From assembly GCF_009765165.1 (NCBI RefSeq), contig NZ_VLNU01000001.1:2734247-2798246 (forward strand): 64,000 nucleotides of DNA, read 5' to 3'. The translations under genes and the position numbers were made by a program. The notes under the pieces are model-generated. The model did not search any database. It was not told the origin of the DNA and saw only the letters and a program-made list of their open reading frames with translations. Source of the stretch: Lysobacter panacisoli. Its GTDB lineage: Bacteria; Pseudomonadota; Gammaproteobacteria; Xanthomonadales; Xanthomonadaceae. Below, piece after piece: positions 1 through 64,000 of this stretch. The first letter of the stretch is position 1; the number at the start of each line of letters is the position of its first letter.

Positions 1-684
1 GATCCGGGTGGCATCGGCTTCGTCACGCTGCGCCAGCCCTGGGGCGCGAACGTGCGTCCGCTCGCGCTCGCCGACGGCGGTCGTGCGGTTGCGCCGACAC
101 GTTTGGCCGTGCAGAGCGAGGACTATCCGCTGGCACGCCGCTTCACGATGTACGGCAGCCAGATGATGGGCGCGCTGAGCCGCAGCTTCGCGCTGTACGC
201 GATGGGCCAGCGCGGACAGGACGCTGTCACGCAGGCGGGACACGCCGCGGTGACGCTGCGTCCCGGCTATGCGCCGTCGAGCGTGCTCGGTCCGCGCGAA
301 TACCGCGAGCTGGTGGCCAACGCATCGCGCCTGCCGCTGAGCCTGCGCTTCAACTTCAACAGCAACAACGACAGTGGCGTCGCCAGCAGCGTGTACGACA
401 GCCGCGCGGTGCGCGATCTCGATCGCCTCGAAGCGTTCATGCGCCTGCCGGTGAACCGCGGCCGGCGGTTGCTGGTGGTCGGCTTCGCCGACGTCGCCGC
501 GGGCAGTTCGGTCGCTGCGACGATGATGAGCAACGACCGCGCCGACCTCGTCGCGCACGAGTTGATGGCGCGCGGCCTGCCGGTCATGCACGCGCGCGGC
601 ATGGGTTCGCAGGTGCCGCTCGCGCCGACGGGTGCGGCGGGAGCGCGCTACCGTAATGAGCGTGTCGAGATCTGGATGCTGTGA
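1..684 (+). CDS. PstS-like substrate-binding / OmpA-domain protein, 5' truncated
   Basis: The reading frame is open from the first base, so the true start lies outside the window. The first visible residues (DPGGIGFVTL) resemble the end of a phosphate-binding (PstS-like) periplasmic domain. From about codon 115 onward there is an OmpA C-terminal, peptidoglycan-binding fold, with FADVAAG, the SNDRADLVAHEL helix and the terminal RNERVEIW motif typical of OmpA-like domains. Proteins that join these two domains are known as envelope proteins of uncertain function. It ends 15 nt from the convergent gene on the other strand, with no terminator hairpin visible between them. The OmpA part is a firm call; the N-terminal part rests on little sequence. 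Confidence 0.75.
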   Translation, partial: DPGGIGFVTLRQPWGANVRPLALADGGRAVAPTRLAVQSEDYPLARRFTMYGSQMMGALSRSFALYAMGQRGQDAVTQAGHAAVTLRPGYAPSSVLGPREYRELVANASRLPLSLRFNFNSNNDSGVASSVYDSRAVRDLDRLEAFMRLPVNRGRRLLVVGFADVAAGSSVAATMMSNDRADLVAHELMARGLPVMHARGMGSQVPLAPTGAAGARYRNERVEIWML

Positions 685-699
685 TCGCGACGGCGCGGC

Positions 700-1473
700 T
701 TACTTGCCCAGCCGCGCCAACAGCGCCTGCAGGGCCGCCTGCGTGGACGGATCGCTCCACGCATCGATGAAACGTGGCAGCTGGATCTGTTCCGGCTGCA
801 TCGCCGCGATCACGTCGGCGCGCGCGATCGCGCGCGTCTGGCGCATCACCGGCTGTGGCAGGCGCAGCAACTGCGACAGCCATTCGCGTGCGCGCGCGCT
901 GACGTGTTCGGCGTCGACCAGTTCGTCGACCAGGCCGATGCGCTCGGCGCGTTCGGCTTCGACCATGTCGCCCGCGACGACCAGCCGTTCGGCGCGGTAC
1001 ACGCCGACCACGCGCTGCATCAGGCGCAGGATGCCGATCGGCACGACCAGTCCGACCTGGGTTTCGTTGAGGCCGATGCGGTACGGCTTGGCCGGATCCT
1101 CGCTGCGCGCCATCACGCGGTAATCGCAGCACAGCGCAAGCACGCAGCCGCCGGCGGGCGCATGGCCGCCGATCGCGGCCACCACCGGCACCGGCGATTC
1201 GGCGATCGCGAGTGCGGCGTTGAAGAACGCTTCCCATGCGGCCATCAGCGCGGCGCGGTCGTCGCCGAGCGAGACCAGGTAGGGCACGTCCAGTCCGGCC
1301 GAGAACACCTTGGTGCCGCCACTGAGCACGATGCCCTGCGCGCCGCCCGCGATCGCGGCCGCGAGCGCCGTGCGCAGGTCGCCGCACAGCGCCGGATTGA
1401 GCGCGTTGACCGGCGCGCGCGCCAGCTTCAGTTCGACGATGCCGTCGGCGGCGTGGGTTTCGACAAGGCTCAT
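700..1473 (-). CDS. Enoyl-CoA hydratase/isomerase family protein, Delta3,Delta2-isomerase-like
   Basis: A 257-residue crotonase-fold enzyme. The CoA and oxyanion-hole segments are visible: FSAGLD near residue 57 and GGHAPAGGC near 102. The motif IGLNETQVGLV (residues 133-143) resembles the active-site segment of Delta3,Delta2-enoyl-CoA isomerases, with Glu137 as the likely catalytic base. This suggests rearrangement of double bonds during unsaturated fatty-acid beta-oxidation rather than hydration. The ATG at 1473 was chosen because an AGGA ribosome-binding sequence lies upstream of it and the family homology begins there; an open extension to 1614 is not needed. It is transcribed away from the copper chaperone gene, with only 89 nt between the two starts. 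The substrate cannot be read from the sequence. Confidence 0.88.
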   Translation of the reverse strand: MSLVETHAADGIVELKLARAPVNALNPALCGDLRTALAAAIAGGAQGIVLSGGTKVFSAGLDVPYLVSLGDDRAALMAAWEAFFNAALAIAESPVPVVAAIGGHAPAGGCVLALCCDYRVMARSEDPAKPYRIGLNETQVGLVVPIGILRLMQRVVGVYRAERLVVAGDMVEAERAERIGLVDELVDAEHVSARAREWLSQLLRLPQPVMRQTRAIARADVIAAMQPEQIQLPRFIDAWSDPSTQAALQALLARLGK

Positions 1474-1550
1474 GGCGTCGGTCCTGTAGGAATGGTGAGG
1501 CGCGTGGCGCCGGTCGGCTGGCGTTCGGCGATCCGCACGGTGTCGGGCGT

Positions 1551-1556
1551 TATCAT
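1551..1556 (+). promoter_or_regulatory. -10 hexamer of the PCu(A)C gene; leaderless start
   Basis: TATCAT ends 6 nt before the ATG at 1563, which places the expected transcription start on the A of the start codon. No Shine-Dalgarno sequence is visible in the gap. No convincing -35 box is seen 16-18 nt upstream. Confidence 0.5.
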
Positions 1557-1562
1557 AGGCCC

Positions 1563-2006
1563 ATGAACATCCAACGCATCCGAGTGGGCCTTGCCATCGC
1601 GCTGATGGCCGCATCGTCCGTGGCGCTGGCCGGCGAGTGCAGGCCGCAGGTGCGCGAAGGCTGGGTACGCATGCCGCCCGGCAGCATGCCGATGATGGCC
1701 GGCTTCGGCCGCATCGAGAATCCCTGCGGCACGCCCGTCACCATCGTCGGCGCGAGCAGCCCGGCGTTCGGCGACGTGTCGGTGCATGAAACGCGCATCG
1801 TCGACGGCGTGAGCCGCATGCGCGCCATGCCGGAACTGCGTATCGCGCCGGGCCAGAGCGCCACGCTCAAGCCCGGTGGTCTGCACCTGATGCTGATGCA
1901 GCCTCATTCCGCGCTGCAGTCCGGCAGCAAGGTCGCCATCCAGTTCAAGCTCAAGGACGGCGGCACCGCACTGGGCGAGTTCGTGGTGCGCAAGGCCGGC
2001 GAGTAA
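1563..2006 (+). CDS. Copper chaperone PCu(A)C family, periplasmic
   Basis: A 147-residue protein with a classic signal peptide (MNIQRIRVGLAIALMAASSVALA, cut before GEC). The mature part carries the PCu(A)C/DUF461 pattern of metal-binding Met and His residues: a Met-rich MPPGSMPMM segment near residue 37, HETR near 78 and a GGLHLMLM motif near 104. The family binds Cu(I) in the periplasm and delivers it to cytochrome oxidase or other cuproproteins. The gene stands alone between a divergent gene and a bidirectional terminator. No cytochrome oxidase gene is nearby, so the recipient is unknown. Confidence 0.88.
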   Translation: MNIQRIRVGLAIALMAASSVALAGECRPQVREGWVRMPPGSMPMMAGFGRIENPCGTPVTIVGASSPAFGDVSVHETRIVDGVSRMRAMPELRIAPGQSATLKPGGLHLMLMQPHSALQSGSKVAIQFKLKDGGTALGEFVVRKAGE

Positions 2007-2037
2007 GCGTCCAGGCCGCACGCGAAAGACCCACAAA

Positions 2038-2068
2038 AAAAGAGCGACGCTTCAGGCGTCGCTCTTTT
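2038..2068. terminator. Bidirectional rho-independent terminator
   Basis: A stem with 13-bp perfect arms (AAAAGAGCGACGC and its complement) and a 5-nt loop has A/T tracts on both sides. It sits between two convergent genes, the PCu(A)C chaperone and the thioesterase, and can serve both. Confidence 0.92.
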
Positions 2069-2089
2069 CGTTTGTGCGGTCGCGATGCG

Positions 2090-2592
2090 TCAGGTGCAGG
2101 CGCTGCGTACGGCTTCCGGCAATTGCGCGGCGCGGCCGTTGACCCGGTCGATCCACACCATCACCACGTTGCCGTCGCAGAACAGCACGTCCGCGTCCTT
2201 CGCATCGACGATGCGATGGCCGATGGTCACGCTGGTGTTGCCGAGGCGTTCGACGAACAGCTCGATCTCGACTTCTGCCGGCCATTCGATCGGTCGGCGA
2301 TAGTTGAGGTTGGCCGCCGCGACCACCGGCGCGACATCGTCGTCGAGGCCCTGTCCGGGCACGCTCAACATCCAGCGCAGGCGCGCTTCCTCGAGATAGC
2401 TGAGGTACTTCGAGTTGTTGACGTGGTTGAACGCGTCGAGGTCGCGCCAGCGCACGGACAGCGGCACTCGGATCAGCGCGACGGGCGAACCTGTCTCGAT
2501 AGTGGCTGCCGCCTGCGCCGGTGCGTCCTGCTTCGTCGCGGGCTTGCGCCTGCGTACCGGGGTCTTGCGTGCCTTCGGTGCTGCGGTGTCGC

Positions 2593-2596
<4 letters not shown>
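2090..2596 (-). CDS. Acyl-CoA thioesterase, 4HBT/hot-dog fold
   Basis: A 168-residue protein. A basic, Ala/Pro-rich N-terminus of about 40 residues precedes a hot-dog thioesterase domain with the motif [23 protein letters not shown] (4HBT/FcbC family); the Asp in [10 protein letters not shown] is the likely catalytic acid. The domain resembles YbgC/FcbC-type enzymes that hydrolyse short acyl-CoA thioesters; the substrate is not known. Its ATG overlaps the uvrA stop codon by 4 nt (ATGA), so it is probably translated by coupling to uvrA from the same mRNA. The basic N-terminal tail is longer than usual for the family and may be unstructured. Confidence 0.85.
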
Positions 2597-5523
<2,927 letters not shown>

Positions 5524-5727
5524 CGGTTGCCTGTCTGGGAGGGGGCGCCATCGCGGAGCGCGAGGGCGAACAGAAGAGCGTATCGAGTGGCGGAGATGGG
5601 GGCAAATCGCCGGAACCAAAGGTCGGCGGGGCGCGTCGGAACGGGACGGAGGCGGGGTTGCGGACCGCCTTGCGCGGCCGCGTTGCGCGGGGCGCAGGCT
5701 AGCGCCCCGCGGACCGGATGAATGGCG

Positions 5728-6588
5728 TTACGGCAGGAGCCTGAACCGCGCGGCGTCGCCGTTGACCGCCTGGCGCGCGGTCTCGATCAGCGCAGGGTTG
5801 ACGCCATTGATGATCAGCTGGACCTTGATCGCCTCGGCGCGCTGCTGCGACAGCGACGGGTCCTCGCCGGTCGGTCCGGCGACTTCCAGCCGGGTCTGCG
5901 TGCCCGCGGCCTGGATCACCTGCGCCGCCTTGCTGAGCAGGGCGAGGCTGTCCGGCGAGACGCGCGCGCTGCCGGGTTCGAAGCGGATCGGGGTTTCGGC
6001 CACGGCCTCGTTCAGGGCGTCGACCAGGGCATTGCCGGACGTGCCGGGCTTCACGTTGGCGAGGACCGCATCGGCGCCGTCGCCGGCGTCGTCGCCGATG
6101 CCCTTGAACAGGCCGGCATAGGCATAGCCCGGATACAGCAGTTCCGCCCGCGCGAGCAGCGCCTTGCGGTCTGCGTCGCTGGCGTGGCCGCTCAGCTCGA
6201 TCCGGCGGCCTTCGAACGACACGGCGGCGCCGGGTTGCGTGAAGGCGGCGAGGAACTGCGGAAGCGCGGCCTGCCACGGTGCCGGGCGGGCGCCGCGATC
6301 GACTGCGACGTGGCCGGAGACGCGCTCGGTGCCGTACGCGCGGGTCAGCGCGGCGACGATGGCATCGCGGGTGGTGGTGCTGTCGACGGTGCCGTCGAAA
6401 CGCACCTGTCCGTTGTTGTTGACCAGGTTCAGGCGCGCGTCGAACTGTGCGACGGGCGCGGCGTCGGTCGCGACTTCGGCGGGCGGCGCGGCATCGCGCT
6501 GGCAGGCGGACGTCGCGGCGAGCGCGGCGATCGCCAGCGGAAGCAGGACGGGGCGGACGAAGGAACGGGTGGGGCGGGCTGCGGTCAT
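5728..6588 (-). CDS. OmpA-family lipoprotein-like protein
   Basis: A 286-residue exported protein. The N-terminus carries a hydrophobic signal followed by a Cys (ALAATSAC), a weak lipobox suggesting lipid anchoring in the envelope. The middle has two regions that look like BON/OmpA-type alpha-beta repeats. The C-terminal part (about residues 190-286) is an OmpA-like domain: PIRFEPGSARVSPDSLALL, then a predicted sheet and the SQQRAEAIKVQLI helix. The ATG at 6588 is preferred over the GTG 6 nt upstream because GGAG lies 5 nt before the ATG. It lies downstream of the secreted protease on the same strand but is separated by a hairpin. Its specific role is not known. Confidence 0.8.
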   Translation of the reverse strand: MTAARPTRSFVRPVLLPLAIAALAATSACQRDAAPPAEVATDAAPVAQFDARLNLVNNNGQVRFDGTVDSTTTRDAIVAALTRAYGTERVSGHVAVDRGARPAPWQAALPQFLAAFTQPGAAVSFEGRRIELSGHASDADRKALLARAELLYPGYAYAGLFKGIGDDAGDGADAVLANVKPGTSGNALVDALNEAVAETPIRFEPGSARVSPDSLALLSKAAQVIQAAGTQTRLEVAGPTGEDPSLSQQRAEAIKVQLIINGVNPALIETARQAVNGDAARFRLLP

Positions 6589-6630
6589 GGACACTCCAGC
6601 GGCGATCGCGGGTTCGGCGAGGGGAGAAGG

Positions 6631-6655
6631 AAGGGCCCGGCGACGCCGGGCCCTT
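6631..6655 (-). terminator. Hairpin after the S8 protease gene
   Basis: An 11-bp perfect GC-rich stem (AAGGGCCCGGC and its complement) with a 3-nt loop lies 20 nt past the protease stop. The T tract on the minus strand is weak, so termination may be incomplete. Confidence 0.65.
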
Positions 6656-6675
6656 CGGTTGCTGCGGGTGTTGCG

Positions 6676-8754
6676 TCAGCGGTGCGACTCGTACTCGATC
6701 TCCACCGGATCCGCGCATTCCTGCGTACCGTTGTTGCAGAGCTTGTAGCTCATGGTGCCGCTGCCGATGATGCGGAACGTATCGGTCGCGGTGCCCTTGT
6801 TCTTCACGGTCTTGAGGATGGCGCCGTTGCGGTAGATGTCGATGTTCTTCTTGCCGTGCGTCCAGTCGAGCGTGACCTGGGTGCGATGGTTGGCGAGCTG
6901 GATCGCTTCGGCCTCGACCGAACGCGGCCAGTTGGCGTCGACGAAGCTGGGATACAGCGACACGCCCGTGGCGTTGCTGAAGCCGCGGACCCACACGTAC
7001 CAGGTGCCGCCCTGCGGTGCCGGGAAGAAGCAGTTCTCGTTGTTGCCGGCCGTGAACGGACGGCAGTCGTACGAGGTCAGGGTCGGTTCGGCGCCGCGAC
7101 GCACGTAGATGTCCGCATCGCCCGTGCCGCCGTACATGGCGAACAGCAGGTTCGACGCGCCGTTGGGCACGAGCAGCTGATAGCGGATGGTGTCGCCGGC
7201 CAGCACCTGGATGCCGGTCACGGTGATGCCGTTCTGCAGCTGGATCGCCGGCGGCGGTTCCGGAGCCGGCGGGACGTCCGGCGGCAGCGCTTCGGTGCCG
7301 GCAGCGACGGCCACTGCGTAACGCGCGTCGATGATGCCCGCGCCGCAGTACTTGTTGTAGCTGCAGCCGGTCGGGAATCCGCCCGATGCGTACGCGGTGT
7401 TCTCCAGGATCTTCTTGATCTGGTCCGGCGTCTTCGGCGTCGGCGCGGCCGACTGCATCAGTGCGATCACGCCCGAGACGTGCGGTGCCGACATCGAGGT
7501 GCCGGCGTACCAGGCATAGCCTTCGCCTTCCTGACCCTGCAGGCCGAGGTTCAGCGTGGACAGGATGTTGTCCGCCGCCGGCGCGACTCCCGAGCCGCCC
7601 GGTGCGGCGACATCGACGACGTTGCCGTAGTTCGAGAAGCCCGACAGCGCGCCGGTCGGACCGACGGACGAGACGGTGATGACGTCATTGCAGCTCGCCG
7701 GCGAGAAGTTGGCCGCATCCGCCGAGGAATTGCCGGCCGAAACCACGACCGTGGTGCCGCGTCCCTTCGCCGCGGTGTAAGCCGCCTGCTCGGCCACGCT
7801 GCACGCGCCGCTTCCACCGAGGCTGAGGTTGATCACCTCGGCCGGCGTCGCGTTGGCGGGCACGCCGGCGACGGTGCCGCCGGAGGCCCAGGTCACTGCG
7901 TCGATGATGTCGGACTCGTAGCCGCCGCACTTGCCGAGCACGCGCACCGGCTGCACCTTCGCGCCGAACGCCACGCCCGCCACGCCGGCGTTGTTGTTGG
8001 TCGCCGCCGCCACCGTGCCGGCCACGTGCGTGCCGTGCCAGCTGCTGTCCTCGGGGATGCCGAAGATGTTGCATTCGCCGTCGTGCCAGTCGCCCGGATC
8101 GTTCGGATCCGCATCGCGACCGTCGCCGTCGACGCTGACTTCGGTGTCGATGATGAAGTCGTAGCCCGCCACGTACTGGCTGTTCAATTCCGAATGCGGC
8201 GTGCTGCCGGTGTCGAGCACCGCCACCACCACGCCATCGCCGGTGCTCAGGTCCCATGCCGGTTCGGCGTTGATGCCACCGGGGCCGTTCTTGTAGTGCC
8301 ACTGCTGCGCGTAGAGCGGATCGTTGGGCACCATCAGCGGCTTGCGCAGGCGATCGGGTTCGACCGCGAGCACGCTCGGATCCTTCATCAGCTCGATCAT
8401 CAGCGCCTTGGTCGCGGCGCTGTCGAGCTTGCGGTCGGTGCGGATCAGCGCGCTGCCGGTGGACAGCGTGCGCATCGGCGCGATGCCCATGCTCAGGTTC
8501 TTGGCTGCCGTGGCGAGCTGCTGGTTCGCCGCCGCCGCACTCAGGCGCTTGGCCTCGGAGCGGTAGGTGATGATGAAGCGGTCGTACTGCTGCGGCTGCT
8601 GCTTCGCGGCCTTGGCGGCCTGCGGAGAGAGGGTGGATACCTTGACCTTGTTGGCGATCGGCAACTTGCCGCCGGAATAGGCCGAGGGTGCGGCGAGGAT
8701 CGCGGTGGCGATGGCGAGAGCGGTCCATTTCAACGTGCGTGCTTTGCGAGTCAT
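6676..8754 (-). CDS. Secreted S8 (subtilisin-like) serine protease with PPC domain
   Basis: A 692-residue secreted peptidase. Signal peptide: residues 1-27. A propeptide of the I9 type covers about residues 55-135. The catalytic domain spans about 165-480 with the triad Asp181 (AVLDTGS), His240 (SSWHGTHVAG) and Ser420 (GTSMSAPHVSG). After a Pro-rich linker comes a PPC-type beta domain (about 510-605; DADIYVRRG, WYVWVRG), then a short Fn3-like C-terminal domain with two Cys residues (CNNGTQEC). Such proteases are typical extracellular enzymes of Lysobacter and Xanthomonas. The ATG at 8754 is the one next to the signal peptide. The PPC domain is often trimmed after secretion in relatives; that is family knowledge. 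Confidence 0.95.
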   Translation of the reverse strand: MTRKARTLKWTALAIATAILAAPSAYSGGKLPIANKVKVSTLSPQAAKAAKQQPQQYDRFIITYRSEAKRLSAAAANQQLATAAKNLSMGIAPMRTLSTGSALIRTDRKLDSAATKALMIELMKDPSVLAVEPDRLRKPLMVPNDPLYAQQWHYKNGPGGINAEPAWDLSTGDGVVVAVLDTGSTPHSELNSQYVAGYDFIIDTEVSVDGDGRDADPNDPGDWHDGECNIFGIPEDSSWHGTHVAGTVAAATNNNAGVAGVAFGAKVQPVRVLGKCGGYESDIIDAVTWASGGTVAGVPANATPAEVINLSLGGSGACSVAEQAAYTAAKGRGTTVVVSAGNSSADAANFSPASCNDVITVSSVGPTGALSGFSNYGNVVDVAAPGGSGVAPAADNILSTLNLGLQGQEGEGYAWYAGTSMSAPHVSGVIALMQSAAPTPKTPDQIKKILENTAYASGGFPTGCSYNKYCGAGIIDARYAVAVAAGTEALPPDVPPAPEPPPAIQLQNGITVTGIQVLAGDTIRYQLLVPNGASNLLFAMYGGTGDADIYVRRGAEPTLTSYDCRPFTAGNNENCFFPAPQGGTWYVWVRGFSNATGVSLYPSFVDANWPRSVEAEAIQLANHRTQVTLDWTHGKKNIDIYRNGAILKTVKNKGTATDTFRIIGSGTMSYKLCNNGTQECADPVEIEYESHR

Positions 8755-9325
8755 GACAACGTCCTTTGTTGGCTGCTGCAGGAACGCCCGGCGCCTCCCC
8801 CTGTGGCGCCGGGTGCTGGTCAGCGACGACGGAATCCGCGTCGCGCGACAGGGTGTGTGCCGCATGCGCGGACAACGCCGCGTCGCACGTGGGCACGTGG
8901 GAACAAAGTGGAGAAGTGGGCCGTGGAAACGTGGACGACGGAGACGCAGGTGCGCATCGCGCGGCCGTTACGGCGCGGAGCAGGGCGGGCGTGGGAAGTC
9001 GGGCAGGACGCGCCGTGGGCGCATGGGCCCGCGCTGGAGCGGGCAGTGGGACGGAATCCGTTCGACACAGGGCCTCCTTGGTCGCGCCGAGTGCCCCCGG
9101 GGTCCATGCGATGCATGGGCCTGGTGGCGTTCTGCGGTGGCGCGAGCGACGCCCTGTAGCCGCTCACTGCGAGCGAACGTAGTCCAAGAAAAATGACGCT
9201 GCAAGGGCCTGCAAATCCTTGCTGCGGCGCTCACGAACCTGAATGCGGGCCGAATCGTGCGGGATTAAGCGCTTTCCTGTGGCCGATGCCGGGCCCGCGG
9301 ACCCGTCGCGGGGAAGTGGGCGGAC
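8755..9325. other. Long intergenic stretch without a supported gene
   Basis: Between the protease start and the rplU promoter there are about 570 nt. Open frames exist on both strands but have no ribosome-binding sites, no recognisable domains and Arg/Gly-rich compositions typical of GC-rich noncoding DNA. The protease promoter must lie in the left part. No tRNA, repeat or clear ncRNA structure was seen. Confidence 0.5.
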
Positions 9326-9354
9326 TTGCTCCAAGCCCCTGATCCCCCTACAAT
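9326..9354 (+). promoter_or_regulatory. Promoter of rplU-rpmA
   Basis: TTGCTC (9326-9331) and TACAAT (9349-9354) are separated by 17 nt, a near-consensus sigma-70 promoter, about 60 nt before the rplU start. Confidence 0.8.
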
Positions 9355-9418
9355 TCCGCTTCTGTCCGCCCGCTTCGGGTGCGGCAGGCGACCAAAATAA
9401 CTACAGAGGAATCTGGTC

Positions 9419-9727
9419 ATGTACGCAGTAGTAGTCACCGGCGGTAAGCAGTACCGCGTGATGCAGGGCGAAACCCTGCGCGTCGAGCTGCTCGATGTCG
9501 AAGTCGGCAGCGAGATCAAGCTGGACAACGTCCTGATGCTGGGCGGCAGCGATGGCGTGAAGGTTGGCGATGCTCTCAAGGGCGCCACCGTTTCCGCCAA
9601 GGTGATCGGCCACGGCCGCGCCGACAAGGTGCGCATCGTGAAGTTCCGTCGCCGCAAGCACCATCGCAAGCAGATGGGCCACCGTCAGCATTACACCGAA
9701 ATCGAAATCACCGGCATCGCCGGCTAA
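9419..9727 (+). CDS. rplU: 50S ribosomal protein L21
   Basis: A 102-residue ribosomal protein that binds 23S rRNA in the large subunit. The N-terminus [14 protein letters not shown] and the C-terminal segment [21 protein letters not shown] are diagnostic of L21. Length is normal. AGAGGA lies upstream of the ATG. It is the first gene of the rplU-rpmA pair, with 15 nt between the genes, and a strong promoter precedes it. Confidence 0.98.
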
Positions 9728-9742
9728 GAAGGAGAAGCAGCC

Positions 9743-11243
<1,501 letters not shown>

Positions 11244-11262
11244 GCCGAGTGCGCAGGCAACA

Positions 11263-11288
11263 AAAAACCCGGCATTCGCCGGGTTTTT
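11263..11288. terminator. Bidirectional terminator between obgE and rpsT
   Basis: An 11-bp stem (AAAAACCCGGC and its complement) with an ATTC loop and flanking A and T runs lies between the convergent obgE and rpsT genes. Confidence 0.93.
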
Positions 11289-11352
11289 GTTTGCTGCCGC
11301 GCTGGACGGGGAGGGCGCCGCGAGGCGACGCTCCGTCCGCGCGACCGCCGGA

Positions 11353-11622
11353 TCAGGCAGCCTTGAGCGCCTTGATGCGGGCGTTCAGGCGAGCCTTGTG
11401 ACGGGCGGCCTTGTTCTTGTGGATGAGACCACGCGAGCTGAAGCGATCGAGGATCGGCTGAGCGACGGCGAAGGCGGTCTCGGCGCCGGCGGCGTCGTTC
11501 TCGCCCAGGGCCTTGAGCACCTTCTTCACAGCGGTACGCAGCATCGAACGCTGGCTGGCGTTGCGGGCATTGCGGACGACGGTCTGCTTGGCGCGCTTTT
11601 TGGCGGACTTGATGTTTGCCAC
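11353..11622 (-). CDS. rpsT: 30S ribosomal protein S20
   Basis: An 89-residue, Lys/Arg/Ala-rich protein that binds 16S r[16 protein letters not shown] and the [17 protein letters not shown] segment identify S20. The start codon is GTG (11620-11622), with CAGGA about 8 nt upstream; a non-ATG start is also used for rpsT in E. coli (UUG). It is divergent from murJ, with 113 nt between them. Confidence 0.97.
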
Positions 11623-11735
11623 GGCGAATTCCTGAAAACTAGTAGGGTAAGAGAATTGGAGCTGGGGACAGTCAGACAGGAAAGTATGGAGGATTCAGTG
11701 GGTTGCGTCAACTGCAAGGGTTCGAGGGGGCAAGC

Positions 11736-13343
11736 GTGACCGCGCCGAGGATGCTCAGGGGGCTGCTGTCCTTCAGCAGCATGACAATGGTCTCGCGGGT
11801 GCTGGGCCTGGTCCGGGACATCGCCATCAATCAGGCCTTCGGCGCCAATGCCGGCACCGACGCCTTCTGGGTTGCGTTCCGGATCCCCAACTTCATGCGG
11901 CGCCTGTTCGCGGAAGGGTCGTTTTCGACGGCGTTCGTTCCGGTTTTCACGGAGATCAAGGAAACCCGCGCGCACGAGGACCTCAAGGAACTGGTCGCCC
12001 GCGTATCCGGCACGCTCGGCGGCATCCTGCTGGTCGTCACCGCGCTGGGGTTGATCTTCACACCGCAGATCGCCGCGGTCTTCAGCCCGGGCGCGCTCGA
12101 CAACCCGCAGAAGTTCGGCCTGACCGTCGACCTGCTGCGGCTGACGTTCCCCTTCATCCTGTTCGTGTCGCTGACCGCGCTGGCGGGCGGTGCGTTAAAC
12201 AGCTTCCATCGATTCGGCCTGCCGGCGTTCACGCCGGTGATCCTCAACCTTTTCATGATCGCCGGCGCGTTGTGGCTCGCGCCGCACCTGGACGTGCCGA
12301 TCCTCGCGCTGGGCTGGGCGGTGCTGCTGGGCGGCATCGCGCAGCTGGTGTTCCAGTTGCCGGCGCTGCGCAAGCTCAACCTGCTGACGCTGCCGAAGTG
12401 GGGTTGGAGCCACCCGGACGTGCGCAAGGTGATGAAGCTGATGGTGCCGACGCTGTTCGGTTCCTCGGTCGCGCAGATCAACCTGCTGCTGGACACGGTG
12501 ATCGCCTCGCTGCTGTTCGTCGGTTCGCAGACGTGGCTCTCGCAGGCGGACCGCTTCCTCGAATTGCCGCTGGGCGTGTTCGGCGTCGCGCTGGGTACGG
12601 TGATCCTGCCGGTGCTGTCGCGGCACCACGTCAAGACGGATCGCGAGGGCTTCTCGAAGGCGCTCGACTGGGGCCTGCGCACCACGCTGCTGATCGCCGT
12701 GCCGGCGATGCTGGGCCTGATGTTCCTCGCCGAGCCGCTCGTGGCGACGCTGTTCCAGCGCGGCAAGTTCACCGCGTTCGACACGCAGATGGCGGCCATG
12801 TCGGTGTTCGGCCTGAGCTTCGGCCTGCCGGCCTTCGCGCTGGTGAAGATCGTGCTGCCGGCGTTCTACGCACGTCAGGACACGCGCACGCCGGTGCGTG
12901 CGGGCATCGCCTCGCTGATCGCGAACATGATCCTCAACGTCGTGTTCCTGTGGGTGCTGTACCTGCTGTGGACGACGCCGGAAGCGCGTGGGCGCGGGGT
13001 GATGTGGGCGCTGGAACACACGCCGGGCCTGCACATGGCACTGGGTTTCGCCAGCGCGGCGGCGAGTTACCTCAACCTCGCGCTGCTGTGGCACTGGCTG
13101 CGCAAGGCCGGTGTCTACGAACGCCAGCCCGGCTGGATGCGTTACCTGGTCCGCCTGTTCGTGGCCTGCGTGGCGATGACCGCGGCACTGCTGGCGGGCC
13201 TGCACTGGGCGCCGGAGTTCACCGCGATCGGGCAATGGGCCCGGATCGGCTATCTCGCGGTGCTGGTGTGCGGCGGCGGACTGGTCTACCTGGTGGCGCT
13301 GGCCGCGATGGGATTCCGTCCTCGCGACCTGCGCGAGCACTGA
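11736..13343 (+). CDS. murJ: Lipid II flippase MurJ
   Basis: A 535-residue polytopic inner-membrane protein (about 14 helices) of the MVF family that flips lipid II for peptidoglycan synthesis. The N-terminus RMLRGLLSFSSMTMVSRVLGLVRD and the FRIPNFMRRLFAEGSFSTAFVP segment are typical. The GTG at 11736 is preferred: GAGGGG lies 6 nt upstream and the family's N-terminus starts there, whereas the longer TTG frame at 11703 adds residues without homology. It is followed by ribF, a frequent neighbour. Confidence 0.95.
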   Translation: MTAPRMLRGLLSFSSMTMVSRVLGLVRDIAINQAFGANAGTDAFWVAFRIPNFMRRLFAEGSFSTAFVPVFTEIKETRAHEDLKELVARVSGTLGGILLVVTALGLIFTPQIAAVFSPGALDNPQKFGLTVDLLRLTFPFILFVSLTALAGGALNSFHRFGLPAFTPVILNLFMIAGALWLAPHLDVPILALGWAVLLGGIAQLVFQLPALRKLNLLTLPKWGWSHPDVRKVMKLMVPTLFGSSVAQINLLLDTVIASLLFVGSQTWLSQADRFLELPLGVFGVALGTVILPVLSRHHVKTDREGFSKALDWGLRTTLLIAVPAMLGLMFLAEPLVATLFQRGKFTAFDTQMAAMSVFGLSFGLPAFALVKIVLPAFYARQDTRTPVRAGIASLIANMILNVVFLWVLYLLWTTPEARGRGVMWALEHTPGLHMALGFASAAASYLNLALLWHWLRKAGVYERQPGWMRYLVRLFVACVAMTAALLAGLHWAPEFTAIGQWARIGYLAVLVCGGGLVYLVALAAMGFRPRDLREH

Positions 13344-13360
13344 GGATGAGGGACGCTGCC

Positions 13361-13387
13361 TTGGCAACGGACCTTCACGGCTATACT
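13361..13387 (+). promoter_or_regulatory. Putative promoter of ribF, near-leaderless
   Basis: TTGGCA (13361-13366) and TATACT (13382-13387) are 15 nt apart, a short spacing. The -10 ends 8 nt before the ATG at 13396, giving a predicted leader of about 2 nt. Confidence 0.5.
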
Positions 13388-13395
13388 TCAAACCG

Positions 13396-14355
13396 ATGAG
13401 CAGGCTGTTTCGAGACGTCGAGGGCGGGCCCCGGAGCCCGCACGGCAGTGTGGTCTGCATCGGCGCATTCGACGGCCTGCACCTTGGGCACCAGGCGCTG
13501 GTGCGCCACACCCTTGCGCGTGCCCGCGCGATTGGTGTTCCTTCGATCGCGCTGAGCTTCGAGCCGTTGCCGCGAGAGTTCTTTGCGCCGTCGGAACCGC
13601 CGCCGCGCCTGCTGCTGCCGCGTGGCAAGGCCGAGGGACTGTTCGCGCTGGGCGTGGACCAGGTCGGCCTGCTGCGTTTCGATCGTCGCTTCGCCAGTCT
13701 GTCGGCGCAGGAGTTCGTCGAACGCGTGCTGGTCGGGCGGTTGCGCGCAAGCGAAGTGTGGGTCGGTCCGGAGTTCCGTTTCGGCAAGGCGCGTTCCGGC
13801 GACATCGGCGTGCTGCACGCGCTGGGCGCGACGCACGGCTTCGTCGCAGGCGAGATCGAACCGGTGCTGCTCGACGGCGAACGCGTGTCGGCCACCCGCA
13901 TCCGCGAAGCGTTGCGCGCGGGCGATTTCGCCACCGCGACGCGCTTCCTCGGCCGACCGTACGCGATCGGCGGGCATGTCGTGCAGGGCAAGCAGCTGGG
14001 ACGCACGCTGGGTTTTCCCACGGCGAACCTGCGTTTCGGCGGACGCACGCCGGCGCTGTCGGGCATCTATGCGACCTGGGTGCACGGTGTCGGCGATCGA
14101 CCGCGCGCATCGGTGTCGAGCCTGGGAACGCGGCCCACGGTCGACGGCGTGGAGCCGCTGCTCGAAGCGCACCTGTTCGACTTCGACGGCGACCTCTACG
14201 GGCGCCGCATCCAGGTCGAGTTCGTCGCCAAGCTGCGCGATGAACTCAAGTTTTCCGATCTGCCGGCGCTGACCGCGCAGATGCATCGCGATGCCGAACA
14301 GGCGCGCGGGATCCTTTCGAACCACGCGACCCAACGACAAAACGCCTTCGCCTGA
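13396..14355 (+). CDS. ribF: Bifunctional riboflavin kinase / FAD synthetase
   Basis: A 319-residue cytosolic enzyme converting riboflavin to FMN and then FAD. The N-terminal nucleotidyltransferase part shows [11 protein letters not shown] (the HxGH motif, about residues 22-32) and the [12 protein letters not shown] segment; the C-terminal riboflavin kinase part shows [11 protein letters not shown] and the [11 protein letters not shown] motif. Length is normal. No Shine-Dalgarno sequence is visible and the -10 box almost abuts the start. It ends 8 nt before ileS, an arrangement conserved with ileS-lspA-ispH. Confidence 0.96.
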
Positions 14356-14363
14356 GTGACGCT

Positions 14364-17240
14364 GTGACCACCCAAGACACGAACCAGTACAAAGCCACCC
14401 TGCATCTTCCCGCGACGGAATTCCCGATGCGCGGCGATCTGCCCAAGCGCGAACCGGAAACGCTGGCTCGCTGGGAAAGCGAAGGCCTGTATCAGCGAAT
14501 CCGCGAGAACGTGTCGAACCGCGAGCGCAGTTTCGTGCTGCACGACGGTCCGCCGTACGCCAACGGCGTGATCCACCTTGGTCACGCGGTCAACAAGGTG
14601 CTCAAGGACATCGTGGTGAAGTCGAAGCTGCTTGCCGGCTTCGACGCGCCCTACGTGCCGGGCTGGGACTGCCACGGCCTGCCGATCGAACACCAGGTCG
14701 AGAAGAAGTTCGGCAAGGTCGGCGAGAAGCTCGACGCGAGCCAGTTCCGCGAGAAGTGCCGCGAGTACGCCGCCGAGCAGATCGAACTGCAGCGTCGCGA
14801 CTTCAAGCGCCTGGGCGTCGTCGGCGACTGGGACAACCCGTACCGCACGATGGATTTCCGCTACGAGGCGGACATCATGCGTTCGCTGGCGAAGATCGTG
14901 GAGCGCGGCCACCTCGTGCGCGGCGCCAAGCCGGTGCACTGGTGCTTCGAATGCGGCTCGGCGCTGGCCGAGGCGGAAATCGAATACGCCGACAAGGAAT
15001 CGCCCGCGATCGACGTCGCCTACGATGCGCGCGATCCGCATGCGCTGGCGCGCGTGTTCGGCACGAGCGTCGATGACGGCGTGCGCGTTGCGATGCCGAT
15101 CTGGACGACCACGCCGTGGACGCTGCCGGCGAGCCTGGCGATCAGCGTCGGTCCCGACCTCGACTATGTGCTGGTCGAAGGTCCGCGCACGGCGGACGGT
15201 GGACGTCGCCTGCTCGTGTTGGCCGAAGCGCTGGCCGGCAAGGCGCTGTCGCGTTACGGCGTCGATGAGGTCGTCGTGCTTGGCCGCGCGCTGGGCAGTG
15301 GTCTCGAAAACCAGGTCATGCAGCATCCGTTCTACCCCGAGCGCGACATCCCGGTGCTCGTCGGCGACCACGTGTCGGCCGAGGACGGCACCGGCATGGT
15401 CCACACCGCGCCGGGCCACGGCCAGGAAGACTATGCGGTCGGTCTGAAGTACGGCCTGATGGACCGCTACACCGCCGCGCAGATCAACCCGGTCGATGCG
15501 CACGGCCTGTACCTGCCGTCGACGCCGCCGGCGGACGGCATCGTGCTGGCCGGACTGCACATCTGGAAGGCCAACGACGTGCTGGTCGACGTGCTGCGCG
15601 CGAGCGGCCACCTGCTTGCCGCGCACAAGCTCAAGCACAGCTATCCGCACTGCTGGCGCCACAAGAAGCCGGTGGTGTTCCGCGCCACGCCGCAGTGGTT
15701 CATCTCGATGGAACAGGCCAACCTGCGCGCCGATGCGCTGCGCGAGATCGGCCAGGTGAGCTGGGTGCCGGAGTGGGGCGAAGCGCGCATCTACAACATG
15801 ATCGAAGGTCGTCCGGACTGGACGATCTCGCGCCAGCGTTTCTGGGGCGTGCCGATCGCGCTGTTCTTCCATCGCGAGACGGGCGAGGTGCATCCGCGCT
15901 CTCCGGAACTGATGCGCAAGGTCGCCGATCGCGTAGAGCAGGCCGGCGCCGATGCTTGGTACGCGATGACCGCCGAGGAACTGCTAGGCGACGAGGCCGC
16001 GCAGTACGAGAAGGTCACCGACATCCTCGACGTCTGGTTCGATTCCGGCGTCAGCCACGAATGCGTGCTCGCCGCGCGTCCGCAGGACGGCCTGCACAAG
16101 CCGGCCGACCTGTACCTGGAAGGCTCCGACCAGCATCGCGGCTGGTTCCACAGCTCGCTGCTGACCGGCGTGGCGATGGACGGCGTCGCGCCGTACCGGC
16201 AGGTGCTCACCCACGGTTTCACCGTGGACGAGCAGGGCAAGAAGATGTCGAAGTCGCTCGGCAACACCGTCGAGCCGCAGAAGGTCATCAACGCGATGGG
16301 CGCCGACGTGCTGCGCCTGTGGATCGCCGCGACCGACTACCGCAACGAGATGTCGGTGTCGGACAACATCCTCAAGCGCACCTCAGACGTCTACCGTCGA
16401 GTGCGCAACACCGCGCGCTTCCTGCTCGCCAACCTCAACGGCTTCGAGCCGGCCACGCACCTGCGTCCGCTCGAGGACATGGTCGCGCTAGACCGCTGGA
16501 TCGTGCATCGCGCAGCGTTGCTGCAGGACCGCATCGCCAGCGCGTACGAACGCTACGACTTCGCCGAGATCGTGCAGGCGCTGTCCAACTTCTGCAGCGT
16601 CGACCTGGGTTCGCTCTACCTCGACGTGACCAAGGACCGGCTCTACACGATGCCGGAAGATTCGCGCGGTCGCCGTTCGGCGCAGAGCGCGATGTACCGC
16701 ATCGCCGAAGCGTTCGTGCGCTGGATCACGCCGATCCTGGCCTTCACCGCCGACGAGATGTGGCGCCATCTGCCAGCCACCACCGAGCGCGGTCCGCGCG
16801 AGGACAACGTGCTGTTCGCCACCTGGTACGACGGCCTGGCCGTGCTGCCGGAAGACGCGCCGCTGTCGGCGGAGGATTTCGACCGCCTGCTCGCGCTGCG
16901 CGAGGAAGTCAGCCGCACGCTGGAACCGATGCGCGCCGCGGGCGAGATCGGCGCCGCGCTGGAAGCGGAGATCAGCCTGAAGGCCGGAGTCGCCGACCAG
17001 AACTGGCTGGCCCCGTTCGCCGATGAGCTGCGCTTCCTGTTCATCAGCGGCGATGTCGAAGTGGTCGCCGACGATGCGATCAAGGACATCGCCGTACTGG
17101 CCACGCCGACCACCAAGACCAAGTGCGTGCGCTGCTGGCAGTACCGCGGCGACGTGGGCAGCGATGCCGCGCATCCGGAGCTGTGCGGCCGTTGCGTGGT
17201 CAACGTGACGGGCGAAGGCGAACATCGGGAGTGGTTCTGA
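14364..17240 (+). CDS. ileS: Isoleucyl-tRNA synthetase
   Basis: A 958-residue class I aminoacyl-tRNA synthetase. The HIGH motif appears as [12 protein letters not shown] (near residue 67), the editing domain follows with [11 protein letters not shown], and KMSKS is in [10 protein letters not shown]. The C-terminal zinc finger has four Cys residues (CVRC and CGRC). This type, with the C-terminal zinc module, is the mupirocin-sensitive bacterial form by family knowledge. The start is GTG at 14364, 8 nt after ribF. Its stop overlaps the lspA ATG by one base. Confidence 0.97.
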
Positions 17241-17737
17241 TGGCGCCGGTTCGCCCCAACGCGTTGTCGTGGCTGGCGTTGTCGCTGGCGGTGATCGTGC
17301 TCGACCAGATCACCAAGCAGTGGGTGCTCTCCTCGCTGCCCGAATACACGGCGATCCCTGTGATCGAAGGCTTCTGGAACTGGTACCGCACCTACAACAC
17401 CGGCGCGGCGTTCAGTTTCCTCAGCGACGCCGGTGGCTGGCAGAAGTACTTCTTCATTTCGCTGGCGATCGGCATCTGCGGCCTGCTCGGCTTCTGGCTG
17501 TCGCGGACGCCGCGGCGCGACTGGAAGAGCGCGCTGCCGTATTCGCTGGTGATCGGCGGTGCGCTGGGCAACGTGATCGACCGCTTCCTGCACGGGCACG
17601 TGGTCGACTTCATCCAGTGGCACTGGCGCGACCACTATTGGCCCGCGTTCAACGTGGCCGACACGGCCATCGTCGGCGGCGCCATCGGCATCGCGCTGTT
17701 CGGCCTGTTCACCAAGCCCTCGGCTCCGGCCAGGTAA
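17240..17737 (+). CDS. lspA: Lipoprotein signal peptidase (signal peptidase II)
   Basis: A 165-residue inner-membrane aspartyl protease that removes signal peptides from prolipoproteins. There are four predicted helices. The catalytic Asp residues are in [11 protein letters not shown] and FNVADTAI, and the early motif LDQITKQWV is conserved. The ATG shares one base with the ileS stop (TGATG), indicating translational coupling. Lipoprotein substrates in this window include EmrC. Confidence 0.97.
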
Positions 17738-17752
17738 GCGGCAACCGCACGG

Positions 17753-17758
17753 TACAAT
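17753..17758 (+). promoter_or_regulatory. -10 hexamer before ispH
   Basis: TACAAT ends 7 nt before the ATG at 17766, predicting a leader of about one base. No good -35 box was found. The hexamer overlaps an in-frame ATG at 17757, which argues that the downstream ATG is the true start. Confidence 0.45.
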
Positions 17759-17765
17759 GCCGAAC

Positions 17766-18716
17766 ATGGACATCCTGCTCGCCAATCCCCGTGGTTTCTG
17801 TGCCGGCGTCGATCGCGCGATCGAGATCGTCAAGCGCGCCATCGAAACCCTCGGCGCGCCCATCTACGTGCGCCACGAAGTCGTGCACAACCGCTTCGTG
17901 GTCGACGACCTCAAGCATCGCGGCGCGATCTTCGTCGAGGAACTCGACGAAGTGCCCGATGGCGCGACGGTGATCTTCAGCGCGCATGGCGTGTCCAAGG
18001 CCGTGCGCGACGAAGCCGAGCGGCGCGGGTTGAAGGTGTTCGATGCGACCTGCCCGCTGGTGACGAAGGTGCATCTGGAAGTCTCGCGCCATTGCCGCGC
18101 CGGCCGCGACGTTGTGCTGATCGGCCACGAAGGCCATCCCGAGGTCGAGGGCACGATGGGCCAGTGGCGCCGCGAAGCGGGCTCCGGCCGGATCTACCTC
18201 GTCGAGGACAACGACGACGTCGCCGCGCTGCAGATCGACCAGCCCGAGAACGTCGCCTACACGACCCAGACCACGCTGTCGGTGGACGACACGCGCGGCG
18301 TGATCGAAGCGCTGCGCGCGAAGTTCCCGGCGATCCAGGGCCCGAAGAACGACGACATCTGCTACGCCACGCAGAACCGCCAGGACGCCGTGCGCGAACT
18401 GGCCGCGCAATGCGACCTGGTGTTGGTGGTCGGTTCGGTGAACAGCTCCAACTCCAACCGCCTGCGTGAACTCGCCGAGCGCGAGGGCGTGGAGGCCTAT
18501 CTCATCGACGGCGCGGTCGAGATCAACCCCGCATGGGTGCAGGGTCGCAAGCGGATCGGCGTGACCGCCGGTGCGTCCGCGCCTGAAGTGCTGGTACGTG
18601 GCGTGATCGAGCGCCTGCACGAACTCGGTGCCGGGCACGTGGGCGAGCTGTCCGGCGAACCCGAGGACATGGTGTTCGCGCTGCCGAAGGAACTGCGGCT
18701 GCGCCTGGTCGACTGA
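17766..18716 (+). CDS. ispH: 4-hydroxy-3-methylbut-2-enyl diphosphate reductase
   Basis: A 316-residue iron-sulfur enzyme that makes IPP and DMAPP in the last step of the MEP isoprenoid pathway. The three cluster-ligand Cys residues are in [22 protein letters not shown] and [11 protein letters not shown]. The SSNSNRL and TAGASAPE segments are also typical. The start at 17766 ([11 protein letters not shown]) was chosen over the ATG 9 nt upstream, which lies within the -10 box. It follows lspA, a widely conserved order. Confidence 0.96.
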
Positions 18717-18785
18717 CCGTTCCGCTGGCGCATCATGCGCAAGCGACGCGGGATTCCCGATGGAACCCCGCGCGCGACACTCGCA

Positions 18786-19262
18786 TCAGTTGTTGCAGAA
18801 CCCGCCGTTGAAGCCGTCCTGGCAGGTCGTCGTGCTCCGCACGGCGCCATCCGCCTTCTGCTTCTCCGCGCGCCGCTGCGCGACGGTCTTGCACACGCGC
18901 TCCGGACGGTTGCTGCCGAGCGGCTTTTCCCGCACGCAGACCATGCGCTCGTCCTCGGCCTTGTTCACGATCGCTTCGATCGCTTCCAGCGCGTTGAACG
19001 CGGCCAGCTTGTCGTTCTCCGGCAGGTTCGCCGTGCTGTCGACGCCTTGCAGGAGGCGAGTCACGGTGTCCTGGTGGTTGAACAGCACCGCGCGCTGTGC
19101 CTCGTTCATATCCTTGTAACGGCCCTTGCCGGCGAGCGCTTCGGCACGGATTTCCGCCTGCTGCGCCAGGATCGTCTTGGCGTCTTCGGTGGGTTTCACA
19201 TCGCTGGAGAATGCCGGCAACGAGGCCAGCAGAAGGACAGCAAAAAGCACGGCACTGCGCAT
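18786..19262 (-). CDS. Hypothetical secreted protein, two C-terminal Cys pairs
   Basis: A 158-residue protein not recognised as a named family. It has a signal peptide (MRSAVLFAVLLLASLPAFSS) and a mainly helical, charged mature region. Four Cys residues sit near the C-terminus (CVREKPLGSNRPERVC and CQDGFNGGFC), a pattern that could form disulfides in the periplasm. The segment VCVREKPLGSNRPERVCKTVAQ looks like the VCRTERVTGSRIPQRVC-type motif of small periplasmic proteins common in Xanthomonadaceae. It is a single gene, convergent with ispH. Confidence 0.72.
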   Translation of the reverse strand: MRSAVLFAVLLLASLPAFSSDVKPTEDAKTILAQQAEIRAEALAGKGRYKDMNEAQRAVLFNHQDTVTRLLQGVDSTANLPENDKLAAFNALEAIEAIVNKAEDERMVCVREKPLGSNRPERVCKTVAQRRAEKQKADGAVRSTTTCQDGFNGGFCNN

Positions 19263-19413
19263 TTGATATCTCCCTGGGTGCGGATGGGGGCGGCCCCGGT
19301 ATTCCCCGCGGGGCCTGGCGGCCGTTGATGAATGGCGCGCGCGTCATGGAGGGTAAGGGGCGTCGGCGCATAGGGCAAATCGCAACGCCAGATTCGGCAA
19401 AGTCCTGCATCGA

Positions 19414-19442
19414 TTGACCGGTTCTCCCGGTCGCCCTACAAT
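19414..19442 (+). promoter_or_regulatory. Promoter of tRNA-Thr
   Basis: TTGACC (19414-19419) and TACAAT (19437-19442) with a 17-nt spacer, ending 11 nt before the tRNA. Confidence 0.85.
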
Positions 19443-19453
19443 CTCGTCCCTTC

Positions 19454-19529
19454 GCCGGAATAGCTCAGTTGGTAGAGCGGCGCATTCGTAATGCGTAGGT
19501 CGTAGGTTCGATTCCTATTTCCGGCACCA
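19454..19529 (+). tRNA. tRNA-Thr (CGT)
   Basis: A 76-nt cloverleaf. The acceptor arms GCCGGAA and TTCCGGC pair perfectly; the D arm has AGCTCAGTTGGTAGAGC; the anticodon loop TTCGTAA gives anticodon CGT; the T loop is GGTTCGATTCC. The CCA end is encoded. Confidence 0.97.
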
Positions 19530-19830
19530 GTTTTCTTTGAAGGCCCGCGAAAGCGGGTCTTTTTTTGCGCCTTCGCCGGGTCTGCGGGGGCCTTGATCGC
19601 CCTGTCGGTCGCGCGTCGTGCGGATGTTCCAACCGGGTCAGACCTGTCCCTGTCAGTTTTGCGTGCGCAAAGGGCGGAAGAGGGGCTACGCGACCGCCAC
19701 GCATAACGTCGCCAGAAACACCCGCACTGAATATTTCATTCAGATGCAATCAGGCGTTCACCGTTCTTTAGCGGATGGATCGCCAACATGCCCGCCAGTT
19801 TTCCGTAGGGGTATCGACAAGGTGTTGACC
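19530..19830. other. Intergenic stretch after tRNA-Thr
   Basis: About 300 nt holding the tRNA terminator and then sequence of lower GC than the genes around it. An antisense frame that runs into the tRNA is a common artefact and is not a gene. Nothing else is supported. Confidence 0.5.
19541..19566 (+). terminator. Terminator of tRNA-Thr
   Basis: An 8-bp stem with one G-T pair (AGGCCCGC with GCGGGTCT), a GAAA loop and a run of seven T, 12 nt after the tRNA. Confidence 0.9.
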
Positions 19831-20118
19831 ATGCGAGTGGACGTCTTCGTGGTGGGGAAGGAAGAGGGTTTCGTGGTTGCGCCGAGCGGCGCACCTTTGC
19901 CGGATGAGGAAATGGGCGTGCTGGGCGACGTGCGGTTCGGCTGGACGGTCGACAGCGAAGTCGTCGTGCCGCGCCTGGACTGGCAGGGCATCGCCAAGGA
20001 CATCGACGCTCGCGGCTATAGCATCGTTCCGCAGAACGATGTCAGCGGACTGCTCGGCGTGCCGGAGCAGGAGCTGCGCGCGTTCTATCCGGAATTCCAC
20101 CTGCCCAACGCAGCCTGA
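19831..20118 (+). CDS. Hypothetical protein, 95 residues
   Basis: Not recognised. The sequence starts MRVDVFVVGKEEGFVV and ends in AFYPEFHLPNAA; it is acidic, lacks a signal peptide or membrane helix and looks like a compact cytosolic protein. The ATG at 19831 is preceded by AAGGTG about 6 nt upstream; the frame is open further upstream but without a ribosome site or conserved look. Codon use matches neighbouring genes, which supports it being real. It precedes radA by 97 nt on the same strand. Confidence 0.65.
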   Translation: MRVDVFVVGKEEGFVVAPSGAPLPDEEMGVLGDVRFGWTVDSEVVVPRLDWQGIAKDIDARGYSIVPQNDVSGLLGVPEQELRAFYPEFHLPNAA

Positions 20119-20215
20119 GGGCTCGCGACCGGAGCAGCGGCGTCGCCCGCTGCTCGGTCTCGCACCGTGCGACGCCGGCCGGGTACAGTGCGGCATCGTT
20201 TCCGCGCCCGCCTCC

Positions 20216-21619
20216 ATGTCCAAGCTCGCCAGCAAGACCGCCACCAAGGCCCGCACCGCCTACGTCTGCTCCGAATGCGGGGCCGATCACAACAAGTGGC
20301 AAGGGCAGTGCGCCGAATGCGGGGCCTGGAACACCCTGAGCGAGTTCGTCGTCGAGCCGGCCGCGAAGGGCGCCAGCGTTGCGGCGAGCCGTCGTGGCAG
20401 CTGGGCGGGCAAGGCCGACGCGCCGGCCGTCACCGCGCTCAAGGACGTGCGCCATACCGAGGAAGATCGCGTCAGCACCGGCATCGGCGAGTTCGACCGC
20501 GTGCTCGGCGGTGGCCTCGTGCACGGCTCGGTGGTGCTGGTCGGCGGCGATCCTGGCATCGGTAAATCCACGTTGTTGCTGCAGGCCATCAGCAGGATGG
20601 CGGGCACGCTGCCCGGGCTGTACGTCACTGGCGAGGAATCGCTGGCGCAGGTCGCCGGTCGCGCCTCGCGCCTGGGCGTTCCCGTCGATGGTGTCCACGC
20701 GCTCGCCGAAACCGGCGTGGAACGCGTGCTGGAACACGCCGCGAAGATGCGTCCCGGCCTGATCGTCGCCGACTCCATCCAGACGCTGTGGACGGAAGAA
20801 CTCAGCGCCGCGCCGGGCTCGGTGAGCCAGGTGCGCGAGAGTGCCGCGCGACTGGTGCGCTACGCCAAGGAAACCGGCACCGCGGTGTTCCTGGTCGGCC
20901 ACGTCACCAAGGAAGGCGGCATCGCCGGCCCGCGTGTGCTCGAACACATGGTCGATGCCGTGCTGTATTTCGAAGGCGAGAGCGGCAGCCGCTTCCGCGT
21001 GCTGCGCGCGTTCAAGAACCGCTTCGGCGCGGTCAACGAACTGGGCGTGTTCGCGATGGGCGAAAAGGGCCTGCGCGAAGTGCCGAATCCTTCGGCGATC
21101 TTCCTGTCCGGAAGCGAGCGCCCGCAGCCGGGCAGCTGCGTGATGGTCACGCGCGAAGGCACGCGTCCGCTGCTGGTGGAAGTGCAGGCGCTGGTCGATG
21201 CCTCGCCGCTCTCGAATCCGCGCCGCGTCGCGGTCGGCATGGAAAGCAACCGCCTCGCGATGCTGCTGGCCGTGCTGCATCGACACGGCGGCATCGGCGT
21301 TGGCGACCAGGACGTGTTCGTCAACGTGGTCGGCGGCATCCGCGTGCAGGAAACGGCGGCGGACCTGCCGGTGCTGCTGGCGGTGCTGTCGTCGCTGCGC
21401 GATCGTCCGCTGGCGGAGCAGACCGTGGCCTTCGGTGAGGTCGGACTCTCGGGCGAGATCCGTCCCGTGCCGAACGGCGAGGAGCGTTTGAAGGAAGCCG
21501 CCACGCACGGTTTCAAGCGCGCGATCGTGCCGAAGTCGAACGCGCCCAAGAGCGGGCGCGTCGGCGACATGGAGGTGATCGCGGTGGAGCGATTGGCGGA
21601 CGCGCTGGAGCGCGCCTGA
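20216..21619 (+). CDS. radA: DNA repair protein RadA
   Basis: A 467-residue RecA-like, hexameric ATPase that drives branch migration in recombination repair. N-terminal zinc finger CSECGADHNKWQGQCAEC; Walker A GDPGIGKST; the RadA signature KNRFG within FKNRFGAVNELGVF; and a C-terminal Lon-like domain (GEVGLSGEIRPV). Length is normal for the family. A TACAGT -10-like hexamer lies about 26 nt before the ATG. Confidence 0.97.
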   Translation: MSKLASKTATKARTAYVCSECGADHNKWQGQCAECGAWNTLSEFVVEPAAKGASVAASRRGSWAGKADAPAVTALKDVRHTEEDRVSTGIGEFDRVLGGGLVHGSVVLVGGDPGIGKSTLLLQAISRMAGTLPGLYVTGEESLAQVAGRASRLGVPVDGVHALAETGVERVLEHAAKMRPGLIVADSIQTLWTEELSAAPGSVSQVRESAARLVRYAKETGTAVFLVGHVTKEGGIAGPRVLEHMVDAVLYFEGESGSRFRVLRAFKNRFGAVNELGVFAMGEKGLREVPNPSAIFLSGSERPQPGSCVMVTREGTRPLLVEVQALVDASPLSNPRRVAVGMESNRLAMLLAVLHRHGGIGVGDQDVFVNVVGGIRVQETAADLPVLLAVLSSLRDRPLAEQTVAFGEVGLSGEIRPVPNGEERLKEAATHGFKRAIVPKSNAPKSGRVGDMEVIAVERLADALERA

Positions 21620-21620
21620 C

Positions 21621-22067
21621 TCAAGCTTCGATCGCCTCGCCAAACGCGAGCATCTCCGCGCGCCGGTCGCCTTCGAGCGCGGTGCGCATGTGCGATTCGT
21701 CGAGCTCACGCACGTTCCAGCGTGGCGAGGGCGAGCGCGATTCCATGTCGACCCGACACACCGCGAGGAAGTAGCTCGGTCCCGGGCCACTCGCGTACCA
21801 CAGCGAATCCCAGCCTTCCGGTCCTCCGCGCGGATGCAGCTCGGGCGATGCCTCGTCGAGCCGGTAGGCGATCTTCACCACGGTCAGCGTATCGCCGCTG
21901 ACGCGGCCGACGGGTGTGTCGAAGAGCAGCGCGTCGAAGCCCTGCTGCAACCGCGTTGCGGTCTCCTGCGTGGTCAGGCGATGCCAGAGCACCACCCATC
22001 CCGCCACGGCCGTCGAGACGACGACCATGCCCAGCCAGATCAGTGGAATCCAGCGCGCCGCGGTCAT
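21621..22067 (-). CDS. Hypothetical single-pass membrane protein
   Basis: A 148-residue protein of unknown function. One N-terminal membrane helix (about residues 7-28, IPLIWLGMVVVSTAVAGWVVLW) is followed by a polar domain, probably periplasmic. Conserved-looking features are WDSLWYASGPG and NVRELDESHMRTAL. It ends 1 nt from the radA stop on the other strand. The ribosome site before the ATG at 22067 is weak and a longer frame exists upstream, so the start is uncertain. Confidence 0.65.
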   Translation of the reverse strand: MTAARWIPLIWLGMVVVSTAVAGWVVLWHRLTTQETATRLQQGFDALLFDTPVGRVSGDTLTVVKIAYRLDEASPELHPRGGPEGWDSLWYASGPGPSYFLAVCRVDMESRSPSPRWNVRELDESHMRTALEGDRRAEMLAFGEAIEA

Positions 22068-22117
22068 GGCGCGAGCGTACGCTTGGCTGCGTGTCGATCG
22101 CGACAACGCGCGTTCAT

Positions 22118-22969
22118 TCACACCGCGAACACCACCGTGCGGTGTCCGTTGAGCAGGATGCGGTCGTCGAGCCAGTAGCGCAGTGCCTGCGCGAGTACGC
22201 GGCGCTCGATGTCGCGGCCGATGCGGATCAGGTCGGCGGGCGTGTCGTGGTGGCTCACACGCTGCGTGTCCTGCTCGATGATCGGGCCTTCGTCGAGGTC
22301 GGCGGTGACGAAATGCGCGGTCGCGCCGATCAGCTTGACCCCGCGTGCGTGCGCCTGGTGGTACGGACGCGCGCCCTTGAAGCCGGGCAGGAACGAGTGG
22401 TGGATGTTGATGCAGCGTCCGGCGAGCTTCGTCGAAAGCTCCTTCGACAGCACCTGCATGTAGCGCGCGAGCACGACCAGCTCGGTGCCGGTGTGCTCGA
22501 TCAGCGACCACAGTTGTGCTTCCTGCCCGACCTTGTCGCCTTTCTCGACAGGCAGGTGGTGGAACGGGATGCCGTCGAAGTCGAGATGCCGGTACGTTTC
22601 GCGCGGATGGTTGGCGACCACGGCGGTGATCTCCATCGGCAGCTCGCCGATGCGCCAGCGGTACAACACGTCGGCAAGACAATGATCGAACTTCGACGCC
22701 AGCAGCATGACCCGCCGCGGCGTACCGCGATCGCGCAGCGCCCAGCGCATGCGGAACGCCTTGGCGAGCCGGTCGAACTCGTTGTGTGCGTCGGCATGGG
22801 ACTCCGGCGCCAGTGCGAACACGGTCCGCATGAAGAAGCGGTCCGTTTCCAGATCGTTGTACTGCTGCGCTTCGAGGATGTTGCCGTCGTAGCGCAGCAA
22901 GTGCCCGGTCACCGCGTTGACGATGCCGGGCCGATCGGGGCAGGAGAGGGTGAGGACGTAGTGGTTCAT
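22118..22969 (-). CDS. purU: Formyltetrahydrofolate deformylase
   Basis: A 283-residue enzyme that hydrolyses 10-formyl-THF to formate and THF, balancing one-carbon pools for purine synthesis. The N-terminal ACT domain (residues 1-80; [22 protein letters not shown]) senses ligands. The C-terminal formyltransferase domain has [24 protein letters not shown] and the catalytic Asp in [10 protein letters not shown]. Length is standard. It is a single gene on this strand, separated from emrB by a REP-like hairpin. Confidence 0.96.
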
Positions 22970-23041
22970 CGCGACGGGCGTGGCCGGATGATGTCTACAA
23001 CGCGTTCTGTCCCGGGATGCGGCCCAGGGAGCGTGCTCGCC

Positions 23042-23060
23042 ATCCCCGCGTGTGCGGGGA
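23042..23060. repeat. REP-like palindrome between purU and emrB
   Basis: TCCCCGC and GCGGGGA arms enclose a short loop. The same core occurs twice at 24734-24812, so it belongs to a local REP-like family. Confidence 0.6.
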
Positions 23061-23092
23061 CGGTGGATGCAGCTTCGGGGCTTGCTACGCGC

Positions 23093-24691
23093 TCAATGTC
23101 CGCCCGCTGCCGCCGCGCCGCCGCCCATCTTCGCCGCGAACGGCGGCCGGGCGAACCACACGAACACGATCACCACCAGGAACAGGATGCCGAGCAGGTG
23201 GAAGATCTCGTTGAAGCCGATCTGCGCCGCCTGCTGCGAGATCACCTGATTGAGCATCACCGCGCCACGTTGCAGGTCGCCCTGGCCGAGTGCGGCCACG
23301 GTCTGCTGCATGCTGGGATCGTACGCGCTGATGTTTTCGGTCAGGCGCGCGTGGTGCACCGTGGTGCGCTGGTTCCAGGCCCACGTCGTCAGCGACGCGG
23401 CGAAGCTGCCGCCGAGCGTGCGCACGAAGGTCGCCAGGCCCGAACCCGCGGCGATCTCGTGCGGTTCCAGGTCCGACAGCAGGATCGTCAGCACCGGCAT
23501 GAAGAACAACGCCACGCCCAGTCCCTGCCACAGCTGCACTTCGGCCACGCGCTGGAAATCCACGTCGAGGTTGAAGCCGGAACGGTAGAAGCTGGTGCTC
23601 GCCATCACCACGAAGGCGAAGGTCGCCAGCATGCGCAGATCGAACTTCGAGGCGTACTTGCCCACCAGCGGCGTGAGCAGCACCGGCAGGATGCCGATGG
23701 GCGCGCTGGCGAAGCCGGCCCAGATCGGCGTGTAGCCGAGGTTGCGTTGCAGCCACAACGGCACCAGCAGGCCCACGCTGAAGAACGCCGAGTACGCCAT
23801 CACCATCGCCAGCGTGCCGCTGGCGAAATTACGGTGGCGGAACAGGCGCAGGTTGACGATCGGGTCCTTCTCGGTGAGTTCCCAGATCACGAACACCGCC
23901 AGCGCGATCACCGCGACAACGGTCAGCCACACGATCTTGGTCGAGTTGAACCAGTCCTCGTCGTTGCCCAGGTCGAGCATGATCTGCAGCGCGCCCACGC
24001 CCAGCACCAGCGTCGCCAGGCCGATGTAGTCCATCTTCGGCTTCTCCAGCCGCTCTGGTCGGCCCTTGAGTTGCCGTCCGACCACGATGCTGGAGAAGAT
24101 GCCGATGGGCACGTTGATGAAGAAGATCCACTCCCAGCTGTAGTTGTCGGTGATCCAGCCACCGAGGATGGGGCCGGCGATGGGCGCGACGACCGTCACC
24201 ATCGCCAGCAGCGCGATGGCCTGCCCGCGTTTGTGCGGTGGATAGATCGAGATCAGCAGTGCCTGCGTGACCGGATACATCGGTCCGCACACGAAACCCT
24301 GCAGCGCGCGCGCGGCGACCAGCAGGCCCATGCTGTTGGCCAGGCCGCACAGCAGCGAGGCGATGACGAAGGCGAGCGTCGCCCAGGTGAACAGCGTGCG
24401 TTCGCCGAAGCGACGGGTAAGGAAGCCCGTCAGCGGCAGCGCGATCGCGTTGCTCACCGCGAAGGAGGTGATGACCCACGTCGCCTGGTTGGCGCTGGCG
24501 CCGAGGTTGCCGGAGATGGTCGGCAACGACACGTTGGCGATGGTGGTGTCGAGCACCTGCATGAACGACGCCAGCGCAAGGCCTATCGTCGTCAATGCCA
24601 TGTTCGGTGGACGGAACGCCGCCTGCGGCTTCGGCTCCGGCGTGACCGGCAGTCCGAATTCCTCTTCCTGTTGCGCGATGGTGTTCGACAT
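23093..24691 (-). CDS. emrB: DHA2-family MFS multidrug efflux transporter (EmrB-like)
   Basis: A 532-residue inner-membrane proton-driven exporter with about 14 predicted helices. DHA2 features are MQVLDTTIANVSLPTI in helix 1, motif A-like GFLTRRFGERTLF and the motif C-like segment PIAGPILGGWI. It forms a tripartite pump with the adaptor EmrA and the outer-membrane lipoprotein EmrC, all in one operon under EmrR. A 79-bp inverted repeat lies between emrA and emrB and could change emrB expression. In Stenotrophomonas the equivalent emrRCAB pump exports hydrophobic compounds; the substrate here is not known. Confidence 0.93.
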   Translation of the reverse strand: MSNTIAQQEEEFGLPVTPEPKPQAAFRPPNMALTTIGLALASFMQVLDTTIANVSLPTISGNLGASANQATWVITSFAVSNAIALPLTGFLTRRFGERTLFTWATLAFVIASLLCGLANSMGLLVAARALQGFVCGPMYPVTQALLISIYPPHKRGQAIALLAMVTVVAPIAGPILGGWITDNYSWEWIFFINVPIGIFSSIVVGRQLKGRPERLEKPKMDYIGLATLVLGVGALQIMLDLGNDEDWFNSTKIVWLTVVAVIALAVFVIWELTEKDPIVNLRLFRHRNFASGTLAMVMAYSAFFSVGLLVPLWLQRNLGYTPIWAGFASAPIGILPVLLTPLVGKYASKFDLRMLATFAFVVMASTSFYRSGFNLDVDFQRVAEVQLWQGLGVALFFMPVLTILLSDLEPHEIAAGSGLATFVRTLGGSFAASLTTWAWNQRTTVHHARLTENISAYDPSMQQTVAALGQGDLQRGAVMLNQVISQQAAQIGFNEIFHLLGILFLVVIVFVWFARPPFAAKMGGGAAAAGGH

Positions 24692-24733
24692 GGGGACTTG
24701 GAAACGCGGACGGACGCCGCCTGGAAGAGAGAG

Positions 24734-24812
24734 CCGTCATTCCCGCGCGAGCGGGACTCCTGCGCCTTGGGGGAGGGAAGTCGCTGGATCCCCGCGCGTG
24801 CGGGGATGACGG
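24734..24812. repeat. Paired REP-like element between emrA and emrB
   Basis: Two small palindromes (TCCCGC...GCGGGA and TCCCCGC...GCGGGGA) lie in opposite orientation. The outer ends CCGTCATTCCCGC and GCGGGGATGACGG are inverted repeats with one mismatch, so the whole 79 bp can fold back. It sits inside an operon. Confidence 0.75.
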
Positions 24813-24833
24813 CAAAGAGAGAAAACGGGCGTA

Positions 24834-26024
24834 TCAGCCGTGGCGCGTGCCGGGCAGGTTTTCGCGGATGACCTTGTCGATCAGCGCGTTCGCATCGGCG
24901 AGCTGCTTCTCGTACGCGGCGGTGGCGAACAGCGGTTTGTCGTCCTTGCGCGCGGCGGCGAGCACCGGGCCGGCCTGGTCGCGGATGGCGACGTCGGCGT
25001 GCATCGACAGACCCAGGCGCAGCGGGTGTTCGGCCAGCTGCTTCGGCTCAATCTCGATGCGCACCGGCACGCGCTGCACGATCTTGATCCAGTTGCCGCT
25101 GGCGTTCTGCGCCGGCAGCAGCGAGAACGCGCTGCCCGTGCCCATGCCGAGGCTGGCGACCTTGCCGTCGTATTCGACATCACCGCCGTACAGATCGGCG
25201 TGCACCTTCACCGGCTGGCCGATGCGCATCTTCGCCAACTGCGTTTCCTTGAAGTTCGCTTCGATCCACAGCTGTTCCAGCGGGACGATGGTCATCAGGT
25301 TGGCGCCCGGCTGCACACGCTGGCCGAGCTGCACCTGGCGCTTGGCGATGTAACCCGACACCGGTGCGACGATCGCGGTGCGCTGCAGGTTGAGATAGGC
25401 CTGGCGCACCTGCGAGGCGGCGGCTTCGACCTGCGGCTGGTTGCTCACCGTGGTCGCATCGACCAGCGCGCGGTTGCGCGACAGGTTACCGCTGGACGCG
25501 CGCAGGCCGGCTTCGAGCACGGCCAGTTCGTTGCGCGCATGCGCGAGTTCTTCCGCCGACACCGCGCCGTTGCCGACGAGTCCTTCGCGACGCTTGAGGT
25601 CGGCACGTGCACGCGCGACCTGCGCTTCGCGCGCGGAAAGGTCGGCCGCACCGGCATCGACCGCGTCGTACAGGCCGCGCACCTGGCGCACGGTGTTGGC
25701 GAGGTTGGCGACGGCCTGGTCGTAGGCCACGCGCGCGTCGTTCGGATCGAGGTGGACCAGCGGCTGGCCGGCTTCGACCTTCATGCCGTCGTCGGCGTCG
25801 ATGCTGACCACCGTGCCCATCGTCTGCGGCACGATGCTGACGACGTTGCCCTGCACGTAGGCGTCGTCGGTGTCTTCGTGGAAGCGCGCGACGAGCAGGT
25901 ACCACGCGGCCCAGCTCAGGCCGCCCACGGCGACCACGGCGGCGAGGATCGACAGCGCCTTCTTGCGCTTGCCGTTGGTCTGCGGCGCGGCCGCCTTGGC
26001 GTTGGGATTGGGTTCGGTGGTCAT
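24834..26024 (-). CDS. emrA: Membrane-fusion (HlyD-family) efflux adaptor EmrA
   Basis: A 396-residue periplasmic adaptor. One membrane anchor (about residues 23-45), then HlyD lipoyl halves (TDDAYVQGNVVSIVPQTMGTV and VAPVSGYIAKRQVQLGQRVQPG) flanking a helical hairpin, and a beta-barrel part (LWIEANFKETQLAKMRIGQPV). It links EmrB to the outer-membrane channel. Its ATG overlaps the emrC stop by 4 nt (ATGA), showing coupled translation. Confidence 0.95.
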   Translation of the reverse strand: MTTEPNPNAKAAAPQTNGKRKKALSILAAVVAVGGLSWAAWYLLVARFHEDTDDAYVQGNVVSIVPQTMGTVVSIDADDGMKVEAGQPLVHLDPNDARVAYDQAVANLANTVRQVRGLYDAVDAGAADLSAREAQVARARADLKRREGLVGNGAVSAEELAHARNELAVLEAGLRASSGNLSRNRALVDATTVSNQPQVEAAASQVRQAYLNLQRTAIVAPVSGYIAKRQVQLGQRVQPGANLMTIVPLEQLWIEANFKETQLAKMRIGQPVKVHADLYGGDVEYDGKVASLGMGTGSAFSLLPAQNASGNWIKIVQRVPVRIEIEPKQLAEHPLRLGLSMHADVAIRDQAGPVLAAARKDDKPLFATAAYEKQLADANALIDKVIRENLPGTRHG

Positions 26025-27505
26025 GGCGTGGCGGCCTTGGCGATGTTTTCGGAATTCGGAGCGTTGAGGACCAGACCGCCGCCGAGCGCGCGGTCGAGGT
26101 CGATGGAAGCGGCGAGTCGCTGCGCGCGCAGCACGGTGAGCTGGCGATCGAGTTCGAGCAGCGGACGCTGCGCGGCGAGCACGTCGAGCTGCGTGCCGAG
26201 GCCTGCGCGATAACGCGAAGTCGCGATGTCCCATGCGCTCTGCGCGGCGTCGCGTGCCTGCGTGGCGGAGACCATCTGGCCGTCGAGCGAACGCGCGGTG
26301 TGCAGTGCGTCGGCGACTTCGCGCAGGGCACCGACCAGCGACTGGTTGTAGGTCGCGACGGCGAGATCGTAGTCGGCGTCGCTCTTCATCAGCTGGTTGC
26401 GCAGGTGACCGCCGTCGAAGATCGGCAGGCTGATCGCCGGGCCGCCCTGCAACAGCAGCGCTTCGCTGCTGAACAGATCACCGAGGCTGCCCGCGGCGAG
26501 ACCCGCCATCGCGCTGAGGTTGATGGTCGGATAGAACGCCGCCTTGCTCGCCTTGATGCCGTGCTGCGCGGCTTCCACGCGCCAGCGCGCGGCGACCACG
26601 TCGGGACGATGTCCGAGCAGTTCGCTCGGCAGCACCGACGGCACCTGCGGCGTCGGCGCGTCGAGCACGGCCGGGCGCGCGATGTCGCGACCGCGATCAG
26701 GGCCCTTGCCGAGCAGCGCGGCGATCGCGTTGCGCGTGGTCTCGACTTCGTGCTCGCTCGCCTGCATCTGCTGTTCGGCACTGGCGACTGAGGCTTCCGC
26801 ATTGCGGATCTGCAGCTGGTTGTCGAGGCCGGCGGCGACGCGCTGGCGACCGAGGTCGAGCAACTGCTTGGCGCGCTCGTGGTCGGCCTTGGCGACATCG
26901 TTCGCGGCGAAGGCCTGTGCGAGTGCGACGTAGGCGCGCGCGATGTTCGACGACAGCGTCAGGCGTGCGGCCTGCGCATCGACTTCCGCAGCGCGGGCCT
27001 GGCCGACGGCGGCCTGCCAGCGTGCTTTCTCGCCGCCCCACAGATCAAAGGTGTACTTGAAGTTGAGGCTCAGCAGTCCGATGCCCTGGTACGAACCGCC
27101 GAACGGATCGGGTGCGACGGTCTCGGGGATCTGCACGCCGGAGTACTGCGCGCTTGCGCCGAGCGTCGGCTTGCGCGCGGCATCGGCCAGTCCGGACTGC
27201 GCGATCGCCTGGCGCACGCGCGCGTCGGCGGCGTCGAGGCTCGGCGTGCCCTGCAGCGCTTCGGCGATAAGCGCATCGAGCTGCGCATCACCGAGCGTCT
27301 TCCACCAGTCCTGCGACGGGAAGGCCGCGTCGGACGCGGCGCCTGCGGACAGGCTGCGTTGCGCCTGCAGGCTGTCGGCCTCGAGTGGCCGGCCTTCGGG
27401 CGCCAGACCGCGCGAGCTGGCGCAGGCGGTGAGGATCAGTGCCGCCGCCAGCGCGGAGAGCACGGGCTTCAGCCCGCTGTGCGGGCCGGTGATGGTGTGG
27501 GACAT
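26021..27505 (-). CDS. emrC: Outer-membrane efflux lipoprotein (NodT/OprM family), EmrC-like
   Basis: A 494-residue TolC-type channel. A signal peptide ends in the lipobox LTAC with Cys28 as the lipidation site. Two OEP repeats follow, with helical hairpins (for example RVRQAIAQSGLADAARKPTLGAS and the DYDLAVATYNQSLVGALREVADAL segment). It provides the outer-membrane exit for the EmrAB pump. It starts 2 nt after the emrR stop and overlaps emrA by 4 nt. The gene order regulator-channel-adaptor-transporter matches emrRCAB of Stenotrophomonas. Confidence 0.93.
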   Translation of the reverse strand: MSHTITGPHSGLKPVLSALAAALILTACASSRGLAPEGRPLEADSLQAQRSLSAGAASDAAFPSQDWWKTLGDAQLDALIAEALQGTPSLDAADARVRQAIAQSGLADAARKPTLGASAQYSGVQIPETVAPDPFGGSYQGIGLLSLNFKYTFDLWGGEKARWQAAVGQARAAEVDAQAARLTLSSNIARAYVALAQAFAANDVAKADHERAKQLLDLGRQRVAAGLDNQLQIRNAEASVASAEQQMQASEHEVETTRNAIAALLGKGPDRGRDIARPAVLDAPTPQVPSVLPSELLGHRPDVVAARWRVEAAQHGIKASKAAFYPTINLSAMAGLAAGSLGDLFSSEALLLQGGPAISLPIFDGGHLRNQLMKSDADYDLAVATYNQSLVGALREVADALHTARSLDGQMVSATQARDAAQSAWDIATSRYRAGLGTQLDVLAAQRPLLELDRQLTVLRAQRLAASIDLDRALGGGLVLNAPNSENIAKAATP

Positions 27506-27507
27506 GA

Positions 27508-27960
27508 TCAGGCGTCGGTAAAGGAAAGGTTGTCGCGCACCTGCTCGAGCAGGCGCGTGAGTTGATCGCGTTCGGCATCGCTCATGCCGTGCATCGCGCG
27601 CTCGCGCACACGCTGCCCGCACTGGTTGACGTCCTGCCACATCGCCACGCCGGCATCCGTGAGGTGGATGTTCAGCGCGCGACGATCGGCGGGATCGGCG
27701 ACGCGTGCGACCAGACCGCGCGCTTCGAGCTTGTCGAGCAGGCGGGTCATCGCACCGGGGTTCAGTTCGGCCGCGCGGGCGAGATCGGTGACGCCGTGCG
27801 GGCCGTCGGAGAGCTTCTTCAGCGCGATGTACTGGCTGAAGGTCAGCTCGTGGCCGGCATCGGCGAGCTCGCGCTCCATGCGCGCCCACATGGCGTCGCG
27901 GACCTGCCGGAACAGGAGGCCGAGGGTGGAACCGCTACAGGCGGGGCGGGGGAGGCTCAT
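27508..27960 (-). CDS. emrR: MarR-family transcriptional regulator of the efflux operon
   Basis: A 150-residue winged-helix repressor. The DNA-binding helix-turn-helix lies in GVTDLARAAELNPGAMTRLLDKLEARGLV and the wing in RVADPADRRALNIHLTDAG. MarR proteins usually lose DNA affinity on binding phenolic or hydrophobic ligands. It is the first gene of the operon. A promoter with a perfect palindrome over its -35 box lies just upstream, which fits autoregulation. No Shine-Dalgarno sequence is seen and the predicted leader is about 3 nt. Confidence 0.93.
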   Translation of the reverse strand: MSLPRPACSGSTLGLLFRQVRDAMWARMERELADAGHELTFSQYIALKKLSDGPHGVTDLARAAELNPGAMTRLLDKLEARGLVARVADPADRRALNIHLTDAGVAMWQDVNQCGQRVRERAMHGMSDAERDQLTRLLEQVRDNLSFTDA

Positions 27961-27969
27961 GGGGGCGAA

Positions 27970-28010
27970 ATATTCTTCGCCCGGACAATATTTGTCAAGG
28001 CAAATATTGT
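27970..28010 (-). promoter_or_regulatory. emrR operon promoter with MarR-type palindromic operator
   Basis: On the minus strand, TTGACA (27993-27998) and GAATAT (27970-27975) are 17 nt apart. The palindrome ACAATATTTG - 6 nt - CAAATATTGT (27985-28010) has perfect 10-bp arms and contains the -35 box in its centre. It is AT-rich in an otherwise GC-rich region. The likely ligand is EmrR. Confidence 0.85.
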
Positions 28011-28050
28011 TGCGGCAACGGATGCCCGCGAAGCGCGGGCTGAATGGCGG

Positions 28051-28833
28051 TCAGGTGCGGCCCAGGACCAGCTCGAGCACGGCCCGGCTGCCGAAGAAGG
28101 CCAGCATCAGGAAGGCCATCGCCGTGAGCGTCCAGCGGACCGCGGTGGCGCCACGCCAGCCGTAGCGCCAGCGGCCGAGCAGCAGGCCGCCGAACAGCAG
28201 CCACGACAGCACGCTCAGGACGGTCTTGTGGACCAGGTGCTGGGCGAACAGGTTCTCGACGAACAGCACGCCGGTCAGCAGCGTGCCGGTCAGCAGCGCG
28301 AAACCGACGCCGATCGTCCGGAACATCAGCGTTTCGAGTTCGACCAGCGGCGGCAGAGCGCGCAGCCAGCGGTGGAACTCGCGACGGCGCAGGGCGCGTT
28401 CCTGCAGCCACAGCATCACCGCCAGCAGCGCGGCGATGGCCAGGGTCGCATAGGCGAGCAGGGCCATCCACGCGTGCAGCTGCAGGCGCCAGTCGAGCTG
28501 ATCCCCCGGCACGTGCCCGTGCTGGTGATAGCCCGACAGGGTCAGCGCCGCCAGCGGGAAGACCACCACGCCCAGGGCGGGCATGCGTCCGCCGGCGCCC
28601 ACGAAGGTGGTGAGCGTCGCCATGCCGAGGCCGACCAGCGACATCGCCGCGAAGAAGTGCATCTCGGCGCCGCCGGTTTCGTTCCATCCCATCAGGTGTG
28701 CCGCCGCGTGCATCAGCACCGCAGCCGCTGCCGGCAACAGCCAGGCCCGCGAAATGCGCTGGCGCTGCACGTCGGTGACGAGCAGCGCGGCTGCGACCAG
28801 ATACAGGACGACGGCGATGAGAACGATTGTCAT
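28051..28833 (-). CDS. Cytochrome c assembly (CcsA/YpjD-like) membrane protein
   Basis: A 260-residue polytopic protein with about eight predicted helices. It matches the cytochrome c assembly family (CcsA/CcmC-related), with His residues in membrane-edge segments (MHAAAHLMGWN, SGYHQHGHVPG, LQLHAWMALLAYA). The proteins encoded beside ffh in many gammaproteobacteria are of this type and are poorly characterised; a role in haem handling is inferred from the family only. The tryptophan-rich WGxxWxWD motif of true haem lyases is not visible, so it may not be a haem lyase. Confidence 0.8.
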   Translation of the reverse strand: MTIVLIAVVLYLVAAALLVTDVQRQRISRAWLLPAAAAVLMHAAAHLMGWNETGGAEMHFFAAMSLVGLGMATLTTFVGAGGRMPALGVVVFPLAALTLSGYHQHGHVPGDQLDWRLQLHAWMALLAYATLAIAALLAVMLWLQERALRRREFHRWLRALPPLVELETLMFRTIGVGFALLTGTLLTGVLFVENLFAQHLVHKTVLSVLSWLLFGGLLLGRWRYGWRGATAVRWTLTAMAFLMLAFFGSRAVLELVLGRT

Positions 28834-28905
28834 CAGGGCAGTGTCGCACAGCGGCGAGACGAACCGCAGGGGCGCACGACACGGACGCGGTCATGGGGGC
28901 GGGGC

Positions 28906-28911
28906 TATACT
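28906..28911 (+). promoter_or_regulatory. -10 hexamer of ffh
   Basis: TATACT, 39 nt before the ffh ATG. The -35 region is weak. Confidence 0.45.
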
Positions 28912-28950
28912 TCGCGCCCCGTTTTCCGCTTCCCCTCCAGGTCGCACCGC

Positions 28951-30318
28951 ATGTTCGAATCCCTGACCCAGCGCCTCTCCGGCACCATCGAGCGCCTGCG
29001 CGGCCGCGGTCGCCTGACCGAGGAGAACATCCGCGAGTCGCTGCGCGAGGTGCGCATCGCGCTGCTCGAGGCCGACGTCGCCCTGCCGGTGGTGCAGGCG
29101 CTGATCGAGCGCATCAAGGTGCGCGCGGTCGGCCAGGAAGTGCTGAAGTCGCTGACCCCGGGCCAGGCGCTGATCAAGGTCGTGCGCGACGAGATGACGG
29201 CGGTGATGGGCTCGCAGGCCGCCGACCTCAACCTCAACGTGCCGGCGCCGGCGGTGATCCTGATGGCCGGCCTGCAGGGCGCGGGCAAGACCACCACGGT
29301 CGCCAAGCTCGCCAAGCACCTGAAGGAAAAGCGCAAGAAGAAGGTGATGGTGGTGTCGGCCGACGTCTATCGTCCGGCCGCGATCGAACAGCTGAAGACG
29401 CTGGCGCAGCAGGTCGACGTGCTGTTCTTCCCGTCCAGCGCCGACCAGAAGCCGGAGGACATCGTCCGCGCCGCGATCGACGACGCCCGCAAGTCGTTCG
29501 TCGACGTGCTGCTGGTCGACACCGCCGGCCGCACCAGCATCGACGAAGCGATGATGGCCGAGATCAAGGCGTTGCACGCGGCGGTGAAGCCGGTGGAGAC
29601 GCTGTTCGTGGTCGATTCGATGACCGGCCAGGACGCCGCCGTCACCGCCAAGCACTTCGGTGAGGCGCTGCCGCTGACCGGCGTGGTGCTCACCAAGACC
29701 GATGGCGACGCGCGTGGCGGCGCAGCGCTGAGCGTGCGCTACATCACCCAGCGCCCGATCAAGTTCATCGGCGTGGGCGAGAAGCCCGACGGCCTCGACG
29801 TGTTCCACCCGGACCGCATCGCCAGCCGCATCCTCGACATGGGCGACGTGCTGTCGCTGGTCGAGCAGGTCGAGCAGCAGGTCGACAAGGACAAGGCGCA
29901 GAAGCTCGCCGAGAAGGTCGCCAAGGGCAAGAAGTTCGACCTCAACGACATGAAGGACCAGCTCGAGCAGATGCAGAACATGGGCGGCCTGCACGGCCTC
30001 ATGGACAAGCTGCCGGGCATGGGCCAGATCCCGGACACGGTGAAGAACCAGGTCACGGGCAAGGAAGTGCCGCGCATGGTCGCCATCATCAATTCGATGA
30101 CGAAGAAGGAGCGCCGCAATCCGGGGCTGCTGAACGGCTCGCGCCGCGCCCGCATCGCCAAGGGCGCCGGCCTGACTCCGGCCGACGTCAACAAGCTGAT
30201 GAAGCAGTACCAGCAGATGGAAAAGATGATGTCCAAGCTGTCCGGCGGCGGCCTCAAGGGCCTGATGCGCGGGATGAAGGGCATGATGGGCGCGCGGGGC
30301 GGTATGCCGTTCCGCTGA
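28951..30318 (+). CDS. ffh: Signal recognition particle protein Ffh
   Basis: A 455-residue SRP54 GTPase that, with 4.5S RNA, targets membrane proteins to FtsY. The N domain is at residues 1-90. The G domain has [15 protein letters not shown] and [10 protein letters not shown]. The C-terminal Met-rich M domain (from about 330; [35 protein letters not shown]) binds signal peptides and RNA. The start at 28951 gives the standard N-terminus [22 protein letters not shown]-like hairpin follows the gene. Confidence 0.98.
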
Positions 30319-30347
30319 CGGCCCTCTCCAGACGGCTCCAGCCTCTC

Positions 30348-30383
30348 CCTTCTCCCCTCGCGGGAGAAGGTGCCCCGAAGGGG
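30348..30383. repeat. REP-like double hairpin after ffh
   Basis: CCTTCTCCC and GGGAGAAGG arms flank a short loop, followed by CCCC-GAA-GGGG. The first hairpin resembles the inverted-repeat ends of the element at 55730-55855. It may also act as the ffh terminator, although no T run follows. Confidence 0.6.
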
Positions 30384-30452
30384 TGGAAGAGGGGGCGCCG
30401 GCCCCGTCTGAACATGGCGCATTACGGGGTTTCCCCACCCCGATCAATGGCT

Positions 30453-30458
30453 TATACT
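30453..30458 (+). promoter_or_regulatory. -10 hexamer of rpsP
   Basis: TATACT, 53 nt before the rpsP ATG and after the ffh hairpin; the -35 (TTTCCC at 30430) is weak. Confidence 0.5.
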
Positions 30459-30511
30459 TGCCGGCTTACCCTGCCATCCCGGCAGCTGGGCAACACAGGA
30501 AACACCGAACC

Positions 30512-30769
30512 ATGGTCAAGATTCGTCTGGCTCGCGGCGGCGCCAAGAAGCGTCCGTTCTACCACGTCATCGTCACCGACAGCCGCAACGCCCGTGACGG
30601 CCGCAACATCGAGCGCGTGGGCTACTACAACCCGGTCGCCCAGGGCGCCGAGAAGCGCGTCGAGCTCGACGTCGAGCGCGTCCAGCACTGGATCAAGAAC
30701 GGCGCACAGCTGACCGACAAGGTCGCCGTGATCTACAAGGAAGCGGCCAAGGCCGCGACCGCCGCCTGA
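30512..30769 (+). CDS. rpsP: 30S ribosomal protein S16
   Basis: An 85-residue ribosomal protein: [30 protein letters not shown] and [10 protein letters not shown] are diagnostic. The ATG at 30512 follows CACAGGAAACACC. It is the first gene of the conserved rpsP-rimM-trmD-rplS operon. Confidence 0.98.
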
Positions 30770-30804
30770 TCCGCGGGCCGCGCCCTGTGCGCGGCCACGA
30801 TCAC

Positions 30805-31344
30805 ATGACGGGCGACTCCACGGAGCGCACCGGATCCCGAGAGCGCCGGATCCTGCTAGGCAGGATTTCCGGCGCTTTTGGCATCAAGGGCGAAGCCAAA
30901 CTCGAGTCCTGGACGGAACCGCGCAGCGCGATCTTCCGCTACCAGCCCTGGATCCTGCGCGACGCGCAGGGCAACGAGCGCGAAGTGCGCGGCGTGCGCG
31001 GCAAGGAAAGCGGCAAGTACACCGTTGCGACCTTCCCGGACGTCACCGACCGCGACGCCATCGAGGCGATGCGCGGCACCGAGATCTATGCCCCGCGTTC
31101 GGCGCTGCCGCCGCCGAGCGAAGGCGAGTACTACTGGGTCGACCTGGAAGGCCTGCGCGTCGTCACCGTCGACGGCACGCCTCTGGGCACGGTGTCGCAT
31201 CTGTTCGCGACCGGCGCCAACGACGTCCTCGTCGCCCGCGACGACGAACGCGAGCGCATGATTCCGTTCGTCCAGCCGCAGTACGTCGTGTCCGTCGATT
31301 TCGACGGCGGCGTGGTGACGGTGGACTGGGATCCGGACTTCTGA
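30805..31344 (+). CDS. rimM: Ribosome maturation factor RimM
   Basis: A 179-residue protein that binds S19 and helps mature the 30S head. The N-terminal domain has [23 protein letters not shown]; the PRC-barrel C-terminal part has [13 protein letters not shown] and [19 protein letters not shown]. The ATG at 30805 is preferred; a GTG at 30787 in frame would add six residues. No strong ribosome site is visible at either. Confidence 0.93.
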
Positions 31345-31390
31345 TTTCCCGTTTCCGTGCGCTCGCACGGAACGTCATAGCGAGTCGCCC

Positions 31391-32182
31391 ATGCGCATCG
31401 ACATCGTCAGCCTGTTCCCGGACTTCGTCGCGCAGTGCGCGGCATTCGGCGTGGTCGGCCGTGCGGTGGAGCGGGGCCTGCTGTCCGTGCACGGCTGGAA
31501 CCCGCGCGACTACGCCGAAGGCAACTATCGCCGCGTCGACGACCGTCCCTTCGGCGGCGGGCCGGGCATGGTGATGCTCGTCGATCCGCTGCGCGCCAGC
31601 CTGCGTGCGGCGCGCGAAGCGGGCGAGGGTACGGCCAGGGTCGTCTACATGAGTCCGCAGGGCGCGCCGCTGACCCAGGCCAAGGTCCGCGAACTGGCCG
31701 GCCATGAGCGCCTGATCCTGCTCTGCGGCCGCTACGAAGGCATCGACGAGCGCCTGATCCGGGCCGAGGTCGACGAGGAACTCTCGATCGGCGACTACGT
31801 GCTGTCCGGCGGCGAACTGGCCGCGGCGGTGGTCGTCGATGCGGTCGCCCGGCTCCGCGAGGGCGTCCTGGGCGACGCCGAGTCCGCCGTGCAGGACAGC
31901 TTCGAGGACGGTCTGCTGGACTGCCCGCATTACACCCGGCCGGTCGAGCACGAGCTGGGGACGGTCCCGGAGGTGCTGATGTCCGGGAACCACGCCGAAA
32001 TCGCCAAGTGGCGGCGGATGCAGTCGCTCGGCCGGACCTGGGAGCGGCGACCGGACCTGCTCGACGAGTCCGCCCTGTCCAAGGCCGACCGAAAGCTGCT
32101 GGCCGCCTACCGGGCCCAGCTGAACAGCCGGTCCGGGGGCGAAGGCCCGGCCGACCCGATTGCCGGGGCTTCCGGGACGTAA
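31391..32182 (+). CDS. trmD: tRNA (guanine37-N1)-methyltransferase
   Basis: A 263-residue SPOUT-fold enzyme that methylates G37 next to the anticodon, preventing frameshifting. [12 protein letters not shown], the [13 protein letters not shown] loop, and the knot segments [14 protein letters not shown] and [20 protein letters not shown] are typical. The C-terminus extends slightly beyond the usual domain ([17 protein letters not shown]) with no visible function. Confidence 0.97.
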
Positions 32183-32210
32183 CCGCTAGCCCCGTAAGGA
32201 AAAATGCCGC

Positions 32211-32216
32211 TATAAT
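32211..32216 (+). promoter_or_regulatory. Internal -10 hexamer before rplS
   Basis: A perfect TATAAT 28 nt after the trmD stop and about 90 nt before the rplS ATG; the -35 region is weak. It suggests rplS has its own promoter in addition to operon read-through. Confidence 0.55.
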
Positions 32217-32307
32217 GCGCGGCTTCGCGTCACCTCCTTAAGCTTCACCCATGCCAGACGCGGGTCCACGTGCACTCGCGCTACAACGACTCCAACAGGC
32301 CAAAGCC

Positions 32308-32688
32308 ATGAACAAGCCCTCCATCCACACGCTCGTCCAGAACTTCGAAGCCGAGCAGATCCAGCGCCAGCTTCCCGACTTCAGCCAGGGCGACACCGTC
32401 GTCGTCAACGTGAAGGTCAAGGAAGGCAACCGCGAGCGCGTCCAGGCCTACGAAGGCGTGGTCATCGCGATCAAGAGCGCCGGCCTGAACTCCTCGTTCA
32501 CCGTGCGCAAGATCTCGCACGGCTACGGCGTCGAGCGCGTGTTCCAGACCCACAGCGCCACCATCGCGTCGGTCGACGTGAAGCGCCGCGGCAAGGTCCG
32601 CGCCGGCAAGCTGTACTACCTGCGTGGTCTGCAGGGCAAGAAGGCGCGCATCAAGGAAGATCTGTCGGCCTACGCCAAGTCCGAGTAA
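32308..32688 (+). CDS. rplS: 50S ribosomal protein L19
   Basis: A 126-residue protein at the 30S-50S interface. [30 protein letters not shown] and [16 protein letters not shown] are L19 signatures. The ATG at 32308 ([14 protein letters not shown]) is the family start; an upstream in-frame ATG at 32251 would add 19 residues without similarity. Confidence 0.97.
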
Positions 32689-32720
32689 TTTCGCGCGGGG
32701 CTTCGCCCCTGCAGCGCTTC

Positions 32721-32750
32721 AACGGCCGCCTCAGGGCGGCCGTTGTCGTT
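32721..32750 (+). terminator. Terminator of the rpsP-rplS operon
   Basis: A 10-bp perfect stem (AACGGCCGCC and its complement) with a TCAG loop, followed by a mixed T-rich run, about 32 nt after the rplS stop. Confidence 0.85.
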
Positions 32751-32825
32751 TCTGGCGTCCGCATCTTGCCGCGACGCCCACGCATGGCGGCGTAGGCTCG
32801 AACGGAACCTGCGCATGGAGTCATC

Positions 32826-33779
32826 GTGGCGAGCGTGCTGCGCCAGTGCGAATTCCGCTTCTACGAAGAGCTCGGCGACTTCCTTCCACCGGAGCGTCGC
32901 AAGCGCAGCTTCCACCATGCCTTCGATGGCACGCCTTCGGTCAAGGACCGCATCCAGTCGCTCGGCGTGCCGCACACCGAAGTCGACCTGATCCTCGTCG
33001 ATGGCACACCGGTGCCGTTCACCCATCGCCTCACCGGCGGTGAGCGCGTCGCGGTGTATCCGATGTTCGAACGCTTCGACGTGGCCGAAACCAGTCGCTT
33101 GCGTCCGCGACCGCTGCGCGAGCCGCGTTTCGTGCTGGACGTGCACCTGGGACGGCTGGCCTCGTACTTGCGCCTGCTCGGTTTCGACACGCTCTACCGC
33201 AACGATTACGACGACGATGAGCTGACCGCGATTTCGCGCGCGCAGCGACGCATCCTGCTCAGTCGCGACACGGGCCTGCTCAAGCGTTCGGCAGTCACGC
33301 ACGGCGCGTTCCTGCACGCGACCGATCCACGCCGGCAGTTGCGCGAAGTGCTCGATCGCTTCCAGCTCGATGCGCGCATCGCGCCGTTCTCGCGCTGCGC
33401 GCGCTGCAATGGTGCGGTCGAATCTCTCGTAACCGACGAGCACGATCCGGATCGCGATGCGCCGAAGCAGGACGATCCCGGGCCGTCGCCGCCGAAGGAG
33501 CGCGATCCCGATCCGCGCGAACACGAACGTCGCGATCCGGACGAGGGCGACCCCGCACCGAGCGATCCCGGGCATGCGCCCAACATCCGCGACCCTGATC
33601 GTCCGCAACCCGGAAAGCTCGATCCGGGCAAGCTCGGCCGGCGCGCGATGCATGCCTTGCCGCCCGGCATCGATGTGCACGCGATCAGCCGTTGCCGCGA
33701 TTGCCGCCAGGTCTATTGGCCCGGCAGCCACCTCGTCCGTTTGCGCCAGCGCCTGGCCGAAGTCGGCGTGGCGATCTGA
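32826..33779 (+). CDS. Mut7-C RNase-domain protein with ubiquitin-like N-terminus
   Basis: A 317-residue protein. The N-terminal ~80 residues resemble the Mut7-C ubiquitin-like fold (TEVDLILVDGTPVPFTHRLTGGERVAVYP). A PIN-like Mut7-C domain follows (FVLDVHLGRLASYLRLLGFDTLYRN; acidic DYDDDELTAIS; ILLSRDTGLLKR). Its zinc ribbon is CxxC...CxxC (FSRCARCNG and ISRCRDCRQVYWPGSH). Between the two Cys pairs lies an extra ~70-residue Asp/Pro-rich, low-complexity insert (about residues 205-275). The GTG start is supported by GGAG 5 nt upstream. Related proteins are predicted nucleases without a proven substrate. Confidence 0.85.
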   Translation: MASVLRQCEFRFYEELGDFLPPERRKRSFHHAFDGTPSVKDRIQSLGVPHTEVDLILVDGTPVPFTHRLTGGERVAVYPMFERFDVAETSRLRPRPLREPRFVLDVHLGRLASYLRLLGFDTLYRNDYDDDELTAISRAQRRILLSRDTGLLKRSAVTHGAFLHATDPRRQLREVLDRFQLDARIAPFSRCARCNGAVESLVTDEHDPDRDAPKQDDPGPSPPKERDPDPREHERRDPDEGDPAPSDPGHAPNIRDPDRPQPGKLDPGKLGRRAMHALPPGIDVHAISRCRDCRQVYWPGSHLVRLRQRLAEVGVAI

Positions 33780-33782
33780 CGC

Positions 33783-35267
33783 TCAGCGCGCTGGCTGCTG
33801 CAATGCTTCGGCTTCGTCGTCGGGTTCCGCGCTGGGATCGGCGACGGGCGAGGGCGGGGTCGCCGGCACTTCCGCGGGCACGGCGACTTCGTGGCGATCG
33901 GGCGGCAGCATGCGCGCGCGCCGCCATCCGCCGTAGCGGTAATACGCCAGCGCCATCAGCATCGAGAACACCGCACTGACCGGGAAACTCCACCAGATCG
34001 CATCGACGCCCAGATGCGGTTGCAGGAACGTCGCGAACGGTACGCGCACGCCCCACAGCGCGGCGGCGAGGATCAGCAGCGGCGGCACTACCGCGCCGGT
34101 CGAGCGCACCACGCCGGACACCACGAACGTCACGCCGAAGAACAGGAACGACCACACCGAGATGTGGTTGAGGTGGCGCGCGACCTCCAGTGCGTCGCTG
34201 CCCTGCGGCAGGAACAGCGCCAGCGTCCAGCGGTCGAACACGATCAGCGGCACGATCAGCGCGCCGGTGAGCATGAAGTTCATCAGCACGCCGGCGCGTG
34301 CCGTGGCCGCCACGCGATCCCAGCGGTTCGCGCCGACGTTCTGCGCTGCCATCGACGAACACGCCGCGCCGACCGCCATCGCCGGCATCTGCACGTAAGT
34401 CCACAACTGCAGCGCCGCGCCGTAGGCCGCGGTGGTGTCGGTGCCGTGATGGTTGACCATCGTCATCATCGCGATCATCGCCAGCGAGATCAGCACCATC
34501 TGCAGGCCCATCGGCACGCCCTTGACGATGAGCGCGCGCAGGATGGTGGGATCGATGCGGAACAGGTGAGCGTCGCGCCGGCCCAGCCACAGCATGTGGC
34601 GCTTGTGGCGCAGATAGGCGAGCAGCGCCGTGAGCGTGACGACCTGCGAGACCAGCGTCGCCCACGCCGAACCGGCGATGCCCAGTTCCGGGAACGGTCC
34701 GATGCCGAAGATCAGCAGCGGGTTCATCACGATGTCCAGCAGCACCGCCACCAGCAGGAAGCGGAACGGCGTGCGCGAATCGCCGACGCCGCGCAGCGCT
34801 GCGGTGACGAAGGCGAACGCATACAGCGCCGGCATCGCGAGGAAGATCACCTGCAGGTAGTCCTCGGCCAGGTGCAGCGATGCCTCCGGCGTGCCCATCG
34901 CCGCCAGCAGGTGTCGCGACATCCACCAACCCAGCGCCGCGATCGCGGCCGACAGGCCGATGAAGAACGTCGCACTCGTGCCCATCACGCGCTTGGCCTG
35001 GCCGAGGTCGCGCGCACCGATGGCCTGCGCGATCAGGATCGTCGCCGCCATGCCGATGCCGAATACCGAGCCGATCAGGAAGAACATGATGTTGTTGGCG
35101 TTGGCGGTCGCCGTGAGCGCTTCTTCGCCCAGGAACCGCCCCACCCAGACCGCATTCACCGAGCCGTTGAGCGACTGCGCCGCGTTGCCGGCGAGGATCG
35201 GCAGGGCGAACGCGAACAGGTTGCGGCCGATGGGGCCTTCGGTGAGGTTGTGGGTGCGGGGCGCCAT
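33783..35267 (-). CDS. MATE-family multidrug/sodium antiporter
   Basis: A 494-residue inner-membrane exporter with about 12 helices in two similar halves. ALPILAGNAAQSLNGSVNAVWVGRFLG, the DSRTPFRFLL loop and QNVGANRWDR are typical MATE motifs. Substrates are often cationic drugs, but nothing here names one. The Pro/Glu-rich C-terminal tail of about 40 residues is longer than usual. The gene is monocistronic, ending 3 nt from the convergent Mut7-C gene. Confidence 0.93.
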   Translation of the reverse strand: MAPRTHNLTEGPIGRNLFAFALPILAGNAAQSLNGSVNAVWVGRFLGEEALTATANANNIMFFLIGSVFGIGMAATILIAQAIGARDLGQAKRVMGTSATFFIGLSAAIAALGWWMSRHLLAAMGTPEASLHLAEDYLQVIFLAMPALYAFAFVTAALRGVGDSRTPFRFLLVAVLLDIVMNPLLIFGIGPFPELGIAGSAWATLVSQVVTLTALLAYLRHKRHMLWLGRRDAHLFRIDPTILRALIVKGVPMGLQMVLISLAMIAMMTMVNHHGTDTTAAYGAALQLWTYVQMPAMAVGAACSSMAAQNVGANRWDRVAATARAGVLMNFMLTGALIVPLIVFDRWTLALFLPQGSDALEVARHLNHISVWSFLFFGVTFVVSGVVRSTGAVVPPLLILAAALWGVRVPFATFLQPHLGVDAIWWSFPVSAVFSMLMALAYYRYGGWRRARMLPPDRHEVAVPAEVPATPPSPVADPSAEPDDEAEALQQPAR

Positions 35268-35363
35268 GCGGTGTCCGGGCCGGGAAAGACGCGCACCCTA
35301 GCACCCGCGATGCGAACGCGATGCCCTGACCGAAAGCACGCGCGGACATCCCCCAAGGCCTGC

Positions 35364-35410
35364 GATACTACGTTGGGATGAAAAGCAGGCGCGGGTGCGG
35401 AACGCGGTGA
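35364..35410 (+). promoter_or_regulatory. -10 box and 10-codon leader ORF overlapping hslR
   Basis: GATACT (35364-35369) lies 8 nt before an ATG at 35378. That ATG opens a short frame (MKSRRGCGTR) whose TGA stop overlaps the GTG start of hslR (GTGA at 35407-35410). It may be a leader peptide coupling translation to hslR, or chance. Confidence 0.35.
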
Positions 35411-35814
35411 GCGAAGACCTCGGTACGGCAACGGCGGTGCGACTGGACCTGTGGCTGTGGGCCGCGCGGTTCTACAAGACGCGCTCGCTGGCCAAGCATG
35501 CGATCGAGACCGGCAAGGTCGATGTCGGCGGACAGCGCGCCAAGGCGTCGCGCGCCGTGCGCATCGGCGATGCGCTGCGCATCGCCCGCGCGGAGGAAGT
35601 GTTCGAGGTCGAAGTGCGCGGTCTCAGCGACACGCGCGGCCCGGCCAGCGTGGCGCAAAGTCTGTACGCCGAAAGCGAAGCCTCGCGGATCGCGCGCGAA
35701 CAGGCGCGTGCGCTGCGTATCGCCGAGCGGACCGGCTACCGCGCGCCGGAAACCAAACCCGACAAGCGCGCGCGGCGCCTGATCCGCGCCCTCGGCGACA
35801 TCGACGCGACCTGA
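35407..35814 (+). CDS. hslR: Hsp15, S4-domain ribosome-associated heat-shock protein
   Basis: A 135-residue RNA-binding protein. The S4 domain (VRLDLWLWAARFYKTRSLAKHAIETGKVDVGGQRAK) recognises stalled 50S subunits carrying peptidyl-tRNA; family knowledge. The basic C-terminal helix (ETKPDKRARRLIRAL) matches Hsp15. GTG starts at 35395 and 35407 are both possible; 35407 is chosen because a short upstream frame ends there with a GTGA overlap. No clear Shine-Dalgarno sequence is seen. Confidence 0.85.
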   Translation: MSEDLGTATAVRLDLWLWAARFYKTRSLAKHAIETGKVDVGGQRAKASRAVRIGDALRIARAEEVFEVEVRGLSDTRGPASVAQSLYAESEASRIAREQARALRIAERTGYRAPETKPDKRARRLIRALGDIDAT

Positions 35815-35835
35815 ATCGCGCAGGCGACGCCTGCG

Positions 35836-36456
35836 TCAGCGACGTCCGCCGCCCAGCACCGAGCCGGCGAGGCCGATCAGATCGGAGAAATCGGTGTCGC
35901 CGTCGCCGTCGCGATCGAGCACCGCACCCATCAGGCCGCCGCCGATGCCGCCCTGCTGCGCGATGCCCTGGCGTTCCTGCCCGAGGATATCGCCCAGCAT
36001 CTGCGGTGACGCGCCCTGCTGGCTGGCCGCATTGCCGCCGCCGGAGAACATCTGCTTGGCGAGGTAGGCCATCACCAGCGGCGCGAGCATCTGCAACAGC
36101 CCACTCGCCTGGTTGCTGCCCAGACCGGTGACCGCACCCAGGCCCTGCGCGGCGCCCTGCTGGCGCGCGCCGAAGATGTGGCCGAGCATCGAGCCGCCCT
36201 GACCACCGCCACCGAGTACCGAACCCAGCACGCTGCCCATGTCGAGCCCGGTGTGATCGCGCTGCAGTGCGCCGAACAGCGCATCGGCGCCTTGCGGCTG
36301 GCTGGCGTTGCGGCCGAGCGCGCCCATCAGCAGCGGAAGCGCGGCGGCCACTGCGTTGGACGTCTGCGACGGGCTCAGGCCGAGCTGGCTGCCGATGTCG
36401 GCCAGTGGCTGTCCCTGCAGCTGGTTGAGGAGATCGTCGGTCAGCGGAGCGTTCAT
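35836..36456 (-). CDS. DUF937 protein with an EF-hand-like C-terminal loop
   Basis: A 206-residue Gly/Gln/Ala-rich protein. The N-terminal DUF937 region (LLNQLQGQPLADIGSQLGLSPSQTSNAVAAALPLLMGALGRNA) resembles the YidB/DUF937 helical family. Near the C-terminus is DRDGDGDTDFSDL, a Ca2+-loop-like DxDxDG motif. No signal peptide is seen. The function of the family is unknown; proteins of this type are small, abundant and poorly characterised. The ATG at 36456 begins the conserved part. Confidence 0.82.
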   Translation of the reverse strand: MNAPLTDDLLNQLQGQPLADIGSQLGLSPSQTSNAVAAALPLLMGALGRNASQPQGADALFGALQRDHTGLDMGSVLGSVLGGGGQGGSMLGHIFGARQQGAAQGLGAVTGLGSNQASGLLQMLAPLVMAYLAKQMFSGGGNAASQQGASPQMLGDILGQERQGIAQQGGIGGGLMGAVLDRDGDGDTDFSDLIGLAGSVLGGGRR

Positions 36457-36537
36457 GGCGCGGCACTCGAAGTGGGGACTCGATGCTAGCGCCGCGACGT
36501 TCATTCGTCGTGATGGTGTGAAGACATCGACGCAAGA

Positions 36538-36566
36538 AAAAAGCCCGGCGACGACGCCGGGCTTTT
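36538..36566 (-). terminator. Terminator of the catalase gene
   Basis: A stem AAGCCCGGCG with complement CGCCGGGCTT and an ACGA loop; the minus strand is followed by a T run. It lies 22 nt after the catalase stop. Confidence 0.9.
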
Positions 36567-36587
36567 TCAATTACTCGCGCGACGCGA

Positions 36588-38114
36588 TCAGCCGGCTTCG
36601 ACCGGATGGTCGACCGTGCCGCTGTGCACGTGGTTCGGGTCTCCGGCTTCCATCTTCAACGCCTTCGCCACACCCGCGCCATACGCCGGATCGGCCTTCG
36701 AGCAGTTGGCGATGTGGCGCTGCTTGATGAAGTCCGGCGCATCGCCCATCGCGCGCGCGGTGTTGTCGAACAGCACCTGCTGCTGCTCCGGCGTCATCAG
36801 GCGGAACAGATCGCCAGGCTGCTTGAAGTAGTCCGCGTCGTCCTCGCGGAAGTTCCAGAAGTCCGCGCTGCCGTTGATCTTCAGCGCCGGCTCGCGGTAT
36901 TCCGGCTGCGCTTCCCATTGGCCGTAGCTGTTGGGCGTGTAGTGCAGGTTGTCGCCGTAGTTGCCGTCAACGCGCATCGCGCCATCGCGATGGTTGCTGT
37001 GCACCGGGCAACGCGCCGCATTCACCGGGATCTGGTGGTGGTTCACGCCCAGGCGATAGCGCTGCGCATCGGAGTACGCGAACAGCCGCGCCTGCAGCAT
37101 CTTGTCCGGCGAGACGCTGATGCCGGGCACGAGGTTGTTCGGTGCGAACGCGCTCTGTTCGACGTCGGCGTAGAAGTTCTGCGGATTGCGGTTGAGCTCC
37201 ATCACGCCGACTTCGATCATCGGGTAGTCCTTGTGCGGCCACACCTTGGTCAGGTCGAACGGGTGGTACGGCACCTTCTCAGCATCGGTTTCCGGCATCA
37301 CCTGGATGTACATCGTCCACTTCGGGAATTCGCCGCGTTCGATCGCGTCGAACAGGTCGCGCTGGTGGCTTTCGCGGTCGCGTCCGATCAGGTCCTGCGC
37401 TTCGGCGTCGGTCAGGTTCTTGATGCCCTGCTGGGTGCGGATGTGGAACTTCACCCAGAAGCGTTCGCCCTTGTCGTTGTACAGGCTGTAGGTGTGCGAA
37501 CCGAAACCGTGCATGTGGCGATAGCTCGCGGGGATGCCGCGATCGCTCATCACGATGGTCACCTGATGCAGCGCTTCGGGCAGGCTGGTCCAGAAGTCCC
37601 AGTTGTTGCGCGCGCTGCGCAGGTTGGTCTTCGGATCGCGCTTGACCGCCTTGTTGAGGTCGGGGAACTTGCGCGGATCGCGCACGAAGAACACCGGCGT
37701 GTTGTTGCCGACCAGGTCCCAATTGCCTTCCTCGGTGTAGAACTTCAGCGCGAAGCCGCGGATGTCGCGCTCGGCGTCGGCCGCACCGCGCTCGCCGGCG
37801 ACAGTGGTGAAGCGGGCGAACATCTCGGTCTTCTTGCCGACCGCGGAGAAGATCTTCGCGCGGGTGTACTTGCTGATGTCGTTGGTGACGGTGAAGGTGC
37901 CGAACGCGCCGGAACCCTTCGCGTGCATGCGCCGCTCGGGAATGATCTCGCGGTTGAGGTTGGCGAGCTTCTCGATCAGCCACACGTCCTGCATCAGCAA
38001 TGGCCCGCGCGGGCCGGCGGTGAGGCTGTTGTCGTTGTCGATGACCGGCGCGCCGAAGGCGGTGGTCAACGGAGTCTTGGCGGGCTTGTCGGACTTGTCG
38101 GACGGCTGGCTCAT
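36588..38114 (-). CDS. Haem catalase, small-subunit (clade 3) type
   Basis: A 508-residue enzyme that dismutates H2O2. The active-site His is in [13 protein letters not shown] (near residue 64) and the distal Asn in [11 protein letters not shown]. The proximal haem Tyr is in the signature [17 protein letters not shown]. Length and the NADPH-binding region fit clade 3 catalases; there is no C-terminal flavodoxin-like domain of large catalases. GGGAG precedes the ATG. An OxyR-type dyad lies 80-100 nt upstream, suggesting peroxide induction. Confidence 0.97.
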
Positions 38115-38173
38115 GGGGGACTCCCTTCTGTCGATGAGGACTTCAGACTAGGCACGGAGCGCGATTGGTGAAA

Positions 38174-38211
38174 ATCGTTCATTGCGAACGATCCGATAGC
38201 GATGGGCTATC
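38174..38211 (-). promoter_or_regulatory. Candidate OxyR/LysR-type operator of catalase
   Basis: Two adjacent perfect dyads: ATCGTTC-attgc-GAACGAT (38174-38192) and GATAGC-gatgg-GCTATC (38195-38211). The second contains ATAG-N7-CTAT, the OxyR half-site pattern. Dyad centres are 20 bp apart. The site lies 60-100 nt before the catalase start. Confidence 0.6.
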
Positions 38212-38378
38212 GCCTGCGAGCGCGCAGGGCTCAACGTACTCCCGGCGTGGGACCGTCGTGTTGCACGGACGTGCGGAATGGGCACGCCAAAGCGCGCCCA
38301 AAGCGGGGCGAGCGTGGCGCACCACGGGTTCTCGTCGATGTGAAGCGCGCACGCCGCGTGTGGCGGCGCGGCGCCCGG

Positions 38379-40955
<2,577 letters not shown>

Positions 40956-41307
40956 GGATCGGATTCTGCGGGACGGATCGGCGCCGGCGGGCCGGCGATG
41001 GGAGGCCGATAGGCTAGCAGCCGGCGATGCTTTCGGCCCGGTTGCGGGCGCGGCGTTTCCATGATCCGGGGACGCCGGCCGCGCCGGGCCGCCCTGCTGC
41101 GCTGCGGCGTGGTGCCGCGCCGGAGGGGTGGTAGGTTCGACCGGCCGTACGCTGCCGCAGGGCCGCACGCATCGGAAGCGATCGCGAGGGGATGGGGCGA
41201 CGGCATTCATTCGAGGGTAGAACAAAGAAAAAAACCGGACGGGCACCAGCGCGAGCGGATGCTCCGTCGTTCGTCATAACAACATCGTTCGAAGGGGAGG
41301 GGATGCC
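40956..41307. other. Intergenic region between mutS and the TonB receptor
   Basis: About 350 nt of divergent promoter region. A short A-rich stretch lies near 41222-41235. No gene, tRNA or Fur-box-like AT-rich palindrome was recognised. Confidence 0.5.
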
Positions 41308-43905
41308 ATGCTGTCGTGCAAGCCAGCCGTGCCCGTTTCGAGAAAGTCGCGTCGCAGGAAGATCCTCACGCTCGCCGTTGCGGCCACGCTGGGATCGATG
41401 TCGTTGCCGATGGTTCAAGCGCAGGAAACGCCCGAGCCCGCCGCATCGGAAGAAGCGCGCAAGCGCAGGCCGAACGAGACCACGAACGATGAACCGACCA
41501 CGCTCGCCGCGCTCACCGTGACCGCGCAGAAGCGCGAGGAAGCGCTGCAGGACGTACCGATCGTGGTCACCGCGCTGGACGACCGGATCATCCAGGACAC
41601 CGGCGTGCGCGACGTCAAGGATCTACAGGTGCTGGTTCCCGGCCTGACCGTCACCAGCACCCAGAGCGAAGTGCAGACCGTCGCGCGCATCCGCGGTATC
41701 GGCACGGTCGGCGACAACGCCGGCCTGGAATCGTCGGTCGGTGTGGTGATCGACGGCATCTACCGTCCGCGCAACGGCGTGGGTTTCGGCGACCTCGGCG
41801 AGATCGAACGCATCGAAGTGCTCAAGGGACCGCAGGGCACGGTGTTCGGCAAGAACACCTCCGCCGGCGTGATCAACGTGATCACCAAGCGCCCGCATTA
41901 CATCACCCAGGTCGAAGGCGAGATCACCGCGGGCAACTACAACGCATTGGGCGTGTCCGGGTCGCTCAATACGCCGCTCAGCGACAACGCCGCGTTCCGC
42001 GTGTATGCCGCCAAGCGCAAGCGTGACGGCTACCTCGACGTGCACACGGGCGCCGGTCCACGCGTCGAGGACGAGGATTCCGACCAGAACTTCCATTCGC
42101 TGCGCGGCCAGTTGCTGTTCGAGCCCACCGACACGCTCGACATCAACTTCATCGCCGACTTCACAAGTCGCGAGGAAAACTGCTGCGCCGGCGTGACCAC
42201 CGTGCGCGGCCCGACCGCCGCGATCATCGACGCGTTGGCCACCGACGAAGGCGTGTCGCCGAGCGCCGATCCGTTCGCACGCGAGGTGTGGAGCAATCGC
42301 AGCACGTCGCAGGACATCAAGGACAAGGGCGTGGCGATGCAGGTCGACTGGACCACGCCGTGGTTCGGTGGCGCGGAGCTGACCTCGATCACCGGCTGGC
42401 GCGACTGGCAGGCCATCAACGGCCTGGACTTCGATTTCTCCAGCGCCGACCTGCTGTACCGCGAGGCCGATCCGGACGAATCGCTGACCGCGTTCGAAAC
42501 GCTGAGCCAGGAGTTCCGCCTGACCGGCTCGACCGATCGCGTGGACTGGATGGTCGGCCTGTTCTATTCCGACGAGGACCTGACCCGCCACGATTCCTAT
42601 CGCATCGGTGCGGGCTACGAGCCGTACCTGTCGACCGCGGTGCTGGGCCAGGTGGCCTCGCGCTTCCCGGCGGGCATGGTGAACATGGCCAACGCGGCGA
42701 CGTTCTTCTCGCAGGCCACCGGGCGTCCGTTCGGCACCAGCTTCGCCGGCCTCGGTGCCGACGACGACTACGAACAGAACGCCAAGAGCACGGCGATCTT
42801 CACCAACAACACCTGGCACGCGACCGACGCGCTCGACCTCACGCTGGGCCTGCGCTACACGCGCGAAGAGAAGACGCTCGACTCGATCTACAGCAATCCC
42901 AACGGAGGCCCGGGCTGCGCGGCGCTGCTGTCCAATCCGTCGCGTGTCGGCGCAGCGCTGGTCGCGCGTGGCGTCCCGGCGGCGGCGGTGCCGGCGCTGG
43001 TGCCGCAGGTGATCGGCTTCGGCTGCCTGCCGTGGGCGAACGTGCAGCACAACGGGCGCAACACGCACCAGGAGCGCGAAGAGAAGGAGTGGTCGGGCAC
43101 GCTCAAGGCCGCGTACCGTTTCAACGAAACGGTGATGGTCTACGCCTCGGCCGCGCGCGGCTACAAGGCCGGTGGCTTCAACCTCGACCGCGTGCAGTCG
43201 TCGAACGGCCTGTCGAGCGGCACCGCGGGCATCGTGCCGGTGAGCGATACCTCGTTCCCGGGGGAGTTCGTCGACAGCTACGAGCTGGGCAGCAAGACCA
43301 CCTGGGCCGACGGCAACCTGCTGCTCAACGCCACGCTGTTCCACCAGACCTACGACGACTTCCAGCTCAACAGCTTCCTCGGGACCAGCTTCGTGGTGCG
43401 CTCGATTCCCGAAGTGATCTCCAAGGGCATCGACACCGAAGTGCTGTGGCAGACCCGTCTGGATGGCCTGAGCCTGCAGGGCGGCGTGGTCTACGCCGAC
43501 ACGCGATACGGCGACGATCCACTGCCCGATGCGGACCTGGCACGCCTGCCGGGCAGTCGCGCCAGCTTCGCGCCGTACTGGTCCGCAAGTGCCTCGGTGA
43601 GCTACGAGTGGGACTTCACCGATACGCTGATCGGGCGCTTCAACATCGGCGCCAAGTACATGTCCGACTACAACACCGGCTCCGACCTCGATCCGGAAAA
43701 GGCACAGGACGCCTATACGGTGGGCAACGCGCGCTTCATCGTCGGCGCCAGCAACCAGCGCTGGTCGGTCGAGGCGTGGGCGCTGAACTTCACCGACGAG
43801 GAGTACATGCAGGTCGGTTTCGACGCACCGTTGCAGACCGGTTCGTGGAACGCCTTCCTCGGCGCGCCGCGCACCTACGGCCTGACCCTGCGCGTGATGT
43901 ACTGA
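41308..43905 (+). CDS. TonB-dependent outer-membrane receptor
   Basis: An 865-residue outer-membrane transporter. The signal sequence is extended (basic residues to about 18, hydrophobic to 38, cut near VQA-QE). A TonB-box-like TLAALTVTAQKREE precedes the plug (about 70-190; VPIVVTALDDRIIQD, GVGFGDLGEIERIEVLKGPQGTVFGKNTSAGVINVIT). The 22-strand barrel follows and ends in the usual aromatic-rich C-terminus (YGLTLRVMY). It belongs to the Xanthomonadales/Caulobacterales type of receptors, many of which import plant- or carbohydrate-derived compounds. There is no neighbouring TonB, siderophore or sugar gene to name the ligand. A GGAGGGG site lies just before the start. Confidence 0.93.
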   Translation: MLSCKPAVPVSRKSRRRKILTLAVAATLGSMSLPMVQAQETPEPAASEEARKRRPNETTNDEPTTLAALTVTAQKREEALQDVPIVVTALDDRIIQDTGVRDVKDLQVLVPGLTVTSTQSEVQTVARIRGIGTVGDNAGLESSVGVVIDGIYRPRNGVGFGDLGEIERIEVLKGPQGTVFGKNTSAGVINVITKRPHYITQVEGEITAGNYNALGVSGSLNTPLSDNAAFRVYAAKRKRDGYLDVHTGAGPRVEDEDSDQNFHSLRGQLLFEPTDTLDINFIADFTSREENCCAGVTTVRGPTAAIIDALATDEGVSPSADPFAREVWSNRSTSQDIKDKGVAMQVDWTTPWFGGAELTSITGWRDWQAINGLDFDFSSADLLYREADPDESLTAFETLSQEFRLTGSTDRVDWMVGLFYSDEDLTRHDSYRIGAGYEPYLSTAVLGQVASRFPAGMVNMANAATFFSQATGRPFGTSFAGLGADDDYEQNAKSTAIFTNNTWHATDALDLTLGLRYTREEKTLDSIYSNPNGGPGCAALLSNPSRVGAALVARGVPAAAVPALVPQVIGFGCLPWANVQHNGRNTHQEREEKEWSGTLKAAYRFNETVMVYASAARGYKAGGFNLDRVQSSNGLSSGTAGIVPVSDTSFPGEFVDSYELGSKTTWADGNLLLNATLFHQTYDDFQLNSFLGTSFVVRSIPEVISKGIDTEVLWQTRLDGLSLQGGVVYADTRYGDDPLPDADLARLPGSRASFAPYWSASASVSYEWDFTDTLIGRFNIGAKYMSDYNTGSDLDPEKAQDAYTVGNARFIVGASNQRWSVEAWALNFTDEEYMQVGFDAPLQTGSWNAFLGAPRTYGLTLRVMY

Positions 43906-43958
43906 CCCGACGCTCCGGCCCCTCCGCGGGAGGGGCCGGAGTCCACGTCGCGGGGCGG

Positions 43959-43964
43959 TATAGT
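43959..43964 (+). promoter_or_regulatory. -10 hexamer of cinA; leaderless start
   Basis: TATAGT ends 6 nt before the ATG at 43971, placing the start of transcription on the start codon. No Shine-Dalgarno sequence is present; the -35 is weak. Confidence 0.5.
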
Positions 43965-43970
43965 TCGCGC

Positions 43971-44471
43971 ATGAAGAACGACGTCACCGATGCCGCCCTG
44001 CTGCGCCTCGCCGAGCAGGTAGCCGAAGCCGCCCGCTCCCATCGACAGACCCTGGTCACCGCCGAAAGCTGCACCGGCGGCTGGATCGCCAAGACCCTTA
44101 CCGACATTCCCGGTTCCTCGAACTGGTTCGAGTGCGGCATGGCGGCCTACAGCTACGAGGCCAAGCAGGCGCTGCTGGGCGTGCGTCCGCAGACCCTGGA
44201 ACAGCACGGCGCGGTCAGCCGCGAGACGGTGATCGAGATGGTCTCCGGCGCGCTGGTGCATTCCGGCGCGACCCTGGCCGTCGCAGTGACCGGCATCGCC
44301 GGCCCGGGCGGCGGCACCGACGACAAGCCGGTCGGCACCGTGTGGATCGCGTGGAAGCGGCGCGGCGGCTATCCGACCGCGGTGACCTTCCACTTCGACG
44401 GGGACCGCGATGCCGTTCGCCGCCAGACCGTCGCCGCGGCCCTTCACGGCCTGGCCGAACTGATGTCCTGA
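43971..44471 (+). CDS. pncC: NMN deamidase (CinA C-terminal domain protein)
   Basis: A 166-residue protein equal to the C-terminal domain of CinA (PncC), which converts NMN to nicotinate mononucleotide. LVTAESCTGGWIAKTLTDIPGSS, GAVSRETVIEMVSGAL and VAVTGIAGPGGGTDDKPVGTVW are signatures. The N-terminal CinA domain is absent, as in E. coli PncC. It lies upstream of lexA-recA-recX, an order often seen in gammaproteobacteria. Confidence 0.94.
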   Translation: MKNDVTDAALLRLAEQVAEAARSHRQTLVTAESCTGGWIAKTLTDIPGSSNWFECGMAAYSYEAKQALLGVRPQTLEQHGAVSRETVIEMVSGALVHSGATLAVAVTGIAGPGGGTDDKPVGTVWIAWKRRGGYPTAVTFHFDGDRDAVRRQTVAAALHGLAELMS

Positions 44472-44491
44472 CGGACGGCCCGCCGGGCGGG

Positions 44492-44530
44492 TTGACGCCC
44501 CGAAAAGTCTGTTAGTAGTATTGCTACTAA
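44492..44530 (+). promoter_or_regulatory. lexA promoter and LexA operator overlapping the start codon
   Basis: TTGACG (44492-44497) is followed after 18 nt by TAGTAT (44516-44521). The LexA box TTAGTAG-TATTG-CTACTAA (44512-44530) has perfect 7-bp arms, covers the -10 and ends on the A of the lexA ATG at 44530. The predicted mRNA leader is 2 nt or less. Confidence 0.85.
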
Positions 44531-45186
44531 TGGATATCACCGACACCCAGCGCGCCATCCTCGCCCTGATCGCGGACCGCATCGAGGCCGACGGCGTGCC
44601 GCCGTCGCAGACCGAGATCGCCCGCGCGATGGGGTTCAGCAGCGTGCGCGCGGCCCAGTACCACCTCGAGGCGCTGGAACAGGCCGGTGCCATACAGCGC
44701 ATGCCCGGCCGCGCCCGCGCGATCCGCCTGTGCGCGGTGCCGGAGGTGTCGGGCATCGAGTTGCCGGTGAAGCACGTCGAAGCGGCCGATGCGCCCGACC
44801 ATGCGCTGCGCCTGCCGGTGCTCGGCCAGGTCGCCGCCGGCCGGCCGATCGGCGCCGACATCGGCTCGGACGACTTCGTCCTGCTCGACCGCGTGTTCTT
44901 CTCGCCCACGCCCGACTACCTGCTCAAGGTGAAGGGCGACTCGATGCGCGACGAGGGCATCTTCAGTGGCGACCTGATCGGCGTGCACCGCACGCGCGAT
45001 GCGCGCTCGGGCCAGATCGTGGTCGCGCGCATCGACGACGAGATCACCGTCAAGCTGCTGAAGATCGGCAAGGACCGGATCCGCCTGCTCCCGCGCAATC
45101 CCGACTATCCGCCGATCGAGGTCGAGCCCGACCAGGACTTCGCGATAGAAGGCCTGTACTGCGGCCTCGTAAGGCCCAACCGATGA
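44530..45186 (+). CDS. lexA: SOS repressor LexA
   Basis: A 218-residue autocleaving repressor. The winged-helix DNA-binding part covers residues 1-65 ([35 protein letters not shown]). The cleavage site Ala-Gly is in [12 protein letters not shown], and the Ser/Lys dyad in [12 protein letters not shown] and [10 protein letters not shown]. RecA filament on ssDNA would trigger cleavage. The ATG at 44530 was chosen because the operator ends there and there is no ribosome site for an upstream TTG frame. Confidence 0.97.
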
Positions 45187-45209
45187 ATCCCGACAGCGTC
45201 AGTGGCGTT

Positions 45210-45251
45210 CCGGGGCAGGGTGGTGCGGAGAATTCCCACCCCCTGTCCCGG
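45210..45251 (+). terminator. GC-rich hairpin between lexA and recA
   Basis: CCGGGGCAGGGTGG and a near-complementary arm 13 nt further on can form a long stem with a two-base bulge. No T run follows, so its role (attenuation or mRNA end protection) is uncertain. Confidence 0.4.
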
Positions 45252-45385
45252 GCACCCCTCCTGCCGCGCCGCTGTCCGCTCGACCACATTCGCAATCGGG
45301 GCGATGGCGTCTCAGCCCGTGCGATACGCGCCGGCTAGATTGCCTCCCACGCAACGACCTCCAAGCCACTGACAAGGAATCCACG

Positions 45386-46423
<1,038 letters not shown>

Positions 46424-46441
46424 TGATTCCGGTTTCGCACG

Positions 46442-46942
46442 ATGCATGACGCTCCCACCGGCGGTTCCGGCGATGGCGCAGGCCGTCGCCGCCGGAGTCG
46501 CGAACAGACCCCGGTGCAGCGCGCTCTGGGGCTGCTCGCGCGGCGGGAGCACTCGCGCAAGGAGCTGAGCCGCAAGCTGACGTCGCGCGGTCTGGACGCC
46601 GGTGAGGTGAAGGCCGCGGTAGATCGGTTGGCGGGCGAGGGCTGGCAGAACGACATCCGTTTCGCCGAAAGCCTTGTTCGCAGCCGTGCGGGCAGCGGTT
46701 ACGGCCCGCTCCGCATCCGCGCGGAGCTGGCCACGCATGGCCTCGACCGTGAGGCCATCGAGCGGGCAATGGACACCTTCGAAGGCGACTGGGCCGAGGC
46801 TGCGCGCGATCTCGTCCGCCGCCGCTTCGGCGCGTCGCTGGACGACCTTGCCGCGCGCCGCAAGGCCGCCGATTTCCTCCTGCGCCGCGGCTTTGACGGG
46901 GCCAGCGTCCGCGCCGCGACCCGGTTCGATCCGGAGGACTGA
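46442..46942 (+). CDS. recX: RecA regulator RecX
   Basis: A 166-residue helical-repeat protein that caps and inhibits RecA filaments. [26 protein letters not shown] and the [26 protein letters not shown] repeat match RecX. The N-terminus has about 20 extra charged residues. It follows recA by 18 nt on the same strand. Confidence 0.95.
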
Positions 46943-47143
46943 GACCCGGGTCGTTGCAGTCCCGCACCCGCCCTGTACGCGTCCCCGGATGGCCGACCTT
47001 TTCACGCGAGCGCGACCTCCACTGTCCTGCTACGCTAACCGGCTTTCGGCCTTGGGTTGCCTGCTCCAGTCGACGCCCCCATCGTGAGGGGCATGGACCG
47101 GTCCGTGTCAGTCCGGCCCCGTCCCCGACTTCGCGCGACAGGC

Positions 47144-49780
<2,637 letters not shown>

Positions 49781-49804
49781 ATGGTGAGCGCGGACCCTTC
49801 GCGG

Positions 49805-49834
49805 TTGCGGGGCGGTTTGGCCCGCCGCTAAGAT
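49805..49834 (+). promoter_or_regulatory. Promoter of csrA
   Basis: TTGCGG (49805-49810) and TAAGAT (49829-49834) with an 18-nt spacer, inside the end of the alaS-csrA interval. Confidence 0.6.
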
Positions 49835-49851
49835 GGCTCACGTTTATTTGT

Positions 49852-49914
49852 GGAAATCCGTGGCGCTCCCGGGAGCGCCCACTTGCCGGACCCCGAAGGG
49901 CCGGTCATAGGAGA
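49852..49914 (+). promoter_or_regulatory. csrA leader with four GGA motifs and two hairpins
   Basis: GGA occurs at 49852, 49872, 49888 and within the ribosome site AGGAGA (49909-49914). A perfect palindrome GGCGCTCCC-GGGAGCGCC (49862-49879) and a hairpin CCGG-a-CCC-cgaa-GGG-CCGG (49886-49904) present two of them. CsrA binds such motifs, so self-repression is inferred. Confidence 0.55.
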
Positions 49915-49921
49915 TGTTTAG

Positions 49922-50128
49922 ATGCTGATCCTGACGCGTCGCGTCGGTGAGACCTTGATGATCGGCGACTCGGTGACCGTCACCGTGCTCGGCGTCAAGG
50001 GAAACCAGGTGCGTATTGGCATTACCGCACCGAAAGATGTCGCGGTCCATCGTGAAGAGATCTACCAGCGCATCCAGCGCGGCGAAGAGCCCGCGGATGG
50101 CGATGCTGGCAAGCACAACGCGGGCTGA
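49922..50128 (+). CDS. csrA: Carbon storage / post-transcriptional regulator CsrA
   Basis: A 68-residue homodimeric RNA-binding protein. [34 protein letters not shown] is nearly invariant in the family; the C-terminal tail is slightly longer than E. coli CsrA (61). It controls mRNA translation of motility, biofilm and virulence or secondary-metabolite genes by binding GGA motifs. The site AGGAGA precedes the ATG by 7 nt. Confidence 0.98.
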
Positions 50129-50137
50129 CAAAATCGT

Positions 50138-50166
50138 TTGCCGAGCGCGAAGCGAGCCGTTATGCT
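50138..50166 (+). promoter_or_regulatory. Promoter of tRNA-Ser
   Basis: TTGCCG (50138-50143) and TATGCT (50161-50166) with a 17-nt spacer. Confidence 0.75.
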
Positions 50167-50194
50167 TTGCGCCCGCACCGCTTTGAGGCATCGC

Positions 50195-50287
50195 GGAGAC
50201 TTGCCCGAGAGGCCGAAGGGGCTCCCCTGCTAAGGGAGTATGGGGTCAAAAGCTCCATCGAGGGTTCGAATCCCTCAGTCTCCGCCA
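50195..50287 (+). tRNA. tRNA-Ser (GCT)
   Basis: A 93-nt class II tRNA with a long variable arm. Acceptor arms GGAGACT and AGTCTCC pair; the anticodon loop CTGCTAA gives GCT; T loop GGTTCGAATCC. The CCA end is encoded. Confidence 0.97.
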
Positions 50288-50423
50288 GTTCCATCGGATC
50301 GGGTCGGATCCTTCCGGATGCACGGCATCCGCGACGGGTTCGCACCTCATCCACGCGAATCGCTGGTTCGCGCACTGTCGAAACCGCCACATGCGGCCAG
50401 ACAGAAATGTTCGAAAAATGTTT

Positions 50424-50452
50424 GACGAATCGGAAACGGTCCTTCATAATTT
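50424..50452 (+). promoter_or_regulatory. Promoter of tRNA-Arg
   Basis: TTGACG (50424-50429) and CATAAT (50447-50452) with a 17-nt spacer, 10 nt before the tRNA. Confidence 0.85.
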
Positions 50453-50461
50453 TTCAACTCA

Positions 50462-50538
50462 GCGCCCGTAGCTCAGCTGGATAGAGCACCAGGCTACGAA
50501 CTTGGTGGTCGGGAGTTCGAATCTCTCCGGGCGCGCCA
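50462..50538 (+). tRNA. tRNA-Arg (ACG)
   Basis: A 77-nt cloverleaf. Acceptor arms GCGCCCG and CGGGCGC pair; anticodon loop CTACGAA gives ACG (read as ICG); T loop GTTCGAATC. CCA is encoded. Confidence 0.97.
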
Positions 50539-50541
50539 CAC

Positions 50542-50585
50542 AAAAGCAGAAGGGCCGATGATCATCGGCCCTTCTGCTTTTTTCT
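50542..50585 (+). terminator. Very strong palindromic terminator after tRNA-Arg
   Basis: A perfect palindrome with 20-bp arms (50542-50581, centre GATGA/TCATC) followed by a T run, right after the tRNA-Arg CCA end. The flanking A run could let it work on both strands, also for the epimerase gene that ends at 50659. Confidence 0.95.
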
Positions 50586-50658
50586 TTCCGGCTATTTCTT
50601 CGACGCCTAACGTCCGCCGACCTGCGGAGTGCGAACGAATCCGTCGTGAGCGAAGCGA

Positions 50659-51726
50659 TCAGCCGCCCACCGCGTTCGCTTCGCGCGCTTCATGCGCCGC
50701 GAATCGTGCGCCACGCACAACGCCGTAGTAATCGCAGTACCAGTCGACGAAGTTCGCCACGCCCTCTTCCACGCGCACGCTCGGCGCATAGCCCATGTCG
50801 CGCGCGAGATCGCTGCAGTCCGCCTCGGTGGATGGCACATCGCCGGCCTGCAACGGCAGCATCCGCATCGTCGCCTTGCGGCCCAGGCAGTCTTCGAGCA
50901 CTTCGATGTAGCGAAGCAGATCGACGCTCTCGTGGCTGCCGATGTTGTACAGCCGGTACGGCGCCACGCCGCTGCTGGCCGGGTCGGGTGTGTCGCCGTT
51001 CCAGCGATCATCAATGCCGGGCACGCGATCGAGCGCGCGCACCACGCCGCCGACGATGTCGTCGATGTAGGTGAAGCTGCGCTTGTGGCGCCCGTGGTTG
51101 AAGACCTGTATCGGCTCGCCCGCGAGGATCGCGCGCGTGAACAGGAACAGCGCCATATCCGGACGACCCCACGGGCCGTACACCGTGAAGAAGCGCAGGC
51201 CCGTGCTCGCGAGGCCGTAGAGGTGCGCGTAGCTGTGCGCCATTGCCTCGTTGGCCTTCTTGGTCGCGGCGTAGAGCGTGAGCGGATGCTCGGTGGACTG
51301 GTGTTCGGAGAACGGCATCGTCGTGTTCGCACCGTACACCGAACTGGTCGACGCGTAGACAAGATGTTCGACCTCGTGGCGGCGTGCGCCTTCGAGCACG
51401 TGCAGGAAACCGGTCACGTTGCTCGACACGTACACATGCGGATTCTCCGCCGCGTAACGCACGCCGGCCTGCGCCGCCAGGTGCACCACGCGCTGCGGTC
51501 GGTGTTCGCGGAACAGCGCCTCGACGGCGTCGCGATCGGCCAGGTCGCCATGCGCGTGCGTGTAGGCGCAATGGCCTGTGAAACGTGCAAGTCGCGCACG
51601 CTTGAGGCTCACGTCGTAGTAGTCGTTGAGGTTGTCGAGCCCCACGACCTCATCGCCGCGCTTCAACAACTCCAGCGCGACGTGCGATCCGATGAAACCG
51701 GCGGTCCCGGTGACGAGGACTTTCAT
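50659..51726 (-). CDS. NAD-dependent UDP-glucuronate 4-epimerase-like protein
   Basis: A 355-residue short-chain dehydrogenase/epimerase. N-terminal TGTAGFIGSHVALELLKRGD binds NAD; the catalytic SerTyrLys set is YASTSSVYG and YAATKKANE. The DNLNDYYDVSLKRARLARF segment is typical of UDP-glucuronate 4-epimerases (CapI/LpsL type), making UDP-galacturonate for surface polysaccharides. It starts 3 nt from the end of the dehydrogenase gene, so the two form an operon that makes a uronic-acid sugar nucleotide. Confidence 0.9.
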   Translation of the reverse strand: MKVLVTGTAGFIGSHVALELLKRGDEVVGLDNLNDYYDVSLKRARLARFTGHCAYTHAHGDLADRDAVEALFREHRPQRVVHLAAQAGVRYAAENPHVYVSSNVTGFLHVLEGARRHEVEHLVYASTSSVYGANTTMPFSEHQSTEHPLTLYAATKKANEAMAHSYAHLYGLASTGLRFFTVYGPWGRPDMALFLFTRAILAGEPIQVFNHGRHKRSFTYIDDIVGGVVRALDRVPGIDDRWNGDTPDPASSGVAPYRLYNIGSHESVDLLRYIEVLEDCLGRKATMRMLPLQAGDVPSTEADCSDLARDMGYAPSVRVEEGVANFVDWYCDYYGVVRGARFAAHEAREANAVGG

Positions 51727-51729
51727 GGG

Positions 51730-53097
51730 TCACAGTCGCCCGTCGACTGCATCGCGCGGCAGCACGTACTTGACGTCGTAGACGACCGACGTCGGCTTGC
51801 CGAGCGCGCGCACGCCAGTCGCGCCAAGCGCGGCGAACTCGCGATGCGCGACCGCGACGATCACCGCGTCGTATTCGCCCGCCGTCGGCACTGGTGTCGG
51901 CTCGATGCCGTACTCGTGCATGGCCTGTCGCGCATCGACCCACGGATCGTGCACATCGACGTTCGCGTTATAGCCCCGTAGTGCCTGCACGATGTCGACC
52001 ACGCGCGTATTGCGCAGGTCCGGGCAGTTTTCCTTGAACGCGAGGCCGAGGATCAGGATCCGCGCGCGCACCGGATTGATGCCCTTGCGCACCATCAGGC
52101 GCACGACTTCGCTGGCGATGTAGGCGCCCATGCCGTCGTTGGTGCGGCGGCCAGCGAGGATCACGTCCGGGTGGTGGCCGATCTCCTGCGCCTTGTGGGT
52201 CAGGTAATACGGATCCACGCCGATGCAATGACCACCGACCAGGCCGGGACGGAAGGGCAGGAAATTCCACTTCGTTCCCGCCGCCTGCAGCACTTCCAGC
52301 GTGTCGATGCCGAGCTTGTTGAACAGGATCGCCAGGTCGTTGACGAGTGCGATGTTGAGGTCGCGCTGCGTGTTCTCGATGACCTTGGCCGCCTCGGCGA
52401 CCTTGATCGAACTGGCCTTGTGCGTGCCGGCCTCGATGATCGAACCGTACAGGCGATCGACGAACTCGGCCGCTTCCGGCGTGGAGCCCGAAGTGATCTT
52501 GAGGATGCGCGTGAGCCGGTGTTCCTTGTCGCCCGGGTTGATGCGCTCGGGACTGTAGCCGGCGAAGAAATCGCGATTGAACACCAGGCCCGACGCGCGC
52601 TCCAGGATCGGCACGCACACTTCCTCGGTGCAGCCGGGATACACCGTCGATTCGTACACGACGACGTCGCCACGCTTGAGTACCTTGCCCAGCGCTTCGC
52701 TCGCGCGCGCCAGCGGACCCAGATCCGGACGCTTGGCCGCGTCGATCGGCGTGGGCACGGTGACGATGTAGACGTTGCATCCGCGCAACGTTTCCAGCTC
52801 GCTGCTGAAGCGCAGGCGCCGCGCGGAGGCGAGTTCATCGGCGTCGACTTCCAGCGTGCTGTCGCGTCCGGCGCGCAGTTCGTCCACGCGCAGCGCGTTG
52901 ATGTCGAAGCCCACGGTGTCGTAGCGATGTCCGAACGCCACCGCGAGCGGCAGCCCGACGTAACCCAGCCCGACCACGCCGACACGCGCGGTTTCCAGCA
53001 GCGGTGGCGCGAGGGTGTCGCTGGCGCCGTGCGCGGCCGCCTGCGCGTCACGCATCGGCCGATGGACGGCGCGTTCTCCGATATCGGTGGTGTCCAT
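51730..53097 (-). CDS. Nucleotide-sugar dehydrogenase (WbpO/TviB-like)
   Basis: A 455-residue UDP-sugar 6-dehydrogenase. The Rossmann motif [17 protein letters not shown], and the catalytic Cys in [20 protein letters not shown] with the RRTNDGMG segment, match WbpO/TviB-type UDP-N-acetyl-hexosamine dehydrogenases more than plain UDP-glucose dehydrogenases. With the epimerase it would supply a (N-acetyl)uronate for capsule, O-antigen or exopolysaccharide. About 35 N-terminal residues before the Rossmann fold look unstructured; the start at 53097 is not certain. Confidence 0.9.
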
Positions 53098-53315
53098 CCG
53101 CGGCTCAGTCGAAGTGGTGGCGTTCGAAACGCATGCACGATCCCCTGGCGGAAACCGGATCGGAACGTCCGCCTCGAGACAGGTAAACGCAGCGGCGCGC
53201 CCGGACAGGACGCGATGCGCGATTCGCGCAGTGTCTGTCCTGATCCCGATGCCGCCCGCGTTCCAGATCGATGTATCCGTGGCAGTGCCGGCACGGGCCG
53301 GACAGGGGCGAGGCA

Positions 53316-54119
53316 ATGGTGGCAGTCGCATGGCGGCAGGACGAACCGGCGTGTCGACTCCACCAGGCCTTTTTCTGCGAGCCGATGGCGGTGGAGCGCT
53401 GCACCGTGGCCGTGGTCGAGCTGCGCGAGTGGCAGCCCTGGCTCGATGACGCGTGGGGGCTGCTCGACGCATCCGAACGCCAGCGCGTCAGCCAGCGCCG
53501 CATTCCCGCGGATCGCGAAGCGCTTGCACTCACTTACGCGCTGCACCGTCTGTTCGTCGCCAACGCCATCGCGGTTCCGCCGGCGTCGGTGAGCATCGGT
53601 CGCGACGCGAACGGCTGTCCCTGGCTTCCCGGTCACGAACTGCACGGCCGCGCCCTCCACACCAGCCTCAGCCATGCCGACGGCGTGGCCGCATTCGCGC
53701 TGTGCGCGCGTGGCCCGGTGGGCGTGGACATCGAGGCCGCGTTCCGCGCCGGCGAATTGCCGGGCATCGCCGCCAGCGTCTGCCATCCGTCGGAACTGCA
53801 GTCGCTTGCTGGCTTTCCAGAGCCGGCCTACAGCCGTGCCCTGTTGTCGTTGTGGGTGCGCAAGGAGGCGCTGTTGAAGGCCGAAGGGATTGGCCTGGCG
53901 CGCGAAATGAACACCTTCCGGGCCAGCGCCGGCGAAACGTTTCCACTCACCGGTCGCACGCGGGATGACACGGCGTGCAGCGTGCGGCTGGCGATGCTCG
54001 ATATCGGCGAGCGATGGACCGCGGCGGTCGCCACGCCGGGCGATGCCGCGGTCGAATGCCGACACCTGCGCCCGGACGTTGGCCGGATCGCCGACGGCAG
54101 GGCGTTACAGGTGTCGTGA
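53316..54119 (+). CDS. 4'-phosphopantetheinyl transferase, Sfp type
   Basis: A 267-residue enzyme that moves phosphopantetheine from CoA to a carrier-protein Ser. The two signature motifs are GVDIE (residues 136-140) and [12 protein letters not shown] (180-191), with SLSHADG near 117. The Sfp type serves NRPS/PKS carrier domains, and the megasynthase 3 kb downstream contains one PCP and one ACP. It is divergent from the dehydrogenase. The start is uncertain: ATG at 53316 has a nearby GAGG, while ATG at 53385 is also possible. Confidence 0.88.
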
Positions 54120-54138
54120 GCGCGTCGGGGGGAACGTC

Positions 54139-54264
54139 ATGACCACCGTGACGGAAGACGCGCGGCCCCAGCGGCCAGGATTCCCCGAACCGAGCGAACT
54201 GCAGTGTGCCAACCGTGCGCGCGCCGGAATGCGCGCGCACCGAGTCAGGAGTGCGGTCCCATGA
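54139..54264 (+). CDS. Candidate 41-residue small protein coupled to the sugar transferase
   Basis: A short frame MTTVTEDARPQRPGFPEPSE... ending in RVRSAVP. A GGGGGGAA ribosome site lies 4 nt before the ATG, and the TGA stop overlaps the next gene's ATG (ATGA at 54261-54264). It lies in the 141-nt gap after the phosphopantetheinyl transferase. No family is recognised; it is Arg/Pro-rich and likely unstructured. It could be a real small protein or a leader frame that couples translation. Confidence 0.45.
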   Translation: MTTVTEDARPQRPGFPEPSELQCANRARAGMRAHRVRSAVP

Positions 54265-55655
54265 TGTTCGGCAAGGCGAGCATGAAAAACCGGGCAGCGA
54301 TGCTGCTGTGGTTGCTGGAACTGTTGCTGGTGATGGCGGCGGTGATCGGCGCGGCGTACCTGCGCTTCATGAACGATCCCGAGGGCCATGAGATCTTCTC
54401 TGAGAACATCGCGCTGCGCGCCTTCCTGGTCGGCATGTTCGCGACCACGGCGATGGCGGCGCTGGGCCTGTACGAGGTCCACGTCCGCCTGAACCGCTTC
54501 GAATTCGCGCTGCGCCTGCTGGTGTCGTTCGCGATCGGCGGCATCGGCCTGATGGTCCTCTACTACCTGCTGCCGATGGCCTACATCGGTCGCGGTGTCA
54601 TCGTCATCGCGATGGTGCTGGGCATCGTCGCCATCGGGCTGCTGCGTTTCTGCATGGTGCACCTGGTGCGCGGCGACTTCTTCAGGCGGCGCGTGCTGGT
54701 GCTTGGCGCCGGCCACAACGCAGACCTGATCAATACGCGACTGCGCCGCGACAGCGATCGTCGCGCCTTCACGCTGGTCGGCTTCGTGCCGATCCCGGGA
54801 CAGGAATCGACGGTGCCGGCAGCAATGCAGGTCGCGCCGACGGATGGACTCGCCGCGCTCGCGAACCGGCTGCAGATCAGCGAAGTCGTGGTCGCGCCGG
54901 ACGAGCGCCGCGGCGGCCTGCCGATGGAGGAGATGCTGACCTGCGTGCAGCGCGGTGTCGCCATGACCGATCTGTCGACGTTCTTCGAACGCGAGGCAGG
55001 CATCGTCACGACCAACCTCGTCGATCCGTCATGGTTGGTGTTCTCGGGCGGCTTCGATCACTCCACCTCGCGCTGCTTCAACAAGCGCGGCTTCGACATG
55101 CTGGCGGCGTCGCTGTTGTTGCTGCTGACGTGGCCGCTGATGGCGCTGGTGGCCGTGTTGATCCGCCTGGAGTCGAGCGGCCCGATCCTCTACCAGCAGA
55201 CGCGCATCGGCGAAGGCGGCCGCCCGTTCGAACTGGTGAAATTCCGCAGCATGCGCGTGGACGCCGAAGGCGACGGTGTCGCACGCTGGGCGCAGCGCGG
55301 CGACGACCGCACCACGCGTGTTGGGCGCTTCATCCGCCTGACGCGACTGGACGAACTGCCGCAGCTGTTCAACATCCTGCGCGGCGAGATGAGCATCGTC
55401 GGCCCGCGCCCGGAGCGTCCTCAGTTCGTCGACATGCTCAGTCGCGAGATCCGCTACTACGCCGTGCGCCACTGCGTGAAGCCGGGCCTGACCGGTTGGG
55501 CGCAGCTGCGCTATCCGTACGGCGCGTCGGTGCGCGATGCCGAGGAAAAGCTGAAGTTCGACCTGTTCTACGTGAAGAACCACGGCCTCGTGTTCGACCT
55601 GATCATCCTGCTGCAGACGGTCGAGGTGGTGTTGTTCCAGCGCGGGTCCCGGTAG
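54261..55655 (+). CDS. Undecaprenyl-phosphate sugar phosphotransferase, exopolysaccharide type
   Basis: A 464-residue inner-membrane initiating glycosyl-1-phosphate transferase. Four or five N-terminal helices are followed by a soluble NAD-like domain (RRRVLVLGAGHNADLI) and a C-terminal catalytic part: a fifth helix (KRGFDMLAASLLLLLTWPLMALVAVLI), ILYQQTRIGEGGRPFELVKFRSM, DELPQLFNILRGEMSIVGPRPERP and KPGLTGWAQLRYPYG. It starts exopolysaccharide repeat synthesis on undecaprenyl phosphate. The design resembles the EpsB-like transferases of PEP-CTERM/exosortase systems, but no exosortase is in the window. Confidence 0.92.
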   Translation: MMFGKASMKNRAAMLLWLLELLLVMAAVIGAAYLRFMNDPEGHEIFSENIALRAFLVGMFATTAMAALGLYEVHVRLNRFEFALRLLVSFAIGGIGLMVLYYLLPMAYIGRGVIVIAMVLGIVAIGLLRFCMVHLVRGDFFRRRVLVLGAGHNADLINTRLRRDSDRRAFTLVGFVPIPGQESTVPAAMQVAPTDGLAALANRLQISEVVVAPDERRGGLPMEEMLTCVQRGVAMTDLSTFFEREAGIVTTNLVDPSWLVFSGGFDHSTSRCFNKRGFDMLAASLLLLLTWPLMALVAVLIRLESSGPILYQQTRIGEGGRPFELVKFRSMRVDAEGDGVARWAQRGDDRTTRVGRFIRLTRLDELPQLFNILRGEMSIVGPRPERPQFVDMLSREIRYYAVRHCVKPGLTGWAQLRYPYGASVRDAEEKLKFDLFYVKNHGLVFDLIILLQTVEVVLFQRGSR

Positions 55656-55720
55656 GGCGAAACACGGAAGCTCTCCCCATCGAAGATCGTGAGAAGGTCG
55701 ACGAAGTCAGACCCGCACGG

Positions 55721-55862
55721 CAATCGCTCCCCCCTCTCCCCTTGCGGGAGAGGGCAAGGGGAGAGGGCAAGGGTGCCGGGAGCTCCGGCGCATCGCATGT
55801 CCACCCCTCTCCCTGGCGCTTCGCGCCTGTCCCTCTCCCGCAAGGGGAGAGGGGGCAATCGC
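55721..55862. mobile_element. MITE-like element with 25-bp inverted ends and 7-bp direct repeats
   Basis: The terminal inverted repeats at 55730-55754 and 55831-55855 are 25 bp and perfect; each one is itself a hairpin (CCCTCTCCC / GGGAGAGGG arms). They are flanked by a direct repeat CAATCGC at 55721-55727 and 55856-55862, like a target duplication. The interior of about 75 bp has no coding capacity. Confidence 0.65.
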
Positions 55863-55885
55863 GGGAGGGTCGTGTGATGCGCCCA

Positions 55886-56590
55886 TCACGGCTCCAACAC
55901 TTCTTCCTCTTCATGCACCGGCCGCGGCGTCGGTGTCATCAGGCGGTTCGGCGGCACGCTGGCCCAGTCGACCACGTGTCCGTCCTCGAAGCGCACCCAC
56001 GACGACCCGTAGTTCCAGACGCCGTCCTGCACGCGTTCGGGTTGCCCCTGGATCGTGATGACCGAAGCCTCTTCCATGCCTAGTTCCAGTCGCGGCGCAT
56101 CCGGCGCGGCCTCGGCGACAGCGCCGCCGCCGTCCTGGTGGGACGGTGCACTCGTCTCCGACCAGTGCAGCACGACCATGATCACCACCAGCGCGAGAAT
56201 GCTTAGCGTGGCGATGCGCGACATCGGGCGCGTCTGTTCCGCGCGCGTGGCGAGTGACCGCGCACGCGTGCCGGAACCTTCGTCGGGCGCACGCTGCGTC
56301 GGCGGTACGTATGCAGTGCCGAAACCGCCCGTGCTCGCAGGCGCTGGCGCGGGCCCGCGTTGGACCGCGCCGGGCAGGCGGCCGTGGATGCGGTGGAAGC
56401 GGATCGCACCCGAGTACAGCGCGGTGAGTTCGGTGAGCGCGCGATGCGCGTCGCTGGACGAATCCTGTTCGAGATGACGATCGGGGTGGAGTTCGCCCAC
56501 GCGCACGCGGTACGCGCGCTTGAGGTCTTCGAGGCTGCAGTCCGGATGCAGCCCGAGCTGCAGGTACAGAAGCGCGAAGTCCTGGCTCAT
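55886..56590 (-). CDS. J-domain membrane protein with an OmlA-like C-terminal domain
   Basis: A 234-residue protein. A J domain fills residues 1-65 with HPD at 35-37, the motif that activates DnaK ATPase. A Pro/Ala-rich linker follows, then one membrane helix (about 126-143; IATLSILALVVIMVVLHW). The C-terminal part (170-215) carries the pattern GMEEASVITIQGQPERVQDGVWNYG...WVRFEDGHVVDW, like BamE/OmlA-type or DUF2845-like small domains. Its topology predicts that the J domain is cytosolic and the tail periplasmic. The role and the DnaK partner are unknown. It runs divergently from the megasynthase. Confidence 0.8.
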   Translation of the reverse strand: MSQDFALLYLQLGLHPDCSLEDLKRAYRVRVGELHPDRHLEQDSSSDAHRALTELTALYSGAIRFHRIHGRLPGAVQRGPAPAPASTGGFGTAYVPPTQRAPDEGSGTRARSLATRAEQTRPMSRIATLSILALVVIMVVLHWSETSAPSHQDGGGAVAEAAPDAPRLELGMEEASVITIQGQPERVQDGVWNYGSSWVRFEDGHVVDWASVPPNRLMTPTPRPVHEEEEVLEP

Positions 56591-56964
56591 GGGGCCCCCT
56601 TGTCGCGCCCATCCTAGCGTGAGTCCCGCGCGCCCGCATCGTCGCCGCGATGGCCGTTGTCGAAGGCGCTAAGCGTTTGGATGGGATGAGAGGGGCAGGG
56701 ATCGGCCGGACGGCGGTGCGCATCGGCCATGCCGTACACGCGGGGTGAGCGATGTCGTGGGTGTTCGACCAGTGCAGGGCCCAGGTTCGGACCATCTCCG
56801 GTCCGACGAGTGGTCGACGCGACACCCGAACCAGCCGCGCCCAATGACGCGACGTAGCGACCGGACACCCGGCCCGACGCCTTCGACAGGCGATGCGGTG
56901 CAGGTGGAAACGTGGCCGCGGCCGACGGCGTGATGCGTCGACGGCCGACCGAAGGAGCAAGTGG
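56591..56964. other. Divergent promoter region before the megasynthase
   Basis: About 370 nt without a gene, between the J-domain gene and the NRPS/PKS. An AAGGAG ribosome site lies at 56951-56956. No confident promoter pair or regulator site was recognised. Confidence 0.5.
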
Positions 56965-59900
56965 ATGAGCACGCGGTTGGAAGCGAAACAGGACAAGCAC
57001 GCGGCCGCTCCGGCGCCAGCGATCGACTCGGCACTGCTGGACGTGCTGCCGCAGCACGCGGGCGATGATGATGGCACGCAGTCGTTCGCACTCGATGCGA
57101 ACACCGCCGCTGCGTTGCGCGCGACTGGCGTCGATGCATCCGGCCTCATGGCGGTTGCGCTCGCCATCGTCGAATCGCGCCTGTGCGGTGCAGTCGATGT
57201 GCTCGTCACCCACGTGGCCGGTGGAAACATCGCCCAGCAGCGCATCGCGCTCGGCAACGAACATACGCTCGCGCTCGCAGCGCAGCTGTCGTCCGCCAGC
57301 GGTGCGCTGCAGCCGGCGGTGTGGGCCGCACTCGACACCGACGGGATTCCCGCCGAAGTCGCCTCGTCCTGGCATCTTGTCCTCGACGACGATGCCCGCA
57401 TCGACGTGGAATACCGTGAACCACTGACCGCCGCGAGCGTGGCGGTGCTCGGCGAATGCGCGCGGCGCGCGCTGACTGCCATCGCGCAGTCACCCGGCGC
57501 CATCGGCGCCGATATCGACGTGCTCGATCCGGCCGACCGCGAACGCCAGCTGCGTGAGTGGGGAGTAGCACCACCTGCGCGCACGACGTTCGACACCGTG
57601 CACGACTGCTTCGCGCAGGCGCGCGACCGCTGGCCCGATTCCCTCGCCATCGTGCACAACGAAGACTCGGTGACCTACACCGAACTCGACCATCGCGCCG
57701 CATCACTCGCCACGCGCCTGCGCGCGGCGGGCGTCGGCGTTGGCGACATCGTGGGCGTGGCGATTCCGCGCTCGCTGGCGGCACTGGTCGCGATGCTCGG
57801 CGTGATCAAGGCCGGCGCGGCGTACCTGCCGCTCGATCCGACGCTGCCCGCGGACCGCCTGGCGTTCATGGCGCAAGACGCGTCGATCCGTGCGGTGATC
57901 ATCGACGGCGCCCGCGACGTGGCGGTGCCGGCGCAGTATCCGCGCGTTGCGGTCGATGGCGACGACGCGCCGGGAACTCCTGCCGAAGGAATCGACGGCG
58001 ACAGCCTTGCCTACGTGCTGTTCACGTCCGGATCGACCGGCGTGCCGAAGGGCGTGGAAGTCCGCCAACGCTCGCTCGTGCGCCGGCTGCACGGCATCGA
58101 TTACGTCACGCTTGATGCGCAGACGCGCATGCTGCACTCGGCGCCGCTGGGTTTCGACATCTCCGGGCTGGAGATCTGGGGCACGCTGTTCAACGGCGGC
58201 ACGATCGTCGTGCATGACGAAACCGTGCCGACCGCCGCGCGCCTGCGCGCGACGGTGGAGCGCCACGCCGCGAACGCCGGCATCATGGCGGTGGCGTTGT
58301 TCAACGCCATCGTCGACGAGGATGCGCACATCTTCGCCGGGCTGCGCGACATCATCATCGGCGGCGAATCGCTGTCGGTCGATCACGTGCGCCGCATGCA
58401 GGCGATCGCGCCGGAGCTGCGCATCCACAACGGCTACGGTCCGACAGAGTGCACGATCATGTGCACGTCCTATGAGATCCCGCGCGATCTCGCCGCCGAC
58501 ACCACCTGCATCCCGATCGGACGCACCCTGCAGGACGCGAGCGCCTATGTGCTCAATCGTCGCCTGCAGCCGGTGCCGGCCGGCGTCATCGGCGAACTCT
58601 GCGTGGGCGGCGTCGGCGTCGCCCGTGGCTACCTGCAGCGTCCCGAGCTCAACGCCGAGCGCTTCGTCGCCAATCCCTTCGTCACGGAACCGGACATCCT
58701 CTATCGCACCGGAGACTACGTGCGCTATCGCCAGGATGGGCAACTGGAATTCGTCGGTCGCACCGATGCGCAGGTGAAGATCCGCGGTTACCGCATCGAG
58801 CTGACAGAAATCGAGGCCGTGCTCGCGCGTCATCCCGCAGTGGCGTCGTGCACGGTCGTCGCGCGAGCCGATTTCCCCGGCGAGAAGCGGCTGGTCGCGT
58901 ACTACGTGCCGACGGTGGTCGAAGCGGGCGCGACACAGCTGCGCGCGCACCTTGCCGCAGCGCTTCCTGCCTTCATGGTGCCCACGCGTTACGTCTGCCT
59001 GCTGGATGAGCTGCCGCTGACCGCCAATGGCAAGGTCGATCGCCGAGCACTGCCGGCGCCGGACCGCAGCCGACCCGAACTCACCTGCGACTACGCCGCG
59101 CCGGCGACGCCGCTCGAAGCACGCCTGTGCGATGCGTTCGGCTCGCTGCTCGACGTCGAAGGCGTGGGTCGCGACGACAACTTCTTCGAACTGGGCGGCA
59201 GCTCGCTGCTCGCGGTGCGCCTGGCCGAACACATCCGCAACGAAGGCTGGCAGTCCGGATCGCCCGATCGTCCCCGCGTCGCAGCGCCGACCATCTTCCA
59301 GCACCCGACGCCTGCGCGTCTGGCCGCTGTGCTGGACGGCGACACGGCCGCGAATGCATCGCGGACCGCGCGTCGCAACGTGTCCGACATCGTGCGCGAA
59401 CCCATCGCGATTATCGCGATGGCCGGCCGTTTCCCGGGTGCCGACGACGTCGAGGGCTTCTGGAACAACCTCTGCGAAGGCCGCGACTCGATCACCAAGT
59501 TCCGCATCGACGAGCTGGATCCGTCGATCGGCGCGTCCGATCGCAATGACCCTTCGTACGTCGCCGCGCGTGGTGTGATCGAGGGCGTGGAACTGTTCGA
59601 CGCCGCGTTCTTCGGCATCGGTCCGCGCGAGGCGGAGCTGATGGACCCGCAGCAGCGCATCTTCCTGGAACTGTGCTGGGAATGCCTGGAACGCGGCGGC
59701 CACGTGCCCGACGCGACGGCCACTGCGGATGGCACGAACATCACCGGCATCTTCGCCGGCATGAACAACGCGACGTACTTCCAGCGCCATGCGTCCGTGC
59801 ATCCGGAACTGGTGAACCGCGTCGGCGCACTGCAGGTGATGCTCGGCAACGAGAAGGATTACATCGCCACGCGCGTGGCGCACAAGCTCAACCTCACCGG

Positions 59901-62900
59901 TCCCGCGGTCAGCGTGCACAACGCGTGCTCGACCTCGCTGGTGGCGATCGCGCAGGCAGCTGAGAGCCTGCAGTCCGGGCTGTGCGACATGGCGCTGGCC
60001 GGCGGCATCGCGGTGACGTGCCCGCCGCGCAGCGGGTATCTGTACCAGGAAGGTTCGATGCTGTCGCCCGACGGGCATACGCGTACGTTCGATGCGCAGG
60101 CCAAGGGCACGGTGTTCGGCGACGGCGCGGCGGTCGTGCTGCTCAAGCGGCTGTCCGATGCGATCGCCGATGGCAACACGGTGTACGCGGTGATCCGCGG
60201 CGCCGCGCTCAACAACGACGGCGCCAACCGCGCCAGCTTCACCGCACCGAGCAGTGAAGGGCAGGCGGCGGTGATCGCGCTGGCGCACGACAAGGCCGGC
60301 GTCGATCCGCGCAGCATCGGCTACGTCGAAGCGCACGGCACGGCGACGCCGCTCGGCGATCCCATCGAGATCGAAGGCCTGACGCGCGCATTCCGTCGCG
60401 GCACGCAGGACACCGGCTTCTGCCGCATCGGCTCGCTCAAGAGCAACGTCGGCCACCTCGTCACCGCAGCCGGCGCCGCGGGCGTGATCAAGACCGCGCT
60501 GGCGCTCCACGAGAAGCGCATCCCGGCCAGCATCCATTTCGAATCGCCGAATCCGTCGATCGACTTCGCTGCGTCGCCGTTCGTCGTCAACGCACGCATG
60601 AGCGCGTGGGACAGCGATGGCGCACCGCGTCGCGCGGGCGTGAGTTCGTTCGGCCTGGGCGGCACCAATGCGCATGCGGTGCTCGAGGAAGCGCCGTTGC
60701 TGCCTGCGTCAGATGCGGGCGACGGCGCGCAGCTTCTCGTGCTGTCGGCGCGCACGCCGGCCGCGCTGGGCAACGCGGTGAACCGGCTGGTCGATCATCT
60801 CGAAACGAACCCGCACGAGAACCTCGCCGACGTGGCGTGGACGCTCGCGGTCGGACGCAAGGCCTTCTCGCACCGCATCGCGGTAGCGGCGGACGACGTG
60901 GCCAATGCGATCGAAACGCTGCGCGCACCCGACACGCAGGCCGAGGCCGCGCGAAGCCGTCCCACGCGCGCGGGCGAAGTCGTGTTCATGTTCCCGGGAC
61001 AGGGCGCAACCTATGCCGGCATGGGTCGCGGGCTGTACGCGAGCGAAGCCGTGTTCCGCGACGCCGTGGACGAATGCGCGACAGTGCTCGGAACCGAGCT
61101 CGGCTTCGACCTGCGCGAGGTCATGTTTGGCGACGACGCGCAGGCGCTGTTGCCGACCTCGGTGATGCAGCCGGCGACGTTCGTGATCGAGTACGCGCTG
61201 TCGCGGCTGTGGATGAGCCGTGGCATCGATCCGGCCGTGATGATCGGCCACAGCGTGGGCGAGTTCGTTGCCGCCACGCTGGCCGGCGTGTTCGAACTGG
61301 GCGATGCACTGCGGCTGGTCGCGCGTCGCGGTGCGCTGATGCAGGCGCAGCCGCCGGGCGCGATGCTCTCGGTCCGGCTGCCCGCGCAGAAGGTGCTCGA
61401 GCGCCTGCCGCAGGGCCTCTCACTGGCTGCGGAGAACTCGCCGCTGGCTTGCGTGGTGGCCGGTCCGGCGGACGACGTGGCGGCGTTCCAGGCGCAGCTG
61501 GAAGGCGAGGGCATCGCCTGCCGCGCGTTGCGGACCTCGCATGCGTTCCACTCCGCGATGATGGAGCCGGTCGTCGCGCCCTTCCGCGAGGCGGTCGCCG
61601 CGGTGCGCCTGAACGCGCCGACGCGCCGCATCGTCTCCACCGTCACCGGCGATTGGCTCGACGACGCCTCCGCCACCTCGCCCGATTACTGGGCCCGACA
61701 CCTGCGCGAGCCGGTGCGCTTCGCGCCCGCGCTGCAGTGCCTGCTCGACGTGCCCACGCGCGTGCTGCTGGAAGTCGGCCCGCGCGCGACCCTCAACGCG
61801 CTCGCGCGCCAGCAGCCTGACGTGCAGAAGCAGCGCATGGCCGTGGTCGCCACGTTGGCCGACAACCCGGCCAGCGAGCGCCGCGACGTGCTTGCCGCCG
61901 CCGGTCGCCTGTGGAGCACCGGCGTGGCGATCGATCCGGCGGCCTTCGACCGCCGCGCGATCCGCCATCGCCTGCGCCTGCCGACCTATCCGTTCGAGCG
62001 ACAACGTTATTGGGTTGAGGCCATCGCGGCGGCCGCGTCGAACGTGATCCCGCATCCGGCCGTCGCGGCCACCGCCAGAACAACGACCGTATTGGAGACC
62101 GTCATGCCGCAGTCCACGCCCTCGACCGCCGTCGCCGTCCCGACCGCCGCTACCGCCGCTCCCGGCCGTCGTGAGCGTCTCGTCGGGCAACTGCGTGGCC
62201 TGTTCGAGAACGTCGCCGGCTTCGACATGGCCGATGCCGACGTCGACACCAACTTCATCGAACTCGGGCTGGACAGCCTGATGCTCACCCAGGTCGCGGT
62301 GCAGTTGCAGAAGACCTTCGAGGTGCCGGTCGGATTCCGCCAGCTGATGGGCGACTGCTCCAGCCTGGACCGCCTCGCGGCGATGCTCGACGAGGCGATG
62401 CCGGCCGAAGCCGCGCCGGCGCCCGTGGCGGCCGTCGTCGCTCCGGTCGCCGTCGCGCCGCCGGTCGCTGTGGCCGCGCCCATCGCGATGCCCGCGCTCG
62501 ACGGCGGCAACGATTTCACCCGCCAGGTGATCGCCCAGCAGATGCAGCTGATGGCGCAGCAGCTCGCGTTGCTGTCCGGTGGCGCAGTGGCCGCGCCCGC
62601 GCCGGTCGTCGCGCCGGCGCCTGTGGCGGTGGCTGCTCCGGCACCCGCGCCGGCGCCCGTCGCTGCACCGCAGCCGGTCGCAGTCGCGCCCGCGAAGCCC
62701 GCCGAAGGCGAGGAAGACACCGGCGCGGTCCAGCAGAAGTACGACGTCAAGAAGGCCTTCGGTGCGATCGCGCGCATCGACAACAACGCCGACCTCGAAC
62801 TCACGCCGCAGCAGAAGACGCGGCTGGACGCTTTCTTCGACCGCTACATCGCGCGCACGCGCAAGTCGAAGGAGTACACCCAGCAGCATCGCGACCGCCT

Positions 62901-64000
62901 CGCCGATCCGCGTGTGGTCAACGGCTTCCGTCCGCTGACCAAGGAGATCGTCTACCAGATCGTGGTGGAGCGTTCGAAGGGCTCGCGCGTGATCGACCTG
63001 GACGGCAACGAGTATGTCGATGCGCTCAACGGCTTCGGCATGAGCCTGTTCGGCTGGCAGCCCGACTTCGTCCTCGACGCCGTGCGCGAGCAGCTCGACA
63101 AGGGCTACGAGATCGGACCGCAGCATCCCGTCGCCGGCGAAGTCGCCGACCTGGTGTGCGAGCTGACCGGGCACGAGCGCGCCGCGTTGTGCAACACCGG
63201 TTCCGAAGCAGTGCTTGGCGCATTGCGTGTCGCGCGCACCGTGACCGCGCGAAGCACGGTGGTGCTGTTCACCGGTTCCTACCACGGCATCGTCGATGAA
63301 GTGATCGTGCGCGGCACCAAGTCGCTGCGTGCGGTGCCGGCCGCGCCGGGCATCCTGCGCAACACCGCCGAGAACGTGCTGGTGCTCGACTACGGCACGC
63401 CCGAATCGATGGAGATCATCCGTTCGCGCGCGAAGGAGATCGCCGCGGTGCTGGTCGAGCCGGTGCAGAGTCGGCGTCTGGACTTCCGCCCGGTGGAATT
63501 CCTGAAGGAACTGCGCGAGGTGACGCGCGACAACGGCGCGCTGCTGATCTTCGACGAGGTGGTCACGGGCTTCCGCTCCAATCCGGGCGGCGTGCAGGCC
63601 ATCTTCGGCATCAAGGCCGACCTCGCGACTTACGGCAAGGTCGTCGGCGGCGGCTTCCCGATCGGCGTGATCGCCGGCAAGCGCGAGTACATGGACGCGC
63701 TCGACGGAGGCCATTGGCAGTACGGCGACGATTCGGTCCCGACGGTGGGCGTGACGTACTTCGCCGGCACCTTCGTGCGCCATCCGCTCGCGCTGGTCGC
63801 GGCGAAGGCAGTGCTTGAACACTTCAAGCGCGATGGCGGCGAGCTGCAGAAGCGTCTTAACGCCAACGCCGAAGCATTGGCTAACGACATCAACGCCTAT
63901 TGCGCGGACGTCGGCGCACCGGTTTCGGTCAAGCAGTTCGCCTCGGCGTGGAAGACCCACTGGCACGAGAACCATCCGCTGCAGGACCTGCTGTTCGCAC
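56965..64000 (+). CDS. Hybrid NRPS/PKS megasynthase (A-PCP-KS-AT-ACP-aminotransferase), 3' truncated
   Basis: The frame is open over the 2,345 residues visible and continues beyond the window. Residues 1-200 resemble the C-terminal lobe of a condensation domain without HHxxxDG. The adenylation domain (about 205-720) has FTSGSTGVPKG (353-363), YGPTE (491-495), YRTGD (580) and Lys690 in NGKVD. A PCP has LGGSS with Ser747. The KS (about 813-1240) has Cys988 in NACSTS, His1124 in EAHGT and His1164 in SNVGH. The AT (about 1340-1640) has Ser1430 in GHSVGE and HAFH at 1526-1529, the malonyl-CoA type. The ACP Ser is 1771. An Ala/Pro/Val linker precedes a class III PLP aminotransferase (from about 1929) with Lys2225. 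It should load an amino acid, extend it by C2 and convert the beta-ketone to a beta-amine. Confidence 0.93.
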   Translation, partial: MSTRLEAKQDKHAAAPAPAIDSALLDVLPQHAGDDDGTQSFALDANTAAALRATGVDASGLMAVALAIVESRLCGAVDVLVTHVAGGNIAQQRIALGNEHTLALAAQLSSASGALQPAVWAALDTDGIPAEVASSWHLVLDDDARIDVEYREPLTAASVAVLGECARRALTAIAQSPGAIGADIDVLDPADRERQLREWGVAPPARTTFDTVHDCFAQARDRWPDSLAIVHNEDSVTYTELDHRAASLATRLRAAGVGVGDIVGVAIPRSLAALVAMLGVIKAGAAYLPLDPTLPADRLAFMAQDASIRAVIIDGARDVAVPAQYPRVAVDGDDAPGTPAEGIDGDSLAYVLFTSGSTGVPKGVEVRQRSLVRRLHGIDYVTLDAQTRMLHSAPLGFDISGLEIWGTLFNGGTIVVHDETVPTAARLRATVERHAANAGIMAVALFNAIVDEDAHIFAGLRDIIIGGESLSVDHVRRMQAIAPELRIHNGYGPTECTIMCTSYEIPRDLAADTTCIPIGRTLQDASAYVLNRRLQPVPAGVIGELCVGGVGVARGYLQRPELNAERFVANPFVTEPDILYRTGDYVRYRQDGQLEFVGRTDAQVKIRGYRIELTEIEAVLARHPAVASCTVVARADFPGEKRLVAYYVPTVVEAGATQLRAHLAAALPAFMVPTRYVCLLDELPLTANGKVDRRALPAPDRSRPELTCDYAAPATPLEARLCDAFGSLLDVEGVGRDDNFFELGGSSLLAVRLAEHIRNEGWQSGSPDRPRVAAPTIFQHPTPARLAAVLDGDTAANASRTARRNVSDIVREPIAIIAMAGRFPGADDVEGFWNNLCEGRDSITKFRIDELDPSIGASDRNDPSYVAARGVIEGVELFDAAFFGIGPREAELMDPQQRIFLELCWECLERGGHVPDATATADGTNITGIFAGMNNATYFQRHASVHPELVNRVGALQVMLGNEKDYIATRVAHKLNLTGPAVSVHNACSTSLVAIAQAAESLQSGLCDMALAGGIAVTCPPRSGYLYQEGSMLSPDGHTRTFDAQAKGTVFGDGAAVVLLKRLSDAIADGNTVYAVIRGAALNNDGANRASFTAPSSEGQAAVIALAHDKAGVDPRSIGYVEAHGTATPLGDPIEIEGLTRAFRRGTQDTGFCRIGSLKSNVGHLVTAAGAAGVIKTALALHEKRIPASIHFESPNPSIDFAASPFVVNARMSAWDSDGAPRRAGVSSFGLGGTNAHAVLEEAPLLPASDAGDGAQLLVLSARTPAALGNAVNRLVDHLETNPHENLADVAWTLAVGRKAFSHRIAVAADDVANAIETLRAPDTQAEAARSRPTRAGEVVFMFPGQGATYAGMGRGLYASEAVFRDAVDECATVLGTELGFDLREVMFGDDAQALLPTSVMQPATFVIEYALSRLWMSRGIDPAVMIGHSVGEFVAATLAGVFELGDALRLVARRGALMQAQPPGAMLSVRLPAQKVLERLPQGLSLAAENSPLACVVAGPADDVAAFQAQLEGEGIACRALRTSHAFHSAMMEPVVAPFREAVAAVRLNAPTRRIVSTVTGDWLDDASATSPDYWARHLREPVRFAPALQCLLDVPTRVLLEVGPRATLNALARQQPDVQKQRMAVVATLADNPASERRDVLAAAGRLWSTGVAIDPAAFDRRAIRHRLRLPTYPFERQRYWVEAIAAAASNVIPHPAVAATARTTTVLETVMPQSTPSTAVAVPTAATAAPGRRERLVGQLRGLFENVAGFDMADADVDTNFIELGLDSLMLTQVAVQLQKTFEVPVGFRQLMGDCSSLDRLAAMLDEAMPAEAAPAPVAAVVAPVAVAPPVAVAAPIAMPALDGGNDFTRQVIAQQMQLMAQQLALLSGGAVAAPAPVVAPAPVAVAAPAPAPAPVAAPQPVAVAPAKPAEGEEDTGAVQQKYDVKKAFGAIARIDNNADLELTPQQKTRLDAFFDRYIARTRKSKEYTQQHRDRLADPRVVNGFRPLTKEIVYQIVVERSKGSRVIDLDGNEYVDALNGFGMSLFGWQPDFVLDAVREQLDKGYEIGPQHPVAGEVADLVCELTGHERAALCNTGSEAVLGALRVARTVTARSTVVLFTGSYHGIVDEVIVRGTKSLRAVPAAPGILRNTAENVLVLDYGTPESMEIIRSRAKEIAAVLVEPVQSRRLDFRPVEFLKELREVTRDNGALLIFDEVVTGFRSNPGGVQAIFGIKADLATYGKVVGGGFPIGVIAGKREYMDALDGGHWQYGDDSVPTVGVTYFAGTFVRHPLALVAAKAVLEHFKRDGGELQKRLNANAEALANDINAYCADVGAPVSVKQFASAWKTHWHENHPLQDLLFA

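Follow-up and report, generated by a model that had tools for sequence, protein, structure and literature searches.

Aminotransferase (AMT) domains working on polyketide intermediates are known from MycA of the mycosubtilin/iturin pathways, which has an acyl ligase at its start, is primed with a fatty acid and contains a type of AMT known to act on fatty beta-ketoacyl chains. McyE and NdaF, of microcystin and nodularin synthesis, also hold an AMT inside a PKS-NRPS line that makes a beta-amino acid, with a starter and product different from those considered here; we know of no exopolysaccharide (EPS) locus associated with them. Neither do we know of an assembly line behind the glycine of the Vibrio polysaccharide VPS. 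This glycine is amide-linked to C6 of a gulose-type sugar, according to an excerpt of PMC11637428, and an excerpt of PMC3870968 gives Gln as the amino donor of the MycA AMT. Among polysaccharide loci, the closest described relatives are the XrtA/PEP-CTERM EPS loci (PMC1569441, in excerpt).

The window analysed here is a stretch of 64,000 nucleotides from Lysobacter panacisoli, and the gene of interest begins at position 56965 and runs past its right end. With MycA this gene shares a KS-AT-ACP-AMT module and an AMT of the same family as the structures 6kfm, 6kfr and 6kfu, the common chemistry being beta-amination of a malonate-extended chain. It differs from MycA in that an NRPS A domain and an amino acid lead here, and in that MycA yields a cyclic lipopeptide whereas an EPS-linked unit is proposed for the present line. 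The locus resembles the XrtA/PEP-CTERM loci by its EpsB_2, chain-length and export proteins, which exceed the respective cut-offs, and by a hydrolase 1/2-like pair, which does not; it differs from them by the lack of an exosortase in the genome and by an NRPS-PKS pair with no lone TIGR03098 ligase over cut-off. The proposed product would resemble VPS as an EPS that carries glycine, VPS however having a single one. The AMT module is of a known kind, that of MycA, and the EPS chassis is of a known kind minus the exosortase. Among the matches listed in a search of open-licence PMC text (titles and starts of abstracts), we found no description of an NRPS linked to EPS, and the searches made gave no match to a characterised cluster.

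Gene 1 encodes a hybrid NRPS-PKS with a MycA-type aminotransferase

On the + strand, an ATG at 56893 opens a single frame that reaches the window end, and the ATG at 56965 is the start of a protein of 2440 aa (gene 1). A sequence-only reading of the window had proposed for this gene the order A-PCP-KS-AT-ACP-AMT, with the gene and its AMT continuing outside. The right flank of the genome sequence (L003) completes the gene: the frame 56965..64000 runs on to window coordinate 64287, 287 bp beyond the window (L003:1211-8533), and is followed by a second gene and by EPS genes. No internal stop was found from 56965 to L003:8533. Pfam recovered the proposed order with every domain well over cut-off. 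Numbered in residues from 56893, the matches were AMP-binding (241-581), AMP-binding_C (639-714), two PP-binding stretches, ketoacyl-synt (836-1090), the C-terminal domain of ketoacyl-synt (1098-1217), Acyl_transf_1 (1364-1678), PP-binding (1766-1832) and Aminotran_3 (2022-2333). In window coordinates, the A domain occupies 57613..59034, PCP1 approximately 59110..59310 (Ser codon 59203), the KS 59398..60543 (Cys codon 59926), the AT 60982..61926, the ACP 62188..62388, and the class III AMT 62956..64000, continuing to about 64122 outside the window (PLP Lys codon 63637).

The A domain is of the amino-acid type (TIGR01733, 422 bits, cut-off 317), in keeping with the earlier proposal of an amino acid primer and not an acyl-ligase start. 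The lipopeptide synthetase family was considered as an alternative assignment and rejected, as an amino-acid-type A domain leads and there is no fatty-acyl ligase starter. The AT carries GHSVG and HAFH, the latter marking the malonyl type. The best solved relative of the AMT is that of the MycA mycosubtilin synthase (6kfm, E 4.6e-121), so that the kinship to MycA claimed from the letters alone holds, and the succession of KS-AT-ACP and a class III AMT in one protein, with intact catalytic residues, is that of a MycA/McyE-type module.

No canonical condensation domain had been recognised at the start of the gene, and the stretch 56965..57612 is indeed without a Pfam match: over the N-terminal 230 aa no family reached E<=1, and the A model starts at about residue 217 counted from 56965. 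In Pseudoxanthomonas kalamensis (L016), the homologous stretch matches positions 202-434 of the 456 of the Condensation model PF00668 (E 7.3e-13). Because this counterpart matches the C-terminal half of the model, the start of gene 1 looks like a worn-down half condensation domain.

We compared gene 1 of the window with that of 70 relatives (n=71), leaving out loci with a cut or broken gene 1; in L054, for instance, the frame breaks after the KS. The layout A-PCP-KS-AT-ACP-AMT was found in 70 of the 71 full lines, that of the window included, and the remaining one has a recognised C stretch ahead of it. The KS Cys/His/His, the AT Ser and HAFH, the ACP Ser and the AMT Lys are identical in all 71 sequences, as are the Asp and the Thr-Gly-Ser stretch of the AMT, and the PCP1 Ser is present in all of them; the catalytic residues of KS and AT are therefore intact. 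The specificity codes of the A domains, whose positions were set by motif relative to the gramicidin synthetase A domain, are more varied. A Val-type code, DA[LF][WF].G.TFK, occurs in 54 of the 71, Pro-like codes in 10 and Thr-like codes in two, while the divergent code DILIIGGIMK is that of the window and is found in five domains, all of the window's clade. The codes (Val, Pro, Thr, Ser, Gly) are read here by their usual meanings.

Distribution and linkage to exopolysaccharide genes

A protein search with residues 1700-2440 produced 6405 proteins at E<=1e-3 among 8000 scored, and the 120 matches listed included proteins of Lysobacter, Luteimonas, Pseudoxanthomonas, Dyella, Rhodanobacter and Frateuria. 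When genome contigs were scanned, 221 relatives were obtained, the best 80 of which are the loci named L005-L084; these cover many species, and a few come from MAGs with the labels Burkholderiales, Rhodocyclaceae or Rubrivivax. When 299 genomes of the order were searched with the AMT (query A1), 56 matched at E<=1e-100, and their scores fell into two groups, 43 genomes above 900 bits and 13 below 660 bits. The 43 strong genomes belong to 17 genera, 11 of them in the window's family and 32 in one other family, which indicates that the line is not peculiar to one strain; as only two families are involved, these genomes do not count as 43 independent events. In a set of 369 genomes of the class, which partly overlaps the order set, 10 matched and only the window's own exceeded 900 bits.

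We then considered EpsB_2 (TIGR03013), a polyprenyl glycosylphosphotransferase, as a marker of EPS linkage. It was over cut-off in 72 of the 299 genomes, and all 43 strong AMT genomes were among these 72 (Fisher p 6e-33, a guide only, as kinship is ignored). In 40 of the 43, EpsB_2 lies on the same contig and strand within 25 kb of the AMT (median gap 9.6 kb), against about 0.5 of 40 expected from random placement, and in 38 of these 40 it is upstream. In each of the three other genomes one or both genes lie on a short contig (7.2 and 25 kb in G246) or close to the end of a contig (G085, G287). In the 13 weaker genomes, EpsB_2 was found within 25 kb in six (one on the other strand), about 50 kb away in two, on another contig in one and not over cut-off in four. 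This linkage shows shared use, not covalent attachment.

In the window, EpsB_2 lies at 54258..55652 (+; 536 bits, cut-off 393), ahead of gene 1. It is preceded by a 4'-phosphopantetheinyl transferase-like protein at 53316..54116 (+; HetI family, below cut-off), a homologue of which (L009:327-1418) matches PF01648 ACPS over cut-off and which would activate the carrier domains. On the opposite strand are a TviB-like UDP-N-acetylglucosamine C-6 dehydrogenase (51733..53100; 620 bits, cut-off 592) and an NAD-dependent nucleotide-sugar epimerase/dehydratase (50662..51726; below the cut-offs shown). The far side of the gene pair holds glycosyltransferase-like, deacetylase-like and ligase-like proteins, a chain-length determinant and an export protein. 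EpsB_2, the chain-length protein (TIGR03007) and the export protein (TIGR03027) all exceed the XrtA-system cut-offs, while the O-glycosylation-ligase-like protein stays at 73 bits (cut-off 188). The window's genome gave no match to the exosortase PF09721 at E<=1e-3 and no TIGR03098 ligase over cut-off, the best being the A domain of gene 2 with 242 of 592 bits. Genes 1 and 2 thus lie within an exopolysaccharide locus of the XrtA type that has no exosortase.

The surroundings were also inspected in relatives. In 20 of the 80 loci, 133 neighbour ORFs, a few of which may be counted as shadow calls, matched 68 Pfam families, and the 25 commonest of these included Bac_transf (9), Glycos_transf_2 (7), Hydrolase_4 (7), Wzy_C (6), Glyco_tranf_2_3 (6), ACPS (6), Cupin_8 (6) and Polysacc_synt (5). 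Several further neighbours were recorded. A DnaJ-domain-type protein is encoded on the minus strand beside the EPS genes (55886..56590) and belongs to a cluster present in 31 of the 80 loci; it was named by Pfam on one member of the cluster (L051), and the window copy has no NCBIfam match. A Cupin_8/JmjC-like protein, a possible hydroxylase, is found by clustering near gene 1 in 29 of the 80 loci (for example L015:3427-4392); of three members run on Pfam, two were over the Cupin_8 cut-off and one below, and in the window no such protein was seen ahead of gene 1. Another family is represented close to gene 1 in 27 loci, most of which are of Dyella/Rhodanobacter type (for example L031:2157-2990 and L049:2039-2899), and three members tried had no Pfam match. 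Beyond the flippase-like protein, a choice-of-anchor Q domain protein is encoded on the other strand (L003:18960-20000, into L004), with homologous stretches in L045, L055 and L059.

Gene 2 and the end of the line

Gene 2 (L003:8530-14658, 2042 aa) lies just past the window and overlaps the end of gene 1 by 4 bp. Its layout in the window's genome is C-A-PCP-C-PCP-TE-PCP, which is shared by five of 75 loci; 45 have C-A-PCP-C-A-PCP, 17 have C-A-PCP-C-PCP, three end in a TE, three show PCP-PCP and in two the last PCP was uncalled. The HHxxxDG motif of the first C domain is present in 75 of 75 gene-2 sequences, the second His of the second C domain in 69 (three Gln, three gaps) and the Ser of the terminal PCP in 71. 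The code of the first A domain starts with DI[LM]Q in 73 of 81 domains (77 loci, with a few extra genes or pieces) and reads as glycine-like by the codes used above, the DIMQVGGVYK type being less certain. Where a third A domain exists, Asp235 is kept in 29 of 45 and absent in 16. The loci without it, in all of which a seemingly decayed A domain stands between C and PCP, are L031, L040, L043, L048, L050, L051, L053, L058, L062, L065, L066, L072, L073, L074, L076 and L078. The window's genome contains two Condensation domains in total, both in gene 2, and six AMP-binding proteins at E<=1e-20, two of which are in the line itself; no NRPS A domain that would serve the last module in trans, where this has none of its own, was seen in the genome at that threshold.

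Searched with the TE of the window as sole query, eight of the 75 lines hold a TE (five of the window's clade and three others). In the window's genome this domain is not C-terminal, as it precedes a last PCP. Sixty lines stop on a bare PCP with 17-113 aa behind it, four have a fused hydrolase 2, and in L033, L055 and L080 the frame is cut or the last PCP uncalled.

Downstream of gene 2 in the window's genome are two alpha/beta hydrolases followed by a flippase-like protein. The pair resembles 'hydrolase 2' and 'hydrolase 1, exosortase A system-associated', both below cut-off. Among 101 loci examined, the two were co-present in 37 of 37 having either (31 of the 80 named loci). Hydrolase 2 is fused behind the terminal PCP in L015, L022, L035 and L036 (E 3.5e-57 to 2.6e-64), L035 and L036 being near relatives. 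The elbow Cys of hydrolase 1 is present in 37 of 38 rows, the window copy being counted twice and one row having a gap, while hydrolase 2 has no fixed residue at the nucleophile elbow, Ser being found there in 15 of 38 rows. The solved structures related to hydrolase 1 match it weakly (best E 7e-6) and are those of ordinary alpha/beta hydrolases. On account of the PCP fusions, the joint occurrence and the Cys being fixed only in hydrolase 1, we suggest that hydrolase 2 may dock to the carrier and hydrolase 1 carry out the transfer. In the available stretches of the 80 named loci, several of which end early, 49 showed no such pair, and it was not seen in loci of Dyella/Rhodanobacter type; in G232 and G125, of which 55 kb and 40 kb were covered, no called ORF had it as best match. 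Another release route must therefore exist in some loci.

Other lines and modules found with EpsB_2

Of the 29 EpsB_2 genomes without a strong AMT, 12 were examined (L085-L096). Three loci (L086, L089 and L090) contain PKS-NRPS lines in the same EPS setting, with the order A-PCP-KS-AT-ACP and neither AMT nor reductase in Pfam. A single AMP-binding protein is found in each of L085, L087, L088 and L094-L096; TIGR03098 was the second match in L085 and the first in L094, both below cut-off (two of the six scanned). The three others, L091-L093, belong to the genomes in which a strong exosortase match and EpsB_2 are about 9 kb apart. Across the 299 genomes, PF09721 was over its own cut-off in 92, of which 87 are weak matches (26-44 bits, mostly over half the model); five exceed 140 bits, none of them among the 43 strong AMT genomes. 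Weak matches occur in one of these 43 (G261, 30 bits) and in four of the 13 weaker AMT genomes (G016, G034, G035 and G237). These findings fit an EPS chassis with exchangeable modules, which with three strong exosortase cases is a lead and not a proof.

Proposed function and alternatives

We propose that genes 1 and 2 are the dedicated assembly line of an XrtA-type EPS locus. The A domain of gene 1 would load an amino acid on PCP1, Val-type in most relatives, the KS would couple it to one malonyl unit on the ACP, and the AMT, by analogy with MycA, would convert the beta-ketone to an amine. As the primer is an alpha-amino acid, such a sequence of steps would give a 3,4-diamino (beta,gamma-diamino) acid; in Val-type relatives this would be a 3,4-diamino-5-methylhexanoyl unit. 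The gamma-amino-beta-keto substrate that the AMT would have to accept is an extrapolation from MycA-type enzymes. The sequence-only reading had foreseen a beta-amino acid formed from an amino acid and one malonate; this description of the unit was incomplete, and the unit would not be the final product, as the second gene appears to add at least one glycine-like residue. The second C domain would probably add another residue, and where the third A domain is missing the A domain of gene 2 may charge both carriers. The chain would in most relatives end on a bare carrier domain, from which the hydrolase pair, where present, would take it and pass it to the EPS. The acceptor may be an amino sugar, freed by the deacetylase-like proteins encoded nearby in the locus, or else a hexuronic acid, through its carboxylate.

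The fact that the assembly line sits inside an EPS cluster in many relatives suggests decoration of the outer sugar coat rather than production of a free antibiotic. Because the locus is an exopolysaccharide cluster, we moved the likely destination from a free beta-amino-acid natural product, as first supposed, to a polysaccharide substituent. That the line builds a diaminoacyl-glycine group put onto the EPS is the reading we lean towards, the product and its attachment being predictions. The window's clade (five of 75 loci) counts against it, as the TE within its gene 2 could yield a free product. A small peptide secreted in free form (an antibiotic, siderophore, signal or lipopeptide), with EPS neighbours only through a shared role in surface life or biofilm, would agree with this TE and with those of the three other loci, and both MycA and McyE lines make free products. 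A 2022 review (PMC9581180, in excerpt) moreover counts Lysobacter soli, with others, among putative producers of lipopeptides by hybrid PKS-NRPS clusters. A search at E<=1e-30 of the L. soli genome to which L008 belongs gave a single type I KS, that of gene 1, the other match being a 419-aa frame; the cluster of the review is therefore probably the present NRPS-PKS/EPS locus, reinterpreted here. Yet same-strand linkage to EpsB_2 recurs across 17 genera of two families, 67 of the 75 gene-2 lines have no TE recognisable with the window's TE, 60 ending at most 113 aa after the last PCP, there is no acyl-ligase starter in the window, and no ABC, MFS or TonB family is among the 25 commonest neighbour Pfam families. 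We regard a free peptide as unlikely.

A product serving as linker or head group for lipid or surface proteins handled by the XrtA-type locus, and not as decoration of the repeat unit, would fit the resemblance to XrtA/PEP-CTERM loci, the O-glycosylation-ligase-like protein, the XrtA-named families matched below cut-off by hydrolases 1 and 2, and the weak, short PF09721 matches mentioned above, including that of G261. The window's genome however has no exosortase match and the 43 strong AMT genomes have none above 140 bits, which makes this explanation distinctly improbable. Least probable of all, in our opinion, is an idle AMT or terminal module, with delivery of, for example, a beta-keto aminoacyl glycine: related lines without AMT or reductase do exist, and many loci have a degenerate third A domain or none, but the invariance of the AMT Lys, Asp and Thr-Gly-Ser stretch in all 71 sequences argues against it. 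Returning to attachment to the EPS, the broader proposal is that such NRPS-PKS lines form a class that makes covalent substituents of EPS: an exchangeable aminoacyl module on an XrtA-type EPS chassis, taking the place of an exosortase or an acyl-ligase module, with a 3,4-diaminoacyl-glycine passed from a bare terminal carrier to sugar, partly via the hydrolase 1/2 pair. We put this forward tentatively, at slightly less than even chances.

If true, this proposal would account for the conservation of a line that is short and in most cases has no release domain, would give a testable role to two hypothetical XrtA-system hydrolases, and would also hint at the roles of hydrolases 1 and 2 and of the TIGR03098 ligase in XrtA loci generally. 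Some 'lipopeptide' or 'antibiotic' clusters of genome mining would then encode enzymes that tailor polysaccharides, and beta,gamma-diamino acids would become accessible by an enzyme route. One EPS type, present in many Xanthomonadales, would bear cationic, non-proteinogenic diamino acids.
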